Part shown: positions 1 through 64,000 of the stretch, one piece after another
How the letters are laid out: each line of letters opens with the position of its first letter
Numbering within the stretch: position 1 is the first letter of the stretch
NCBI GenBank assembly: GCA_016201105.1
Contig: JACQDN010000058.1
Coordinates: 1 to 64,000, forward strand
Direction: 5' to 3'
DNA length: 64,000 bases
From: Pseudomonadota bacterium
GTDB lineage: Bacteria > Pseudomonadota > Alphaproteobacteria > Micropepsales > Micropepsaceae
Notes under the pieces: model-generated
What the model was told of the DNA's origin: nothing
The model's database searches: none
The model's input: only the letters and a program-made list of their open reading frames with translations
Made by a program: the position numbers and the translations under genes

Positions 1-1428
<1,428 letters not shown>

Positions 1429-1499
1429 CCGGCGCGCTTAAGGAATGAAGCGGCCACGTGCGCGTGGCTCAATGACGGATTGAGAAAAGAGAGGTTCGC

Positions 1500-5684
<4,185 letters not shown>

Positions 5685-5706
5685 TCAACTCCAAGATCAA
5701 ACGGAA

Positions 5707-5738
5707 AGGGCCGCTCGTTCGAGCGGCCCTTTTGTTTG
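5707..5738 (+). terminator. rho-independent terminator of rpoBC
   Basis: A perfect 10-bp stem (AGGGCCGCTC / GAGCGGCCCT) with a GTTC loop is followed by a T-rich run (ttttgttt). It lies 23 bp after the rpoC stop codon. It separates the polymerase operon from the accessory block downstream. Confidence 0.93.
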
Positions 5739-5839
5739 GCGGTCGTTCTATTCGGATTAACTAATGTCGACGATTGGCCCGGTTGCATAATCGAGCTAAA
5801 TGCCGCACAAATATATCAACTTCTGTCGGGTGCAGCTTT

Positions 5840-6226
5840 ATGACAGCCGCTGCAGCGGGATCTTCGAGAATTCGGCGCATGGGATTGGCGTCCCGCGTCG
5901 TTTTGTTCGTGACCGTGCTGGGTTTCGCGCTGCAGTCCTACATTACCCAGACTCACATTCACCCGGTGCCGCAAATCATTGGCGGCATTGAGAAGATTGC
6001 CGACACGAAGTCGCCCACGCCGGACAAATCACCACTCGACAACAGCTCCGACAACTGTCCGCTTTGCCAGGCCGTCACTCATTCAGGCTTTTTCGTCGTC
6101 TCCGCGACTCCGATTCTCTATGTGCCCTTCATGTGGGCAGAGACCGTCGCTGTGCTTTCCTCAGCGCGGGCGGATTCCGTCGCGGCCACGCATGACTGGC
6201 AAAGTCGCGCTCCGCCGCGCCTCTAA
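5840..6226 (+). CDS. DUF2946-like small exported/membrane protein
   Basis: A 128-aa protein if read from ATG 5840 (ATG 5879 is also possible). One hydrophobic segment lies near the N-terminus (SRVVLFVTVLGFALQSYI), then a QTHIH motif, a CPLCQ pair of cysteines, a second hydrophobic stretch and a C-terminal QSRAPP. This layout matches the DUF2946 family, which is often found beside copper or heavy-metal genes. Here it sits 245 bp upstream of a metal RND operon on the same strand. The His/Cys motifs suggest metal binding in the periplasm, but its function is not known. Family assignment is by pattern only. Confidence 0.6.
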   Translation: MTAAAAGSSRIRRMGLASRVVLFVTVLGFALQSYITQTHIHPVPQIIGGIEKIADTKSPTPDKSPLDNSSDNCPLCQAVTHSGFFVVSATPILYVPFMWAETVAVLSSARADSVAATHDWQSRAPPRL

Positions 6227-6470
6227 ATCCACACTGCCCAGACGATGCGAACGCGTCGGGGCATGAGCGCGATTTAGTCTTCGCAATCACGGCATTGGGA
6301 GGTGGATGTCCACACCAAAGCCGCAAATGCGAATTGAGCGGACGGACCACATGATCATCACCTGCGTCGCGCGAATATATTCGCCCGACTTCAAACGGAC
6401 CTTGTCACGTACCAACAAGAAAAGGGTTGAACCCACTGGAGGCGGTTCGTCGATTGGCGATCTGACGGCA

Positions 6471-7949
6471 ATGCCGGCCTGGACTCTGCCGGCGGCCTTG
6501 AGCTGTTTGCTGATGGCCGGTTGCGCGGTGGGACCCGATTTCAAAAAACCCGCCGCGCCCGAAGTCAGCGACTATACCGCCCAACCTCTCTCAACCACCG
6601 TCGCCACCGACAATATTCCCGGCGGCGAGGCCCAACGTTTCGTCATGGGAGGCGACATCGCCGCGGACTGGTGGACGTTGTTTCATTCCGCGCCGCTCAA
6701 TGAGCTGATCGTGCAATCGCTCAAAAACAATTCCGACCTCAAGGCGGCGCAAGCCGCATTGTCCGTGGCGCGGGAGAATGCGCTGGCGCAACGCGGCCCT
6801 TACTATCCCAACCTCTCTGCAAACTTTTCGGCGAGCCGTCAGCTGCAGCCCGGATCGCTCGCACCGGTGCCGAGCTCAAACGCCTTCCAATATAATCTCT
6901 TCACGCCGCAGGTCAGCGTTTCGTACGCGCCCGATATCTTCGGATTGAACCGCCGGACGGTCGAGGCTGCGGACGCGCAAGAGCAGGCCGTCCGCTTTCA
7001 AATGATCGCGGCGCATATCACGCTGAGCGCCAATGTTGTGGCCGCCGTTGTTCAGGATGCGGCGCTGCAAACGCAGGTCGATGCAACCCAGCAACTCGTA
7101 GACATCAACGCCAACATGGTTCAGATCCTGCGCTACCAACTCGTCAAAGGTTATGCCAGCCGCCTTGATCTTGCCGCGCAGGAATCGCAGCTCGCCCAGG
7201 CCACGGCGACGTTACCGCCCCTCGTCAAACAATTGGCACAGCAACGCGACCTTCTGGCGGTTCTGGTTGGCCGGTTTCCCAGTCAAGCGCCGACGGACAA
7301 ATTCGAACTTTCCGGCCTGCAATTGCCGCAAGACTTGCCCGTGAGTCTGCCGTCGACGCTCGTCGCCCAGCGTCCGGACGTTCTTCAGGCCGAAGCCAAT
7401 CTGCACGCGGCCAGTGCCCAAATCGGAATCGCCGTCGCCAACCGGCTGCCGAACATTCAATTGACGGCGAATGCCGGCAGCACGGCGCTGGCCATCGGCC
7501 AGGTGTTCGGGCCCGGCACCGGCTTTTGGAATTTGGCGGCGTCGCTGGCGGCTCCCATTTTCGACGGCGGGACGCTGCGCCATCAGGAACACGCCGCAAG
7601 AGCGGGATACGAGCAAGCGGCCCAGCAGTATCGCAGCACAGTACTGACCGCATTTCAGAATGTCGCCGACACGTTGGCTGCACTTGAACAGGACGCCGCG
7701 GGCTTGAAAGCGGCCGCCGACGCGGCGGATGCCGCCAAGGTGACGCTGGATTTGTCCCAACGGCAATTCAAAGACGGCTACGCCAGCTATCTCGCGCTGC
7801 TGAGCGCCGAACAAGCCTATCAGCAAGCCCGGATCAATCTTGTGCAAGCGCAAGCCAATCGTTTCGCCGATACGGCGGCATTGTTTCAAGCGCTGGGCGG
7901 CGGGTGGTGGCACCGCGCTGAATTGGCCGAGGATACAGATGACAAATAA
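6471..7949 (+). CDS. Outer-membrane efflux lipoprotein, NodT/CusC type
   Basis: Outer-membrane channel of a tripartite RND efflux pump (492 aa). I place the start at ATG 6471 because it gives a clean lipoprotein signal ending in LMAGC. Codons upstream of it are open but do not look like protein. The family start CAVGPDF..P, the two TolC repeats (about residues 75-280 and 290-480) with paired coiled-coil helices, and motifs such as RPDVLQAEANL and FWNLAASLAAPIFDGG are typical. The stop overlaps the start of the adaptor gene by 11 bp, so the three pump genes are co-translated. Confidence 0.92.
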   Translation: MPAWTLPAALSCLLMAGCAVGPDFKKPAAPEVSDYTAQPLSTTVATDNIPGGEAQRFVMGGDIAADWWTLFHSAPLNELIVQSLKNNSDLKAAQAALSVARENALAQRGPYYPNLSANFSASRQLQPGSLAPVPSSNAFQYNLFTPQVSVSYAPDIFGLNRRTVEAADAQEQAVRFQMIAAHITLSANVVAAVVQDAALQTQVDATQQLVDINANMVQILRYQLVKGYASRLDLAAQESQLAQATATLPPLVKQLAQQRDLLAVLVGRFPSQAPTDKFELSGLQLPQDLPVSLPSTLVAQRPDVLQAEANLHAASAQIGIAVANRLPNIQLTANAGSTALAIGQVFGPGTGFWNLAASLAAPIFDGGTLRHQEHAARAGYEQAAQQYRSTVLTAFQNVADTLAALEQDAAGLKAAADAADAAKVTLDLSQRQFKDGYASYLALLSAEQAYQQARINLVQAQANRFADTAALFQALGGGWWHRAELAEDTDDK

Positions 7950-9135
7950 TTCGCCAGACTCAATTCCGCTCGACCAACGCCGGGGCACGCTGCCGCGCGC
8001 GCTTGCCGTTGCTGTGGTCGTCGTGGCGGCAGCCACGCTCTTTTCGTTGGTGAGTTGCTCGCCCAACTCCGATGAAAAGCCGGCCGGATCTGAGACCGCC
8101 AGCAACGTGACGCTGACGGCGGACCAGCGCCAGCATATCCGCCTCTACACGGTCGCCTCGTCCAAGTATCACAAGGCGATCGAGACCACCGGAGTGATCG
8201 ACTTCGACAACGATCAGGCCACGAGCGTGCTGGCGCCCTTCTCCGGCCCGGTGTCGCGACTGCTCGTTTCGCCCGGCGATCAGGTCAAGCAAGGCGATGC
8301 CTTGGCGGTGATCGATTCGCCGGACTTCGCGGCAGCCATCAGTGCCTATCGCAAGGCGCGCGCAACCGCTGAAACCACGCGCAGGCTCGCCGCGATGGAC
8401 AAGGATCTTCTTCAGCACAACGGCGTTGCCCGGCGTGAAGAGGAACAGGCCGAGACCGACGCCGTCAGCGCCGAAGCCGACCGCGAGGCCGCATTGCAAG
8501 CGCTGGTCTCGCTGAACGTCGATCCCCATACCATCAAAGAGATTCAGAGGGGCCGGCCGATCCCAAAGATCGAGGGCACGATCCGCGCGCCCATCGCGGG
8601 CACCGTCGTTGAAAAACTGATTACGCCGGGAGAACTCCTGCAGGCCGGCACTACGCCCTGCTTCATGGTTGCCGATCTTTCGCGCGTCTGGGTCATGGCG
8701 CAGATCTTCGATTCCGACCTGGGATCGGTCAGCTTGGGCGACAAGGCCGAAGTGCTGACGGGCGTTTCGTCAAGCGGTTTCCCGGGAGCCGTGACCAGCA
8801 TCTCGGCTTTGGTGAACCCCGACACGCGTTCGGTCGTGGCGCGGGTGGCCGTCGACAATCCAAAGAACCTTCTGAAAAAGCAAATGTATGTGCGTGTGCG
8901 GATCGAGGCGCACCAGGAGAGCACCGGATTGCTGGTACCGGTTTCGGCGGTCCTGCGCGACGACGAGAACCTGCCGTTTGTCTATGTCGTTCAGCGTGAC
9001 GGCAGCTTCGCGCGCCAGCATGTGACCTTGGGGTATCGAAGTGGAGACCGATACGATATTTCCGCCGGCCTGCGCGCCGGGCAGCGGATTGTGATCGACG
9101 GCGCGCTCTTCATTCAGTTCATGCAATCGCAATGA
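7939..9135 (+). CDS. RND efflux periplasmic adaptor (HlyD/CusB/CzcB type) lipoprotein
   Basis: Membrane-fusion protein of the pump, 398 aa from ATG 7939. A hydrophobic N-terminal signal ends in LVSC, a plausible lipobox. The lipoyl/barrel-sandwich halves flank a short coiled-coil hairpin (FSGPVSRLLVSPGDQVKQGD and TIRAPIAGTVVEKLITPGE). The beta-barrel (LSRVWVMAQIFDSDLGSV) and a membrane-proximal domain follow. It bridges the inner-membrane transporter and the outer-membrane channel. No metal-chaperone or Met-rich extension is visible, so the sequence does not tell which metal is exported. Confidence 0.92.
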   Translation: MTNNSPDSIPLDQRRGTLPRALAVAVVVVAAATLFSLVSCSPNSDEKPAGSETASNVTLTADQRQHIRLYTVASSKYHKAIETTGVIDFDNDQATSVLAPFSGPVSRLLVSPGDQVKQGDALAVIDSPDFAAAISAYRKARATAETTRRLAAMDKDLLQHNGVARREEEQAETDAVSAEADREAALQALVSLNVDPHTIKEIQRGRPIPKIEGTIRAPIAGTVVEKLITPGELLQAGTTPCFMVADLSRVWVMAQIFDSDLGSVSLGDKAEVLTGVSSSGFPGAVTSISALVNPDTRSVVARVAVDNPKNLLKKQMYVRVRIEAHQESTGLLVPVSAVLRDDENLPFVYVVQRDGSFARQHVTLGYRSGDRYDISAGLRAGQRIVIDGALFIQFMQSQ

Positions 9136-12100
9136 GCGATCAACCGCAACCTTTGCCGCCGCGTACCGCGTCGATCATGAACCAGATCGTCGCGTCTTCA
9201 CTCGAGCAGCGCCTTCTCATCGTGTTGATGACGCTGTTGCTGGTGGGCGCCGGGTGGTGGGCGTTGAATCGTCTGCCGGTGGATGCCTATCCGGATCTTT
9301 CGCCGCCCATGGTGGAGATCGTCACGCAATGGCCCGGGCACGCTGCAGAGGAAGTGGAACGGCTGATCACGGTCCCCATCGAGCTCGACATGAACGGTGT
9401 CCCGGCGACGACCGCGGTACGCTCCATTTCGCTCTACGGATTGTCCCACGTGATCCTCACCTTTGACGAACACACGGACAACGAATTCGCACGTCAGCAA
9501 GTCTTCAACCGGCTGCCCGATCTCAGTCTGCCAAGCGGCGTGGCGCCTTCGGTGTCTCCGCTGAGTTCGCCTTCAGGCCTTGTCTATCGCTACGTGCTGC
9601 ACAGCCCGGACCGGTCGCCGATGGAGCTCAAGACCTTCGAGGACTGGCTCGTCGAACCGCAATACCGAGCCGTTCCCGGCGTGGCGGACGATTCCGGGTT
9701 TGGCGGCGGCTCCATGCAATATCAGGTGCTGCTCGACCCGGCCAAAATTGCCGGAGCCGGTTTGTCGGTGACGCAGGTGGAGAGCGCGCTCGCGGCCAAC
9801 AACAGCAATGCCGGTGGCGGGTTCTATTCGCAAGGCAGTCAGTTTTACTACGTGCGCGGTGTGGGGCGCCTCAACACGCTGGAAGATATCGGCAACGTAG
9901 TCCTGGCAATACACAACGGCACACCCGTGCTGCTGAAGGATGTCGGTCGCGTGGTCATCGGCATCGCCCCGCGCCTTGGCGAATTCGGTTTCGAGAAACA
10001 GGACGACGCGGTGGAAGGCGTCATCCTGATGCGCAAGGGGGAGAAAACCCAGGACGTCTTGAAAAAAGTCGAAGTCAAGACCGCTGAGCTCAACAACAGA
10101 ATCCTGCCAAAAGATGTCAAAGTCGTTCCGTTCTACGACCGAAGCGATCTGATTGCGCTGACCACACAGGTCGTCGAGAACAATCTGCTGCGCGGCATGT
10201 TGCTGGTCATCGTCGTGCTGATATTTTTTCTTTACGACTTCCGCGCGGGTTTGATCGTCGCTCTCACCATCCCGCTGGCGCTATTGTTCGCGTTTGTCTG
10301 TCTCGACATTCAAGGCGCTTCGGCCAATCTGCTCTCGATCGGCGCGATCGATTTCGGCATTTTGGTCGATGGTGCCGTGTTCATGGTGGAAAATATCTTC
10401 CGCCAGATCGCGCTTCATGAAGACGCGCCGTTCAACGTCAAGGAAGTCATCAAAGACGCGGCGGCGGAAGTGGACCGCCCGCTGTTTTACGCTGTCGCGG
10501 TGATCGTGGTCGGGTTTTTGCCGATCTACGTCTTGTCCGGACCCTCAGGAACGCTCTTCAAACCCATGGCCGACACCATGATTTTCGCGCTGGTCGGTTC
10601 ATTGATCGTCACACTGACCCTGCTGCCGGTGCTGTGTTCCTGGTTCATGCGCAACGGCGTGCACGAACGGCGCAATCCCGCCTTCGAAGCCATCAAGTCG
10701 GCTTACACCGAGTGGCTGGACTATTGCCTCGCCCGCCCCTGGGGAACAACGCTCGTTTCGGCTGGTCTGTTGGCGGCTTCGCTGCTCCTCATCCCCTTCA
10801 TCGGCGCCGAGTTCATGCCGCATCTGGATGAAGGCGCGCTGTGGGTGCGCGCGACCATGCCCTCCACCATTTCGTTCGATGAATCGGCGAAGATCGCTCC
10901 TCAGGTGCGCGACATCCTGCGCTCATTTCCACAGGTCACCACGGTTTCTTCGGAACTGGGACGGCCCGACGACGGGACGGATGCGACAGGATTCTTCAAC
11001 GTCGAGTTTTTTGTCGGTCTCAAGCCGTACTCGGATTGGACCGGTGCCTATCGCAGCAAAGCCGCGCTGATCGAAGCCATCAACCAGAAGCTCGAGGCCT
11101 TTCCAGGAATCATTTTCAACTACACCCAACCGGCCGAGGACGCGGTGGACGAAGCCGAGACAGGTCTGAAAAGCGCCCTGGCCGTCAAAGTGTTCGGCTC
11201 CGATCTGGACACGCTCGAACGCAAGGGCAAGACGATCAAGCAGGTGCTGGAGCGGGTGCGTGGAATCAAAGACGTGACCCTGGTGCGCGAGCTCGGTCAA
11301 CCAAGTCTGACCATCGCGATCAACCGCGCCGCCATCGCCCGCTACGGCGTGAACGTCGCCGACATCAACGGTTTGATCCAGACCGCGATCGGGGGAGACG
11401 CCGCCACCCAAGTGGTACAAGGCGAAAAGCAGTTTGATCTCATTGTCCGTCTCGATCGCCAGTTCCGGGACAGCCCCGAAGAGATCGGAAATATCCCGGT
11501 GCCCACCCCGGCAGGTCAGCAGATCCCGCTGAAAGAATTTGCGGACATCCAGGTGACGAACGGCGCTTCGTTCATCTACCGCGAAGACAATTCGCGTTAC
11601 ATCGGGGTCCAATTTTCTGTCGAAGGACGAGATCTTGCTGACGCGGTGGAAGATGCCATTCACCAGGTCAATGCAAAAATCACTTTGCCGCAAGGCTACC
11701 GCCTGGATTGGGGCGGGGAATATACGGACTACACCGCGTCCAGCCAGCAAGTGATGGTGATTCTGCCGTTGACCTTGTTCCTCATTTTTCTCCTGCTGTT
11801 CGCGCTCTACAGCAATTTCAAATTCCCCTTCATCACCGTGCTCGGCGTGCTTCTGTCGGCGCCGGTGGGCGGCATTGTGGCGCTGTGGATCACAGGCACG
11901 TCGTTTTCGGTTTCTTCCGACGTCGGTTTTCTGGCCTTGTTCGGCGTCTCCGTGCTGACGGCTGTTGTCTACATTTCCTATGTCAACGAGCTTCGCCGCA
12001 GTGGCACACCCCTCGACGAAGCCATTCGACAAGGCGCCATCCTGCGGCTGCGTCCGATCATGATGACCGCACTGGTGGCGGCCTTAGGACTGCTGCCGGC

Positions 12101-12251
12101 AGCGCTGGCCTCAGGCGTCGGCACGGATTCACAAAAGCCGTTTGCATTGGTCATCGTCAGCGGTCTTCTCACGCGGCTCTTGATCAGCGTTTTCCTCATG
12201 CCGGTGCTCTACGCCCTCGTGGCGCGTCCGGGCGACCGGCTGGAAGTGTGA
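9132..12251 (+). CDS. Heavy-metal efflux RND transporter, CzcA/CusA (HME) family
   Basis: Inner-membrane proton/metal antiporter of 1039 aa; its ATG overlaps the adaptor stop (ATGA). Twelve transmembrane helices and two large periplasmic loops are arranged as in the family. The proton-relay motif in TM4 is present: D407, D413 and E420, with the same spacing as CzcA D402/D408/E415. Together with the two preceding genes it would move metal ions from periplasm or cytoplasm across the outer membrane. The exact substrate (Zn/Co/Cd, Ni or Cu/Ag) cannot be read safely; the proton-relay motif favours a CzcA-like clade. No regulator gene lies in the operon. Confidence 0.94.
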   Translation: MSDQPQPLPPRTASIMNQIVASSLEQRLLIVLMTLLLVGAGWWALNRLPVDAYPDLSPPMVEIVTQWPGHAAEEVERLITVPIELDMNGVPATTAVRSISLYGLSHVILTFDEHTDNEFARQQVFNRLPDLSLPSGVAPSVSPLSSPSGLVYRYVLHSPDRSPMELKTFEDWLVEPQYRAVPGVADDSGFGGGSMQYQVLLDPAKIAGAGLSVTQVESALAANNSNAGGGFYSQGSQFYYVRGVGRLNTLEDIGNVVLAIHNGTPVLLKDVGRVVIGIAPRLGEFGFEKQDDAVEGVILMRKGEKTQDVLKKVEVKTAELNNRILPKDVKVVPFYDRSDLIALTTQVVENNLLRGMLLVIVVLIFFLYDFRAGLIVALTIPLALLFAFVCLDIQGASANLLSIGAIDFGILVDGAVFMVENIFRQIALHEDAPFNVKEVIKDAAAEVDRPLFYAVAVIVVGFLPIYVLSGPSGTLFKPMADTMIFALVGSLIVTLTLLPVLCSWFMRNGVHERRNPAFEAIKSAYTEWLDYCLARPWGTTLVSAGLLAASLLLIPFIGAEFMPHLDEGALWVRATMPSTISFDESAKIAPQVRDILRSFPQVTTVSSELGRPDDGTDATGFFNVEFFVGLKPYSDWTGAYRSKAALIEAINQKLEAFPGIIFNYTQPAEDAVDEAETGLKSALAVKVFGSDLDTLERKGKTIKQVLERVRGIKDVTLVRELGQPSLTIAINRAAIARYGVNVADINGLIQTAIGGDAATQVVQGEKQFDLIVRLDRQFRDSPEEIGNIPVPTPAGQQIPLKEFADIQVTNGASFIYREDNSRYIGVQFSVEGRDLADAVEDAIHQVNAKITLPQGYRLDWGGEYTDYTASSQQVMVILPLTLFLIFLLLFALYSNFKFPFITVLGVLLSAPVGGIVALWITGTSFSVSSDVGFLALFGVSVLTAVVYISYVNELRRSGTPLDEAIRQGAILRLRPIMMTALVAALGLLPAALASGVGTDSQKPFALVIVSGLLTRLLISVFLMPVLYALVARPGDRLEV

Positions 12252-12410
12252 TTCCGCCTAGATTTGAACTGGCTGGCAGTGTGGGCGGTCTGGATCCTAG
12301 TCCAAATCGCAAGGGGCGTAACCGGCGATGACGGGATGGTGAATGCGCCGCCGGCACATCAAACGCGCAAATCAGGAGGCGCCTTGGCGGTCCGGCGCTA
12401 TGATGACGCC

Positions 12411-13850
12411 ATGCTGCCAAAACCATTCAGTTGGGACCGCGCCGAAGCCCGCGCCGGAAAGCTCAACGGCAAGTTCATCATCGGCGTGCTGACGACAGGC
12501 ATTTACTGTCTGCCGTCCTGTGCGGCGCGACCGCCCAAGCCCGAGAATGTGCGCCTCTTCAAGACGGAGGAAGAGGCACTGAAGGCGGGCCTGCGCGCCT
12601 GCAAACGCTGCCGCCCCGATCTCTATTATCGCGGCGAAGACGGCGATCTGCAGCTGTTCGACGGATTGCTCGCCCGCGTCCGCGCCGAGCCGTCGTCGTT
12701 TGCCGATACGCCCGCACTGGCGCGCGCCTGCGGCGTGAGTCAGACGAAACTCGGCGATCTCTTTCGCGATCACGCTCATATGACGCCGGCGGTGTGGCTG
12801 CGCCGCGAGCGGGTGCGCGCCGCCTCAAGATTGCTGCTGGACGGCACGGTGCGCGTCGTCGAAATCGGCTATGCAGTGGGCTTCGAAAGCGAATCCGTTT
12901 TTCATCGCCAGTTTCTTGGTATCGCTCATATGACGCCAGGCGCCTATCGCGCCATGCAGGGCGCATCGGTTTTTTTGATCCAGCTTCCGCATCTCTACCG
13001 GCAGCAGGAGATTCTCGGCTATCACGCGCGCGATCCGCAGAGCCCGTGTGAACGTGTCGAAGGCGCCAAAATCTTCAAGGCGTTGGATACGCCGCAAGGC
13101 GCGGTCGTGCTGGAAGCCTCCTTCGAAGGCGCGGGCGCCTGGTGCCGCGCGCACGGCGCGGAACGCATGACCGCTCAGACGGCAGCCATGCTGCATTCCT
13201 CTGCGCTGAGGATGCTGGGCCTCAACGGCGAAGTCGCTTCGTTCGAAACGCGCATGTCGCGTGAGCCCCGGACGGCGGCTTTGATCGGCAAACGCCGCGG
13301 CCTGCGCGTGCCGCTGATCCCCACGGTCTTTGACGGTCTTTGCTGGGCCATCATCGGTCAGCAGATCAACGTGCCCTTCGCGGCCTCGCTGCGGCGTGAA
13401 ATTCTTCACCTCGCCGGCGAGCGCGTCGGCGAGATGCGGACCCATCCCAGTGCCGAGCGCGTCGCCAATCTGAGTGTGGCGGAACTCGCAAAGCGGCGCT
13501 ATTCGCGCTCCAAAGCCGATTATCTCATCGGCGCGGCGCGCGCAGTGGCGGAAAGAAAGCTCGACATTGAAGGCCTGCCGGAGGGATCAGCCCGCGCCGC
13601 CGAGAAGAAACTCACCGCCGTGCGCGGCATCGGCATCTGGACCGCGCGCTACGCCATGCTGCGCGGCGGCTTTGCCGACAGCGCGCCTGTGGGCGACAGC
13701 GCGCTCGCAACCGCGCTGCAGAAACTGCACGGCCGGGACGAACGTCCCGCCCACGAAGAGGTGCACGAACTGATGATGCCGTTCGCGCCAAACCGTAGTT
13801 TGGCCACCGTACATCTGTGGGCGAGCTTGAAAGACAAGGAAGCGGCATGA
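12411..13850 (+). CDS. Ada/AlkA fusion: DNA-3-methyladenine glycosylase II with Ada metal-binding and AraC domains
   Basis: Alkylation-repair protein, 479 aa from ATG 12411. An in-frame TTG at 12384, only 4 nt after AGGAGG, is a serious alternative start adding nine residues. Domains in order: the Ada methyl-phosphotriester zinc domain with C33, C37, C64 and C67 (same spacing as E. coli Ada C38/C42/C69/C72); an AraC-type helix-turn-helix (about 90-180); an AlkA N-domain; and a helix-hairpin-helix glycosylase (LTAVRGIGIWTARYAM) followed by the catalytic-Asp motif GDSALATAL. It probably both senses methylated DNA and excises alkylated bases. It overlaps ogt by 4 bp. Confidence 0.93.
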   Translation: MLPKPFSWDRAEARAGKLNGKFIIGVLTTGIYCLPSCAARPPKPENVRLFKTEEEALKAGLRACKRCRPDLYYRGEDGDLQLFDGLLARVRAEPSSFADTPALARACGVSQTKLGDLFRDHAHMTPAVWLRRERVRAASRLLLDGTVRVVEIGYAVGFESESVFHRQFLGIAHMTPGAYRAMQGASVFLIQLPHLYRQQEILGYHARDPQSPCERVEGAKIFKALDTPQGAVVLEASFEGAGAWCRAHGAERMTAQTAAMLHSSALRMLGLNGEVASFETRMSREPRTAALIGKRRGLRVPLIPTVFDGLCWAIIGQQINVPFAASLRREILHLAGERVGEMRTHPSAERVANLSVAELAKRRYSRSKADYLIGAARAVAERKLDIEGLPEGSARAAEKKLTAVRGIGIWTARYAMLRGGFADSAPVGDSALATALQKLHGRDERPAHEEVHELMMPFAPNRSLATVHLWASLKDKEAA

Positions 13851-14362
13851 GTTCCAAAGAGATCTATTGGGCTCCTATCGCATCCAAGTTTGGGAAGTTC
13901 GCGGCCTGGGTGGACGGCGAAGGCAGGTTGCTGCGCTTTCATTTGCGATCAAGCGGCGCGGCCCACGTCGATCGCGACGCGGAGCGCAACGAAAAGAAAC
14001 TCGCGAACGTGCAGAAGCAGATGGCGGAATACGACGCCGGCAAGCGGCGCGATTTCGAATTCGAGTTGGCGGCGGAAGGCTCTTCGTTTCAGCACGAGGT
14101 GTGGAATGCGCTGGTGGAGATTCCGTTCGGCGAAACGACCAGTTATGGCGCGCTTGCCAAAAGGCTCGGCTATCCCAATGGTGCCCGCGCGGTGGGTTTG
14201 GCGAACGGGCAAAACCCCATTGGGCTGATCGTGCCGTGTCATCGGGTGATCGGATCGGATGGCAGCCTTATCGGTTATGGCGGCGGGCTGCCGCTCAAAC
14301 GCGCTTTGCTGGAACACGAAGCGCGCGTCGCCGGTCACCCGCTCGATTTATTTTCAGTTTGA
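13847..14362 (+). CDS. ogt: Methylated-DNA--protein-cysteine S-methyltransferase
   Basis: Suicidal repair protein that takes the methyl group from O6-methylguanine; 171 aa from ATG 13847, which overlaps the stop of the glycosylase gene (ATGA). The acceptor cysteine C131 lies in the invariant PCHRVIG motif. Family blocks IPFGETTSYGALA and NGQNPIGLIVPCHR are intact, followed by GYGGGLPLKRALLEHE. The overlap makes one alkylation-damage operon in which the Ada-like N-terminus of the upstream protein may be the damage sensor. Confidence 0.96.
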   Translation: MSSKEIYWAPIASKFGKFAAWVDGEGRLLRFHLRSSGAAHVDRDAERNEKKLANVQKQMAEYDAGKRRDFEFELAAEGSSFQHEVWNALVEIPFGETTSYGALAKRLGYPNGARAVGLANGQNPIGLIVPCHRVIGSDGSLIGYGGGLPLKRALLEHEARVAGHPLDLFSV

Positions 14363-14421
14363 TACGGCATCACGCCGCCTCTCCCAGAAAGGGGCCCAGA
14401 AGGGGAGGCAATTGAGAAAAT

Positions 14422-14925
14422 CTAAACCAGCCCTTCGGTTACGCCTTCATCCTCGTCGCGTTGTGGCGTGCGCTTTCTCACGATGAGCGGTGCGATACGG
14501 TGGGCGAAGAAGGGCAGCGGCAATGTCAGGCCGACGGCCCAGTGCGCGAGCGCAACCGCGCTGATCGCTGCATCGTTGCCGAGATAGTAAAGCAGATAGC
14601 CGCTCGCGATCAGCCAGACGAGCAATCCCAAAAGCATGGTCCCCGAAATGCGGTGACGCCTTGTGCCCCAGGCGCCGACGATATGTGCGCCCCATAGCAA
14701 GCCGAACGTCCATAACGCCGCGAAACCGAAAAGCCCGTGGGCGGCGCGTGACCAATATTCGAGCGGGTGTGGTGCGGGGCCGAATTCGCCCTGTTGCTGG
14801 AGAAAATAGTGAAGGACGAGCCACGCAACGCCGGTGAGCCACAATCCCAGCCCGATGCCATAGGTGACCCACCGTCTTGCACGCGAAAGGCGCACGGGCG
14901 AGATCGGGCGGATCCACATTTGCAT
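14422..14925 (-). CDS. Four-helix membrane protein, putative b-type cytochrome partner of a flavinylated protein
   Basis: A 167-aa membrane protein starting at the ATG that overlaps the apbE stop (ATGA); ATG 14919 is also possible. Four transmembrane segments lie at about residues 21-42, 62-84, 94-114 and 123-146. Histidines sit near both ends of helix 2 (H63, H81) and helix 4 (H128, H142), and H39 lies in helix 1. This would suit two b hemes, and resembles small cytochromes encoded with ApbE and FMN-binding proteins. I do not assign a named family. Inferred role: passing electrons between the membrane quinone pool or a cytosolic donor and the periplasmic flavoprotein encoded two genes upstream. 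Confidence 0.6.
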   Translation of the reverse strand: MQMWIRPISPVRLSRARRWVTYGIGLGLWLTGVAWLVLHYFLQQQGEFGPAPHPLEYWSRAAHGLFGFAALWTFGLLWGAHIVGAWGTRRHRISGTMLLGLLVWLIASGYLLYYLGNDAAISAVALAHWAVGLTLPLPFFAHRIAPLIVRKRTPQRDEDEGVTEGLV

Positions 14926-15809
14926 CAGGCATGCCCTCCCAATTCTCTCCAGCCGTACCGAATATCGTGGACGACGGCTTGGGCATTGAAAGCGGTGAGT
15001 GCGGGAAGGCTGCAGGCGCCTCGCGTCATGACCACTTTTGTCAGAGCGTCGGCATCGATACAACGCGGTGCGGCAACGGACACAAATTGCCGGACAGAAA
15101 TGGTGCGGCCGCAGCGCGTGTCGATATGAACGCCGGGAGTTTTTGCGCTGCCGCGATTGCCGGTGGCGCGGCCGCAAGAGCTTGCCAAACTGCCGTTCGA
15201 GAGTTCGATCAGAGGCACCACGCTATTGTCGACGTCGGGCGCCGCCAGACGAACTTTCTCGCTCGCCTGTCCAAGAACGCGAAGATCGCCGCCGGCGTTC
15301 ACGCACGCTTGCGATGGCGAGAAAGCCGCGATGATCTCCATGGCGCGATCGACCGCATAACCCTTGGCGATGCCGCCTAGATCTATCCAGAGCGGCCGGC
15401 GGAATTTCACGCGGCACTCCTCAAGAAGCTCGATGTCTCGCCACATCGCCGAGATTTCGGGGACAGCTACGCCGCGCGGTGCGGGAAGGATACCGCTGGC
15501 GACAAGGTCGGCCGCCACGGTGACGTCAAAGGCACCATCGCAGAGCGCGGAAACCTGCCGAGCGTGGCGTAGTACCTCGTAAGTACGGCGATCGACCGCA
15601 ACGGGGCGAATGTGCGCTTCCCGGTTCAAACGTGAAACATCGCTTGTTTCTTCATGAAAGCTCATCAGCGCATGGACCTGCGCAATTTCGGAAAATGCAC
15701 TGTCGATCGCGAGGTGAGCGCTGTCGTGGACGAGACCGTGCACGCGCACGCTCACATAGGTGCCTAACAGGGGCTTTGCCCGTTCAGTGACTGGAGAGCA
15801 CGATCGCAT
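14925..15809 (-). CDS. apbE: FAD:protein FMN transferase (ApbE)
   Basis: ApbE transfers FMN from FAD onto a Thr of partner proteins. The 294-aa protein shows the family blocks WIDLGGIAKGYAVDRA, NAGGDLRVLG and CIDADALTKVVM (the last near the Mg-binding Asp). Its predicted N-terminus (MRSCSPVTERAKPLLGTYVS) starts almost directly with the catalytic domain, with no clear signal peptide or lipobox. This is unusual, because most ApbE proteins act in the periplasm. It overlaps the FMN-binding protein gene by 26 bp and the membrane-protein gene by 1 bp, so all are one operon. The likely substrate is the protein encoded just upstream. Confidence 0.93.
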   Translation of the reverse strand: MRSCSPVTERAKPLLGTYVSVRVHGLVHDSAHLAIDSAFSEIAQVHALMSFHEETSDVSRLNREAHIRPVAVDRRTYEVLRHARQVSALCDGAFDVTVAADLVASGILPAPRGVAVPEISAMWRDIELLEECRVKFRRPLWIDLGGIAKGYAVDRAMEIIAAFSPSQACVNAGGDLRVLGQASEKVRLAAPDVDNSVVPLIELSNGSLASSCGRATGNRGSAKTPGVHIDTRCGRTISVRQFVSVAAPRCIDADALTKVVMTRGACSLPALTAFNAQAVVHDIRYGWRELGGHA

Positions 15810-16308
15810 ATGTCGCCATCAAACGCCGCACGCCGTCTGTGATGTGCTTGGAAGACAGGGTTGCCCCCGAAATATTCTGGATATCGTCGGTCAAACGAAG
15901 TTTAGCGACACTCGTTTTGCCGTTGAATTGCGCGCGCCATTTCGGGTTCATCACTTCGCCGCCATAGGTTTCGCGATATTCGAGGATCTCGATGTCCTTG
16001 ATTGCGCCGTTCGCGTCGATTCCGACGGCAAAGGGAATGAACTCGTGTTTGCCCACCACTTCATCGGCGATGAACCAGCCGCCGTTGGATGTGCGCCAAG
16101 CTTTCAAATCCTTGCTGAGGACGGTTGCGTCGCTCGCTTTTTCAATGACGGACACCTGCGCGTCGGTCAATTTGCGAAAGTCCGGCGCCAAGCGCGCGCC
16201 GGGGAACATGATGGCCTGCGCCTGTTCCACGCTGAGATAGACGGTGGCGTATGCCGGCGTGACCAGGGCAACTGCCGCGGCAGAAAGAAGAAGAAAACGT
16301 ACGTTCAT
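15784..16308 (-). CDS. Exported FMN-binding domain protein (covalent flavoprotein)
   Basis: A 174-aa protein from the ATG at 16308, with a clean Sec signal peptide (MNVRFLLLSAAAVALVTPAYA). The C-terminal half is an FMN-binding domain: the flavinylation motif reads ISGATLSSKHITDGV, with T150 as the predicted FMN attachment residue. It precedes apbE, the enzyme that installs such flavins. It is likely a periplasmic one-electron carrier or ferric reductase component. It lies 7 bp after the outer-membrane protein gene and shares its promoter. Confidence 0.85.
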   Translation of the reverse strand: MNVRFLLLSAAAVALVTPAYATVYLSVEQAQAIMFPGARLAPDFRKLTDAQVSVIEKASDATVLSKDLKAWRTSNGGWFIADEVVGKHEFIPFAVGIDANGAIKDIEILEYRETYGGEVMNPKWRAQFNGKTSVAKLRLTDDIQNISGATLSSKHITDGVRRLMATYAIVLSSH

Positions 16309-16315
16309 GGTGCCC

Positions 16316-17194
16316 TCAAAGAGCGATCCCGACGCGCAAGCGGACGCGGTAGCGTTCTTCTTCGTGCGCAAAGTGATTGACCGTTTCCCCGGCGGTACCG
16401 CTCAGATTCATCGCCCAGGGCAGTTGAGCCTGGGCGCCCAATGTTACCCAATAATTCTGCGCCGCGTAGTGAAGTACTGGTCCGAAGAAGAATGAGTTGG
16501 CGGCGCCGCTGCTGTGCTGAAACAGCAACAGCCCGTCATATTCACGTTGGCTTGCAAATTCGACGCCACCGAACCAGCTGGGCGCAAACCGGTACGAAAC
16601 GCCGGCGAGAACATTCAGCTCGGTGTTCTTGGCCCAGTGATGGGTGAAGTCTTTGCTGCCCGGAGGCGCGGTTGGATCGGGGGGAGCGAGATTCCATTCG
16701 TCTTCGAGAACCAGGTTCGCCGCGAGAACGAGCCGGTCGTCCAGGAAATTCTTTTGTAGAAGCACTTTGGTTTCGAACTCTCGCGAACCGGGACCTATTC
16801 TTGGTTCGACATACAATGCGAGCCCAATGGGATCGGTGAAAGGATTGAGCACTTGATAGATCGCTTCTGCGGAGATGCCCGTAAAGTGTGTTCCGCTGTC
16901 GGCCGGTCCTGTGATGGGATGCGTGCGTTCAAGTGTCCAGTCGTAGTTGGCGTAAGCCGAGATCTGGAAATTGCCGGTCAGGCCGTATTCGATTTCCGTC
17001 CTGCCTTCGATGGCATTGAAGGCCTCATGGGATTTGCCGTTCTTCCAGGTCAGCCATTGTTCGGTCTCCGAACCGCCCTTCGGCAAAATCTCGGTGGTGT
17101 AAATGGTGGCGAAGGGAGACTCGTCCGCCGTAGCGGGCATCGCCCCCAGGACCAGGACGATGGCTGCCAGCTTCAAGGCTCTGGAACTACGCAC
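16316..17194 (-). CDS. Putative beta-barrel outer-membrane protein leading a flavoprotein operon
   Basis: A 292-aa exported protein. I choose GTG 17194, preceded by GAGGG, because it begins right before a good signal peptide (LAAIVLVLGAMPATA). The body has alternating amphipathic strands and motifs such as LPKGGSETEQWLTW and EIEYGLTGNFQISAY, typical of barrel-like proteins often labelled only as domains of unknown function. It is the first gene of a four-gene minus-strand operon with the FMN-binding protein, ApbE and a histidine-rich membrane protein. A Fur-like box covers the presumed promoter. Role unknown; it could admit or present a substrate for reduction. Confidence 0.65.
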   Translation of the reverse strand: MRSSRALKLAAIVLVLGAMPATADESPFATIYTTEILPKGGSETEQWLTWKNGKSHEAFNAIEGRTEIEYGLTGNFQISAYANYDWTLERTHPITGPADSGTHFTGISAEAIYQVLNPFTDPIGLALYVEPRIGPGSREFETKVLLQKNFLDDRLVLAANLVLEDEWNLAPPDPTAPPGSKDFTHHWAKNTELNVLAGVSYRFAPSWFGGVEFASQREYDGLLLFQHSSGAANSFFFGPVLHYAAQNYWVTLGAQAQLPWAMNLSGTAGETVNHFAHEEERYRVRLRVGIAL

Positions 17195-17212
17195 GAATCC
17201 GCCCTCACATTT

Positions 17213-17231
17213 ATGATTGATAATCGTTCTC
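17213..17231 (-). promoter_or_regulatory. Fur-box-like operator upstream of the flavoprotein operon
   Basis: The 19-bp site ATGATTGATAATCGTTCTC matches the classical GATAATGATAATCATTATC Fur consensus at 13 of 19 positions, with the core TGATAATC intact. It ends 19 bp upstream of the GTG start of the outer-membrane protein gene. This is where a repressor would block transcription. The iron-regulation reading is inferred from this one site. Confidence 0.55.
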
Positions 17232-17384
17232 AAGAGAAATTGTGGCGGAGTTCCCCAACAACGTCAATGAGACTTAGTCGCAAATAATGTCGCATAGTTC
17301 TCTGCAGCCCGGCGGCCACTGCGGCGGTAGGGCCGCGCGCGAGACTCGGTCTAGGGTCGACGCCGGTCACATCCGGGGAACCCC

Positions 17385-17800
17385 ATGAATTCACTTCTTA
17401 CGCCCGTTCTCGCGCTCGTCACGCTGTCGCTGCTGGTTTGGATCTGGATGTATGTGACCCGCATCCCCGCGATGCAAAAGGCCAAGATCGATCCGCAGAA
17501 GGCGCGCTTTCCGGTTCGCTCGACGTGCTGCCCGACAACGTCCGCGGCGTTGCCGACAACTACAACCACCTGATGGAACAGCCGACGATCTTCTATGCGC
17601 TGGTGTTTTACATCGTGCTCTCAAACCACTCCGACCAAATTCACATCTATTCGGCCTGGGCCTATGTGATCCTGCGCGTGTTGCACTCGCTCATTCAGGG
17701 CACGGCCAATGTCGTGAATCTGCGCTTCCTTGTCTTCGCACTCTCTACGCTGGCGTTGATGGTGATGGCTGCGCGGGAACTGATGATGCTGACTTTTTAG
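17385..17800 (+). pseudogene. MAPEG-family membrane protein, frameshifted
   Basis: Residues 1-43 (MNSLLTPVLALVTLSLLVWI... to ARFP) are read in one frame. The rest, including the family signature VADNYNHLMEQPTIFYA and three further membrane helices, continues in another frame from about 17512. The break is near CTTTCCGGTTCGCTC. A single indel would restore a protein of about 138 aa. It is either a real inactivating mutation or a sequencing error. MAPEG proteins are glutathione-linked or detoxification membrane enzymes; this one's substrate is unknown. Confidence 0.82.
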
Positions 17801-17824
17801 CGCCTGGCTCTGGTACAATGCGTC

Positions 17825-18106
17825 TTAAAGGCTCAGTTCGCTGTGAGAGCCCAAGCGAACAAGTTCAAGTGTCTCGGTGTCCGGTTTTCGATAAATCAAC
17901 ACGAGATCCGGTTTGATATGGCAATCTCGGTGATCTTTCCAGCTGCCCGAAAGAGAATGATCTCTGAGCTTAACTGGTAAGGTTTCGTCGACGATCAGCA
18001 AGGCAAGGGCCGCTCTCAAATCGTTTTCGAGGGTTGCTCGATGCAGGCCCTTCGCCTCACGCTTGTAGTCGCGCTTGAACTTGGTGGTGCGCTTAATCGT
18101 CCGCAT
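17825..18106 (-). CDS. yafQ: Type II toxin, YafQ/RelE-like mRNA interferase
   Basis: A 93-aa toxin-like protein with DHSLSGSWKDHRDCHIKPDLVLIYR, closely matching E. coli YafQ (split here as DHSLSGSW and HRDCHIKPD). The ribonuclease residues are present at nearly the same positions as in YafQ: H50, H63, D67 and H88. It would cleave mRNA in the ribosomal A site. It overlaps the antitoxin gene upstream by 14 bp, the usual antitoxin-first order. The pair lies directly before the str operon. Confidence 0.9.
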   Translation of the reverse strand: MRTIKRTTKFKRDYKREAKGLHRATLENDLRAALALLIVDETLPVKLRDHSLSGSWKDHRDCHIKPDLVLIYRKPDTETLELVRLGSHSELSL

Positions 18107-18356
18107 TCAGATCGGTCATCAATTCATCGATGCTGCCGACTGTCACCAAATCGCCTTCGCGAGCCGCTGTCATTGCCTTGATCGTATCTGCGTTCGGAAC
18201 AAGCGGATCAAAAGGGAGGGCCTTTTCCGCTACTGTCCTCATCAGCATCATGCGCAATGCGTCAGACACGGTAAGACCAACGGCCGCCAAGATGGCTGTT
18301 GCTTCCTTTTTTACGCGTTCATCAATCCGGGCACGCACCACAGCATTTGCCGTCAT
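18093..18356 (-). CDS. dinJ: Type II antitoxin, RelB/DinJ family
   Basis: An 87-aa antitoxin starting MTANAVVRARIDERVKKEA, the ribbon-helix-helix beginning of the RelB/DinJ family, followed by ILAAVGLTVSDALRMML. The N-terminal part should dimerise and bind DNA, and the C-terminal tail (DLVTVGSIDELMTDL) should wrap the toxin. The start ATG lies 17 bp from a perfect palindrome that fits an autoregulatory operator. It precedes and overlaps the toxin gene. Confidence 0.88.
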   Translation of the reverse strand: MTANAVVRARIDERVKKEATAILAAVGLTVSDALRMMLMRTVAEKALPFDPLVPNADTIKAMTAAREGDLVTVGSIDELMTDLNADD

Positions 18357-18373
18357 CGCTGCTCCAAAGAAAA

Positions 18374-18394
18374 TTGGGCTACAATGTAGCCCAA
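18374..18394. promoter_or_regulatory. Perfect palindromic operator of the toxin-antitoxin pair
   Basis: TTGGGCTACA-A-TGTAGCCCAA is a perfect 10-bp inverted repeat around one central base. It ends 17 bp upstream of the antitoxin start, where ribbon-helix-helix antitoxins usually bind to repress their own operon. The role is inferred from position and symmetry. Confidence 0.75.
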
Positions 18395-18515
18395 GCGGAG
18401 AAAATTTCAAGAGCATAGCTACCTGGTCGTTTGTCCGCGCCGGGTACCGACCAAGGGCGGAAAAATCGACCAAAGAGTTAAGTTCGAACCACCGCGAAAT
18501 ATCCTTTCGCAGGGG
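18395..18515. other. Intergenic part between toxin-antitoxin operon and str promoter
   Basis: Together with its neighbours this fills the 381-bp gap between the antitoxin start and rpsL. Besides the operator and the str promoter I see no gene here. It should hold the antitoxin promoter, but I cannot point to convincing -35/-10 boxes. Confidence 0.4.
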
Positions 18516-18544
18516 TTGATTCACCCAGAACCCGCCGATATATA
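18516..18544 (+). promoter_or_regulatory. sigma70-type promoter of the str operon (rpsL)
   Basis: TTGATT (18516-18521), a 17-bp spacer, and TATATA (18539-18544) form a near-consensus promoter about 190 bp upstream of rpsL. The long leader contains a small stem (ACTCG/CGAGT) and a G/C-rich hairpin-prone segment. It would drive rpsL-rpsG-fusA-tuf and probably much of the S10 cluster. Confidence 0.75.
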
Positions 18545-18737
18545 GCGCCACCTTCCAGGGATGGGCCGTCTCGCAAGTGCGCGAGAAACGCTGTCGGGAA
18601 GCCAGTTTTAGAGCGTTGAGTGCGCGACTCGCAAAACGAGTCCTCCGCATGAACGGGGCAGGCCGCAAGGCCCCGCGCCCCGAATTTCGTTTGCCGCGCG
18701 AGCGGCTGAGACAAAGAGAGTTTGAACGGGAAGACGA

Positions 18738-19115
18738 ATGCCGACGATCAATCAGTTGATCCGCAAGGGACGCAAGTCCAAGCCGGGCCGTAACAAGGTG
18801 CCGGCGCTTCAGAATTCTCCGCAACGCCGCGGCGTGTGCACGCGCGTCTATACGACGACGCCGAAGAAGCCGAACTCCGCGCTGCGCAAAGTCGCGAAGG
18901 TGCGCTTGACCGGCAAGGGCGGCTACGAAGTGGTGAGCTACATCCCGGGCGAGGGCCACAATTTGCAGGAACACTCTGTGGTGCTCATTCGCGGCGGCCG
19001 CGTGAAGGATCTTCCGGGCGTTCGCTACCACATCATCCGCGGCGTGCTCGACACGCAAGGCGTGAAGGACCGCAAGCAACGCCGTTCGCTCTACGGCGCG
19101 AAGCGTCCGAAGTAA
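18738..19115 (+). CDS. rpsL: Ribosomal protein S12
   Basis: Decoding-centre protein of the 30S subunit, 125 aa. The conserved loops [12 protein letters not shown] and [14 protein letters not shown] are intact, with Lys at the positions where substitutions give streptomycin resistance (K43/K44 and K90 in this numbering). The sequence therefore predicts the sensitive form. First gene of the str operon, 31 bp before rpsG. Confidence 0.99.
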
Positions 19116-19146
19116 TCGACAGCGACGAGAAGAAGGAAACAGAGCC

Positions 19147-19617
19147 ATGTCCCGCCGCCGCCGCGCCGATAAGCGAGAAATCACCCCGGACGCCAAATAT
19201 GGCGACCTCGTGCTCGCCAAGTTCATGAACAGCCTGATGTATGACGGCAAGAAATCCGCTGCCGAAGGCATCATCTACGGCGCCTTCGACACCATCCAGC
19301 AGAAGACAAAGCAGGATCCAATCGTGGTGTTCCACGAAGCGCTGCGCAATGTGTCACCGGCTATCGAAGTGAAGTCACGCCGCGTCGGTGGCGCGACCTA
19401 TCAGGTGCCGGTTGAAGTGCGCACGGACCGTGCGCGTGCACTTGCGATCCGCTGGCTCATTACAGCCGCGCGCGCCCGCAATGAAACGACGATGACGGGA
19501 AGGCTTTCGGGGGAAATTCTTGACGCCGCGAACAACCGCGGTTCGGCGGTCAAGAAGCGTGAAGACACTCATAAGATGGCAGAGGCGAACCGCGCCTTCT
19601 CCCATTACCGCTGGTAA
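19147..19617 (+). CDS. rpsG: Ribosomal protein S7
   Basis: Head protein of the 30S subunit that nucleates assembly of the 16S 3' domain and contacts E-site tRNA; 156 aa, standard length. The start [12 protein letters not shown] and blocks [13 protein letters not shown] and [16 protein letters not shown] are typical. Lies 31 bp after rpsL and 21 bp before fusA in the str operon. Confidence 0.99.
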
Positions 19618-19638
19618 GCGTACCCAAGGAATAGCGTT

Positions 19639-21714
19639 ATGGCCCGCACAACCCCGCTCGAGAGATACCGCAATATCGGCATTGCCGCGCATATCGACGC
19701 CGGCAAGACGACGACGACCGAGCGCATTCTCTATTATACGGGCAAGAGCCATAAGATCGGTGAAGTGCACGACGGCGCCGCCACCATGGACTTCATGGAG
19801 CAAGAACAGGAGCGCGGCATCACCATCACGTCCGCCGCCACGACGTGCTTCTGGAAAGACCACCGCATCAACATCATCGACACGCCGGGCCACGTGGACT
19901 TCACCATCGAAGTCGAGCGTTCCATGCGCGTGCTCGACGGTGCAGTCGCTGTGTTCGACGCTGTCGCCGGCGTGGAACCGCAGTCCGAAACCGTGTGGCG
20001 CCAGGCCGACAAGTACAAGGTTCCACGCATCTGCTTCGTCAACAAGATGGACCGCATGGGCGCGAACTTTCAGCGCTGCATCGACATGATGATCGACCGT
20101 CTCGGCACCAAGCCGATGGTGATCGCATGGCCGATCGGTTCGGAAGCCGAATTCAAGGGCATTGTCGACATCGTCAAGATGAAGGCGCTGATCTGGAAGG
20201 AAGAGCAGCTCGGCGCGGAATTCGACGAAATCGAAATCCCGGCCGATCTGAAAGCCAAGTGCGATGAGTTGCACATCCAGCTCGTGGAGATGGCCGTCGA
20301 TGAAGACGAAAAGCTTCTCGAAGCTTATCTCGACGGCAAGATGCCCAGTGTCGATGACATCAAGAAGTGCATCCGCAAGGGCACCACAGCGTTCCATTTC
20401 GTGCCCGTGATGTGCGGCTCTGCGTTCAAGAACAAGGGCGTGCAGCCGCTTCTCGATGCCGTCGTTGACTACCTGCCGTCGCCGCTCGACGTTCCGCCGG
20501 TGAAGGGCGTTGTTCCGGGCAAAGAAATCGAAGTTGAACGTCCCGCCGACGACAAGGCCCCGTTCGCCGGCCTGGCGTTCAAGATCATGGACGATCCGTT
20601 TGTCGGCTCCATCACGTTCGTGCGCGTCTATTCCGGCACCATCACGTCGGGCTCGGGCGTGCTGAACTCGGTGAAGGACAAGACCGAGCGCGTCGGGCGC
20701 ATGCTTTTGATGCACGCGAACAGCCGCGAGGACATCAAGGAAGCCCACGCCGGCGATATCGTCGCGCTCGCAAGTCTCAAGATTTCCACCACGGGCGAAA
20801 CGCTCTGCGATCCCAACCATCCGGTGATCCTGGAACGCATGGAATTCCCCGATCCGGTCATCGAGGTGGCGATCGAACCCAAGACCAAGGCCGATCAGGA
20901 AAAGATGGGCCTCGCGCTCAACCGCCTGGCGCAGGAAGATCCCTCGTTCCGCGTTTCCACCGATCAGGAATCCGGTCAGACGATCCTCAAGGGCATGGGC
21001 GAACTTCACCTTGAGATTAAAGTCGACATTCTCAAGCGCACCTACAAAGTCGACGCGACCGTCGGTGCGCCGCAAGTGGCTTATCGTGAGACGCTATCGC
21101 GGCCGGTCTCGATCAAATACACGCATAAGAAGCAGACCGGCGGATCCGGCCAGTTCGCCGAAGTGTCGATCGATTTCGAACCGCTACCGCCGGGCTCTGG
21201 TTTCGTGTTCGAGAACGACGTCGTGGGCGGCTCGATCCCGAAGGAATTCATCCCCTCGGTGGAAAAAGGCCTGAAGGCGCAAAAGGAATCGGGACTGCTC
21301 GCGGGCTTCCCGGTGATCGACTTCAAGGCGACGCTGACCGACGGAAAGTATCACGAAGTGGACTCCAACGCGCTCACCTTCGATATTGCGGCACGCGCCG
21401 CGTTCCGCGAGCTGGCGTCGAAAGGCGCGGTGAAGCTTTTGGAACCGATCATGAAGGTCGAGGTGGTGACACCGGAGGATTTCACCGGTGGCGTCATCGG
21501 AGACCTCCTGGGTCGGCGCGGTCACGTTCAAGGACAGGATACGCGCGGCAACGCGGTAGTCGTCGAGGCGATGGTGCCGCTTGCCAATATGTTCGGGTAC
21601 ATCAACCAGCTGCGTTCGATGTCTCAGGGCCGCGCGCAGTATTCGATGGAATTCCATCACTACGCGCAGGTTCCGCAAGCGATCGCGGACGAAGTCAAAG
21701 CAAAGTACGCCTAA
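19639..21714 (+). CDS. fusA: Elongation factor G
   Basis: Translocase GTPase of 691 aa. The G motifs are clear: AHIDAGKTT (P-loop), DTPGHVDF, and NKMDRMG; the switch I region reads EQERGITI. Domains II to V follow, ending in [18 protein letters not shown]. It moves tRNA and mRNA after peptide transfer and, with RRF, splits ribosomes. It is 12 bp upstream of tuf. Confidence 0.99.
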
Positions 21715-21726
21715 GGAGATACGACA

Positions 21727-22917
<1,191 letters not shown>

Positions 22918-22950
22918 CCAGTCGAGACCGGTTCGAAGGATTTAAGACAG

Positions 22951-23259
22951 ATGCAAGGTCAGAATATCCGGATCAGGCTCAAGGCCTTCGATCACCGCAT
23001 TCTCGATAACTCGACGCGGGAAATCGTGAACACAGCGAAGCGCACGGGCGCTCAGGTACGCGGACCCATTCCGCTGCCGACGGGCATCGAGCGCTTCACC
23101 GTGAACCGGTCCCCGCACGTAGACAAGAAGAGCCGCGAACAGTTCGAAATCCGGACTCATAAGCGTCTTCTCGACATCATCGATCCCACCCCGCAAACGG
23201 TCGACGCTTTGATGAAGCTCGACCTTGCGGCGGGCGTCGACGTCGAAATCAAGCTTTAA
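22951..23259 (+). CDS. rpsJ: Ribosomal protein S10
   Basis: 30S head protein and NusE partner in antitermination, 102 aa. Starts [16 protein letters not shown] and contains the loop tip motif GPIPLPT. First gene of the S10 unit, 33 bp after tuf with no visible terminator or promoter in between, so it is likely continued from the str operon. Confidence 0.99.
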
Positions 23260-23274
23260 GGAGTGATCGCGGCG

Positions 23275-24012
23275 ATGCGCACAGGCGTCATCACGCAGAA
23301 AGTCGGCATGACTCGCCTCTTTTTGGAGGACGGCCGTCATGTGCCCGTTACGGTCCTGAAGCTGGATGGCTGTCAGGTCGTGGCGAAGCGCACCGAGGAA
23401 AAGGACGGCTATACGGCCGTTCAGCTCGGTTCCGGTTTTGCGAAAACAAAGCGTCTCACCAAGGCCGATCGCGGCAATTTTGCGAAGGCTGAAGTCGAGC
23501 CCAAAAAGAAACTGGCGGAATTCCGCGTCGATGCGGCGAACCTCCTGGATGTCGGCGACACGATCCTGGCGGATCATTTCGTGGCCGGCCAAAAGGTGGA
23601 CGTCACCGGCATCTCGATCGGCCGCGGTTTCACCGGCGCGATGAAGCGCTGGAATTTCCGCGGGCTAGAAGCCTCGCACGGCGTGTCGATCTCCCACCGC
23701 TCTCTCGGCGGTACGGGTGGCCGTCAGGATCCGGGCAAGACCTTCAAGAACAAGAAGATGCACGGCCATTACGGCGACGAGCGCGTGACGACGCAGAATC
23801 TCGAAGTGGCGAAAGTCGACGTCGAGCGCGGTCTCATCATGATCCGCGGCGCCGTTCCCGGCTCCAAGGGCGGCTGGGTCATGGTGCGCGATGCCGCGAA
23901 GCGTCCGCTGCCGAAGGAAGCCAAGATGCCAGCTTCCGTCCGCAAGGCCGAGAAGACCAACGGGGCCACCGCTTCCGAACAGAAAGCGCCTGAAAATCAG
24001 GTGGGGGGCTGA
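23275..24012 (+). CDS. rplC: Ribosomal protein L3
   Basis: Early-assembly 50S protein near the peptidyl-transferase centre, 245 aa. I use ATG 23275 because AAGGAG lies 11 nt upstream; GTG 23263 overlaps that ribosome binding site. The conserved block [15 protein letters not shown] and the [14 protein letters not shown] loop are intact. The C-terminus has about 25 extra polar residues. Confidence 0.98.
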
Positions 24013-24014
24013 AC

Positions 24015-24632
24015 GTGAAAACCAAAGTTCTCAGCCTCGACAACAAGGCCAGCGGCGAAGTCGATCTCAAGGACGATATCTTCGGTCTTGAGCCGCGCGC
24101 CGATCTCATCCAGCGCGTCGTCGTCTGGCAGCTCGCCAAGCGCCGCGCCGGCACGCATAAAATCCTGACGCGCGCGGAAGTGAATCGCACGAAGCACAGG
24201 CACGGCAAGCAGAAGGGCGGTGGTACCGCCCGCCACGGCGCGCGTTCCGCTCCGTTGTTCGTCGGCGGTGCCAAGGCCATGGGCCCGGTCAATCATAGTC
24301 ACGAATTCGATCTGCCCAAGAAAGTCCGCGCGCTTGGGCTCAAGCATGCGCTTTCCTCCAAGGCGAAAAGCGGCTCGATCGTCGTTCTGGAGAATGCTGT
24401 CTCCAAGTCCGTGAAGACGAAAGAGTTAGCGGCGCAGTTCGGAAAACTCGGCTGCGACAACGCGCTGGTGGTGGACGGCGAGTTCGACAAGAACTTCGAG
24501 CTCAGCGCCCGCAACCTCTCGCACGTCTCGATTCTGCCGGCGGCCGGCCTCAACGTCTACGACATCATGAAGCGCGACAAGCTCGTGATCACCAAAAGCG
24601 CCCTCAAGGCGATCGAGGAGCGTCTGTCATGA
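24015..24632 (+). CDS. rplD: Ribosomal protein L4
   Basis: 50S protein lining the exit tunnel, 205 aa, starting at GTG 24015 two bases after the L3 stop. The tunnel-loop segment [16 protein letters not shown] is present. In enterobacteria L4 also represses the S10 operon; whether that happens here cannot be seen. Its stop overlaps the rplW start (ATGA). Confidence 0.98.
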
Positions 24633-24916
24633 GCACGCATCACGACATCATCCTCTCGCCGGTCATCACCGAAAAGTCGACCAAGCTCACCGAAGCCAAT
24701 CAGGTCGTCTTCCGCGTGACGCTGGACGCGACCAAGCCCGCGATCGCGAAGGCTGTCGAGGCGCTGTTCAAGGTCAAGGTGAGGGCGGTCAACACCATTC
24801 GCATCAAAGGCAAGCCCAAACAGTTCCGCGGGCGCCCCTTCGATCGCAGCGATTACAAGAAAGCGGTCGTGACCCTCGAAGAGGGCCACCAGATCGACAT
24901 CACGACGGGACTGTAA
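24629..24916 (+). CDS. rplW: Ribosomal protein L23
   Basis: Protein at the tunnel exit where trigger factor and SRP dock; 95 aa. The family pattern [12 protein letters not shown] and [16 protein letters not shown] is clear. Overlaps rplD by 4 bp and ends 3 bp before rplB. Confidence 0.98.
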
Positions 24917-24919
24917 GTC

Positions 24920-25756
24920 ATGGCGCTTAAACAATACCGGCCAACGACCGCGGGACAGCGCCAGCTGGTGCTGATCGACCGCACGGGTCTGCACAAGGGC
25001 AGGCCGGTCAAGGCGTTGACCGAAGGTCAAACGAAGAATGGCGGCCGCAACAATACCGGTCGTGTGACCGTGCGTTGGCAAGGCGGCGGCCACAAGCAGC
25101 GCTATCGCATCGTCGATTTCAAGCGCCGCAAGTTCGACATGCCGGCGAAGGTTGAGCGCCTGGAATACGATCCCAACCGCACTTCGTTCATCGCACTCAT
25201 AAAATACAAAGACGGCGAACTCTCCTACATCCTAGCGCCGCAGCGCCTCGCAGCAGGCGACACCGTCATCTCCGGAGACCGAGTCGACGTGAAGCCGGGC
25301 AACGCGATGCCGCTTTCGGCCATGCCCATCGGCACCATCGTGCACAACATCGAGATGAAGCCGGGCAAGGGCGGCCAGATTGCGCGCTCGGCCGGAACCT
25401 ACGCGCAGTACCTCGGCCGCGACGCGGGCTACGCCATTCTTCGTCTCAACTCGACCGAAGTGCGCCGCGTGCCGCTCAACTGCATGGCTTCGGTCGGCGC
25501 GGTATCGAACCCCGATCACATGAATGAAATCATCAGCAAAGCCGGCCGCAACGTGTGGAAGGGCAAACGCCCCGCCGTACGCGGCACCGCGATGAACCCG
25601 ATCGACCATCCCCATGGCGGCGGCGAAGGCCGCACCAAGGGTGGACGTCATCCGGTTACGCCTTGGGGCAAGGGCACCAAGGGCAGCAAGACCCGCAAGA
25701 ACAAGCGCACCGCGAAATTCATCGTGCGTTCGCGCCACGGCAAGACGCAAGGGTAA
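24920..25756 (+). CDS. rplB: Ribosomal protein L2
   Basis: Large-subunit core protein needed for subunit joining and peptidyl transfer; 278 aa. Conserved RNA-binding [14 protein letters not shown] and the C-terminal [14 protein letters not shown] loop with the essential histidine are present. Lies between rplW and rpsS. Confidence 0.99.
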
Positions 25757-25760
25757 CTAG

Positions 25761-26054
25761 ATGACTCGTTCTGTTTGGAAAGGCCCGTTTGTCGACGGTT
25801 ATCTGCTGAAGAAAGCGGATGCCGCGCGCGGCAGCGGACGCAAAGACGTGATCAAGACCTGGTCGCGCCGCTCGACGATCCTGCCGCAATTCGTGGGCCT
25901 CACCTTCGGCGTCTACAACGGCAAGAAACACATTCCCGTGCTCGTCACCGAAGACATGGTGGGTCACAAGCTCGGCGAGTTCTCGCCGACGCGCACCTTC
26001 CACGGCCATTCCGCCGCCGGCGGCGGCGACAAGAAGGCGAAGAGGGCGGACTAA
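25761..26054 (+). CDS. rpsS: Ribosomal protein S19
   Basis: 30S head protein forming a complex with S13; 97 aa. [18 protein letters not shown] and RTFHGHS are typical; a short Gly/Lys tail ([12 protein letters not shown]) extends the usual end. The last base of its TAA is the first base of the rplV ATG. Confidence 0.98.
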
Positions 26055-26545
26055 TGGGCAAGCAGTCACGCGCCCGCGTTCTCGCGGACAATCAGGCCAA
26101 AGCGGTGGGGGTGATGCTGCGCACATCCCCGCGCAAGCTGAACCTCGTCGCGCAATCGATCCGCGGCAAGAAGGTGGAGTACGCGCTGGCCGAGCTTTCG
26201 TTCTCGCCCAAGCGCATAGCGAAGGCGGTCAAGAAGGTTCTGCAATCGGCCATCGCGAATGCGGAAAATAACCACGATCTGGATGTCGACGATCTGGTCG
26301 TAACCGAGGCCAGTGTCGGCAAGAACCTGGTGATGAAGCGTTTCCACGCCCGTGCACGCGGCCGCGGCGTGCGTGTCGAGCGCCCCTTCTCGCAGGTGAC
26401 CATCGTGGTGGAAGAGCGTCGCGAGGAGAAGCGGGCAAAAGTCACGAAATCGAAATCCAAAGCGGCGAAATCTGGCGGCAAGAAGCCGGCAGCGAAGAAA
26501 GTACCCGCAAAGAAGGCGCCCGAAAGCGCAGAGGAGACGGCCTAA
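26054..26545 (+). CDS. rplV: Ribosomal protein L22 with a long Lys/Ala-rich C-terminal tail
   Basis: Tunnel-wall protein of the 50S subunit. The core (residues 1-115) is normal, ending in [14 protein letters not shown]. It is followed by a tail of about 45 residues rich in Lys and Ala ([20 protein letters not shown] and so on), making 163 aa against about 110-125 in most bacteria. The start ATG shares one base with the rpsS stop, and the stop shares one base with the rpsC start. Confidence 0.97.
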
Positions 26546-27261
26546 TGGGTCAGAAGGTCAACCCGACCGGCTTGCGCCTGGGCATCAACCGTACGTGGGA
26601 CTCACGTTGGTTTGCCGGCAAGAGAGAGTACGGAAAGCTCCTGCAGGAAGACATCAAGATTCGCACGCATCTCAGCGAACGGCTGAAGCAGGCGGGTGTT
26701 TCGAAGATCATCATCGAACGTCCCCACAAAAAGTGCCGCATCACGATCCATTCCGCGCGTCCCGGCGTCGTCATCGGCAAGAAGGGCGCCGATATCGAAA
26801 AGCTGAAGAACGAAGTGCAGCGCTATACGGCCGACGAAGTGCATCTGAACATCATCGAGATCCGCAAGCCTGAAATCGACGCCAAGCTAGTGGCGGAAAA
26901 CATCGCCCAGCAGCTCGAGCGCCGCGTCGCGTTCCGCCGCGTGATGAAGCGCGCGGTACAATCGGCGATGCGTCTGGGTGCGCAGGGCATTCGTATCACG
27001 TGCGGCGGGCGCTTGGGCGGCGCGGAAATCGCACGCGTGGAATGGTACCGCGAGGGCCGCGTACCGCTGCACACGCTGCGCGCCGACATCGATTACGGCA
27101 TCGCTACCGCGAAGACGACCTACGGCACCTGCGGCGTGAAGGTCTGGATCTTCAAAGGTGAAATCATGGAGCACGATCCGATGGCGGTGGATAAGCGCCT
27201 TTCGGAAGCGAGCGATCAGCGTCCCGGTCAAAAACGCGAACAGCAACCGGCCGCGCAGTAA
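26545..27261 (+). CDS. rpsC: Ribosomal protein S3
   Basis: 30S protein at the mRNA entry site, with helicase-like action; 238 aa. The KH motif [14 protein letters not shown] and the C-terminal block [14 protein letters not shown] are intact. Overlaps the rplV stop by one base. Confidence 0.99.
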
Positions 27262-27273
27262 CGGACAACAGTC

Positions 27274-27687
27274 ATGCTTCAACCCAAGCGCACGAAATTC
27301 CGCAAACAGCACAAGGGCCGCATTCACGGTCCGGCCAAGCGCGGCACCAGCCTCAACTTCGGCGAATACGGCCTGAAGGCGCTGGAGCCCGAGCGCCTGA
27401 ACGCGCGCGAGATCGAAGCGGCGCGCCGTGCCATCACGCGCGAAATGAAACGCGCAGGGCGCGTGTGGATTCGCATCTTCCCCGATGTGCCGGTGTCGAA
27501 GAAGCCGGCCGAAGTCCGCATGGGCTCGGGCAAGGGCGCTCCGGAATTCTGGGTGGCCAAGGTGAAGCCCGGCCGCATCCTGTTCGAAATCGACGGCGTC
27601 GATTTGGCGACGGCGAAAGAAGCGATGCGCCTGGGCGCGCGCAAGCTTTCGATCGCGACCAAGTTCATCGCGCGCGCGCATCTGTAA
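27274..27687 (+). CDS. rplP: Ribosomal protein L16
   Basis: 50S protein at the A-site finger, 137 aa. Starts [16 protein letters not shown], with conserved [13 protein letters not shown] and [13 protein letters not shown] (the latter holds the Arg that is hydroxylated in some bacteria). 12 bp after rpsC. Confidence 0.99.
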
Positions 27688-27696
27688 GAGGCGGTC

Positions 27697-27909
27697 ATGG
27701 CGAAGAAGAAATCCACGGCTGAAGATTTCCGCGTCAAGTCCGCGGACGAGCTTTCCGATCAGCTGAACAAGCTGAAGAAGGAGCAGTTCAATCTTCGATT
27801 CCAGCGCGCCAACGGCCAGCTGGAGAACACAGGTCGCGTGCGTATCGTCCGTAAGGAGATCGCGCGCATCGAAACGGTTTTGAGCGAGCAGCGCCGCAAG
27901 GCCGGATAA
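27697..27909 (+). CDS. rpmC: Ribosomal protein L29
   Basis: Small coiled-coil 50S protein at the tunnel exit, 70 aa. [20 protein letters not shown] and the final [15 protein letters not shown] are typical. 9 bp after rplP and 19 bp before rpsQ. Confidence 0.98.
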
Positions 27910-27928
27910 GGAATAGAGGAAGAAGATT

Positions 27929-28171
27929 ATGCCTAAGCGCGTGCTCCAAGGTGTCGTGGTCAGCGACAAGAACGCCAAGACGGTGGTGGTGAAGGTGGAA
28001 CGCCGCTTCACCCACCCGATGCTCGGCAAGACCGTGCGCCGTTCGAAGAAGTATCACGCCCATGACGAGAACAGGCAGTTCAAAGTGGGCGATGTCGTGC
28101 GTATCCGCGAAACCAGGCCGATTTCCAAGCTCAAATCTTGGGAAGTGATCGGCCGCGCGGGCAAGGAATAG
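27929..28171 (+). CDS. rpsQ: Ribosomal protein S17
   Basis: Primary 16S-binding protein of the 30S body, 80 aa, OB fold. The signature [20 protein letters not shown] and [18 protein letters not shown] is complete. Followed 26 bp later by rplN. Confidence 0.99.
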
Positions 28172-28197
28172 AGCTCGGGCGAGGCGGAGTAGCGATC

Positions 28198-28566
28198 ATG
28201 ATTCAATCAACGACCGAGCTAGAGGTGGCCGACAATTCCGGCGCACGTCGCGTGATGTGCATCAAGGTAATTGGCGGGTCCAAGCGCCGCTATGCAGATG
28301 TGGGAGACACCATCGTCGTGTCGGTGAAGGAAGCTATTCCGCGCGGCCGCGTGAAGAAGGGCGAAGTGCTCAAGGCAGTCGTCGTGCGCACCGCGCATGG
28401 CGTGCGCCGTCCGGACGGCAGCCTGATCCGCTTCGACACCAACGCGGCCGTGCTGGTCAACAATCAGAATGAACCGATCGGCACGCGTATCTTCGGGCCG
28501 GTCACTCGCGAGCTTCGTGCGAAAAACCACATGAAAATCATCTCGCTCGCGCCGGAGGTGCTGTGA
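28198..28566 (+). CDS. rplN: Ribosomal protein L14
   Basis: 50S protein at the subunit interface, 122 aa from ATG 28198. [19 protein letters not shown] and the FGPVTRELR motif identify it. Its TGA overlaps the rplX ATG. Confidence 0.99.
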
Positions 28567-28943
28567 TGGCTGCTGCGAAGTCCGCTGCTAAATCCGGGGC
28601 GAAAGCCGCCGAGAAGGTCAAAGGCGTCGGCGCGCGCATCAAGAAGGGCGATCGGGTGATCGTCACGACGGGCCGCGACAAGGGCAAGAAGGGCGAAGTG
28701 ATGAAGCTCTTCCTTAAGGAAGAGCGCGCGCTCGTCTCCGGCGTGAATGTCGTCAAGCGCCACCAGCGCCAGACGCAGAAGCTGCAGGGCGGCATCGTGA
28801 ACAAGGAATCCCCGGTTCACCTGTCAAACCTCGCCCATGTCGATCCCAAGACGGGCGGTGCCACGCGGATCGGGTTCAAGTTGCTGGCGGACGGCCGCAA
28901 GGTGCGTTTCGCGAAGAAGTCCGGTGAGGTTATCGATGTCTGA
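28566..28943 (+). CDS. rplX: Ribosomal protein L24 with N-terminal extension
   Basis: Assembly-initiator protein of the 50S subunit, 125 aa. The KOW motif region [21 protein letters not shown] is preceded by about 20 residues of Ala/Lys-rich sequence ([20 protein letters not shown]) that most L24 proteins lack. No other start codon lies between them, so the extension is probably real. GTG 28563 just before the ATG is an alternative. Overlaps rplN by 1 bp and rplE by 8 bp. Confidence 0.97.
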
Positions 28944-29607
28944 AGCGGGAACGGAAAAGCCAAAAAAGGCTGATGGCAAGGCGCCAAAGGCCGACAAGAA
29001 GCCCAAGAAGGAAAAAAACGCCGGCACGCAGGTGGCGGTGGGCGAAGAAGCACGCGATCCCAACTACGTCCCGCGTTTCAAGCAACGCTACAACGACGTC
29101 ATCAAGCCCGACTTGATGAAGAAGTTCGGCTACAAGAACGTGCTTCAAGTGCCGCGTATCGAAAAGATCGTGCTGAACATCGGCGCGGGCGAAGGATCGC
29201 AGGATACCAAGAAGATCCAGCAGGCGCAGAACGATCTGACCGCGATCGCGGGCCAGAAGGCGGTCGTGACCAAGGCCAAGAAATCGATCGCGACCTTCAA
29301 GATTACGGTGGGACGTCCGGTGGGCGTGAAGGTCACGTTGCGCAAAGAGCGCATGTACGAGTTCCTGGACCGCCTGGTGACGATGGCACTGCCGCGCGTG
29401 CGCGACTTCCGCGGATTGAACGCCAAGAGCTTCGACGGCCGGGGCAACTTCGCCATGGGCCTGAAGGAACACCTCGTGTTCGTCGAAATCGACTACGACA
29501 AGACGGAAACGACCTGGGGCATGGACATCATCATCAACACGTCTGCGAAGACCGACGCCGAAGCCAAGGCGCTTCTGCAGGGCTTCCAGTTCCCCTTCAC
29601 GAATTGA
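28936..29607 (+). CDS. rplE: Ribosomal protein L5 with N-terminal Lys-rich extension
   Basis: 5S rRNA-binding protein of the 50S central protuberance. From ATG 28936, which overlaps the rplX stop, it is 223 aa rather than about 180. The first 38 residues are mostly Lys/Ala/Pro ([20 protein letters not shown]). The normal domain starts at [18 protein letters not shown] and continues with [16 protein letters not shown]. Confidence 0.97.
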
Positions 29608-29615
29608 GGAAGTAG

Positions 29616-29921
29616 ATGGCGAAGAAGAGTCAGATCAATCGCAACACGAAGCGCGAAAAGATGGTGGCGCAATACGCCGCCAAGCGCGCTGCGCTCAAGG
29701 CGAAGACGCAGGACATGTCGGTCGCGCCCGAAGACCGGTTCGCGGCGCACCTGAAGCTTGCGAAGCTGCCGCGAAATTCGTCGAAGACACGCATTCATCA
29801 TCGCTGCGAATTGTCGGGCCGCTCCAAGGGTTACTATCGCAAGGTCAGGCTGTCGCGCATCGCGCTTCGTGATCTCGGAAATTTCGGCCAGATCCCTGGC
29901 ATGACCAAGGCGAGCTGGTAA
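29616..29921 (+). CDS. rpsN: Ribosomal protein S14, zinc-free type
   Basis: 30S head protein, 101 aa. The longer form without the CxxC zinc motifs: [20 protein letters not shown] has only one Cys. C-terminal IPGMTKASW is characteristic. It should not depend on zinc supply. Confidence 0.98.
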
Positions 29922-29937
29922 GGAAAGGAATTAGGAT

Positions 29938-30336
29938 ATGGCGATCACGGATCCCATCGGCGATCTCTTGGCGCGCATCCGCAACGGACAGCTTCGTGGC
30001 CTGGCGAAAATCAAATCGCCAAACTCGAAGCTGCGCATCAGATTGCTGGACGTGCTGCAGACCGAAGGCTTCATTCGCGGCTATGCCGAAGTGGAGTTCA
30101 AAGGTGGGCGGCGCGAGCTTGAGATCGAATTGAAGTATCATGAAGGCCGTCCCGTCATTCGCGAATTGAAACGCGTTTCGACGCCCGGCCGCCGTGTTTA
30201 TACATCCGTCAAAGACCTGAAACCGCATCGCAACGGTCTCGGCCTGTCGATCGTCTCCACGCCCCAGGGCGTGATGACCGATTCGTCGGCGCGCGAGAAG
30301 AATGTCGGCGGCGAAGTTCTCTGTCAGGTGTTTTAA
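29938..30336 (+). CDS. rpsH: Ribosomal protein S8
   Basis: Central 16S-binding protein, 132 aa. [19 protein letters not shown] and [15 protein letters not shown] are typical. In enterobacteria it represses the spc operon through rplE mRNA; no such site is evident to me here. Confidence 0.99.
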
Positions 30337-30356
30337 GGACGGGGAGGAGAGAAGAG

Positions 30357-30890
30357 ATGTCGCGTATCGGCAAAAAGCCGGTGACCCTTCCCCAAGGCGT
30401 TACCGCCACGGTCGAAGGCAAGACCGTGAAAGTGAAAGGCCCCAAGGGCGAGTTGAAAGTCAGCCTCGTCAGCGAGATCGACGCGTCCGTCGGTCCCGAC
30501 GGTGTTACCCTCACCCCGCGCGAAGGCGCCGAACGCGGTCGCCAGATGTGGGGCATGCAGCGCACGCTGGTGAACAATCTCGTCGTCGGCGTCACGCAAG
30601 GCTTCACGGAGCGTTTGGAAATCAACGGCGTCGGCTATCGCGCGGCAGTGCAGGGCAAGAACCTCAACCTGCAGCTCGGCTTCAGCCACGACGTCGCCTA
30701 TCCCATTCCCGCGGGCATCTCGATCGTGACGGAAAAACCGACGTCAATCGCGATTTCCGGTATCGACAAGCAGCTCGTAGGCCAGGTCGCCGCGGAAATC
30801 CGCGGCTATCGCCCGCCGGAGCCCTATAAAGGCAAGGGCGTGAAATACGCAAACGAGTACATCCTGCGTAAGGAAGGCAAGAAGAAGTAA
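30357..30890 (+). CDS. rplF: Ribosomal protein L6
   Basis: 50S protein near the factor-binding site, 177 aa, with two similar folds. [15 protein letters not shown] and the C-terminal block [20 protein letters not shown] are complete. 5 bp before rplR. Confidence 0.99.
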
Positions 30891-30895
30891 GCGCC

Positions 30896-31252
30896 ATGGC
30901 TGGAACGACACCCCTTTTCGCCCGTCGCAAGTCGCGTACGCGCTATCGCATCGCGCAGAATGCGCTCGGCCGCCCGCGGCTCTCGGTTTTCCGTTCGGGC
31001 CGTCACATCTATGCGCAGGTCATCGATGACGGCACGCGCACGACCGTGGCGGTTGCCTCTTCCAACGAGAAGGAAGGCAAGCCCGCGAAGTCCTGGAATA
31101 TCGACGCCGCCAAGAGCGTCGGTCAGAAGATCGCCGAACGTGCGCTCGCCAAAGGCGTGAAGCAGGTGGTGTTCGATCGCGGCGGTTACATTTATCACGG
31201 GCGCGTGAAAGCGCTCGCAGACGCGGCCCGCGAAGGCGGCCTCGAGTTTTGA
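30896..31252 (+). CDS. rplR: Ribosomal protein L18
   Basis: 5S rRNA-binding protein, 118 aa. [18 protein letters not shown] and [19 protein letters not shown] identify it. 26 bp before rpsE. Confidence 0.99.
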
Positions 31253-31278
31253 ACAAGATTTGAGAAAAGAGCTGAGAT

Positions 31279-31857
31279 ATGGCGCGTGAAGAAGGCAGCG
31301 GCGGAAGACGCCGGGATCGTCGCGAAGATCGCGAGGACAGCGAATTCGTCGATAAGCTGGTTCACATCAATCGCGTGGCGAAGGTTGTGAAGGGCGGCCG
31401 GCGTTTCGGTTTTGCGGCGCTCGTCGTGGTGGGCGATCAGCGCGGCCGCGTGGGCTTTGGCCACGGCAAGGCGCGCGAAGTGCCTGAAGCGATCCGCAAG
31501 GCCACCGAAGCGGCCAAGCGCGCGATGATCCGCGTGCCGCTGAAAGACGGCCGTACGCTGCATCACGAGACCCGCGGCCATCACGGCGCGGGCAAAGTCG
31601 TGGTGCGTCCGGCGCCCGCCGGTACCGGCATCATCGCCGGCGGTCCGATGCGTGCGGTGTTCGAAGCCCTGGGTGTGGGCGATGTCGTGGCGAAATCGCT
31701 CGGCACCTCCAATCCCTACAATATGGTACGCGCCACCTTCGATGCGCTGAAGAACGAGCAGAGCCCGCGCATGGTCGCCCAGCGCCGCGGCCGCAGCGTC
31801 ACCGAAATCATCGCCCGCCGCGAAGGCGGCAAGGGCGAGCAGGCGTCTGCCTCCTAA
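31279..31857 (+). CDS. rpsE: Ribosomal protein S5
   Basis: 30S fidelity protein at the mRNA entry channel, 192 aa. The double-stranded-RNA-binding part reads [19 protein letters not shown], followed by [16 protein letters not shown]. Short charged ends flank the fold. 28 bp before rpmD. Confidence 0.99.
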
Positions 31858-31885
31858 TCCGCGCGTCATTTGAAAGCAAATCGTC

Positions 31886-32107
31886 ATGGCCGAGAAGAAG
31901 ACCACCGCCAAGAAAGCAGCATCCGGCAAAAAGACGCTGAGAGTGCGGCAGATCAAGAGCGCGAACCGTAAGCCCGAGATACAGGCGGCGACGTTGCGTG
32001 GCCTCGGCCTTGGCAAGATCCGCCGCGAACGCACGCTGGAAGATACGCCGTCCGTGCGCGGTATGATTTACGCAGTGCGGCACCTCGTCGAGGTTGTCGG
32101 AGAGTAG
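31886..32107 (+). CDS. rpmD: Ribosomal protein L30
   Basis: Small 50S protein, 73 aa. The fold starts at [20 protein letters not shown] after about 15 Lys/Ala-rich residues absent from most L30 proteins. Ends [12 protein letters not shown], typical of the family. Confidence 0.97.
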
Positions 32108-32140
32108 CAAGCCCTGAAGGACCACAGAGAGCAGAGTGCG

Positions 32141-32692
32141 ATGAAACTGAACGAAATCCGCAACAACCCCGGCGCCCATAAGCGCAAGCTGAAGGTCGGC
32201 CGCGGCTCTTCGTCGGGCCTGGGCAAGACCTCGGGCCGCGGCGTGAAGGGTGCGAAGGCGCGTACCGGCACGAAGGTGTACGGCTTCGAAGGCGGCCAGA
32301 TGCCGCTCCACATGCGCATGCCAAAGCGCGGCTTCAACAACGTCTTTGCCACCGATTTCGCCGAAGTGAATCTCGGCCGTGTTCAAAAAGCGATCGATCA
32401 GAAGAAGCTCGACGCCAGCGCCAAGATCACGGAGGAAACGCTCAGGAAGGCCGGCCTCGCGCACAAGAGCCGCGACGGCATCAGGCTTCTGGGTGACGGC
32501 GAACTCAAGGCGAAGCTCGACATCGTCGTCGCCGGCGCCAGCAAGAGCGCCGCGGAAGCGGTGAAGAAGGCCGGTGGAACGCTCACCACGACGTTCGAGA
32601 AGAAAGTTTGGAAGAACAAGAAGGGTGAACCGGGCAAACGCCAGCAGCGCCGTGCGAAATCCTCCGAAAAGCGGGCCGCGCGCAACGGCTGA
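32141..32692 (+). CDS. rplO: Ribosomal protein L15 with basic C-terminal tail
   Basis: Late-assembly 50S protein. MKLNEIRNNPGAHKRK and GRGSSSGLGKTSGRG are typical. At 183 aa it is about 35-40 residues longer than usual; the extra C-terminal part is basic (KNKKGEPGKRQQRRAK...). Last ribosomal gene before secY. Confidence 0.98.
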   Translation: MKLNEIRNNPGAHKRKLKVGRGSSSGLGKTSGRGVKGAKARTGTKVYGFEGGQMPLHMRMPKRGFNNVFATDFAEVNLGRVQKAIDQKKLDASAKITEETLRKAGLAHKSRDGIRLLGDGELKAKLDIVVAGASKSAAEAVKKAGGTLTTTFEKKVWKNKKGEPGKRQQRRAKSSEKRAARNG

Positions 32693-32799
32693 GTCAAGCA
32701 AGGAATTATCCTTCCCGAGCTTGTCGCACGGGATGGCTGACCAGATATAGAGTCGGCTCATTCCGGGAAATTTAGGGCCGGACGTAAGCGGAGTAGCGA

Positions 32800-34125
32800 A
32801 TGCCATCAGCCGCCGAACAGCTCGCCGCCAATTTCAATTTCGGTGCCTTGTCCAAGGCGACGGAGCTGAAACAGCGCATCTTCTTCACGCTCGCCGCCCT
32901 GGTCGTCGCGCGCCTCGGGACCTATGTCCCGATGCCGGGCATCGATCCTGGAGCGCTGGCTAACATGCTTTCGCGCCAGGCTGGCGGCGTGCTCGATGTC
33001 TTCAATGTGCTGGCGGGCGGTGCGATCGGCCGTATGGCGATCTTCGCATTGGGCATCATGCCCTACATTTCCGCCTCCATTATCATCCAGCTGATGACGA
33101 CGGTGTTTCCCGAACTCGAAGCCTTGAAAAAGGAAGGCGAGTCGGGACGCAAGACCCTCAACCAATACACCCGCTACGGAACGGTGGGGCTTGCCGCCGT
33201 TCAGGCGCTGGGCATTGCCATCGGTCTTGAGAACATGAGCCACGTGGTCCTCGATCCCGGCATGTTCTTCCGCTTCACCACCGTCATCACCTTGACGGGT
33301 GGCACCATCCTTTTGATGTGGATCGGCGAACAAATCACCAGCCGCGGCGTCGGCAACGGCATTTCGCTCATCATCTTCGCAGGTATCATCGCGCGCTTTC
33401 CTACCTATATCGGTCAGATTTTCGAATCCGGCCGCACCGGCGCCATGTCCCCGCTCGAGATCATCGCCATCATTCTCGGCGCCGTCGGGCTCATCACGTT
33501 CATCGTCTTCATGGAGCGCGCGCAGCGCAGGCTGCTGGTGCAGTACCCGAAACGGCAGGTAGGCAACCGCATGTTCGGCGGCGAGGCCTCGCATCTACCG
33601 CTCAAACTCAATGTCTCGGGCGTGATCCCCCCGATCTTCGCATCGTCGATCCTGCTGTTCCCGACCACCATTGCCAGTTTCTACGCGCAGAATATCTCCG
33701 GTTGGATGCAGACGCTGGTGACCTATCTCAGTCCGGGCCGCCTGCTTTATGAATCGCTTTACGTCGCGATGATCGTCTTCTTTGCGTTCTTCTACACCTC
33801 GATCGTCTTCAATCCGGAAGAGACGGCGGAGAATCTGAGAAAATACGGCGGCTTCATTCCCGGCATTCGTCCCGGCAAGAAGACGGCGGAATACATCGAT
33901 TTTGTGCTGACGCGCATCACGGTGATCGGTGCGGCCTATCTCGCGGTGGTGTGTCTGGTGCCCGATCTGGCGCGCTCGGAGATCGCCATCGCACTTGGCG
34001 GCACCTCGATCCTGATCATGGTCAGCGTCACGATGGATACGGTCGCGCAGATTCAGAGCCATCTGATCGCGCAGCAATACGAAGGCCTCATCAAGAAGGC
34101 GAAGCTTCGGGGAGCTAGACGTTGA
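32800..34125 (+). CDS. secY: Protein translocase channel subunit SecY
   Basis: Central pore of the Sec translocon in the inner membrane, 441 aa with ten transmembrane helices. Recognisable blocks: LVVARLGTYVPMPGID near the N-terminus, MPYISASIIIQL (TM2 region), and the cytosolic loop KYGGFIPGIRPGKKTAEY. A 107-bp gap precedes it with no clear promoter. The adk start overlaps its stop. Confidence 0.99.
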   Translation: MPSAAEQLAANFNFGALSKATELKQRIFFTLAALVVARLGTYVPMPGIDPGALANMLSRQAGGVLDVFNVLAGGAIGRMAIFALGIMPYISASIIIQLMTTVFPELEALKKEGESGRKTLNQYTRYGTVGLAAVQALGIAIGLENMSHVVLDPGMFFRFTTVITLTGGTILLMWIGEQITSRGVGNGISLIIFAGIIARFPTYIGQIFESGRTGAMSPLEIIAIILGAVGLITFIVFMERAQRRLLVQYPKRQVGNRMFGGEASHLPLKLNVSGVIPPIFASSILLFPTTIASFYAQNISGWMQTLVTYLSPGRLLYESLYVAMIVFFAFFYTSIVFNPEETAENLRKYGGFIPGIRPGKKTAEYIDFVLTRITVIGAAYLAVVCLVPDLARSEIAIALGGTSILIMVSVTMDTVAQIQSHLIAQQYEGLIKKAKLRGARR

Positions 34126-34718
34126 ACATCGTCATGTTCGGGCCTCCGGGCGCGGGCAAGGGGACGCAGGCGAAGATCCTTCAGGAGACGCGCGACTTTC
34201 CCCAGCTCTCGACCGGGGACATGCTGCGTGCGGCGATCGCGGCGGGAACGCCGTTGGGCCGGCAGGTCGAAGCCATTCTGGCCAAGGGCGATCTGGTTTC
34301 CGACGAAATCGTCATCGGCATCATCGCCGAACGCATCGACAAACCCGACTGCGCCAAAGGGGCGGTGTTCGACGGCTTTCCGCGCACCATCCCCCAGGCC
34401 GAAGCGCTCGATAAGCTCCTTGCCAGCCGTGGCCGTAAGATCGACCTAGTCCTGGAACTGAAGGTCGACGAGACCATCCTGCTTCAGCGCGTCGAGCAGC
34501 GGATCAAACAGGGCACCTCGAGGCCCGACGACAATCCCACGACCCTGAAGAACCGGCTCGAGGTCTACCGGCGCAACACAGCGCCTCTGCTGGCCTTCTA
34601 CGACAAGCAGGGCAAGGTGGTGACCATCGACGGCATGGCCCCGATCGGCGAAGTCACCAAGGCGATTGCGGGGGCCATTGACGGCCGGTCCCCGGGGTTG
34701 AAAAGCCACGAGAAATAA
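34122..34718 (+). CDS. adk: Adenylate kinase
   Basis: Converts ATP and AMP to two ADP; 198 aa, beginning at TTG 34122 that overlaps the secY stop (TTGA). P-loop MFGPPGAGKGTQAK, AMP-site LSTGDMLRAAI and DGFPRT are present. It is the short type: the LID is only a brief loop (RIKQGTSRPDDNPTTL) with no zinc cysteines. Last gene before the alpha-operon promoter. Confidence 0.98.
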   Translation: MNIVMFGPPGAGKGTQAKILQETRDFPQLSTGDMLRAAIAAGTPLGRQVEAILAKGDLVSDEIVIGIIAERIDKPDCAKGAVFDGFPRTIPQAEALDKLLASRGRKIDLVLELKVDETILLQRVEQRIKQGTSRPDDNPTTLKNRLEVYRRNTAPLLAFYDKQGKVVTIDGMAPIGEVTKAIAGAIDGRSPGLKSHEK

Positions 34719-34732
34719 GGTGTTAGGCGGTG

Positions 34733-34760
34733 TTGACTAGGGAGCGCGCATTAATATAAT
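34733..34760 (+). promoter_or_regulatory. sigma70-type promoter of the alpha operon (rpsM-rplQ)
   Basis: TTGACT (34733-34738), 16-bp spacer, TATAAT (34755-34760, exact consensus). It lies between adk and rpsM and would give a leader of about 130 nt. It is the cleanest promoter in the window. Confidence 0.82.
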
Positions 34761-34898
34761 CCGCGCCCTCGCGGCAGATTTCCGTTCAATTCCGGCCGTT
34801 TTGAGCCCCCGATGAGGCGGGCGCGCCGGACTTTGAGCCAATCTTCCGAGTGGTGGTGAAGTAGAAGAATATCAAAGATTTAGAGCTCGGAGACACTC

Positions 34899-35276
34899 GT
34901 GGCCCGTATCGCCGGCGTCAATATCCCGACCCAGAAACGCGTGCTTGTGGCACTGCGCTATATCCATGGAATCGGCCCGCATCATGCGCGCGAGATTCTG
35001 AAGAAGGTCGGCATCACTGAGGACCGCCGCGTCAGCGACCTGTCGGATTCCGAAGTCATCCAGATCCGCGAAGCAATCGATCGCGATTATCTCGTGGAAG
35101 GCGATCTGCGCCGCGAAGTGGCGATGAACATCAAGCGTTTGATGGATCTGGGCACCTATCGGGGCTTGCGTCACCGCAAAGGTTTGCCGGTCCGCGGTCA
35201 GCGTACACACACCAACGCGCGCACGCGCAAAGGCCCGGCCAAAGCAATCGCCGGCAAAAAGAAAGTGACCAAGTAA
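34899..35276 (+). CDS. rpsM: Ribosomal protein S13
   Basis: 30S head protein touching the P-site tRNA and L5; 125 aa, starting at GTG 34899. [18 protein letters not shown] and the C-terminal [16 protein letters not shown] are typical. First gene of the alpha operon; rpsK follows after one base. Confidence 0.99.
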
Positions 35277-35277
35277 T

Positions 35278-35679
35278 ATGGCCGGCGAGAAAAAGGCGGG
35301 CGCAGGGCGCGCGCGCAAGAAGGAAAAGAAGAACGTCGTCGTGGGCGTGGCTCACGTGGCGGCGACCTTCAACAACACGATCATCACCATCACCGACGGA
35401 GCCGGAAACGCGGTTTCTTGGTCGAGCGCCGGCATGATGGGCTTCAAGGGGTCGCGCAAATCGACACCCTATGCGGCGCAGGTTGCCGCCGAAGACGCCG
35501 CCAAGAAGGCGATGGAGCACGGCATGCGCACGCTGGAAGTGGAAGTGAGCGGCCCGGGATCGGGTCGCGAGTCCGCGCTGCGTGCTTTGCAGGCCGTGGG
35601 GCTTACGGTGACGTCCATCCGCGATGTGACGCCGATCCCGCACAATGGCTGCCGTCCGCCCAAGCGCCGCAGGGTTTAG
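35278..35679 (+). CDS. rpsK: Ribosomal protein S11
   Basis: Platform protein of the 30S subunit, 133 aa. [36 protein letters not shown] and [13 protein letters not shown] are characteristic. The gap of 143 bp before rpoA holds no gene. Confidence 0.99.
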
Positions 35680-35822
35680 AAATTTCGGGAGCATCGGCCA
35701 GGAAAAGTGGCCTTCCGGTTTTCCGTCCGGCCGTGCGACCCAACGAGAAAGTAGTTCGGAAATAGCTACCCGTCGAACGCAATGGGCGTGGTCCGACACG
35801 TCCGGGAAACGATGAGGACAAA

Positions 35823-36839
35823 ATGTTTCAGAAGAATTGGCAGGAACTGATCAAACCGCAAAAGTTGAAGATCGACGGCGGCCACGATGCCGGCCGCTCG
35901 GCAACGATCGTCGCCGAGCCGCTGGAGCGCGGCTTCGGCCTGACGTTGGGCAATTCGCTGCGTCGCGTGCTGCTGTCGTCGCTGCAGGGCGCCGCCATCA
36001 CCTCGATTCAGATCGAAGGCGTGTTGCACGAATTTTCGTCCATTCCCGGCGTGCGTGAAGACGTGACGGACATCGTCCTGAACGTAAAGCAGATCGCGCT
36101 GCGCATGCATGCCGAAGGGCCGAAGCGCCTTTCGCTGCGCGGTACCGGCCCCGGAGAAATCACGGCCGGCCAGATCGGCGCCAGCGCGGATATCGAAATC
36201 CTCAATCCGGATCTCGTCATCTGCACGCTCGACGAAAAGGTCGACTTCCGCATGGAACTGACGGTTGCCACCGGCAAGGGTTATGTGCCTGCTGACCGCA
36301 ACCGTCCCGAGGATGCTCCCATCGGTTTGATCCCGGTGGATTCGCTGTTCTCGCCGGTGAAGAAGGTCTCCTACAAGGTCGAGAATACCCGCGAAGGTCA
36401 AATCCTCGACTACGACAAGCTCACGCTGACGGTGGAAACCAACGGTGCGATCTCGCCGGACAATTCGGTGGCGTATGCCGCGCGCATCCTGCAGGACCAG
36501 CTTCAGGTCTTCATCAACTTTGAAGAGCCGCGCGAGCGCGTCGCCGAAGAGGCCAAGCCCGATCTCGCCTTCAATCCGGTTCTGCTCAAGAAGGTCGACG
36601 AGCTCGAGCTTTCGGTGCGTTCGGCCAACTGTCTGAAGAACGACAACATCGTCTATATCGGCGATCTCATTCAGAAGACCGAAGGTGAAATGCTGCGCAC
36701 GCCGAACTTCGGCCGCAAGTCGCTCAACGAAATCAAGGCGGTGCTTGCCGAAATGGGCCTGCATCTGGGCATGGAAGTGCCGGGCTGGCCGCCGGAGAAT
36801 ATCGAAGACCTCGCGAAGCGTTACGAGGACCAGTACTGA
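35823..36839 (+). CDS. rpoA: RNA polymerase alpha subunit
   Basis: Assembly platform of RNA polymerase, 338 aa. The N-terminal dimer domain ([19 protein letters not shown]) and the C-terminal UP-element/activator domain ([20 protein letters not shown]) are both complete, joined by a linker near residue 240. The next gene, rplQ, is separated by an unusual palindromic element. Confidence 0.99.
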
Positions 36840-36844
36840 CTGTT

Positions 36845-36946
36845 CGCCCTTCGGGGGCGCTCCTAACGGAGCGCACCTCAGGGTGACGAGATAGAGAAGG
36901 CGTCATGCTGAGGTGCTCGCGAAGCGAGCCCCGAAGCATGAAGGGG
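36845..36946. repeat. Large imperfect palindrome between rpoA and rplQ
   Basis: The left arm (about 36847-36888, ccttcgggggcgctcc...cctcagggtgacg) and the right arm (36901-36945, cgtcatgctgagg...gccccgaag...) are reverse complements with interruptions. Each arm has its own small stem (GCGCTCC-TAA-CGGAGCGC and GCTCGC-GAA-GCGAGC). The transcribed RNA would fold into a long branched hairpin just ahead of the rplQ binding site. Such palindromes occur as dispersed repeats in alphaproteobacteria. Confidence 0.7.
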
Positions 36947-36961
36947 CAAGAGAGAAGATAC

Positions 36962-37387
36962 ATGCGTCATCGTAATCAGGGCCGCAAGCTCGGCGTGAAG
37001 TCGCAACACCGCGTCGCCATGTTCGCGAACATGACGGCAGCGCTCATCAAGCACGAGCAGATCAAGACGACGCTGCCCAAAGCGAAGGAGCTTCGTCCGG
37101 TCATCGAGAAGCTCGTCACACTGTCGCGCCGCGGCGGCAAGGATCTCCACGCCCGCCGGCAGGCGCTCTCCACCATTCGCGACGAGGCGCAGGTGAAGAA
37201 GCTGTTCGACGTGATCGGCCCGCGCTATGCGGACCGTCCGGGCGGCTATACGCGCGTGCTGAAGGCGGGCTTCCGCTTCGGCGACAACGCGCCGATGGCC
37301 TTTATCGAGTTCGTCGATCGCGACGAAAGCGCCAGGGGACAGGATTCCGGTCCGGTTGGTGGTGACGAAGAGGCAACCGAGCAGTAA
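36962..37387 (+). CDS. rplQ: Ribosomal protein L17
   Basis: 50S tunnel-exit protein, 141 aa from ATG 36962, preceded by [25 protein letters not shown] and [16 protein letters not shown] identify it, with a short acidic tail. Last gene of the ribosomal cluster; a terminator follows. Confidence 0.99.
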
Positions 37388-37414
37388 TCCCCGCGCCATC
37401 TGTCGAGTATATTG

Positions 37415-37442
37415 AAAGGGCGGCCGCAAGGCCGCCCTTTTG
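37415..37442 (+). terminator. rho-independent terminator of the alpha operon
   Basis: A perfect 11-bp stem AAAGGGCGGCC / GGCCGCCCTTT with a GCAA loop, ending in a short T run. It lies 28 bp after the rplQ stop and 20 bp before the protease gene. The T tract is short, so some read-through is possible. Confidence 0.85.
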
Positions 37443-37461
37443 CGTTGGAATAGAGGACAGA

Positions 37462-38874
37462 ATGAAACCGTCGATTTTCAGTGGCGTGCTTGGCGGCTTT
37501 TTTGTCGTGGCCGCGAGCGTGACCGCGCCGATGGCCGCGCCGGCGCAGCAGACGTCGGTGCCGCAGTCCATGACCCAGGTGCAGCTGACGTTTGCACCCC
37601 TGGTCAAGCGTGTCGCCCCGGCCGTGGTCAACGTCTACACGCGCACCGTCGTGCAGCAGCCCACCAATCCCTTCTTCAACGATCCCTTTCTTCAGCGCTT
37701 CTTCGGCGTCAATCCGCAGATGCGCCAGCGCGTACAGCAATCGCTCGGCTCCGGCGTCATCGTGCGCAGCGACGGGCTCATCCTCACCAACAATCACGTC
37801 ATCGCGGGCGGGCAGGACATCATCGTCGCGCTGTCCGACAAGCGCGAATTCAAGGCGAGAGTGATACAGGCCGATAGCCGCATCGATCTCGCGCTGCTGA
37901 AAATCGAGACCAGGGGCGAAAAGCTGCCGGTCGTGCCCTTCGGCAACAGCGATGCCGCCCAGGTCGGCGATCTCGTCCTGGCCATCGGCGATCCCTTCGG
38001 CGTCGGACAGACGGTGACGATGGGCATCATCTCGGCGCTGGCGCGCACGCAAGTCTCGGCGTCCGATTACCAGTTCTTCATTCAGACGGACGCGGCGATC
38101 AATCCGGGCAATTCCGGCGGCGCGCTGGTGACGACCGACGGCAAGCTCGTCGGCATCAATTCGTCGATCGTTTCGAATACGGGAAGTTCGGTCGGCGTCG
38201 GTTTCGCCATTCCTGCCAACCTCGCCAAGCGCTTCGTGGACGGCACGATCAGCGGTTCGGCCATGAAATTCGCCTGGTTCGGCGCCGACGGCCAGCCGGT
38301 GACAAGCGAGATCGCCCGCAGCCTCGGCCTTCCAAAGCCCGGCGGCGTTCTCTTGAAGAGTGTCTTTCCGAAGGGACCGGCAGCCAATGCCGGCTTGAAA
38401 GTGGGCGACGTCGTGCTGGCGATCGACGGTTTTTCCGTTGACGACATGCAGTCGCTCAACTACCGCATCGCCACGCACAAGGCTGGCGATGCGCCCAGCG
38501 TCAAAGTCGCGTCGGGCGGGCAGGTACGCGAGGTGACGGTGAAACTGGAGCTGCCGCCGGAATCGACCCCGCGCCAAGCGACAACCATCACGGGACGCAA
38601 TCCGCTCACCGGTGCCAAAGTCGAGAACCTTTCGCCCGCCGTAGCGCTCGATCTGCAAATGAACGCGAACGCGAAGGGCGTCGTCGTCGTGTCCCCCGGA
38701 AATTCCATCGCAGCCCAGCAGGGCTTTCAGGAAGGCGATATCGTCCGCAGCATCAACGGTGTAACCATCACAAATGTCAGCAACCTCACCGCCGCGCTTG
38801 AGCAGGCCAACGGCCAATGGGACATGGTCATCGAACGTGACGGCCACATGCTGACGCTGAGCGTAGGTGGGTGA
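37462..38874 (+). CDS. DegP/DegQ-type periplasmic serine protease with two PDZ domains
   Basis: Envelope quality-control protease, 470 aa. A signal peptide is visible (to about APAQQ). The trypsin-like domain has the triad H112 (TNNHVIAG), D142 (IDLALLK) and S218 (NPGNSGGAL). Two PDZ domains follow, around residues 285-370 and 385-465; the second is diverged (VVVSPGNSIAAQQGFQEGDIV). It should degrade or hold misfolded periplasmic proteins. It is divided from rplQ by a terminator. I cannot tell DegP from DegQ by sequence alone, so no symbol is given. Confidence 0.93.
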   Translation: MKPSIFSGVLGGFFVVAASVTAPMAAPAQQTSVPQSMTQVQLTFAPLVKRVAPAVVNVYTRTVVQQPTNPFFNDPFLQRFFGVNPQMRQRVQQSLGSGVIVRSDGLILTNNHVIAGGQDIIVALSDKREFKARVIQADSRIDLALLKIETRGEKLPVVPFGNSDAAQVGDLVLAIGDPFGVGQTVTMGIISALARTQVSASDYQFFIQTDAAINPGNSGGALVTTDGKLVGINSSIVSNTGSSVGVGFAIPANLAKRFVDGTISGSAMKFAWFGADGQPVTSEIARSLGLPKPGGVLLKSVFPKGPAANAGLKVGDVVLAIDGFSVDDMQSLNYRIATHKAGDAPSVKVASGGQVREVTVKLELPPESTPRQATTITGRNPLTGAKVENLSPAVALDLQMNANAKGVVVVSPGNSIAAQQGFQEGDIVRSINGVTITNVSNLTAALEQANGQWDMVIERDGHMLTLSVGG

Positions 38875-39512
38875 GAGATATTGTGTTGGTCGCTTCGCGC
38901 CGTTTGCCGTGGCAATATGGGCGAATGATGCAAGGCAAACCTTTACAGCGAAAGGCCCTTTGGCGCTGGCTCGCGCTTGCGGCTATGGCGCTAATCGGAA
39001 TTCTCGCAAGCGCTTGTCTAGTTGCGCAAGAGTACATCAGTCAGACCATGGCCGACCCCGCACATGCAGCGAACGAGTGCCGCACAGTGGTGGAGATAGC
39101 CGCCGAACTCAACTCCTCGAATGCACTCGATTTCGGTCTTTCAGAAGCATCGCACAAGAAGTATTTCTCTCCGACATTGGATGGGTTGCCGGTTCCAAAG
39201 ACCGTGGTCGAGCGTGTAGCATATTTGGGCGAGGTGAGCCGCTTCCTCTCAACAATTCGTCCGCTCGATTGTCAGGAAGAGTTGGCGAAGCGTCACTTGA
39301 GCGTTGCGAAAGAACCGCAGTTTTTCAGATATTCGACGGGTACTGAATTTTATTCGTTCTCGCGGCTCACCTTTTCGGTCGATGACAAGGATGTGCATCT
39401 ATGGGTGAGAGTGAGCTATGGAAATTTGGGCGCTGAGAGTTGGATGACAACTTGGCGTCGGAATGGAGGGCGTTGGCATCTGACCACAAAACTCTTGGGG
39501 GTCGTATCCTAG
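38871..39512 (+). CDS. Hypothetical membrane-anchored protein
   Basis: A 213-aa protein if read from GTG 38871, which overlaps the protease stop (GTGA); ATG 38925 is an alternative giving 195 aa. One hydrophobic segment (WLALAAMALIGILASACLVA) should anchor it, possibly with a weak lipobox at its end. The rest looks periplasmic, with two Cys (ANECRT, PLDCQE) that could pair. No family recognised. Base composition is lower in GC than its neighbours. It is squeezed between the protease and rarA, with no gap to either. Confidence 0.6.
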   Translation: MRDIVLVASRRLPWQYGRMMQGKPLQRKALWRWLALAAMALIGILASACLVAQEYISQTMADPAHAANECRTVVEIAAELNSSNALDFGLSEASHKKYFSPTLDGLPVPKTVVERVAYLGEVSRFLSTIRPLDCQEELAKRHLSVAKEPQFFRYSTGTEFYSFSRLTFSVDDKDVHLWVRVSYGNLGAESWMTTWRRNGGRWHLTTKLLGVVS

Positions 39513-40826
39513 ATGTCCGATCTTTTCGAGGCCGGAGGGCTGGAAGATAACGCGCCGCGGCCGCTGGCCGATCGGCTGCGCCCCAAGACGCTCGCCGAAA
39601 TCGTCGGCCAGGATCATCTGGTCGGTTCCGAAGGTCCGATCGGGCGGATGGTGGCGCAGAAGCGGCCGCATTCGATCATTCTGTGGGGACCACCCGGAAC
39701 GGGAAAGACCACTATCGCGCGGCTGTTGTCGCACGCGTTCGACCTGCATTTTGTCCAGCTTTCCGCCGTCTTTTCCGGCGTCGCGGACCTCAAGAAAACC
39801 TTCGACACCGCGCGCCATATGCGCCGCACGGGCAAGGGCACGCTGCTCTTTGTCGACGAGATCCACCGCTTCAACCGCAGCCAGCAGGATTCTTTCCTGC
39901 CGGTGATGGAAGACGGGACGATCGTTCTCGTCGGAGCGACGACGGAAAATCCGTCGTTCGAATTGAATGGTGCCGTGCTGTCGCGCGCACAAGTCCTTGT
40001 GCTGCGGCGTCTCGACGATGCGGCGCTCGAAACGCTCCTCCGGCGCGCGGAAACGCACCACGGCGAAAGGCTCCCTCTCACCGACGATGCGCGCGCCAGC
40101 TTGCGTGCGATGGCCGATGGCGACGGGCGGTACATCTTGAATCTGGCGGAAGACATCGCGGCGCTGAAGGTGGTCAAGCCGATGGATTCAGCCGCGCTTG
40201 TTGCCGCGATTCAGAAGCGCGCGCCGCTCTACGACAAGTCGCGCGAAGAGCACTACAACATCATTTCAGCGCTGCATAAGTCGATCCGCGGCAGCGATCC
40301 CGATGCCGCGCTCTATTGGTTGGCACGGATGCTGGCTGGCGGCGAACAGCCGCTCTACATCGCCCGGCGCCTGGTACGGGCCAGCGTGGAAGACATCGGC
40401 CTCGCCGATCCGCAGGCGCTGGTTCAGGCGTTGGCCGCGAAAGAGATGTACGATTTTCTCGGTAGTCCGGAAGGCGAGATCGCGCTGGCGCAGTGCGTGC
40501 TCTATCTCGCCAGCGCGCCGAAATCGAACGCGGTCTATACGGCGCTAGGCGCCGCCAAGCGCGCGGCGGAGGAGTATGGCTCGCTTATGCCTCCCGCCCA
40601 TATCCTCAATGCACCCACCAAGCTGATGAAGAATCTCGGCTACGGCAAAGGCTACGAATACGACCACGAGGCGGAGGAGGGCTTTTCGGGCCAAAACTAT
40701 TTTCCCGACAAGATGGAGCGCCGGAAGCTCTACGAGCCCAAGGAAACCGGCTTTGAACGCGAAATCGTCAAGCGGCTGGAATATTGGGAGAAGCTGCGGG
40801 AGAAGAAATTGAAAGCGGAAAAGTAA
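39513..40826 (+). CDS. rarA: Replication-associated recombination protein RarA (MgsA)
   Basis: AAA+ ATPase related to clamp loaders that acts at stalled forks; 437 aa. Walker A LWGPPGTGKTTIARLL and Walker B LLFVDEIHRFN are clear, with sensor motifs GATTENPSFELN and the C-terminal tetramerisation part (PPAHILNAPTKLMKNLGYG). It starts at the ATG directly after the upstream TAG. Confidence 0.96.
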   Translation: MSDLFEAGGLEDNAPRPLADRLRPKTLAEIVGQDHLVGSEGPIGRMVAQKRPHSIILWGPPGTGKTTIARLLSHAFDLHFVQLSAVFSGVADLKKTFDTARHMRRTGKGTLLFVDEIHRFNRSQQDSFLPVMEDGTIVLVGATTENPSFELNGAVLSRAQVLVLRRLDDAALETLLRRAETHHGERLPLTDDARASLRAMADGDGRYILNLAEDIAALKVVKPMDSAALVAAIQKRAPLYDKSREEHYNIISALHKSIRGSDPDAALYWLARMLAGGEQPLYIARRLVRASVEDIGLADPQALVQALAAKEMYDFLGSPEGEIALAQCVLYLASAPKSNAVYTALGAAKRAAEEYGSLMPPAHILNAPTKLMKNLGYGKGYEYDHEAEEGFSGQNYFPDKMERRKLYEPKETGFEREIVKRLEYWEKLREKKLKAEK

Positions 40827-40828
40827 GT

Positions 40829-41161
40829 TCACTCATCGAGTTCTTCCTGGCGTTCTCGAAACCATTTCAGAACATCGTTGCGTGATCCGTTCTCCAAATG
40901 CGTCCAGTATGCATTGCGAATCGCCTTCCTCCGATCCCTTTTCCACCAAATTTCATGCACCGAAAGTATTGTCCATTTCGGGCGCGCTGTGTGCGTCAAT
41001 TGGTGAATCTCGATCTGAAACGAAATGGGAGCCCATTGAACGCTGCGCTGCCTGCGCCACTCCACGCCAGCTACCCGCCATTCGTCGCAGTCGCGGTCTT
41101 TGTTGGTTGCTGAAACAAGCAGCGCAAACAGGTTTTGGAATTTGCTGTCGCCGAGCCGCAT
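40829..41161 (-). CDS. Hypothetical protein downstream of DUF190
   Basis: A 110-aa frame on the minus strand, beginning 5 bp after the DUF190 stop and ending 2 bp from the rarA stop. It has even amino-acid use, many Trp/Arg residues and a charged tail (WFRERQEELDE). Nothing is recognised. It may be the last gene of the fluoride operon; the overlapping plus-strand frame looks like noise (Ser/Cys-rich). Confidence 0.5.
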   Translation of the reverse strand: MRLGDSKFQNLFALLVSATNKDRDCDEWRVAGVEWRRQRSVQWAPISFQIEIHQLTHTARPKWTILSVHEIWWKRDRRKAIRNAYWTHLENGSRNDVLKWFRERQEELDE

Positions 41162-41165
41162 GGCC

Positions 41166-41513
41166 TTATCCGGCCAAACCCGTATCAGCCCCGTAGCGGA
41201 GCACCTTGACCTTCTCCATGGTCACGAGACCGCTTCCCATCATGCTGTCGAGCGTGGGCAGGAAGGCGTCGATCTTTTCTTCGCTGTCCACAATCTCGAT
41301 GACGAGGGGCAAATCTTCGGAGAGCCGGAGAATCTTCGCGGTATGCAGGCGGCTCGAATGACCGAAACCCATCGGTCCGCGCAGCACGGTGGCGCCGGCG
41401 AGGTGCATCTCGCGCGCCTTGAGGACGACGGCTTCGTACAGAGGCTTTCCGTGAAACTTGTCCCCTTCACCGAGAAAGACGCGCAAAAGGACGGCGTCTG
41501 TGGGTACTTGCAT
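41166..41513 (-). CDS. DUF190 protein, often linked to CrcB
   Basis: A 115-aa soluble protein with a PII-like ferredoxin fold. Motifs: LLRVFLGEGDKFHGKPLYEA, LRGPMGFG and LPLVIEIVDSEEKIDAFLP. DUF190 genes are repeatedly found beside crcB. It starts 2 bp after the crcB stop. It probably modulates or assists fluoride export; the mechanism is not known. Confidence 0.88.
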   Translation of the reverse strand: MQVPTDAVLLRVFLGEGDKFHGKPLYEAVVLKAREMHLAGATVLRGPMGFGHSSRLHTAKILRLSEDLPLVIEIVDSEEKIDAFLPTLDSMMGSGLVTMEKVKVLRYGADTGLAG

Positions 41514-41515
41514 GG

Positions 41516-41920
41516 TCAGGCCCCCTTAAGTTGGTTCAGCGCGGCGGCCGAAATTGCCCCGAGCCAGACAAAGAACAGGCAGAGGATTACAGAGCCCGCG
41601 ACATTCCACCCGACGTAAAGCCACTCGCCGTCGCGCATCAGATTCAAGGTCTGCAAGCTGAAGGAGGAAAAGGTCGTATAGCCGCCGCAAATGCCGACCA
41701 TGACGAATTGCCGGACCGTACCGCTGACGAGAAAGCGGCCATCGGGGCCCGTCAGTACGCCGAAAAAGCCGATCACAAAAGAACCCGTGACATTCACGAT
41801 CAGCGTGCCCCACGGGAACGTCTCGCCGAAGCCCGTAGCCACAAGGCCCGAGACAAAATAGCGTCCAACGCTGCCAAGCGCGCCACCGAGGGCGACGGCC
41901 AGATAAAGCTGCAAGGGCAT
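41516..41920 (-). CDS. crcB: Fluoride exporter CrcB (Fluc)
   Basis: Dual-topology fluoride channel of the inner membrane, 134 aa from ATG 41920. Four transmembrane helices; GALGSVGRYF and GGYTTFSSFSLQT (with the conserved Phe and Ser/Thr of the pore) are intact. A fluoride riboswitch lies 660 bp upstream on the same strand, with only a decayed antiporter between them. Expression is expected to rise with fluoride. Confidence 0.95.
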   Translation of the reverse strand: MPLQLYLAVALGGALGSVGRYFVSGLVATGFGETFPWGTLIVNVTGSFVIGFFGVLTGPDGRFLVSGTVRQFVMVGICGGYTTFSSFSLQTLNLMRDGEWLYVGWNVAGSVILCLFFVWLGAISAAALNQLKGA

Positions 41921-41996
41921 GAGGCGGTCCCGGATTCTGTTCGATAGGAATTGGTATGCGGCGCCGGGCGCTGTGCCAAGGGCCGAGCGGAGAGCA

Positions 41997-42466
41997 TCAC
42001 GGTTCTTCACCGGCGACCGCTTCCGCCTCGACAGTCTCCGGTTCGGCGGCGATGGCTTTGAAATCCGGCTGAAACCAGGTCTGCGCGATTAGTGTCGGAA
42101 TCACCGCGCTGCCGATCACGGCGGTCACGAGAATTGTATATTGCGCCTGATCGATGATGTGATTGGTCAGCCCGAACAACGCCGAGATTGTGCCGAAGGT
42201 CAGCCCCGTAGACATCACCGATCGACATGCTGGACCAGAAATGCTTCTTCACGATGCGCGGGTCGATCTCCGTTCCCGCCAGAAACGTCAAAAGAATTGC
42301 ACCGAACCCGGCGAGGAAGTTGACCCAATCGGTGATATGTAGGCCGATGAAATTGCCGGCAACGGCGCCGACCACGATCGCGATGAGCGCTACCGAGATC
42401 GCCACGCGGATGGATATGATGGATGCCAGAAGTGCGAGGCCCAGCCACAACGCCGATCCAAGCTAG
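41997..42466 (-). pseudogene. Remnant of a Kef/NhaP-type cation:proton antiporter
   Basis: Two pieces of one membrane transporter are joined at about 42215. The N-terminal piece (ISVALIAIVVGAVAGNFIG..., FLAGTEIDPRIVKKHFW) breaks after the second or third helix. The C-terminal piece (STGLTFGTISALFGL... to IAQTWFQPDF) is in another frame. The central membrane helices of a normal antiporter are missing, so this is an internal deletion plus frameshift. The true 5' end is unclear (a start near 42577 cannot be excluded). It sits directly behind the fluoride riboswitch, where fluoride-linked antiporters are known. Confidence 0.8.
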
Positions 42467-42579
42467 ACATTTGCCACAGTCGTCATCCCGTTCCCGCCTG
42501 TCGACAGATGGAGAAGCGGCTGGAAACGGCTCGCGGCAAAGCAGTCCGAAGACGGATTCCCACCGCAACATCGTCAAGC

Positions 42580-42650
42580 GGTAGGAGTCATCAGCCGTCT
42601 GGCTTATTGAGCTGTCGGGCGGTTAAAGGGGAACCCCATCCCCTGTTCTG
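42580..42650 (-). ncRNA. Fluoride riboswitch (crcB motif)
   Basis: Read on the minus strand from 42650. The 5' hairpin GGGGATGGGGTTCCCC (42644-42629) is followed by TTTAACCGCC. After a variable stem (gacagctcaataagccaga) comes the conserved 3' end CGGCTGATGACTCCTACC. These are the conserved blocks of the crcB-motif aptamer, including the ATGG..TTC loop, the AACCGCC pseudoknot partner and TGATGACTCCTAC. The aptamer starts a few bases after a promoter's predicted start point and controls the antiporter remnant, crcB and DUF190. Confidence 0.93.
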
Positions 42651-42655
42651 TAAGA

Positions 42656-42684
42656 ACGCTAAGCGACTCGTTTGAATGCGTCAA
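42656..42684 (-). promoter_or_regulatory. Promoter of the fluoride-riboswitch operon
   Basis: On the minus strand TTGACG (42684-42679), 17-bp spacer and TAGCGT (42661-42656). The -10 is weak, but the predicted start falls at about 42648, right where the riboswitch begins. Divergent rluC starts 19 bp away on the other side. Confidence 0.55.
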
Positions 42685-42702
42685 CGCGCGAGGAAATATT
42701 GA

Positions 42703-43737
42703 GTGTCTAAGGTCGTAACCGAACAGATCGCCGACGACGAAAACGGCATTCGCCTGGATCGCTGGTTCAAACGCCACTATCCGGCGTTGACGCATGGCCG
42801 TCTCGAAAAACTTCTGCGCACGGGACAGGTGCGTGTGGAGGGAAAGCGCGCCAAGGCGGGCAACCGGGTCGAAGCCGGCCAGAACATCCGTATTCCGCCG
42901 CAGCTGGCGAATGCGCCAGCCGAAGAAACGCCGCGGTCCAGAGAGGCAACGCACAAACCGGACGACGCGCAGCTTCTGCAAGATGCCATTCTCTATATGG
43001 ACGAGAGTGTCATCGTGCTGAACAAGCCGCCCGGCCTCGCCACCCAAGGCGGCACGGGGCAAACTCGCCATGTCGACGGCATGCTCGACACGCTGATGTA
43101 CGGCAAGAAACAGCGTCCGCGCCTGGTGCATCGTCTCGACCGCGATACGAGCGGCGTTCTGGTGGTCGGGCGCACGGTTCCCGCCACCGCAGCGCTGGGA
43201 GAATCTCTGCGCCGCCGCGACGCCTCGAAAGTCTATTGGGCGCTGACCCGCGGCGTACCGAAAAAGAAAAGCGGCACCATCAAGCTCGCATTGACCAAGG
43301 AGGGCGGTCATGGCCCGCACGGCCGCGACGAGCGTGTGATCGGCGCCGAGCGCGACGACGAAGACGCGAAATATGCGCTCACCGACTATGTCGTCATGGG
43401 GCAGGCGGGCGAGGAATTCGCCTGGGTCGCGGCGAAACCGTTGACGGGCCGTACCCATCAGATCCGCGTCCATCTGGCGTCGCTCGGAACGCCGATCGTG
43501 GGCGACTTCAAATACGGCGGCGCGGCGTCGCGTGGAAAGGGCGCTATTGCAGACAAGCTTCATCTGCATGCCCGTTCCATCGATATCGACAATCCCGGCG
43601 CCGGCCGGTTGCACGTGACCGCGCCGTTGCCGGCGCATATGATGAAGACGTGGAGGCTGCTCGGTTTCGATCCGGACGCTCCTGATCCCTTCGAAACCAG
43701 ACGCCGCGTTAAGAACAAGGCGAGACGCAAAAAATGA
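42703..43737 (+). CDS. rluC: RluC/RluD-type 23S rRNA pseudouridine synthase
   Basis: Isomerises uridines in large-subunit rRNA; 344 aa from GTG 42703. An N-terminal S4 RNA-binding domain (RLEKLLRTGQVRVEGKRA) is followed by the catalytic domain with HRLDRDTSG, where D146 is the catalytic Asp, and GRTHQIRVHLASLG. RluC rather than RluD is preferred from overall layout, but the choice is not certain. Overlaps the cupin gene by 4 bp. Confidence 0.88.
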   Translation: MSKVVTEQIADDENGIRLDRWFKRHYPALTHGRLEKLLRTGQVRVEGKRAKAGNRVEAGQNIRIPPQLANAPAEETPRSREATHKPDDAQLLQDAILYMDESVIVLNKPPGLATQGGTGQTRHVDGMLDTLMYGKKQRPRLVHRLDRDTSGVLVVGRTVPATAALGESLRRRDASKVYWALTRGVPKKKSGTIKLALTKEGGHGPHGRDERVIGAERDDEDAKYALTDYVVMGQAGEEFAWVAAKPLTGRTHQIRVHLASLGTPIVGDFKYGGAASRGKGAIADKLHLHARSIDIDNPGAGRLHVTAPLPAHMMKTWRLLGFDPDAPDPFETRRRVKNKARRKK

Positions 43738-44849
43738 AAATACCGCCCCGTCCAGACTTCATCGTGCATTGGCGCGATCTCGAGCCATCGGCGCCCGCCA
43801 TCTCTTCCACCGGCGAGGAGATGGGCACCATGGCGTCGTTTTCCGATGCCGCTGGTCTTTCCCGGCTTAAGATCGCGCATTTGCGGCTGCATCCCGGCGC
43901 GCGCTCGAACGTTCCGGGTGCCTATCGCGACGAGGAGGAATTTTTCTTTGTTGTCGAAGGCCGCCCCGAACTCTGGGTGGACGGCCATCTGCACCAGCTG
44001 CACGAAGGCGACGGCGTTGTGTTCAACGACAAGACCGGAATCGCACACACCATCATCAATAATACCGAGCGCGACGTGCGGCTCTTCGTATTTGGCGAGG
44101 CAACACGCATGCGTTCGCAATTCTTCGCGGCCCTGCCTCAGGACGCCAAGAGCAACGAATTCCTCAAAGGGCTGGGAAAGCTTTGGGAGAATCCGCCCAA
44201 GCGCAAATTGGGGCCGCACGACGCCATCTCCGACAAGCGCCGCGGCAGTCCATCGCCCGCCGGCGCACGCAAGCGTGGGCAGCCGGATTACGTGGCGAAT
44301 TGGCAGGATATTCTTGCGCCCAAGGCCGCCACCTATCCGCGTAGCAACGAGCTTCAGGGTCTCGATGCCCTCTTCGGTCGCCGCGCGCGTTTCTCGCGCA
44401 TCGGCATCCATCTGGAAGTGCTGAAGCCGGGCCGGCGCACGTCCTGGCCGCACGCCGAGCGCGACGAGGAGGAATTCGTGTTTGTTGTGAAGGGCCGCGT
44501 CGATGCCTGGAACGACGGTTGGGTCACGCCGCTTCAGGAAGGCGATTTCATCGGCTGGGAAGCGGGCACCGGCATTACCCATGTCGTCATGAACAACAGC
44601 AGCACGGACGCCTTGCTCCTGATCGGCGGCGAGGCCAGCCGCGCGCGCAACCAGTTCTGGTATCCCTACCATCCCAAGCGCAACAAGGAAGTGGGCGCGC
44701 TTTACTGGGACGATCACCCCAAGCCGAAACTGGGACCGCATGACGGTTTGCCCGATGCGTTGCGCGCCGCTTTGCCGCCGAGAGTGCGCAAGAATGCGAT
44801 GACGGCGAACGCGGCGGCGGTGGTGCTGAAGCCGAAAAAGAAGAAATGA
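43734..44849 (+). CDS. Tandem double-cupin protein
   Basis: 371 aa, start overlapping the rluC stop. Two similar halves each carry a cupin barrel: DEEEFFFVVEGRPELWVDG (about residues 67-85) and DEEEFVFVVKGRVDAWNDG (about 243-261). Each half also has a matching H..N motif (GIAHTIINN and GITHVVMNN) and an end block with KLGPHD. It looks like an internal duplication of one unit of about 175 residues. The classic metal-binding His pair is partly replaced by Asp/Glu-rich motifs, so metal binding is uncertain. Function unknown; translational coupling to rluC and ATP12 suggests a housekeeping context. Confidence 0.8.
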   Translation: MKIPPRPDFIVHWRDLEPSAPAISSTGEEMGTMASFSDAAGLSRLKIAHLRLHPGARSNVPGAYRDEEEFFFVVEGRPELWVDGHLHQLHEGDGVVFNDKTGIAHTIINNTERDVRLFVFGEATRMRSQFFAALPQDAKSNEFLKGLGKLWENPPKRKLGPHDAISDKRRGSPSPAGARKRGQPDYVANWQDILAPKAATYPRSNELQGLDALFGRRARFSRIGIHLEVLKPGRRTSWPHAERDEEEFVFVVKGRVDAWNDGWVTPLQEGDFIGWEAGTGITHVVMNNSSTDALLLIGGEASRARNQFWYPYHPKRNKEVGALYWDDHPKPKLGPHDGLPDALRAALPPRVRKNAMTANAAAVVLKPKKKK

Positions 44850-45553
44850 AACGCTTCTACAAGGAGGTGGCGGTTGTTTCTTCCGCCTCTCCCGTGCACG
44901 GAGAGGCGCACGCCGTCACGCTGGACGGTAAACCCGTCAAAACACCGGGCAGATCCACGCTCGCCGTTCCGAGCCGCGCCTTGGCCGAGGCCATCGCCGA
45001 CGAATGGCGCAGGCAGGGCGAGACAGTTTTGCTTGAATCCATGCCGCTCACCAAGCTCGCCAACACCGCGCTCGATCGCGCGCCGGCACATCGTCAGGCG
45101 CTCGTCGAACAAGTCATCTGCTACGGCCGCAGCGATCTGCTTTGCTATCGTGCCGACCAACCGGAAAAACTGGCGGCCCGTCAAGAAGCCGTGTGGAATC
45201 AGCTGCTTGAATGGCTTTCCGAAACATATCGCGCACGTCTTTCCACCTGCCACGGCATCGGGTTTGTCGAACAGCCGCCGGAATCGTTGATCGCGCTGGA
45301 GCAGGCGGTGTGGAAATACGATGCGTTCGCTCTCACGGCACTTCACACCATGGCGTCCATTCTAGGCTCGTTGACGCTCGCGCTCGCCCTGATCGAGCAG
45401 CGCCTCTGCGCTTCGGAGGCCTTCGCGGCGTCTCAACTCGACGAAGATTTCCAAGCCGAGAAATGGGGCCGCGATGCGGAGGCGGAGAAGCGGCGCAAAC
45501 TGCTGCTGTCCGAACTCGAAGCGGCGGAGCGGTTTGTGCGGTTACTCGAATGA
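44846..45553 (+). CDS. ATP12-family F1-ATPase assembly chaperone
   Basis: 235 aa; binds free F1 alpha subunits before alpha3beta3 forms. The family start MKRFYKEV, LDGKPVKTPGRSTLAVPS and LEQAVWKYDAFALTALH are clear. Found in mitochondria and alphaproteobacteria, so it supports the lineage call. Its ATG overlaps the cupin stop. Confidence 0.93.
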   Translation: MKRFYKEVAVVSSASPVHGEAHAVTLDGKPVKTPGRSTLAVPSRALAEAIADEWRRQGETVLLESMPLTKLANTALDRAPAHRQALVEQVICYGRSDLLCYRADQPEKLAARQEAVWNQLLEWLSETYRARLSTCHGIGFVEQPPESLIALEQAVWKYDAFALTALHTMASILGSLTLALALIEQRLCASEAFAASQLDEDFQAEKWGRDAEAEKRRKLLLSELEAAERFVRLLE

Positions 45554-45555
45554 AT

Positions 45556-45716
45556 CTCCCTCTACCCCGCGCAGCGGGGGAGAGGGCCGGGGTGAGGGGG
45601 TGTTTAAGTCGCCACCGAAACCGATCATCGAGCTAAGTCTCGCGGGTGATTTCTAACTTCGTGGCGCGGAGAGGCCCCCTCACCCTAGCCCTCTCCCCCG
45701 AAGGGGGAGAGGGAAG
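45556..45716. repeat. Inverted repeat element between ATP12 and pccB
   Basis: The left copy (45556-45600, ctccctcta...gggccggggtgaggggg) and the right copy (about 45674-45716, ccccctcaccctagccctctccccc...) are near reverse complements with 70 bp between them. Each copy also folds on itself (CTCTCCCCCG-AA-GGGGGAGAG). Typical of short palindromic dispersed repeats. It may end transcription of the upstream operon. Confidence 0.75.
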
Positions 45717-45788
45717 TCCTTTCGTGCTTGACCCCTTTCGCTGCGCCGCACACTCTCGCCGCCGATTTGGATTCAGTTGAGCGGACCC

Positions 45789-47321
<1,533 letters not shown>

Positions 47322-47333
47322 TCTGTTCGCGCT

Positions 47334-47579
47334 ATGCCGATAAAGATTATCAATCTTCTCCTGATATCCGGCATAGCGCTCCTCAGTTTCCGCGACTGGC
47401 TCAAATACCGCCGTCTGAAGTTCGAAGATCCTTTCGACGCGAAGATCAATTCGCAATTGAAAAAGCTGGGTTACGTCACGCTCGCACTGCTCGGTCTGAG
47501 TATAACCACGATGTTCGTGACACTCTTAGCAATAGGTCGAATCATCGTATCCTCCGCAAAATTGGGAATTCATGTCTGA
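47334..47579 (+). CDS. Small two-helix membrane protein of unknown function
   Basis: 81 aa with hydrophobic segments at residues 5-20 and 46-68, joined by a charged loop (RDWLKYRRLKFEDPFDAKIN). It overlaps the next gene by 8 bp. Lower GC than the neighbours. Not recognised; it may be a helper of the peptidase-like gene that follows, such as a holin-like partner, but that is only a guess from position. Confidence 0.5.
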   Translation: MPIKIINLLLISGIALLSFRDWLKYRRLKFEDPFDAKINSQLKKLGYVTLALLGLSITTMFVTLLAIGRIIVSSAKLGIHV

Positions 47580-48132
47580 ACCATCCGGCCCACAATGGTG
47601 TTCGAGATTTCCGGGGAGCGCGGCCACCGCCGATCTCACGCCGGATTTTCGTGATCGGGTTGAGGCGTTTCTTTCCCAGCTGAAACATGCAGGCGCGAGC
47701 GTCTCCATCAGCGCCACCTACCGTCCGCCCGAGCGCGCCTATCTCATGCACTGGTGCTGGATGATCGCGCGGGAAGGCGTCGATCCCGCCGGCGTACCGC
47801 CGATGCAGGGTGTGGCTATCGCGTGGTTGCACAAGTCGTCTTCGAGTGCGCCGGATATCGCCGCATCGCGCAGCGCCGCCGCGCAGATGGTATCCACTTA
47901 CGATCTTCGCTTTGAGCCCTCCCTCACCAGCCGTCACACCCAGCGCCGCGCCATCGATATGACCATCGGCTGGAGCGGCACGCTTACGATTCGCGATTTC
48001 AATGCGGAACTGCGCAAAATCGCCTCGTTGCCTCGTGACGGCAGCAATGCCGAACTCATCGATGTCGGCGCAAGTTTCGGCGTCATCAAGCTCGTGAGCG
48101 ATCCGCCGCACTGGTCGGACGACGGGCATTGA
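47572..48132 (+). CDS. M15-like (hedgehog/DD-peptidase fold) peptidase
   Basis: 186 aa. The zinc-site pattern is visible: SRHTQRRAIDM (H and D seven residues apart) and a C-terminal DPPHW, as in D-Ala-D-Ala carboxypeptidases and phage endolysins. ISATYRPPERAYLMHW is the usual block that precedes the site. No signal peptide is seen, which fits an endolysin-like or cargo role better than a resident periplasmic enzyme. No other phage genes are nearby. Confidence 0.68.
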   Translation: MSEPSGPQWCSRFPGSAATADLTPDFRDRVEAFLSQLKHAGASVSISATYRPPERAYLMHWCWMIAREGVDPAGVPPMQGVAIAWLHKSSSSAPDIAASRSAAAQMVSTYDLRFEPSLTSRHTQRRAIDMTIGWSGTLTIRDFNAELRKIASLPRDGSNAELIDVGASFGVIKLVSDPPHWSDDGH

Positions 48133-48205
48133 TCGCGCGGAACTTTGCGGAACCCCTCTCGGCTACGGACGTTTTCGACGGACACCCCTTCGATGGGAGG
48201 ACCAC

Positions 48206-48577
48206 ATGCGTACGAAAACGTGGGCGAAATCTGCGGCGCTGCCCCTTGCGCTCGCGACTGGGCTTGCTTTGTCAGGCTGCGGCACGGACCGCGGTGACCG
48301 CACGGTATCCGGCGGACTTATCGGTGCCGGAACGGGCGCAGTGATCGGCTCGCTCTATGGCCATGCCGGCACGGGCGCCATCATCGGCGGTCTTGGCGGT
48401 GCGCTGATTGGCGCGGCGACGAACCCGAACATGATCAACCTCGGCGACCCGCCGTGGCGGCATTCTTCCCGCACGGCATATTATCGTCACCGCCACAACA
48501 GTCGCGTCGCCGAGAACAGCGGATGCACGACGCACGAGACAAACTCGGAGCGCATCACGGCCTGCCCGAAGAAATAG
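48206..48577 (+). CDS. Glycine-zipper lipoprotein (Rick_17kDa/SlyB-like)
   Basis: 123 aa with a lipoprotein signal ending LALSGC. A glycine-zipper stretch follows (GLIGAGTGAVIGSLYGHAG and GAIIGGLGGALIGAA), which would span or pack in the membrane. The tail has two further Cys. Such lipoproteins are common in alphaproteobacteria and are linked to outer-membrane integrity. Confidence 0.75.
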   Translation: MRTKTWAKSAALPLALATGLALSGCGTDRGDRTVSGGLIGAGTGAVIGSLYGHAGTGAIIGGLGGALIGAATNPNMINLGDPPWRHSSRTAYYRHRHNSRVAENSGCTTHETNSERITACPKK

Positions 48578-48615
48578 TTGTTCCATCAGACGACGGTAAC
48601 CTCGCTGCTGAAATA

Positions 48616-49113
48616 TCAGTGTTCGAGAAACGGACCGACAATTTTCAGCAAGTTCTCTAGCGAGATGCCGTCGCTCTGATCGGCGGCCAGCCGATGATCC
48701 ATTGTCTTGACCGTCAACAAAGGGCGGTCGCCTTTTCGTTGGGTCTGCACCGACACGTGTAAACCGACGGTATCGAGGTAATCCGGCAATCGATTGGAAA
48801 GGTAACCGAACATCGGGTCCCAGTGAGACATATCCTCGCTGTAGGAAGTTCGGTAACGCAGAAAGTTTTGACGGCTCAGAGAGCTCCAAACACCCCAGCA
48901 AAACGTGTCGTCCGTGCCTCGCACGGGAAGGGGCAATAGACAACGGATAAAGAAATGTTCGTCGTCGACAATGCATAAATCGGATGTGAGGAAAACGCGC
49001 CCACTTCTCTCAGATTCTGGTACTTGCGATGCAGAGAGTGGTCGATCAAATCCGACGTCTGGAAATCCTTCGTGCCATTTGTCGCAAGTCGAGCACTTGA
49101 AGCGATGCGGCAC
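48616..49113 (-). CDS. DUF2199-like protein
   Basis: 165 aa if started at GTG 49113, three bases after the RidA-like stop; ATG 49143 overlaps that gene and gives 175 aa. An N-terminal FKCSTCDKWH zinc-ribbon-like pair and the block FFIRCLLPLPVRGTDDTFCWGVW match DUF2199. Soluble; function unknown. The whole gene is lower in GC than its surroundings. Confidence 0.75.
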   Translation of the reverse strand: MPHRFKCSTCDKWHEGFPDVGFDRPLSASQVPESERSGRVFLTSDLCIVDDEHFFIRCLLPLPVRGTDDTFCWGVWSSLSRQNFLRYRTSYSEDMSHWDPMFGYLSNRLPDYLDTVGLHVSVQTQRKGDRPLLTVKTMDHRLAADQSDGISLENLLKIVGPFLEH

Positions 49114-49115
49114 GC

Positions 49116-49589
49116 CTACTTCTTCCCCGCATACGCCCAGCATTCCACTTCCACCTGCGCGCCGAGCGCCAGGCCGTTGGCGCCGAAGGCCGAACGCGTG
49201 GGCAGGCGATCAGACTTGAAGTAGGTGATGTAAACTTTGTTGAAGTCGCCCCATTTCTTCATGTCGGCGAGCATCACGGTGCACTTGATCACGTCATCGA
49301 AGGAGAGGCCGTTCGCTTTCAGCACCGCGCCGATGTTTTCCATCGTCTGCCTGGCTTCGGCTTCCATGCCGCCAGGCACCAGCTCCATTTTGCCGGGCAG
49401 ATTGCCGAGCGCGCCGGAGAGATAAAGCACGTCGCCCACGCGCACCGCCTGGCTGAAGGGCAGCTTCGCGGCCTTCGCTTCGGGCGAGGTGTAAAAGTGA
49501 GGCATCGTGTCGTCCCCCAGAGCGAGTGCGGGCGCCAGCAGCAACGCGGCGACCACCGCCGTGCCAAGGCGCTTGGCAAATATTCCCAT
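49116..49589 (-). CDS. Exported RidA/YjgF-family protein
   Basis: 157 aa from ATG 49589 with a signal peptide (MGIFAKRLGTAVVAALLLAPALALG). The RidA core is present: YLSGALGNLPG, ADMKKWGDFNKVY, and LPTRSAFGANGLALGAQVEVE with the conserved Arg and the C-terminal Glu. Cytosolic RidA deaminates reactive enamines; the export signal points to a different, periplasmic task for this one. Confidence 0.85.
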   Translation of the reverse strand: MGIFAKRLGTAVVAALLLAPALALGDDTMPHFYTSPEAKAAKLPFSQAVRVGDVLYLSGALGNLPGKMELVPGGMEAEARQTMENIGAVLKANGLSFDDVIKCTVMLADMKKWGDFNKVYITYFKSDRLPTRSAFGANGLALGAQVEVECWAYAGKK

Positions 49590-49841
49590 ACGAAAGGCCC
49601 CCGTTGCACGCGGTTCGGGGCGCGCACGGCCCAAGGCGATGTTAGAGCAGAGCCGGCCCGAAAGGGAGCGGGGAAGCGATGAAACTTTCCTTATTGTTCA
49701 AGGAGATGTGCTGGGACGTCACGGCTGTCCTGAGCGGTTTGCAGCGCCGTTCCGGTTGCGGATGCACCGGCGCTGCTTAGGATGCCCGCCAACAATACGG
49801 GCGCCGATCTCGCGGTGTCGAGAAGGGGAGAATTCCACGAC

Positions 49842-51530
49842 ATGCATTCTTTGACATCGCGTTCGCTCGCCTTTGCCTTTGGCATGGCGGCGTTCGCAGC
49901 ACCGGCTTTCGCCCAATATCCCGGCCATCCCACTACCTCCGCCGACATCACCGCCGCCGACGTTTCCGCGCGCGACAAGGCGCTCGCCGACGATGCCTTC
50001 GAGGGGCGCGGCCCCGGCACCAAGAACGGCGAAGCCGCCGCGCAATGGATCGCCGATGAGATGAAGCGCATCGGGCTCAAGCCGGGCAATCACGGCAGCT
50101 ATTTCCAGAATGTGCCGACGGTGAACATCGCGCTGGAGGCTTCGAAGTCGTCGTTCGCTTTCAATACGCCCCAGGGCGCAATCACGCCGAAATTTCCCGA
50201 CGACACTGCGTATTGGACGCCGCAGTACAAGAGCGATGAGGTGAAAGTCACCGATTCACCGCTTGTGTTCGTCGGTTACGGCGTCGTGGCGCCGGAATAT
50301 GGTTGGAACGACTATGCCGGCGTGGACGTGAAGGGAAAGACGGTCATCATTCTCATCAACGATCCCGGCAATGAAGACGCCAATCCCGATCCGAATTTCT
50401 TCAAGGGAAAGGCGATGACCTATTATGGCCGCTGGACCTACAAATATGAAGAAGCGGCGCGCCAGGGCGCAGCCGCGGCAATCATCGTGCACGAGACTTA
50501 TCCGGCAGCCTATGGCTGGCAGGTGGTGCGCAATTCAAATTCCGGCAACAAGTCATGGCTGGCCGCCAAGGACATGAACGCAAGCCGCGTTCCAGTTCAG
50601 GGTTGGATCCAGCTCGATGTCGCGAAGGATCTCTTCAAGCGTGCGGGCCTCGACTATCTCCAGCTCAAGGCCGCCGCCAATCAGCACGGTTTCAAGGCCG
50701 TGGCGATGACGGGCGAGACGCTCACGGTCGATGCGATTTCAAAACATTCGGCATTCAACACCCGCAACGTCGTCGGTGTCGTGCCGGGCGCCAAGCATCC
50801 GGGCGATTATTTTCTCTACACCGCGCATTGGGACCATCTCGGCATCAAGCCGGACGTCGCGGGGGATGACAAGATCTACAATGGCGCCGTGGACAACGGA
50901 ATGGGATCCTCCAGTATTCTGGAAATCGCCGAAGCCTTCGCGAAAGACAAGCACCGCCCGGATCGCTCCATCATGTTCATCAACTGGACGCTGGAAGAAC
51001 AGGGCCTCCTAGGATCGGAATATTTTTCCAGGAACCCTCTCGTTCCGCTCAACCACATCGTGGGCGGCGTCAATCTGGACGCCAATCTCTCTGGCGGACG
51101 CGCACATGATCTGGTGCTTGTGGGCAACGGCGCGTCGGAATTGGAAGACATGCTGGCGAAGGTGCTGAAGACCCAGGACCGCGTGATCTCGCCCGATCCG
51201 CAGCCGGAGAAAGGCGCCTTCTACCGTTCCGATCACATCAGCCTCGCCAAGGTCGGCGTACCGATGCTCGACCCGGGCGGCGGCTACGATCTCATCGTGG
51301 GCGGCAAGGATGCCGGCAAGGCGCATGCGGAGGACTATCTGCTGCATCACTATCACCAGCCGTCGGATGAATTTAATCCGAACTGGGACCTGTCGGGCGT
51401 GATCCAGGATCTGGATGCGCTCTATACGGTAGGTGATGAACTCGCGAACGACGGCACGTGGCCCAACTGGTACGACGGCAATGAATTCCGCGCCATCCGC
51501 GACAAGTCGATGGCGGGGAGGAAGAAGTAG
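49842..51530 (+). CDS. Secreted M28 family zinc metallopeptidase
   Basis: 562 aa from ATG 49842 (an upstream in-frame ATG at 49782 would spoil the signal peptide ending AAPAFAQ). A PA-like insert (residues ~130-240) precedes the M28 catalytic core. The zinc ligand motifs are all visible: TAHWDHLG, GAVDNGMGSSS, EEQGLLGS, NLDANLSGG and YHQPSDEF. It is an aminopeptidase-type enzyme acting in the periplasm. A dispersed repeat follows 10 bp after its stop. Confidence 0.93.
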   Translation: MHSLTSRSLAFAFGMAAFAAPAFAQYPGHPTTSADITAADVSARDKALADDAFEGRGPGTKNGEAAAQWIADEMKRIGLKPGNHGSYFQNVPTVNIALEASKSSFAFNTPQGAITPKFPDDTAYWTPQYKSDEVKVTDSPLVFVGYGVVAPEYGWNDYAGVDVKGKTVIILINDPGNEDANPDPNFFKGKAMTYYGRWTYKYEEAARQGAAAAIIVHETYPAAYGWQVVRNSNSGNKSWLAAKDMNASRVPVQGWIQLDVAKDLFKRAGLDYLQLKAAANQHGFKAVAMTGETLTVDAISKHSAFNTRNVVGVVPGAKHPGDYFLYTAHWDHLGIKPDVAGDDKIYNGAVDNGMGSSSILEIAEAFAKDKHRPDRSIMFINWTLEEQGLLGSEYFSRNPLVPLNHIVGGVNLDANLSGGRAHDLVLVGNGASELEDMLAKVLKTQDRVISPDPQPEKGAFYRSDHISLAKVGVPMLDPGGGYDLIVGGKDAGKAHAEDYLLHHYHQPSDEFNPNWDLSGVIQDLDALYTVGDELANDGTWPNWYDGNEFRAIRDKSMAGRKK

Positions 51531-51540
51531 CGAACAGGTG

Positions 51541-51673
51541 TCACCTCCCCCTCGTGGGGAGGTCGAAAAATCCGAAGCGCAGCGAAGGGTTTTTCGGGTG
51601 AGGGGAAGTGGTGAGACTTCCCCTCACCCGAAATTTGCTTCGCAAATTTCGACCTCTCCACGAGGGAGAGGTA
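51541..51673. repeat. Dispersed inverted-repeat element, copy A
   Basis: About 133 bp: outer ends cacctccccctcgtgggg / gagggagaggt, inner stems GAAAAATCCG...TTTTTC and GAAATTTGC-TTC-GCAAATTTC, and a centre of gggtgaggggaag / cttcccctcaccc. It closely matches the reverse complement of copy B at 62493-62628. It lies downstream of the M28 peptidase gene. Confidence 0.9.
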
Positions 51674-51681
51674 ATTGCTCC

Positions 51682-51825
51682 TCAATACGGCCGATCGCCG
51701 ACGATGGTCACGCGTTCCATCTGCGCACCGCGGGCCAATCATCCGACACCGCATAGTGTTGATTGGCGCGATTGTCCCAGAACGCGATGGAATTCTTCTC
51801 CCAGCGGAATCGGTGTCAGCGGCGC
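51682..51825 (-). pseudogene. 3'-terminal remnant of a TauD-family dioxygenase
   Basis: On the minus strand the frame reads RFRWEKNSIAFWDNRANQHY, then AVSDDWPAVRR, with the conserved HxD-region Trp-Asp-Asn-Arg and His of alpha-ketoglutarate/taurine dioxygenases. A frameshift follows, and MERVTIVGDRPY in another frame forms the typical C-terminus. Everything upstream of about 51825 is lost. It is a degraded gene end, not functional. Confidence 0.75.
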
Positions 51826-52119
51826 GAGCGAAATAGGAGCTGCATCGAATTTGCGGGCGGCTCTGGCCACGGCGTCCCACCCGGGTCGTCGTTCAGGGCC
51901 GTACTGTATCCGTCTGAAACGTCCGAGCGAAATCGGTTCAAGAACGCCGCGGTCCGCCTGCTTCGGCGCCGGTACCCAATAGTGCCGCGGTGACGCTGCG
52001 GGGTGCTGCTAACCGCTCTCGCGCAAAACCGTTTACGGCCGGCGGCTTACCCCCTAAAACCCTTGTCCATCAAGCGGCTAGGCCCCATCAGGGCGCTGGC
52101 CGCCCCAGGGGGTCCAAGG
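51826..52119. other. Intergenic region upstream of pccA
   Basis: Between the dioxygenase remnant and pccA. The minus strand from about 51985 to 51830 reads like a coding fragment (YGPERRPGWDAVARAARKFD), perhaps another decayed piece, but I cannot name it. The plus strand could extend pccA to an ATG at 52003; the extra residues do not resemble a biotin carboxylase start. No promoter identified. Confidence 0.4.
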
Positions 52120-54117
52120 TTGTTCAAGAAGATCCTGATCGCGAATCGCGGTGAAATCGCCTGCCGCGTGGTCAAGACGGCTCGCAAGATGGGCATCAAG
52201 ACGGTCGCGGTCTATTCCGATGCGGACAAAGACGCGCTCCATGTCGAGATGGCGGACGAAGCCGTCCACCTCGGGCCACCGCCTTCGGTGCAGTCTTATC
52301 TGCTGATCGACAAGATCGTGCAGGCCTGCCGCGACACCGGCGCCGAGGCCGTACATCCCGGTTACGGCTTTCTCTCCGAGCGCCAAGCCTTCGCCGAAGC
52401 TCTTGCCAAGGCGGGCGTTGCCTTCATCGGGCCGAACATCAAAGCCATCGCGGCGATGGGCGACAAAATCGAATCCAAAAAGCTCGCACTCGCGGCCAAA
52501 GTGAACACCGTTCCCGGGTACGTCGGCGAAATCAAGGACGCGACCCACGCGCGCGAGATCGCCAAGGGTATCGGCTATCCGGTGATGGTGAAGGCATCCG
52601 CCGGCGGCGGCGGCAAGGGCCTTCGCATCGTCCACAAGGAATCCGAACTCGTTCAGGCCATTCAGTCTTCGCAGAACGAAGCCAAAGCCAGCTTCGGCGA
52701 CGACCGCTTGTTCGTGGAAAAATTCGTTACCGAACCGCGCCACATCGAAATCCAGGTGATGGGCGACAAGCACGGCAACGTCCTCTATTTCGGCGAACGC
52801 GAATGCTCCATTCAGCGCCGCCATCAAAAGGTGATCGAGGAAGCGCCATCGCCGTTCCTCGACGAAAAGACGCGCAAGGCGATGGGCGAACAGGCGGTCT
52901 CGCTGGCCAAGGCCGTCGGCTACGACAGTGCCGGCACCGTTGAGTTCATCGTCGACAAGGACCGCAATTTCTATTTCCTCGAGATGAATACGCGCCTGCA
53001 GGTCGAACACCCTGTTACCGAACTGGTCACTGGCGCCGATCTTGTCGAGCTGATGATCCGCTCGGCGGCAGGCGAGAAGCTTGCGCTCAAGCAATCGGAC
53101 GTTAAGCTGAGCGGCTGGGCCGTGGAAGCGCGAATCTACGCTGAAGATCCTTATCGCGGCTTTCTTCCTTCGACGGGGCGTCTGGTGCGTTATCGACCGC
53201 CGGCGGAAGGCAAGCGCGGCGATATCACCATCCGCAACGATACCGGCGTGTATGAAGGCGCCGATATCTCCGTCTACTACGATCCGATGATCGCCAAGCT
53301 CTGCACGCACGCACCGACGCGCGAAAAGGCAATCGATGCGATGGCGAGCACACTCGACGAGTTCCGCATCGAAGGCATCAATCACAATATCGCGTTCTTG
53401 ACCGCGATCATGCACAACAAGCGCTTTCGCGAGGGCTGCCTCACGACGGGATTCATCGCGGAGGAATTTCCCGATGGCTTCCACGGCCTCGCGCTCGATG
53501 CCGCCGCCGAGCACCGCTTCATCGCCGCCGCCGTTGCCGCCAAATTGATGCGCACGATGCGCGCGGGCGCGATTTCCGGCACGCTGAATGGCGCCCATGC
53601 GCCGGGCCGCGATTTCGTCGCCGCGATCGACAACAAGACCTATTCCGTCACCGATGCCCATGTGAACGCCGGCAAGATTTTCGCCCGCATCGATGGCGAG
53701 CCGTTCTCTGCCATCACCGACTGGGAACCGGGCAAGCCGACGTTCTATCTGCGCGAAAAGTCCGCGGAGCATGCCATTCAGATCGCACGCGTGGCGGGCG
53801 GCTATCGCCTGAGCCAGGCGGGCGTGCGCGCCCTCGTTACCGTCCGCCGTCCGGATGCTGCCCGGCTTGCCTCTCTGATGCCGAAGAAGCTGCCGCCGGA
53901 TACCTCAAAGATGCTGCTCTGTCCGATGCCCGGTCTCGTTGTCTCGGTGAACGTCGCCGAAGGACAGGACGTCAAAACGGGCGAGACGCTCGCTGTCGTC
54001 GAGGCGATGAAGATGGAGAATGTGCTGACCGCGGAACGCGACGGCACGGTCAAAAAGGTCAACGCAAAAAAGGGCGACAGCCTCGCCCTCGACGAAGTGA
54101 TCCTGGAGTTCGCTTAG
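52120..54117 (+). CDS. pccA: Propionyl-CoA carboxylase alpha subunit (biotin carboxylase + BCCP)
   Basis: ATP-dependent carboxylation of biotin for the PccB transferase; 665 aa when started at TTG 52120, giving the standard family N-terminus (FKKILIANRGEIACRVVKTA). ATP-grasp motifs KASAGGGGKGLRIVH and the FLEMNTRLQVEHPVTE block are intact. The C-terminal biotinyl domain has VEAMKMEN with the biotinylated Lys. Its stop touches that of the S41-like gene on the opposite strand. Confidence 0.93.
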   Translation: MFKKILIANRGEIACRVVKTARKMGIKTVAVYSDADKDALHVEMADEAVHLGPPPSVQSYLLIDKIVQACRDTGAEAVHPGYGFLSERQAFAEALAKAGVAFIGPNIKAIAAMGDKIESKKLALAAKVNTVPGYVGEIKDATHAREIAKGIGYPVMVKASAGGGGKGLRIVHKESELVQAIQSSQNEAKASFGDDRLFVEKFVTEPRHIEIQVMGDKHGNVLYFGERECSIQRRHQKVIEEAPSPFLDEKTRKAMGEQAVSLAKAVGYDSAGTVEFIVDKDRNFYFLEMNTRLQVEHPVTELVTGADLVELMIRSAAGEKLALKQSDVKLSGWAVEARIYAEDPYRGFLPSTGRLVRYRPPAEGKRGDITIRNDTGVYEGADISVYYDPMIAKLCTHAPTREKAIDAMASTLDEFRIEGINHNIAFLTAIMHNKRFREGCLTTGFIAEEFPDGFHGLALDAAAEHRFIAAAVAAKLMRTMRAGAISGTLNGAHAPGRDFVAAIDNKTYSVTDAHVNAGKIFARIDGEPFSAITDWEPGKPTFYLREKSAEHAIQIARVAGGYRLSQAGVRALVTVRRPDAARLASLMPKKLPPDTSKMLLCPMPGLVVSVNVAEGQDVKTGETLAVVEAMKMENVLTAERDGTVKKVNAKKGDSLALDEVILEFA

Positions 54118-55524
54118 CTATTTCCTTCCCGCTAGCGCTACTGCGCGATCGAAGACCGGATCGTGCCCTGCCTTCCAGTCCGCGAAGCTCGTGGTGATGG
54201 TTTCGTCGGGATCGAGAGATTTTACCCGGACGGGGAAGAGGTAATTGACCCAGTAGCAGACATCGAGATCCCGGCAGGGATGTTCATAGTCGTGCTTGCC
54301 GGTCTGATAGTTCATGCACAGAGGATAGTTCGGCAGGCAACCGCGATTGCCTTCGGCGAAGAACGGCATGCGATCGCCGACCGGCTCGCCGAGAATGACC
54401 GCGTTGTTGCCGCCGGCTTCTTTGACGAAAGCCGTCGTCGTGATGGCCGCCGAAAACGTCGATGGCCCGGTCAGCAGAAAGACTTTGCCGCCCGGCGCAA
54501 CCTGCCCTGGCAGCCGCCGCGCGAAGGCCGCGGTGTTGGTGTAGTCGCCACCACCGTTGTAGCGCATGTCCATGATGATGGCGCACGGCGGATGCGCCTT
54601 CAGATCGGCTTCCGTGGTATCGAGAAACGGCGCGATGCGTTGCCCGTCGACATCCTCGTTCGACTTGAGTTGGACGAGCGCGGCACAGGAATGCGGCAAG
54701 TGTCTCTCGCGAAAGGCCGTGTCGAACTCTTGCAGCGTGACCGGCATCCCCGTGTCCGGCTTTGCCGATAGCCAACCTTTGGTGAGATGCTTGAGCGGAT
54801 CGGCCGAAAGCCAGCGCTCGGAGAAACCGAAACCCTCGTCGTTCTTCGGCGCGTAGGCCTCGAACTTGCGCACGATGGTCTGTCCCGACGGTGTGATAAG
54901 TGTCCACACTGAATGTTCGGCGTCAGGCGCGATGCCGGCGCCATAAAGGACTTCGGGAAGCTCGATATAAAGCGCAGCGTAGTAGTTGCGCCACGACGGG
55001 ATTCCGCCGCGCAACAACCGCAAGCGGGCCATTACTGCGTCGATCGGCTTGCCGTCCACCGCCACGACCCGGGCCCCCAACAAATCGGCCTGCGCGGTTT
55101 GCGCGCGCATCACATGAAGCCCGTCGGAGAACAGCGACACGCGAATGGGCAATTCAGTGGGATAGGCTCCCGGATTGGAGCCGAGGCGCGTGTGCCCGTT
55201 GTCCGCGAGCGCAACGATCTCCATCAGAGCCACGCGGAATTTCGGCTTTTCCACTACGCCGGGCTGCGCCTCCATCGCGCGGATGCGCCGCTCGGCCTCT
55301 GCGCGCGCAGCCGGCGAGAAGGACCGGTCGAGCGCAATCAGCTCGCGGAAATAGGCAAGATCCTGGCGTTGCGCTTCAAGCGCGGTCGCGGGTTTTGGAA
55401 AGGTGTTGGCCGGCGGATCGGGATTGAAGTGATGAAGAAAAAACCAGAACAGCCCGCCGGCTGCCAGCAGCAGCACCGCAACCCCGGCCAAAGGCCAGCG
55501 CACCCACCGCCAAACATGCTTCAT
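54118..55524 (-). CDS. S41-like (tail-specific protease fold) membrane-anchored peptidase
   Basis: 468 aa. One N-terminal membrane helix (WPLAGVAVLLLAAGGLFWFF) anchors it in the envelope. The C-terminal half has the S41 core: IIMDMRYNGGGDYTNT and TGPSTFSAAITTTAF, with the Ser of TFSA as probable nucleophile. Six Cys in the last 120 residues (e.g. GCLPNYPLCMNY, PCRDLDVCYW) may form disulfides. Substrate unknown. Confidence 0.78.
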   Translation of the reverse strand: MKHVWRWVRWPLAGVAVLLLAAGGLFWFFLHHFNPDPPANTFPKPATALEAQRQDLAYFRELIALDRSFSPAARAEAERRIRAMEAQPGVVEKPKFRVALMEIVALADNGHTRLGSNPGAYPTELPIRVSLFSDGLHVMRAQTAQADLLGARVVAVDGKPIDAVMARLRLLRGGIPSWRNYYAALYIELPEVLYGAGIAPDAEHSVWTLITPSGQTIVRKFEAYAPKNDEGFGFSERWLSADPLKHLTKGWLSAKPDTGMPVTLQEFDTAFRERHLPHSCAALVQLKSNEDVDGQRIAPFLDTTEADLKAHPPCAIIMDMRYNGGGDYTNTAAFARRLPGQVAPGGKVFLLTGPSTFSAAITTTAFVKEAGGNNAVILGEPVGDRMPFFAEGNRGCLPNYPLCMNYQTGKHDYEHPCRDLDVCYWVNYLFPVRVKSLDPDETITTSFADWKAGHDPVFDRAVALAGRK

Positions 55525-55667
55525 CGTTTCGCCCCGTTGCCGCGCTTTGCTTCATTTCATATGGCGCTGATAGGGGCTTGCGGAAGGGCCGCACAAGAGC
55601 GTTGCGCGGCGCAAAGACCTTCAGAATAGTGCTATTCAGGCCGCCGTTGCCCGGGAGACACGCCAGA

Positions 55668-55723
55668 ATGACCGCCCCCAAATGACCGGCCCAAAATGAC
55701 CGGCCCAAAATGACCGGCGAAGA
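55668..55723 (+). repeat. 14-bp tandem repeat carrying four start codons
   Basis: Four copies of atgaccggcccaaa (with small changes) start at 55668, 55682, 55696 and 55710. Each begins with ATG. Only the last opens the acylphosphatase frame; the first three read M-T-(A/G)-P-K then stop. Copies differ by one or two bases, pointing to recent slippage. Confidence 0.9.
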
Positions 55724-56003
55724 AGAGATCGTCTCCTTGCGCTTTCGCATCGAAGGATTCGTGCAGGCCGTTGGCTATCGCAACTATCTGATCGAAGAGG
55801 CACGCAAACTCGGGCTGAGCGGCTGGGTGCGCAATCGTTCGGACGGCACTGTAGAGGCTTTGGCTTCGGGGCCGACCAAGGCGATCGAATCCTTCTTCAC
55901 GGTTTGCGCGCGCGGGCCTGAAGGTTCGCGCGTGGCGAACGTGCAGATGGAAAAGGCCGAGCCGCCGCAAGAAAAAGGCTTCAACCGGCGGCCATCGCTT
56001 TAG
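55710..56003 (+). CDS. acyP: Acylphosphatase
   Basis: Hydrolyses carboxyl-phosphate bonds of acyl phosphates; 97 aa. The family block EGFVQAVGYRNYLIEEARKL holds the catalytic Arg, and LSGWVRNRSDGTVEAL the catalytic Asn. The second glycine of the usual VQGVG is Ala here. The start ATG is the last of four tandem ATG repeats. Confidence 0.9.
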   Translation: MTGEEEIVSLRFRIEGFVQAVGYRNYLIEEARKLGLSGWVRNRSDGTVEALASGPTKAIESFFTVCARGPEGSRVANVQMEKAEPPQEKGFNRRPSL

Positions 56004-56006
56004 TGC

Positions 56007-56324
56007 TCAGGCGCGTTTGCGCATCAGTTCACGCAACACGGAAACCAGAAACACCAGCAAGCCGAGAATAGCGACGCCACCGGCGGCGCCGGCCATCGGG
56101 CCGTATTTCGCTCCACCCTCCGGAGTGGACAACAGAAAATACAGAATCGGAATCATCGCGAAAATGCCGGCGGTGGAAAGAACGAAATTCAACCACGCCA
56201 GCCGCGGCGAATAGGTGTCCTTGGTCAGCGTGTAGAACGTTCCGAACAGTGCCAAAGTCACCCAGCCCAGCAGGTTGATGTGGGCGTGCAGAGGCGCGAG
56301 CGCAAAGTCTTCGTGCGAGCCCAT
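56007..56324 (-). CDS. Small membrane protein with HAH motif (heme-copper-oxidase-like)
   Basis: 105 aa, three transmembrane helices (about 18-32, 43-64, 74-97). It begins with LAPLHAHINLLGWVTLALFG, the same HAHxNLLGW pattern seen in small proteins distantly related to cytochrome oxidase subunit I. It could bind heme, but the other ligands are not evident. Converges on acylphosphatase with 3 bp between stops. Confidence 0.65.
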   Translation of the reverse strand: MGSHEDFALAPLHAHINLLGWVTLALFGTFYTLTKDTYSPRLAWLNFVLSTAGIFAMIPILYFLLSTPEGGAKYGPMAGAAGGVAILGLLVFLVSVLRELMRKRA

Positions 56325-56375
56325 GAAGTTCCTCCCAGCTTTGGACGAAAAGACGAAAGCGAAACGATTGCAGAA

Positions 56376-57050
56376 TCAGGTGGAAACCGGTCCGAAAACT
56401 TCCACGAAGGCGTTTTTCAACGCAACATCCGCATCCTGCATCGTCACCGGCAACCCCAGATCGGCAAGACTGGTGACGCCGTGCTGGCGCACGCCGCAGG
56501 GAACTATGCCTGTGAAGTGGGAGAGATCGGGTTCCACGTTGAACGAGACGCCGTGAAATGTCACCCAGCGGCGCACCCGCACGCCGATTGCGGCGATCTT
56601 GTCTTCGCGCCCGCCGCCGCGGTCCACCCAGATGCCCACGCGTCCCTCGCGCCGTTCGCCTTTGACGTTGAACGCCGCCAGCGCGCGAATCAGCCATTCC
56701 TCGAGATCGCGGACATAGGCGCGGACGTCGGCTTTGCGCCGCTTCAGATCGAGCATGACATAGCCGACGCGTTGTCCGGGCCCGTGATAGGTGAACTGTC
56801 CGCCGCGCCCGGTTTTGAAAACGGGAAAGCGCGCGTCGAGCAGATCGCTCTCTTTCGCGCTGGTGCCGGCGGTGTAGATCGGCGGATGCTCCACCAGCCA
56901 TGTCATTTCAGCTTCGCGATGTTCGGCGATGGCAGCGGCACGCCGTTCCATGAAATCGACGGCTTCGGGGTACGGCAACAGTCCCTCGCGGACCGTCCAT
57001 TCGACGGAAGGCGAGGTCTCAAGGGCTGCCAGATTTGGGTTTGCCGCCAT
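56376..57050 (-). CDS. lipB: Octanoyl-[ACP]:protein N-octanoyltransferase
   Basis: Transfers octanoyl groups from ACP to lipoyl domains. From ATG 57050 it is 224 aa; ATGs at 57068 and 57092 are also in frame. The substrate loop [19 protein letters not shown], the catalytic Lys in [18 protein letters not shown] and the catalytic Cys in [15 protein letters not shown] are intact. The GGGRED loop before the Lys is somewhat longer than usual. Confidence 0.95.
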
Positions 57051-57106
57051 TAACCGGACCGAAAGCATAACCGGCCGAGGATCAGACCTCACCGATAGGG
57101 CTGCAC

Positions 57107-57343
57107 ATGGCTTCCAACATTGACGGCGTCAAGGTCGAGCTTTCCGTGGTACTAGGCCGCTCGGTTATTCCCATGCACCAACTGCTCCGGATGGGCCGAG
57201 GAGCCGTCATTGAGCTCGATTCTCGCCAGGACGGCCCGGTGATGATCCTTGCCAATGACCGCCCGGTTGCCAGGGGCGAAATCGTGCTCAGCGGCGACAA
57301 AATCGGGGTTTCGATCAGCGAGCTGCTTAAGGGGTATCAGTGA
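57107..57343 (+). CDS. fliN: FliN/SpoA-domain protein
   Basis: 78 aa, a single SpoA (surface-presentation) domain: [27 protein letters not shown] and [18 protein letters not shown]. FliN is the rotor C-ring protein of flagella. Here it is alone, with no other flagellar gene nearby; it may still be the FliN of a flagellar set elsewhere, or a paralogue. Confidence 0.82.
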
Positions 57344-57458
57344 TATAACACTATATTTAACGTATAAAATTGAATTTACCACCTCATTATTGCACTTTAG
57401 GACCATAGCGCATACTTCTGTGTGAAACCGCTGCGGTAGCGGCTCGCAGGAGTGCATC
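57344..57458. other. AT-rich intergenic region before the siroheme/cys genes
   Basis: 115 bp, clearly AT-rich (tataacactatatttaacgt) against the GC-rich background, so it probably contains the promoter of the next two genes. A small stem AACCGCT/AGCGGCT-like lies just before the GTG start. No known riboswitch pattern seen. Confidence 0.4.
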
Positions 57459-57965
57459 GTGCTTCCGGTCGTCCTTGATCAGTCGGCTCTCAAAGTCGGC
57501 CTCTGCGGAGCAGGGGACGGGCTGGCCCGCCGCCGGGCTCTGCTGCAGGACGCGGGTGTTGTGCCGCTGATGGTCGCTGCTGACGCCTCCAGCGTGGATC
57601 TTCAAGCGATCAACGTTTTGTTCGTCGCCGGGCTGGATCGTTCGACTTCGAAAGCGTTGGCCGAACGCGCCAGGACACGCGGCGTTCTGGTGAACGTCGA
57701 AGATGTGCCGTCGTATTGCGACTTCTATGTCCCCGCCATCGTGCGGCGCGGCGATCTGCTGGTATCGGTATCGACCAGCGGCAAGGCGCCGGGCCTCGCC
57801 AAACTGATCCGGGAGTGGCTGGAACGCCGTCTTGGGCTCGACTGGGATTCGCATGTCGAAACCGTGAGCCGGGCGCGTGCCGAATGGCGCGCCAAAGGGT
57901 TTGCTCCGTCCGAAGTGTCCCGCCGCACGCGCGATCTCGTCGCCGAGCGCGAGTTGTTGCCATGA
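57459..57965 (+). CDS. Precorrin-2 dehydrogenase / sirohydrochlorin ferrochelatase (CysG N-domain type)
   Basis: 168 aa from GTG 57459; NAD-dependent step to siroheme. LKVGLCGAGDGLARRRALL is the NAD-binding start, and VNVEDVPSYCDFYVPAIVRRG with STSGKAPGLAKLIREWLE is the family core. It lacks the methyltransferase half of CysG. Siroheme is the cofactor of sulfite and nitrite reductases; the overlap with cysH (ATGA) ties it to sulfur assimilation. Confidence 0.9.
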   Translation: MLPVVLDQSALKVGLCGAGDGLARRRALLQDAGVVPLMVAADASSVDLQAINVLFVAGLDRSTSKALAERARTRGVLVNVEDVPSYCDFYVPAIVRRGDLLVSVSTSGKAPGLAKLIREWLERRLGLDWDSHVETVSRARAEWRAKGFAPSEVSRRTRDLVAERELLP

Positions 57966-58759
57966 ACAGCACGGCGCCTGTCACCACGGTCATCGATCGC
58001 TCGCGTGGGCTTGCTCCCCGCGTGTTCGACCGGCCGGCGCAGCATGTCAGCGATCCCGCGATCGTCGCGCGACTTTCCGAGTTGCAGGCGGCGGCACGCA
58101 ATCGCGACGCAGAGGGCATACTGCGCCTCGCGCTTATTGAAGCCTTTCCGGGACAAACGGCCGTCGTTTCCTCGTTCGGCTCGGAATCCGCGGTACTTCT
58201 GCATTTGATCGCACAGGTCGATCCCACCACGCCGGTCATCTTCCTCAATACGGGAAAATTGTTCGGCGAGACGCTCCGCTATCGCGACCGTCTGCAAGAC
58301 GAACTCGGGCTTGCCGATATCCGTTCGATCGCGCCGCACCCCATCGACCGCGCCACACGCGACGCGGACGGCACGCTGTGGTCGCGCAACACCGATGCCT
58401 GCTGCAATTTCCGCAAAGTGGTTCCGCTCAAACGCGCGTTGGGGCCGTTCGTCGCGCAGATCACCGGCCGCAAGCGCTTCCAGACGGTGGCGCGCGCCGG
58501 CATGCAACCGGTCGAATATTTCGAAGGCCGCTTCCGCTTCAATCCGCTGACCGAATGGACGCTCGCCGAACTCGACGCCTATACCGAGAAGCACAAACTG
58601 CCGCGTCATCCGCTGGTGGAGGACGGCTATCCCTCCATCGGCTGCATGCCATGCACGCGGCGGGTCGAGAGCGGTGAGGCCTATCGTGACGGGCGCTGGG
58701 CCGGCCTCGACAAGGACGAATGCGGCATCCACACCGGCATCGACGGCGAAGGCATCTAA
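57962..58759 (+). CDS. cysH: Assimilatory APS/PAPS reductase with [4Fe-4S] motif
   Basis: 265 aa. Reduces activated sulfate to sulfite using thioredoxin. The nucleotide loop SSFGSESAVLLH, the Fe-S cysteines C147/C148 (DACCNFRK) and C228/C231 (GCMPCTRRV), and the C-terminal catalytic C254 (DECGIHTG) are all present. The CC..CxxC set marks the APS-using type. The start overlaps the upstream stop; no sulfite-reductase gene follows. Confidence 0.95.
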   Translation: MNSTAPVTTVIDRSRGLAPRVFDRPAQHVSDPAIVARLSELQAAARNRDAEGILRLALIEAFPGQTAVVSSFGSESAVLLHLIAQVDPTTPVIFLNTGKLFGETLRYRDRLQDELGLADIRSIAPHPIDRATRDADGTLWSRNTDACCNFRKVVPLKRALGPFVAQITGRKRFQTVARAGMQPVEYFEGRFRFNPLTEWTLAELDAYTEKHKLPRHPLVEDGYPSIGCMPCTRRVESGEAYRDGRWAGLDKDECGIHTGIDGEGI

Positions 58760-58834
58760 AGCCGGCTTCCGGCCGCTTCCCAAGCCATCCCGCCTTTGCT
58801 ACACCCCGCCGCCTACCAGTGATTTCTCGATTGT

Positions 58835-58918
58835 GCGGTCGTGGCGGAACGGTAGACGCGCTAGCTTGAGGTGCTAGTGGGGCAACCCGTGGAAGTTCGA
58901 GTCTTCTCGACCGCACCA
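58835..58918 (+). tRNA. tRNA-Leu (anticodon GAG)
   Basis: An 84-nt cloverleaf with acceptor stem GCGGTCG/CGACCGC, discriminator A and encoded CCA. The anticodon stem CTAGC/GCTAG encloses loop TTGAGGT, anticodon GAG, reading CUC/CUU Leu codons. A long variable arm (tggggcaaccc) is present as expected for tRNA-Leu. It lies 75 bp after cysH. Confidence 0.96.
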
Positions 58919-59139
58919 GCCATCGCTCGCGAAGCGAGGCAAGGCTGCCGCGCCGTAGCACGAAGGCGGGCCGGTTGCAGCGAGCTACGGCTCAGCAAGC
59001 CACCCTTCGCTTTTCCGAAATTTCCTTGGTCGACGACCGCCTCACGCGCAATTGCCTGTCGGTCCCCCGTTGTGTGTGACGGAGCGCTTTCGCTACCGGG
59101 CCGTTTTCATTAAATGACTGCGGCGAACAAGGCGCGGCG
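58919..59139. other. Intergenic region between tRNA-Leu and ivd
   Basis: 221 bp. I see no gene. tRNA-Leu ends are common integration sites, but no integrase or direct repeat of the tRNA end is visible here. Confidence 0.4.
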
Positions 59140-60312
59140 ATGATCCCCAACTCCTATCCCACACTCGATTTCAATCTCGGCGACACCGCCGACATGCTGC
59201 GCGATACGGTGCGCAGCTTTGCTTCCGACAAGATCGCCCCGCGGGCCGAAGAGATCGACCGCTCCAACACCTTTCCGCGCGATCTATGGCCACTGATGGG
59301 CGAGCTTGGGCTTCTCGGCATCACCGTGGAAGAGGAATTCGGCGGCGCCGGTCTGGGCTATCTCGAACATGTCGTGTCGATGGAAGAGGTGAGCCGCGGC
59401 TCGGGCGCGGTGGGGCTCTCCTATGGCGCGCATTCCAATCTTTGCGTCAACCAGATCCATCGCAATGCCAGCGCCGAGCAGAAGCGCCGCTATCTGCCCA
59501 AGCTCGTCTCGGGCCAACATCTGGGCGCGCTGGCGATGAGCGAAGCGGGCTCCGGATCCGACGTCATTTCGATGAAGCTGCGCGCCGACATGCGCGGCGA
59601 CCGCTATATACTCAACGGCACCAAGATGTGGATCACCAACGGTCCGCAGGCCGACACCGTCGTTGTTTACGCGAAGACCGATCCGCAAGCCGGCCCGCGC
59701 GGCATCACCGCCTTTATCGTCGAAAAAGGCTTCAAGGGTTATCGCACCGCGCAGAAGCTCGACAAGCTCGGCATGCGCGGCAGCGATACGGGCGAACTGG
59801 TGTTCGAGGATTGTGAAGTGCCGGCCGAGAATGTAATGGGCCGCGAAGGCGACGGCGCGCGCATCCTGATGAGCGGGCTCGACTACGAGCGCGTCGTCCT
59901 CTCCGCGGGTTCGCTCGGCATCATGCAGAGCTGCATGGATCTCGTGTTGCCTTACCTGCACGACCGCAAGCAGTTCGGCGAACCGATCGGCTCGTTTCAA
60001 CTCATGCAGGGCAAGCTCGCCGACATGTATGTGACGCTTTCGGCCTGCCGCGCCTACGTCTATGCGGTGGCGAAAGCCTGCGACCGCGGCGAGACCGCGC
60101 GCAAGGACGCGGCCGGCGCCATCCTCTATGCGGCGGAAAAAGGCGTATGGATGGCGCTCGAAACCATCCAGTGCCTCGGCGGCAACGGTTACGTCAACGA
60201 TTATCCGGCGGGGCGCTTGCTGCGCGACGCCAAGCTCTACGATATCGGCGCGGGAACGTCGGAAATCCGCCGCTGGCTGATCGGCCGCGAATTGTTCAGT
60301 GAGACGGCCTGA
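59140..60312 (+). CDS. ivd: Isovaleryl-CoA dehydrogenase
   Basis: FAD enzyme of leucine degradation, 390 aa. Acyl-CoA dehydrogenase blocks [16 protein letters not shown] and [20 protein letters not shown] are clear. The catalytic Glu E250 lies in [12 protein letters not shown], the position typical of isovaleryl-CoA dehydrogenases. Ends [20 protein letters not shown] then a standard tail. It is followed on the same strand by a thiolase and the methylcrotonyl-CoA carboxylase gene. Confidence 0.95.
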
Positions 60313-61135
60313 GATCGGAGAGCATGCCGCCGCCTGACGCGGGCTGAACGGCATCGGAAAATGAACCGCCCGTCAGCTTCGAGAAATCGACGACACCCAT
60401 GGGCCTTCTGTGATTGCCGCGCTCCAGCACGACAAGACAGCGGAAACCGCCGAGGATCTTGGCGGTTACGTCCAAGACTTTCGCTTCGCTGGAGATGGTG
60501 TCGAGGCTGCCCGCGCCGCCAAGCTGGCGCAGGTTCACGCTGTTTTCGTATTTTTCTTCGCTGTCTGTGAGAAAGACGTTGTCGACATAGGATGCGATCT
60601 GGATTTCGGCGTGCGAGCCGGTGAATTCGCGCTTGGCGCTGAAGCCGGGAATGTAGCCGACGAATTCGTCATGCTTGTCGATCAGCAGCAGGTGCACGAA
60701 GTTGGGTTGCTGCAGCAGCGACAGAAAAATCTGCTTCAGCACGACGGGATTGAATTTCTCGTTCGAATTGCCCGAGCGCAGCGTCACCATCACATCCTTG
60801 GACGTGTAGGAGCCGGGATTCTTCACGACCTCCAAACTTTCGGGCTTGGTCTCGGGGCGAATAGAAAGCGAAACCGCGCCGCCGCCTTTGGGGAACGGAA
60901 TGATGAGGCCTTTGACGGATTTGATCTGGCTGGAGAGCAGGATGTCGCCGGAGGTTTTCCCCGAAGGCTTGCTCATCGCCATGCTGGTGAGCACGGCCAT
61001 CGCCGCGCCCAGCGAAATCGCCGCTGCGGCGGCCATCAGCGTGGGCAAGGGAACCGGATAGCCGAAAGCGGGTGCGGCCATGGCCGCCGCAGCAACGGCA
61101 ATTCCGATCAGGGCCGATATGACGACCTTGTTCAT
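60296..61135 (-). CDS. Membrane protein with CBS-like repeats, antisense within the leucine gene group
   Basis: 279 aa from ATG 61135 (ATG 61144 also possible); its stop lies 17 bp inside ivd. Two N-terminal membrane helices (residues ~4-26 and 32-52) precede a soluble part. Two stretches resemble CBS domains: [18 protein letters not shown] and [23 protein letters not shown] modules bind adenine nucleotides, so it may be an energy sensor, but this is only a pattern resemblance. Confidence 0.65.
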
Positions 61136-61290
61136 TCCCCACACATTCCCCTTCGGCCTATCGTGAATGTTGGCCGCAACTTGGGATAATGCTAACCCAG
61201 ATCAAGGTTACGGTCATCGGGCACAAAGCCTCATAAAGCGCGCGTTTTCGTGAGGCGCGGCACAAAATCAACAGGTTAAGGAGACCGGTC

Positions 61291-62472
61291 ATGGCGGCAG
61301 CGGAAACGGTAATTCTGGGCGCGGCCCGCACGCCTTTAGGCGGCTTTCAAGGCGAATTGGCTTCGCGTTCGGCGCCAGAACTGGGCGCCTCAGCGATTGC
61401 GGCCGCGCTTGCGCGCTCCGGCGTGACGGCCGGCGATGTGAACGAGACGCTGATGGGGAACGTCTTGTCCGCCGGCCTTGGCCAGGCGCCGGCGCGTCAG
61501 GCATCGCGCTTTGCCGGCATTCCCGATTCGGTTCCCTGCACCACAATCAGCAAAGTCTGCGGCTCCGGCATGAAGGCGGTGATGATCGCGGCCGACCAGC
61601 TCGGCATCGGCCGTGCGGAAATCATTGTCGCGGGCGGCATGGAGTCGATGACGAACTCGCCCTATCTGCTGCCCAAGGCGCGAGGCGGCTATCGTCTCGG
61701 CCACGGCGAAGTGAAAGATCACATGTTCCTCGACGGGCTCGAGGACGCCTATGAGCACCGCTTGATGGGCACTTACGCGGAAGACGCCGCGCGGCACTAT
61801 CAATTCACGCGTGAGCAGCAGGATGCGTTTGCAACCGAGTCGCTCAACCGCGCCAAGCGCGCGACGAGCGACGGTTCCTTCGCCGATGAGATCGTCGCAG
61901 TGAAAATCGCGGGCAAAGGCGGCGAGATCGAGATCGCGCAGGACGAACAGCCGCGCAAAGCGGACCCCGCGAAAATTCCCACGCTGAAACCGGCTTTCGC
62001 CAAGGACGGCACGGTCACCGCGGCCAATTCGTCCTCGATTTCCGACGGTGCCGCCGCGCTGGTTCTTGCGCGCACCGACATTGCCGAAAAGCGAGGGCTG
62101 AAACCGCTGGCGCGGATCGTGGCGCAGGCAAGCCACGCCGCTGAGCCGCGCTGGTTCACCACCGCCCCGGTCGGCGCGATCGAGAAGGTCTTGAAGCAGG
62201 CCGGCTGGAAGGTGGACGACGTCGATCTCTTCGAGATCAACGAAGCCTTCGCCAATGTCGCCATGATCGCCATGCGCGATCTGCGCCTGCCACACGAGAA
62301 GGTCAACGTGAACGGTGGCGCCTGCGCGCTCGGACATCCGATCGGCGCCTCCGGCGCGCGCATCATCGTAACGCTGCTGAACGCTCTAAAGCGCCGCAAC
62401 TTGAAGCGCGGAGTGGCCTCGCTCTGCATCGGCGGCGGCGAGGCGACGGCCGTGGCGGTGGAGTTGGTATGA
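61291..62472 (+). CDS. Acetyl-CoA C-acetyltransferase (thiolase)
   Basis: 393 aa; condenses or cleaves acetoacetyl-CoA. The triad is C90 (ISKVCGSGMKA), H349 (ALGHPIGASGAR) and C379 (SLCIGGGEATA), the classical Zoogloea thiolase positions plus one. NEAFA completes the site. In this setting it likely finishes leucine degradation (acetoacetate to acetyl-CoA); a role in polyhydroxybutyrate synthesis is also possible. Confidence 0.94.
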   Translation: MAAAETVILGAARTPLGGFQGELASRSAPELGASAIAAALARSGVTAGDVNETLMGNVLSAGLGQAPARQASRFAGIPDSVPCTTISKVCGSGMKAVMIAADQLGIGRAEIIVAGGMESMTNSPYLLPKARGGYRLGHGEVKDHMFLDGLEDAYEHRLMGTYAEDAARHYQFTREQQDAFATESLNRAKRATSDGSFADEIVAVKIAGKGGEIEIAQDEQPRKADPAKIPTLKPAFAKDGTVTAANSSSISDGAAALVLARTDIAEKRGLKPLARIVAQASHAAEPRWFTTAPVGAIEKVLKQAGWKVDDVDLFEINEAFANVAMIAMRDLRLPHEKVNVNGGACALGHPIGASGARIIVTLLNALKRRNLKRGVASLCIGGGEATAVAVELV

Positions 62473-62492
62473 GCGAGGCGATAAATTCTCTA

Positions 62493-62628
62493 GTCACCTC
62501 CCCCTCGTGGGGAGGTCGAAATTTGCGAAGCAAATTTCGGGTGAGGGAAAGCGTTGACACTTCCCCTCACCCGAAAAATCCTTCGCTGCGCTACGGATTT
62601 TTCGACCTCCCCGCGAGGGGGAGGTGAC
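62493..62628. repeat. Dispersed inverted-repeat element, copy B
   Basis: About 136 bp with perfect 15-bp outer ends (GTCACCTCCCCCTCG / CGAGGGGGAGGTGAC) and inner stems GAAATTTGC-GAA-GCAAATTTC and GAAAAATCC...GGATTTTTC. It is nearly the reverse complement of copy A. Its right end contains GGAGGTGA, two bases before the mccB start codon. Confidence 0.92.
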
Positions 62629-62629
62629 A

Positions 62630-64000
62630 ATGACCGCCATCAAATCGGCAATCTCATCCACCGCTGCCGCGTTCAAAGCCAACGCGGCGGCGATGGGAAA
62701 ACTTGTCGACGAGCTGAAATCGCGCATGGCTGTTGCCGCGCTGGGCGGCGACGAGCGCTCGCGCAAGCGGCACACCGAACGCGGTAAGCTTTTGCCGCGC
62801 GAGCGGGTCGAACGTCTGGTCGATCCCGGCTCGCCGTTTCTGGAGCTTTCTCCGCTCGCCGCGTTCGGCATGTATGAAGGCGACATTCACGCCGCCGGCA
62901 TCATCACCGGAATCGGCCGCGTCTCGGGCCGCGAATGCGCGATCGTGTGCAACGACGCCACCATCAAAGGCGGCACCTATTATCCCATCACCGTGAAAAA
63001 GCATCTGCGGGCACAGGAGATCGCGCGCGAGAACCGGCTGCCTTGCATCTATCTGGTGGACTCGGGCGGCGCGAACCTGCCGAATCAGGCCGAGATCTTT
63101 CCCGACCGCGATCATTTCGGGCGCATCTTCTTCAATCAGGCGACGCTGTCGGCGGCCGGCATTCCGCAGATCGCCAGCGTGATGGGCTCCTGCACCGCGG
63201 GCGGCGCCTATGTCCCCGCCATGAGCGACGAAACCATCATCGTCAAAGGGCAGGGCACGATCTTTCTCGCTGGTCCGCCGCTGGTGAAGGCGGCGACCGG
63301 GGAAGTCGTCACGGCCGAGGATCTCGGCGGCGCAGACGTGCACGCCAAGATTTCCGGCGTTGCCGATCACTATGCCAATGACGACAGCCACGCGCTCGCC
63401 ATTGCCCGGCGCATCGTCGCCAATCTCAACACCGAGAAGAGGCCGAATATTCCAATCGCTCCGCCGCGCCCCCCGCTTTACGATCCCTCCGAACTCGACG
63501 GCATCGTGCCGCCGTCGCTGTCCGTCCAATATGACGCGCGCGAGGTGATTGCGCGGCTGGTGGACGCATCGGAACTCGACGAGTTCAAGAAACTCTACGG
63601 CACCACCATCGTCACCGGTTTTGCGCGCATCGAAGGCATGCCGGTTGGCATCGTCGCCAACAACGGCATTCTGTTCTCGGAATCGGCTCTCAAAGCGGCG
63701 CACTTCATCGAGCTGTGCTGCCAGCGGCGCATTCCGCTCTTGTTCCTCCAGAACATCGCGGGCTTCATGGTGGGACGCAAATACGAGTCCGGCGGTATCG
63801 CCAAGGACGGCGCCAAGATGGTGACGGCGGTGGCTTGCGCGCAGGTGCCCAAGATCACGCTCATCGTCGGTGGTTCGTACGGCGCAGGCAACTACGGCAT
63901 GTGCGGGCGCGCCTATTCTCCGCGTTTCCTTTTCTCCTGGCCCAACAGCCGCATCTCGGTGATGGGTGGCGAGCAGGCGGCCAGCGTTCTTGCCGCTGTC
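62630..64000 (+). CDS. mccB: 3-Methylcrotonyl-CoA carboxylase beta subunit (cut by window end)
   Basis: Carboxyltransferase of the leucine pathway; 457 residues visible from ATG 62630, open to the last base. Blocks: [59 protein letters not shown] and [20 protein letters not shown], typical of MccB rather than PccB. The start codon lies just behind a Shine-Dalgarno (GGAGGTGA) that belongs to repeat copy B. The biotin subunit mccA is presumably downstream. Confidence 0.95.

Follow-up and report, generated by a model that had tools for sequence, protein, structure and literature searches.

A conserved four-gene flavinylation cassette with a Fur-type box, an outer-membrane barrel and a probable di-heme cytochrome: a candidate periplasmic iron reductase operon

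The window analyzed here, a stretch of 64,000 nucleotides from a member of the Micropepsaceae, carries on its minus strand (14422-17194) four genes encoding a DUF6662 outer-membrane barrel, an FMN_bind protein, an ApbE and a four-helix membrane protein (Table 1). The barrel and FMN_bind genes are separated by 7 nt, whereas FMN_bind and ApbE overlap by 26 nt and ApbE and the four-helix gene by 1 nt (TGATG). Coordinates, Pfam matches and joints agree with the four tightly packed genes described in the first-pass annotation. In relatives, the barrel-to-FMN_bind gap had a median of 12 nt (66 pairs), and FMN_bind/ApbE overlaps were found in 58 of 77 pairs, a count that depends on the start codons chosen. 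The start of the barrel gene is most likely the GTG at 17194, which was preferred over the TTG at 17233 because the latter puts a polar stretch ahead of the signal sequence.

Table 1. Features of the cassette in the window.
Feature	Position	Strand	Evidence and remarks
Promoter-like TTGACG-N17-CACAAT	17239..17267	-	9/12 matches; chance expectation in region 1.1 (from shuffles), weak alone
Fur-like box TGAGAACGATTATCA	17218..17232	-	12/14 matches to TGATAATNATTATCA; 24-38 nt before start codon
DUF6662 outer-membrane barrel, signal sequence, 12 strands predicted	16316..17194	-	Pfam E 1.1e-10
FMN_bind protein, predicted export signal, NISGAT flavinylation motif, Thr150	15784..16308	-	Pfam E 2.8e-13
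ApbE, FAD:protein FMN transferase, ADALTK motif, no signal peptide seen	14925..15809	-	Pfam E 1.5e-41
Four-helix membrane protein, 167 aa, probable di-heme b-type cytochrome (H63, H81, H128, H142)	14422..14925	-	Four invariant His

With the FMN-binding protein as bait, all four genes were found in the same order in 62 of the 80 best loci, which include Proteobacteria, Acidobacteria and Verrucomicrobia, and the surroundings of the cassette differ greatly among these 80 loci. The gene-order comparison suggested along with the first annotation, for which a lack of conservation would have told against the system, clearly came out in favor of a conserved set. Among the loci recovered with the different baits, incomplete or divergent arrangements consisted of ApbE and cytochrome only (L062, L063), the cytochrome alone (L064), a divergent FMN_bind (L068), loci without DUF6662 (L067, L070), and the cytochrome gene directly after FMN_bind with no ApbE (L122, L155). 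A profile of the four-helix protein matched 22 places, including one (G289) whose locus sequence was not retrieved, and the cassette was present at 14 of the 22; a contig scan with the window four-helix sequence alone confirmed no relative. DUF6662 occurred in 11 of 398 sampled genomes, all within the 14 that carry the four-helix protein, and all 11 show the gene order of the cassette. This family of unknown function gains a context from being found, in this sample, only in genomes with the cytochrome.

The FMN_bind protein, of 174 residues, and the ApbE are each the only match of their kind found in their own genome. The N-terminus of the former is signal-like, with a hydrophobic stretch that by eye ends in a cleavage-like site, and signal-like stretches were observed in 68/80 FMN_bind proteins using a hydrophobicity proxy, not SignalP. 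G148, A149, and T150 were invariant in all 40 sequences of an alignment comprising the window protein and 39 of the 80 relatives. As far as sequence goes, the proposal of an exported FMN-binding protein with an SGAT flavinylation motif was upheld by NISGAT, Thr150 and the predicted export signal, and the modifying enzyme was identified as ApbE by Pfam. The ApbE gene adjoins an FMN_bind protein with an [S/T]GAT site, as in ApbE flavinylation systems, and the signal-like stretch corresponds to the operational definition in the available text of the 2021 survey, in which at least one target gene carries a signal. Membership of Rnf/Nqr was rejected, as the FMN_bind domain alone matches and the NCBIfam RnfG/NqrC scores of the window protein fall far below their cut-offs. 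RnfG/NqrC share the FMN_bind domain and flavinylation site, but no other Rnf/Nqr subunit is present in the cassette and the N-terminus differs in its cleavage-like end.

H63, H81, H128, and H142 of the four-helix protein were invariant in 66/66 aligned sequences (65 of 77 relatives and the window protein). The structure model (pLDDT 90.8) consists of four long helices with the histidines on helices 54-88 and 118-152, in agreement with the membrane protein with paired histidines first described; four histidines on two helices of the bundle is the arrangement of b561/DUF4405-like di-heme bundles. The window protein gave no match to DUF4405 (PF14358) at E<=1, while 12/66 sequences of the family matched at E<=0.01 (best 2.6e-4) and 5/22 in a set of 22 at E<=0.1 (best 7.7e-7). 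Against Ni_hydr_CYTB (PF01292) it scored 13.3 bits, below the cut-off of 30.1, and one relative (L071) reached 42.3 bits. PepSY-like membrane proteins (PF03929/PF16357) had no Pfam match in the four window proteins or in the family tables of the relatives, and a CrgA match of the four-helix protein (E 0.029) was rejected as below the cut-off. Foldseek searches of the PDB with the model gave no significant match (best E 0.29). Its fold neighbors include the Escherichia coli superoxide oxidase 5oc0 at Z 10.9, a Z near 11 not being decisive for a helical bundle; FoxB, MsrQ, and DUF4405 structures were absent among the fold matches listed, an absence that speaks against none of them. Judged from its histidines and predicted fold, the protein is probably a di-heme b-type cytochrome of the cytochrome b561/DUF4405-like type.

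The barrel model (AlphaFold2, pLDDT 91.6) is predicted to have 12 strands, and in fold it is close to the channels FapF and COG4313, with Z about 22 across 235-246 residues. These 12-strand channels have the barrel fold in common with the DUF6662 protein, but identity is just 8-10% and the cassette contains no Fap or solvent-degradation genes. The barrel alignment comprised the window protein and 56 of 66 relatives' barrels. No redox motif was seen in the window barrel. A Porin_O_P-like barrel is present in nine of the 14 loci without DUF6662, and in eight of the nine it precedes FMN_bind by 4-154 nt; both barrels occur in eight further loci, giving 17 loci with a Porin_O_P-like barrel in all. 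A barrel seems to be required, since its slot is refilled by an unrelated porin, and a non-homologous porin in this position suits a substrate channel better than an electron path. The electron path to the outer membrane proposed in the first-pass annotation found no support here: no redox motif was seen, a 12-strand channel is predicted, and the unrelated porin replaces the barrel in 8/14 loci. With this cassette, flavinylated electron transfer gains an outer-membrane partner.

The Fur-like box placed at the front of the cassette by the first reading was recovered (Table 1), and the promoter-like element would place the transcription start at the box; a Fur-type operator in the promoter is the sequence feature of a Fur regulon. 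Sites with <=2 mismatches to TGATAATNATTATCA number six in the 3.85 Mb genome, which has two FUR-family genes, and by eye no obvious iron gene lies near the other five. Fur control in this organism is argued from one site and from relatives, because the other box-like sites gave no clear iron regulon. Upstream regions were scanned in 75 or 74 of the 80 loci, the rest being too near a contig end or holding N. Fur-type palindromes at 11 or more of 14 positions were found in 13/75 loci against 0.92 expected from dinucleotide shuffles, and in 13/74 cassette upstreams against 11/273 other upstreams; the Fur-type half-site ranked first of 140 permuted half-sites. The half-site TGATAAT was set beforehand; TGAGAAT and TGCGAAT were picked after seeing the data. 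Most loci (62/75) scored below 11/14 and lack a strong box, and four of the 273 control upstreams reached 12/14, two of them 14/14. The enrichment of this box type upstream of relatives, together with the FTR1, ferritin, and Fur genes adjoining some of them, lends computational support to the suggested iron control and links the cassette to iron by its operator as well as by its neighbors.

As raw counts without a matched background, the iron-related neighbors in the 80 loci were FTR1 (2), FUR (4), and ferritin (7), partly in the same loci; in most loci no recognized iron gene adjoins the cassette. L088 and L092 each have an FTR1 gene that overlaps the gene for the cytochrome. In G010, FMN_bind-ApbE-cytochrome follows directly on genes for DyP peroxidases, cupredoxin, and FTR1, G775 has the order ferritin-cupredoxin-FTR1-Fer4_5-porin-FMN_bind-cytochrome, and in Methylocystis the set adjoins multicopper oxidase and ferritin-like genes. 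The window's own genome has an FTR1 gene on another contig. From 416 neighbors called, 134 remained after selection by position, length, and codon G+C; four long ones were then left out, one was swapped for the L092 FTR1 frame, and the L141 TonB receptor was added, giving 131. Because two of these members were put in by hand, the counts for FTR1 and TonB partly reflect our selection. No family exceeded four members, the number reached by ferritin and ribosomal S2 (among the 25 of 134 families listed).

Our literature searches found no description of this four-gene set, which seems to be an undescribed variant of ApbE flavinylation systems. Flavinylation clusters linked to iron have been described, including FMN_bind beside FTR1 in P19/FTR1 clusters (available text of PMC8238504), and the Caulobacter DUF2271/DUF4198/ApbE cluster is reported as Fur-repressed (excerpts of PMC3751524). 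In the accessible descriptions of PepSY/DUF2271/DUF4198/ApbE clusters (Meheust 2021; Caulobacter CC_3059-3063), a Fur-repressed, ApbE-modified periplasmic carrier is likewise combined with a membrane protein, and iron reduction has been proposed. In the cassette, by contrast, FMN_bind replaces DUF2271, the four-helix four-His protein has no PepSY match, and the operon includes an outer-membrane barrel and no DUF4198. The flavinylation-associated DUF4405 cytochromes and FezC, in the parts available of Huang 2024, are also apbE-linked, have four central histidines and include Proteobacteria among their hosts, but DUF4405 there has six helices, against four in the window protein, and often occurs with Flavodoxin_4 and a flavin transporter; the word 'porin' is absent from the text of that paper. 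G010 and G775 resemble P19/FTR1 plus FMN_bind clusters and FtrABCD-type uptake, whereas the window cassette has neither FTR1 nor P19.

We favor, with a probability of about 0.58, the reading that the cassette is an iron-starvation operon under Fur control, encoding a flavinylated iron reductase of the periplasm that is fed by quinol. The four-helix protein would bind a stacked pair of b-type hemes spanning the inner membrane, with H63/H128 as putative ligands on the periplasmic side and H81/H142 on the cytoplasmic side. It would draw its electrons from quinol, a donor suggested because the protein has no NAD(P)H domain, and pass them to the FMN that ApbE would attach covalently to Thr150 of the periplasmic FMN_bind protein. 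The flavin would then reduce ferric iron, whether free, in a chelate or bound to a siderophore; the barrel would admit the iron compound or a shuttle, and Fe(II) would enter via FTR1 or another transporter. Fur would repress the operon when iron is sufficient.

The same genes could serve as a general periplasmic reductase acting on superoxide, quinone, copper, methionine sulfoxide or another substrate and merely co-regulated with iron, as the superoxide oxidase among the fold neighbors and the multicopper oxidase beside the Methylocystis set would allow; the Fur-type boxes, the iron-uptake neighbors, and ferritin as one of the two commonest neighbor families speak against it, and we consider it unlikely. 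A flavin-based conduit analogous to porin-cytochrome systems, in which docking of the flavoprotein on the barrel would let electrons out of the periplasm to reduce iron or some other acceptor, either at the outer membrane or outside it, would agree with the close adjacency of the barrel and FMN_bind genes and with the apparent need for a barrel. The predicted 12-strand barrel nevertheless looks too narrow for a 174-residue protein and has no visible redox motif, and that a non-homologous porin can take its place is not what one would expect of a specific docking partner. We regard such a conduit as rather improbable. Electron flow could also be reversed, coupling Fe(II) oxidation to FTR1. Fe(II) or an FTR1-coupled oxidation would then supply electrons to the flavoprotein, and the cytochrome would deliver them to quinone. 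FtrABCD-like systems are thought to oxidize iron during uptake, and the FTR1, cupredoxin, Fer4_5, and ferritin neighbors fit this direction. However, FTR1 was found in just 2/80 loci within the stretch examined, and characterized ApbE systems run outward from a cytosolic donor, with reversal allowed, in the available text of PMC8238504; the oxidative direction is accordingly judged quite doubtful. That the four genes are chance neighbors in this genome with no joint function is contradicted by the conserved order in such different surroundings, and its probability is negligible.

Beside the favored iron reductase reading stands the localization of ApbE. Export of ApbE, a usual but non-defining trait of ApbE systems, is not seen in the cassette enzymes: no in-frame start was found upstream of that of the window ApbE, and no signal-like stretch precedes the core motif in any of 76 cassette ApbEs, a set excluding L116, which has no ApbE core. 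A hydrophobic stretch lies within the first 45 residues in 4/77 ApbEs, in none of them before the core motif. A comparison set of ApbEs (L008-L036, 29 rows) was uninformative on this point, because most of its rows yielded no core motif. ApbE seems to be cytoplasmic although its substrate carries a signal, a misfit with simple periplasmic flavinylation that raises the question of the compartment in which FMN is attached. The missing signal peptide is an addition to the first-pass annotation, which did not mention ApbE export. A combined scheme, in which a signal-less ApbE subclass with Lys at the usual Thr position attaches FMN in the cytoplasm, the holo-protein is exported (in some members by Tat), and flavoprotein and barrel as a unit carry electrons from the di-heme cytochrome to ferric iron located on the outer membrane or farther out, appears improbable as a whole. 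A signal-less ApbE is not unique to the cassette, since one PepSY-linked ApbE, from a Paracoccus plasmid, and a Pantoea ApbE also start without a signal.

The four minus-strand genes proposed in the first-pass annotation were recovered with the same four products at 14422-17194 (see table), and the overlaps described for the last two joints were also present; a 7-nt gap separates the barrel gene from FMN_bind, FMN_bind and ApbE overlap by 26 nt, and ApbE and the four-helix gene by 1 nt. As the cassette is flanked by convergent DNA-repair genes and, on the other side, by a divergent MAPEG gene, the operon stands alone. In the source genome (98.6% complete) the Pfam models gave single matches for ApbE, FMN_bind and FTR1 and two for the FUR family, and the window ApbE thus has one evident target. 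An RND pump gene and a toxin-antitoxin pair near the gene for ribosomal protein S12 were also observed in the window.

Features in and around the cassette
Feature	Position	Strand	Remarks
AcrB-type RND pump gene	9132-12251	+	E 1.7e-263
Ada/AlkA-type DNA-repair gene	12264-13850	+	Convergent with cassette; one frame encodes Ada metal-binding, AraC-type HTH and HhH-GPD glycosylase domains
Ogt-type DNA-repair gene	13817-14362	+	Ogt-like methyltransferase; convergent with cassette, next to Ada/AlkA-type gene
Four-helix protein gene	14422-14925	-
ApbE gene	14925-15809	-
FMN_bind gene	15784-16308	-
DUF6662 barrel gene	16316-17194	-
Fur-like box	17218-17232
YafQ-type toxin gene	17825-18106	-	E 7e-30
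RelB-type antitoxin gene	18093-18356	-	E 4e-16
Ribosomal protein S12 gene	18738-19115

The cassette is real and widespread and probably encodes a flavinylated electron-transfer system. Co-occurrence across genomes had been named in the first-pass annotation as one check on its proposal, and the gene order was found to be kept. Three baits were used, namely the FMN_bind alignment, the four-helix alignment and DUF6662. When genome contigs were searched with the FMN_bind alignment and the best 80 of 545 relatives analyzed, the barrel, FMN_bind, ApbE and four-helix genes were ordered on one strand in 62 of the 80 loci, a fraction biased upwards because the loci kept are those most similar to the window FMN_bind protein. 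Among the same best 80 of 545, 13 loci lack DUF6662 alone, one lacks ApbE alone, two lack two genes, and in two only the four-helix gene is missing from its place (L129 lies at a contig end; in L154 the gene is upstream on the opposite strand). The four-helix alignment matched in nine of 385 class genomes and 14 of 398 phylum genomes, at 22 distinct places, 14 of which carry all four genes (the window counted, genome G289 not fetched). DUF6662 was present in 11 of 398 phylum genomes, apparently the same genome draw, and all 11 belong to the 14 that also gave a four-helix hit, the genes adjoining; it was also present in two of 190 class genomes, both with the cassette. Relatives include Dyella, Variovorax, Sphingobium, Acidipila, Solimonas, Chthoniobacter, Nitrospirillum and Sulfuriferula, and the flanking genes vary widely between loci. 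With script-chosen start codons, FMN_bind and ApbE overlap in 58 of 77 pairs, and ApbE and the four-helix gene in 57 of 75. A Sphingomonas parapaucimobilis plasmid is annotated, in order, with DUF6662, FMN-binding protein, FAD:protein FMN transferase and hypothetical protein. In one genome (G791) an additional, solitary DUF6662 gene (L179 1402-2316) adjoins ABC-type ATPase genes, by eye of the branched-chain amino-acid type; the other three partners were not found in that stretch.

The kind of system is already known, and the combination of four genes appears to be new. In the accessible portions of the literature on DUF6662, DUF4405/ApbE and flavinylation with iron uptake (PMC8238504, PMC11334425, PMC12052999 and PMC3751524 being compared), no description of the set was found, and it may be listed unnamed in supplementary tables; the search for DUF6662 found no paper. 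The 2021 flavinylation survey (PMC8238504) retained any cluster in which at least one target gene carried a signal, and would therefore not have excluded such cassettes.

The cassette is very probably Fur-controlled. The Fur-like box placed at the operon front by the first-pass annotation agrees with TGATAATNATTATCA at 12 of 14 positions, and six sites as good occur in the source genome, against none in the backwards control. Among upstream regions of relatives, whose loci are not phylogenetically independent, at least 11 matches were found in 13 of 75 (0.92 expected from dinucleotide shuffles) and at least 12 in six of 75 (0.08 expected), while 62 of 75 have no site with at least 11. Compared with upstream regions of other genes from these loci, the counts were 13/74 versus 11/273 for at least 11 matches and 6/74 versus 4/273 for at least 12. 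In the relatives' upstream regions the Fur half-site ranks first of its 140 permutations; two half-sites picked post hoc, TGAGAAT and TGCGAAT, also come first, among 210 and 630 permutations respectively.

The four-helix protein is a probable di-heme b-type cytochrome; all 66 aligned sequences keep H63, H81, H128 and H142, and also G32 and LYY 112-114. The predicted model (pLDDT 90.8) has helices at 15-41, 54-88, 92-114 and 118-152, the last broken at 135. At E<=0.01, 28 of the 66 members match Ni_hydr_CYTB and 12 DUF4405; the window protein itself matches neither. Foldseek gave no significant match to the model. Fold neighbours placed near the top by VIA-align are E. coli hydrogenase-1 cytochrome b (Z 11.7; rmsd 4.2 over 135 residues), superoxide oxidase (Z 10.9; rmsd 3.3 over 132) and designed bundles with one or two hemes (Z 10.3-11.8), but Z is 11.1 for a heme-free designed bundle and about 10 for voltage sensors. 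Positive charges lie at the N-terminus, residues 89-92 and the C-terminus, and the sequence suggests that both termini are inside, so that H63 and H128 would face the periplasm and H81 and H142 the cytoplasm. As the protein has no nucleotide-binding domain, quinol is the likely electron donor.

No signal peptide or earlier in-frame start was seen for the window ApbE, and in all 76 cassette ApbEs whose core could be recognized, the region ahead of the core is free of signal-like stretches, even when starts as far as 75 nt upstream of the FMN_bind stop codon are allowed. By the same in-house hydrophobicity test, used rather than SignalP, such a stretch occurs within the first 45 residues in 68 of the 80 FMN_bind proteins and in 63 of the 66 barrels. 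Nine of the 80 FMN_bind proteins carry RRx[FLIVM], a motif that marks Tat signals. The motif ADAxxK is present in at least 64 of 77 cassette ApbEs, in contrast to a Paracoccus PepSY-type and a Pantoea ApbE, which have at the position of the lysine a threonine, the residue that binds the metal. As the ApbEs seem to lack the signal that most FMN_bind proteins have, FMN may be attached to its target ahead of export; alternatively, ApbE may get to the periplasm by a different route. A review of ApbE (PMC12052999) describes most of these enzymes as apparently secreted and also mentions cytosolic ones, which modify a soluble fumarate reductase.

The DUF6662 model (12 strands, pLDDT 91.6) is similar in fold to FapF (Foldseek E 4e-9) and to the COG4313 channel (E 3e-7), with Z about 22 for both. 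Among the best 80 of 545 relatives, nine of the 14 loci without DUF6662 have a Porin_O_P-like protein, its gene lying 4-154 nt upstream of FMN_bind in eight and downstream in L111; two of the other five (L113, L138) begin at FMN_bind. Eight further loci have both barrel kinds, giving 17 of 80 with the porin. On Bradyrhizobium, Methylocystis and Ideonella plasmids the slot is occupied by proteins of 440-545 residues, of which only that of Ideonella gave a porin match, below threshold. That unrelated barrels fill one slot suggests that the barrel acts as a pore and is not a specific redox partner.

The most likely function of the cassette is iron reduction, at somewhat better than even odds (roughly 0.6). 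In raw counts among the best 80 of 545, an FTR1 gene overlaps the four-helix gene in two loci (L088, L092), a ferritin gene is present in seven (99-129 nt before the barrel gene in four) and FUR genes in four, 149-750 nt before the barrel gene; the iron-neighbour assignments in L089, L137, L151 and L160 are by phmmer only. In genome G010, DyP, cupredoxin and FTR1 genes run directly into FMN_bind-ApbE-cytochrome without DUF6662, and in G775 a ferritin-cupredoxin-FTR1-Fer4_5 operon runs on into genes for a Porin_O_P protein, for FMN_bind and for the cytochrome; ApbE was not found within that stretch. In loci L104 and L005, genes for a DyP-type peroxidase and for RidA-like and NHL-like secreted proteins (the last two by eye) precede FMN_bind-ApbE-cytochrome, possibly a second iron-linked arrangement. 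On a Methylocystis heyeri plasmid (L170 4213-9488), multicopper oxidase and ferritin-like genes follow the cassette, hinting at copper-iron coupling.

Follow-up and report, generated by a model that had tools for sequence, protein, structure and literature searches.

What does a fluoride riboswitch control when crcB, its direct client at the same site in most relatives, starts 654 bp downstream? This question is raised by a minus-strand locus in the window, that is, the whole stretch of 64,000 nucleotides analysed here (Table 1). The answer we consider probable is that the riboswitch heads a fluoride-resistance operon in which the first gene is dead, and that a read-through transcript serves crcB and the adjoining DUF190 gene.

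Table 1. Features of the fluoride riboswitch locus, in window coordinates and in order of transcription
Feature	Position	Strand	Evidence
Promoter of the riboswitch transcript, TTGACG-N17-TAGCGT	42656..42684	-	sequence; TTGAC conserved at syntenic loci
Fluoride riboswitch aptamer (RF01734)	42575..42652	-	cmscan 55.5 bits, E 1.2e-12
Aptamer 3′ strand GATGACTCCTACCGC, with pseudoknot ACTCC; also 5′ arm of the proposed anti-aptamer hairpin	42578..42592	-	pairing counts, 10 loci
GCGGTGGGAATCCGTC, 3′ arm of the proposed anti-aptamer hairpin (putative expression platform)	42551..42566	-	pairing, conservation
Decayed CPA2-type cation:proton antiporter gene	41997..42486	-	PF00999; tblastn; DNA alignment with L045 and L046
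crcB (Fluc fluoride channel), intact, 134 aa	41516..41920	-	PF02537 99 bits; NF010802 198.8 bits
DUF190 gene, intact, 115 aa, directly 3′ of crcB	41166..41513	-	PF02641 140.1 bits

The sequence-only reading had recognized a crcB-motif aptamer on the minus strand and suggested a covariance-model scan, and the scan bears it out. RF01734 is matched over the full model (positions 1-64), with a score above the gathering score of 34 bits, and this match is the only one in the 3.85 Mb genome. The aptamer pseudoknot GGGGU:ACUCC, between the P1 loop and the 3′ strand, has 5/5 pairs in 10/10 loci; being nearly invariant over these loci, the pairs give little covariation. By all sequence tests of class, the window element is a fluoride riboswitch of the ordinary class, and its aptamer would be expected to bind fluoride. 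The antiporter remnant, crcB and the DUF190 gene follow it on the same strand.

A promoter with a 17-bp spacer and a transcript start at the 5′ end of the aptamer had also been proposed, and the promoter is found as described. The −35 element TTGACG (42684-42679) is followed by a 17-nt spacer and the −10 element TAGCGT (42661-42656), which places the predicted +1 near 42649, five bases 5′ of helix P1. By itself the window promoter is at chance level (P 0.22), and a generic σ70 scan gave no promoter, TAGCGT falling under the scan's −10 threshold. Because that scan misses TAGCGT, we turned to conservation across loci. At 18/19 syntenic loci in related species, TTGAC recurs at a comparable distance from the aptamer, against a mean of 0.39 and a maximum of 4/19 in shuffles.

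The distance of about 660 bp to crcB that had been reported agrees with the 654 bp between the aptamer end and the crcB ATG (41920), but this interval is not a plain gap: a decayed antiporter gene lies inside it. A 147-codon frame there matches PF00999 with 32.8 bits, and tblastn with the L046 protein recovers amino acids 10-101 and 333-405 in two different frames. Alignment to the intact orthologues at L045 and L046, two syntenic loci in relatives, reveals that codon 8 has become a TAG stop, that ~695 bp are missing internally at 42218/42217 and that the frame is shifted. The remnant ATG is at 42486, the TAG at 42465-42463 stands where relatives carry TGG, and the deletion itself puts the remnant out of frame. 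With the stop, the deletion and the frameshift, the remnant cannot encode the whole protein. A DNA search of 96 genomes found the same ~695-bp deletion in none of the relatives. As to family, the intact L045 orthologue scores 109.4 bits against TIGR00932, under that model's own cut-off of 238.3. Relative to L045, the remnant shows 21, 14 and 83 substitutions at first, second and third codon positions, a pattern close to that between the two intact genes. Since the third-position bias persists in the remnant, the decay is recent. Judged from these alignments, the gap is a recently decayed CPA2-type antiporter gene, the first client of the switch.

The genes beyond the remnant are in good order. 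The window crcB exceeds the curated cut-offs of both PF02537 (32.9) and NCBIfam NF010802 (140) and encodes the only CrcB in the genome, and the crcB-DUF190 order is also found at relatives having this crcB type. Further 3′, a 110-aa frame at 40829-41161 (−) looks, on visual comparison, like small frames near other fluoride loci, in L045 and L035.

In the mechanism that we propose, transcription would start just upstream of the aptamer and the RNA would fold into the crcB-motif structure. Without fluoride, the aptamer 3′ strand GAUGACUCCUACCGC would pair with the downstream arm GCGGUGGGAAUCCGUC, the aptamer could not close, and the transcript would most likely end early. With fluoride, the pseudoknot would lock the strand and free the downstream arm, and transcription would go on. 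The aptamer and anti-aptamer folds should be mutually exclusive because the same strand supplies the pseudoknot ACUCC. The original first gene would have been the CPA2-type antiporter, recently lost in this lineage, and the read-through RNA would now serve crcB and DUF190.

Comparison of ten loci, including the window, is consistent with such a switch. The downstream arm has the consensus GCGG(C/U)(A/G)GGaguCCGUC and can pair with GAUGACUCCUACCGC. In the alternative 12-bp helix, 86.7% of cells pair in register, compared with 25-52% when the strands are slid; the pseudoknot reaches 100% in the same count. In the window hairpin itself, 11/12 bases pair (P 0.010). Covariation in the helix, limited to one pair and two cells over the ten loci, did not exceed that of shuffles, so the support for the helix comes from pairing in register and from conservation. 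The window leader as a whole does not fold better than shuffles (z −1.19), and its best candidate for an intrinsic U-tailed terminator is at P 0.51. The leaders of L045 and L046 have no such terminator. U-tailed terminators do follow the arm at L033b (P 0.000), at L044 (P 0.005) and at the more distant L042.

It is possible, if tentatively so, that the same switch governs the same clients through Rho-dependent termination or translation instead of an intrinsic terminator, a variant that does not exclude our main reading. No intrinsic terminator in the window rises above chance, and translational fluoride riboswitches exist (PMC13273304). In addition, at three sister loci of the same site (L029, L030 and L048), the ACUCC strand lies opposite the first gene's Shine-Dalgarno sequence instead and can sequester it. 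The window arm, however, stops ~65 nt short of the old start codon and overlaps no Shine-Dalgarno sequence; therefore transcriptional control is favoured here, and a purely translational switch would be left without a gene. Moreover, two sister loci that share the arm have clear terminators. Most likely, then, the window switch works at the level of transcription, and its control still reaches crcB-DUF190 across the dead gene.

Other points count against our main reading. The read-out in the window was not seen directly, its terminator candidate being at chance level; polarity might arise from the ~500 nt of untranslated RNA; and a promoter-like TTGGCA-N17-TACCAA at 41979-41951 (−), ending 30 bp before the crcB ATG, could uncouple crcB. 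The riboswitch might be a relic that controlled the antiporter alone, with crcB-DUF190 transcribed from a separate promoter within or beyond the pseudogene. The long untranslated remnant between switch and crcB would suit this, as would the 8/12 consensus matches of the internal site, which equal those of the riboswitch promoter. Yet the internal site does not rise above chance (P 0.10), and in most relatives the switch found here has crcB itself as its direct client. The intact aptamer, promoter and anti-aptamer arm also fit continued selection, although recent decay alone could explain them as well. We consider a relic unlikely. Less probable again is that antiporter loss re-assigned the switch to crcB and that the ~500 nt of pseudogene RNA became an extended leader tuning crcB output, for example by Rho-dependent polarity. 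If true, this would be a natural riboswitch re-assignment within an operon through the death of its first gene.

It seems very improbable that the antiporter only looks broken through a fault of assembly or sequencing. The genome is a draft of 84 contigs, but both the nonsense change and, separately, the clean ~695-bp deletion would have to be artefacts, while their flanks and neighbour genes are intact. Nor does the genome hold any intact copy of this antiporter at E 1e-60; its other PF00999 gene lies elsewhere and does not match this antiporter at that threshold. A chance resemblance to the crcB motif can be dismissed, given that the cmscan E-value already refutes it computationally, related loci score 42.8-59 bits against RF01734, and aptamer and crcB share a strand.

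The syntenic site in relatives places the window operon in context. Most loci are flanked upstream by an rluC-like gene on the opposite strand and downstream by rarA. L045 (G023) keeps promoter, riboswitch, antiporter, crcB and DUF190 all intact, and at L046 (G022) the riboswitch precedes an antiporter, after which no crcB was found. In most other relatives crcB, with or without DUF190, comes immediately after the switch. Rhizomicrobium electricum (L073) has the order rluC-crcB-DUF190-rarA, its rarA being 81% identical, which suggests that the window comes from Rhizomicrobium or a close relative. One promoter-aptamer unit is kept across a genus at the rluC-like/rarA site while its clients change among crcB-DUF190, another crcB, antiporter and antiporter-crcB-DUF190. 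In addition, the same aptamer strand would feed two kinds of expression platform at this site. The transition between translational and transcriptional control, and what becomes of a switch when its first gene dies, can therefore be tested in natural sequences from close relatives.

The association between antiporter and riboswitch extends beyond this site. Among 96 family genomes, full antiporter copies occur in three (G022, G023 and G024), each behind a fluoride riboswitch; in a fourth, G002, the match is partial and lies at the end of a contig. Plasmid homologues with RF01734 upstream were found in Rhizobium jaguaris (80% identical), Klebsiella pneumoniae and Caulobacter sp. S6, the RF01734 match ending about 115-125 bp upstream of the antiporter in all three. 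Na+/H+ antiporters are the second commonest class of riboswitch-associated genes, after exporters (PMC11139923). We found no literature treating fluoride riboswitch, antiporter and DUF190 together. In Bradyrhizobium australiense, an antiporter behind a riboswitch-like match (L068, 5567-6749) carries a frameshift and an in-frame stop, which reflect either another instance of decay or an error in sequencing.

Compared with the known arrangement of RF01734 upstream of crcB/Fluc, the window shares the aptamer consensus, the pseudoknot, the promoter-aptamer-exporter order and the DUF190 companion, but it has 654 bp with a dead gene before crcB and no recognizable terminator. Its remnant is an orthologue of the riboswitch-controlled Na+/H+ (CPA2-type) antiporters, which are intact behind their switches in L045, L046, R. 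jaguaris, Klebsiella and Caulobacter, whereas the window copy is broken. For this combination of intact ion switch and decayed gene, the nearest precedent we found is the manganese riboswitch of Bordetella pertussis, where switch and promoter likewise precede a decayed transporter gene (PMC8546581). There, the broken gene, BP3410, is the client described and was inactivated by a 30-bp duplication (PMC8546581); the window, in contrast, has large lesions and a second, intact client further down the operon. The locus adds a well-supported fluoride riboswitch at which switch, promoter and exporter outlasted the first gene of the operon.

Several further fluoride riboswitches came to light among the relatives. 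A draft genome, G061, has four, on contigs C241, C445, C551 and C968; its estimated contamination is 8%, so some of them may be foreign. L033 (G037:C357) carries two divergent fluoride riboswitches, at 4806-4883 (−) and 4949-5010 (+), 65 bp apart, one leading to crcB and the other to a stretch ended by the contig edge. From the translations, the fluoride riboswitch at L035 (2001-2063) precedes enolase, and that at L043 (2649-2709) precedes a NUDIX-like gene followed by enolase.
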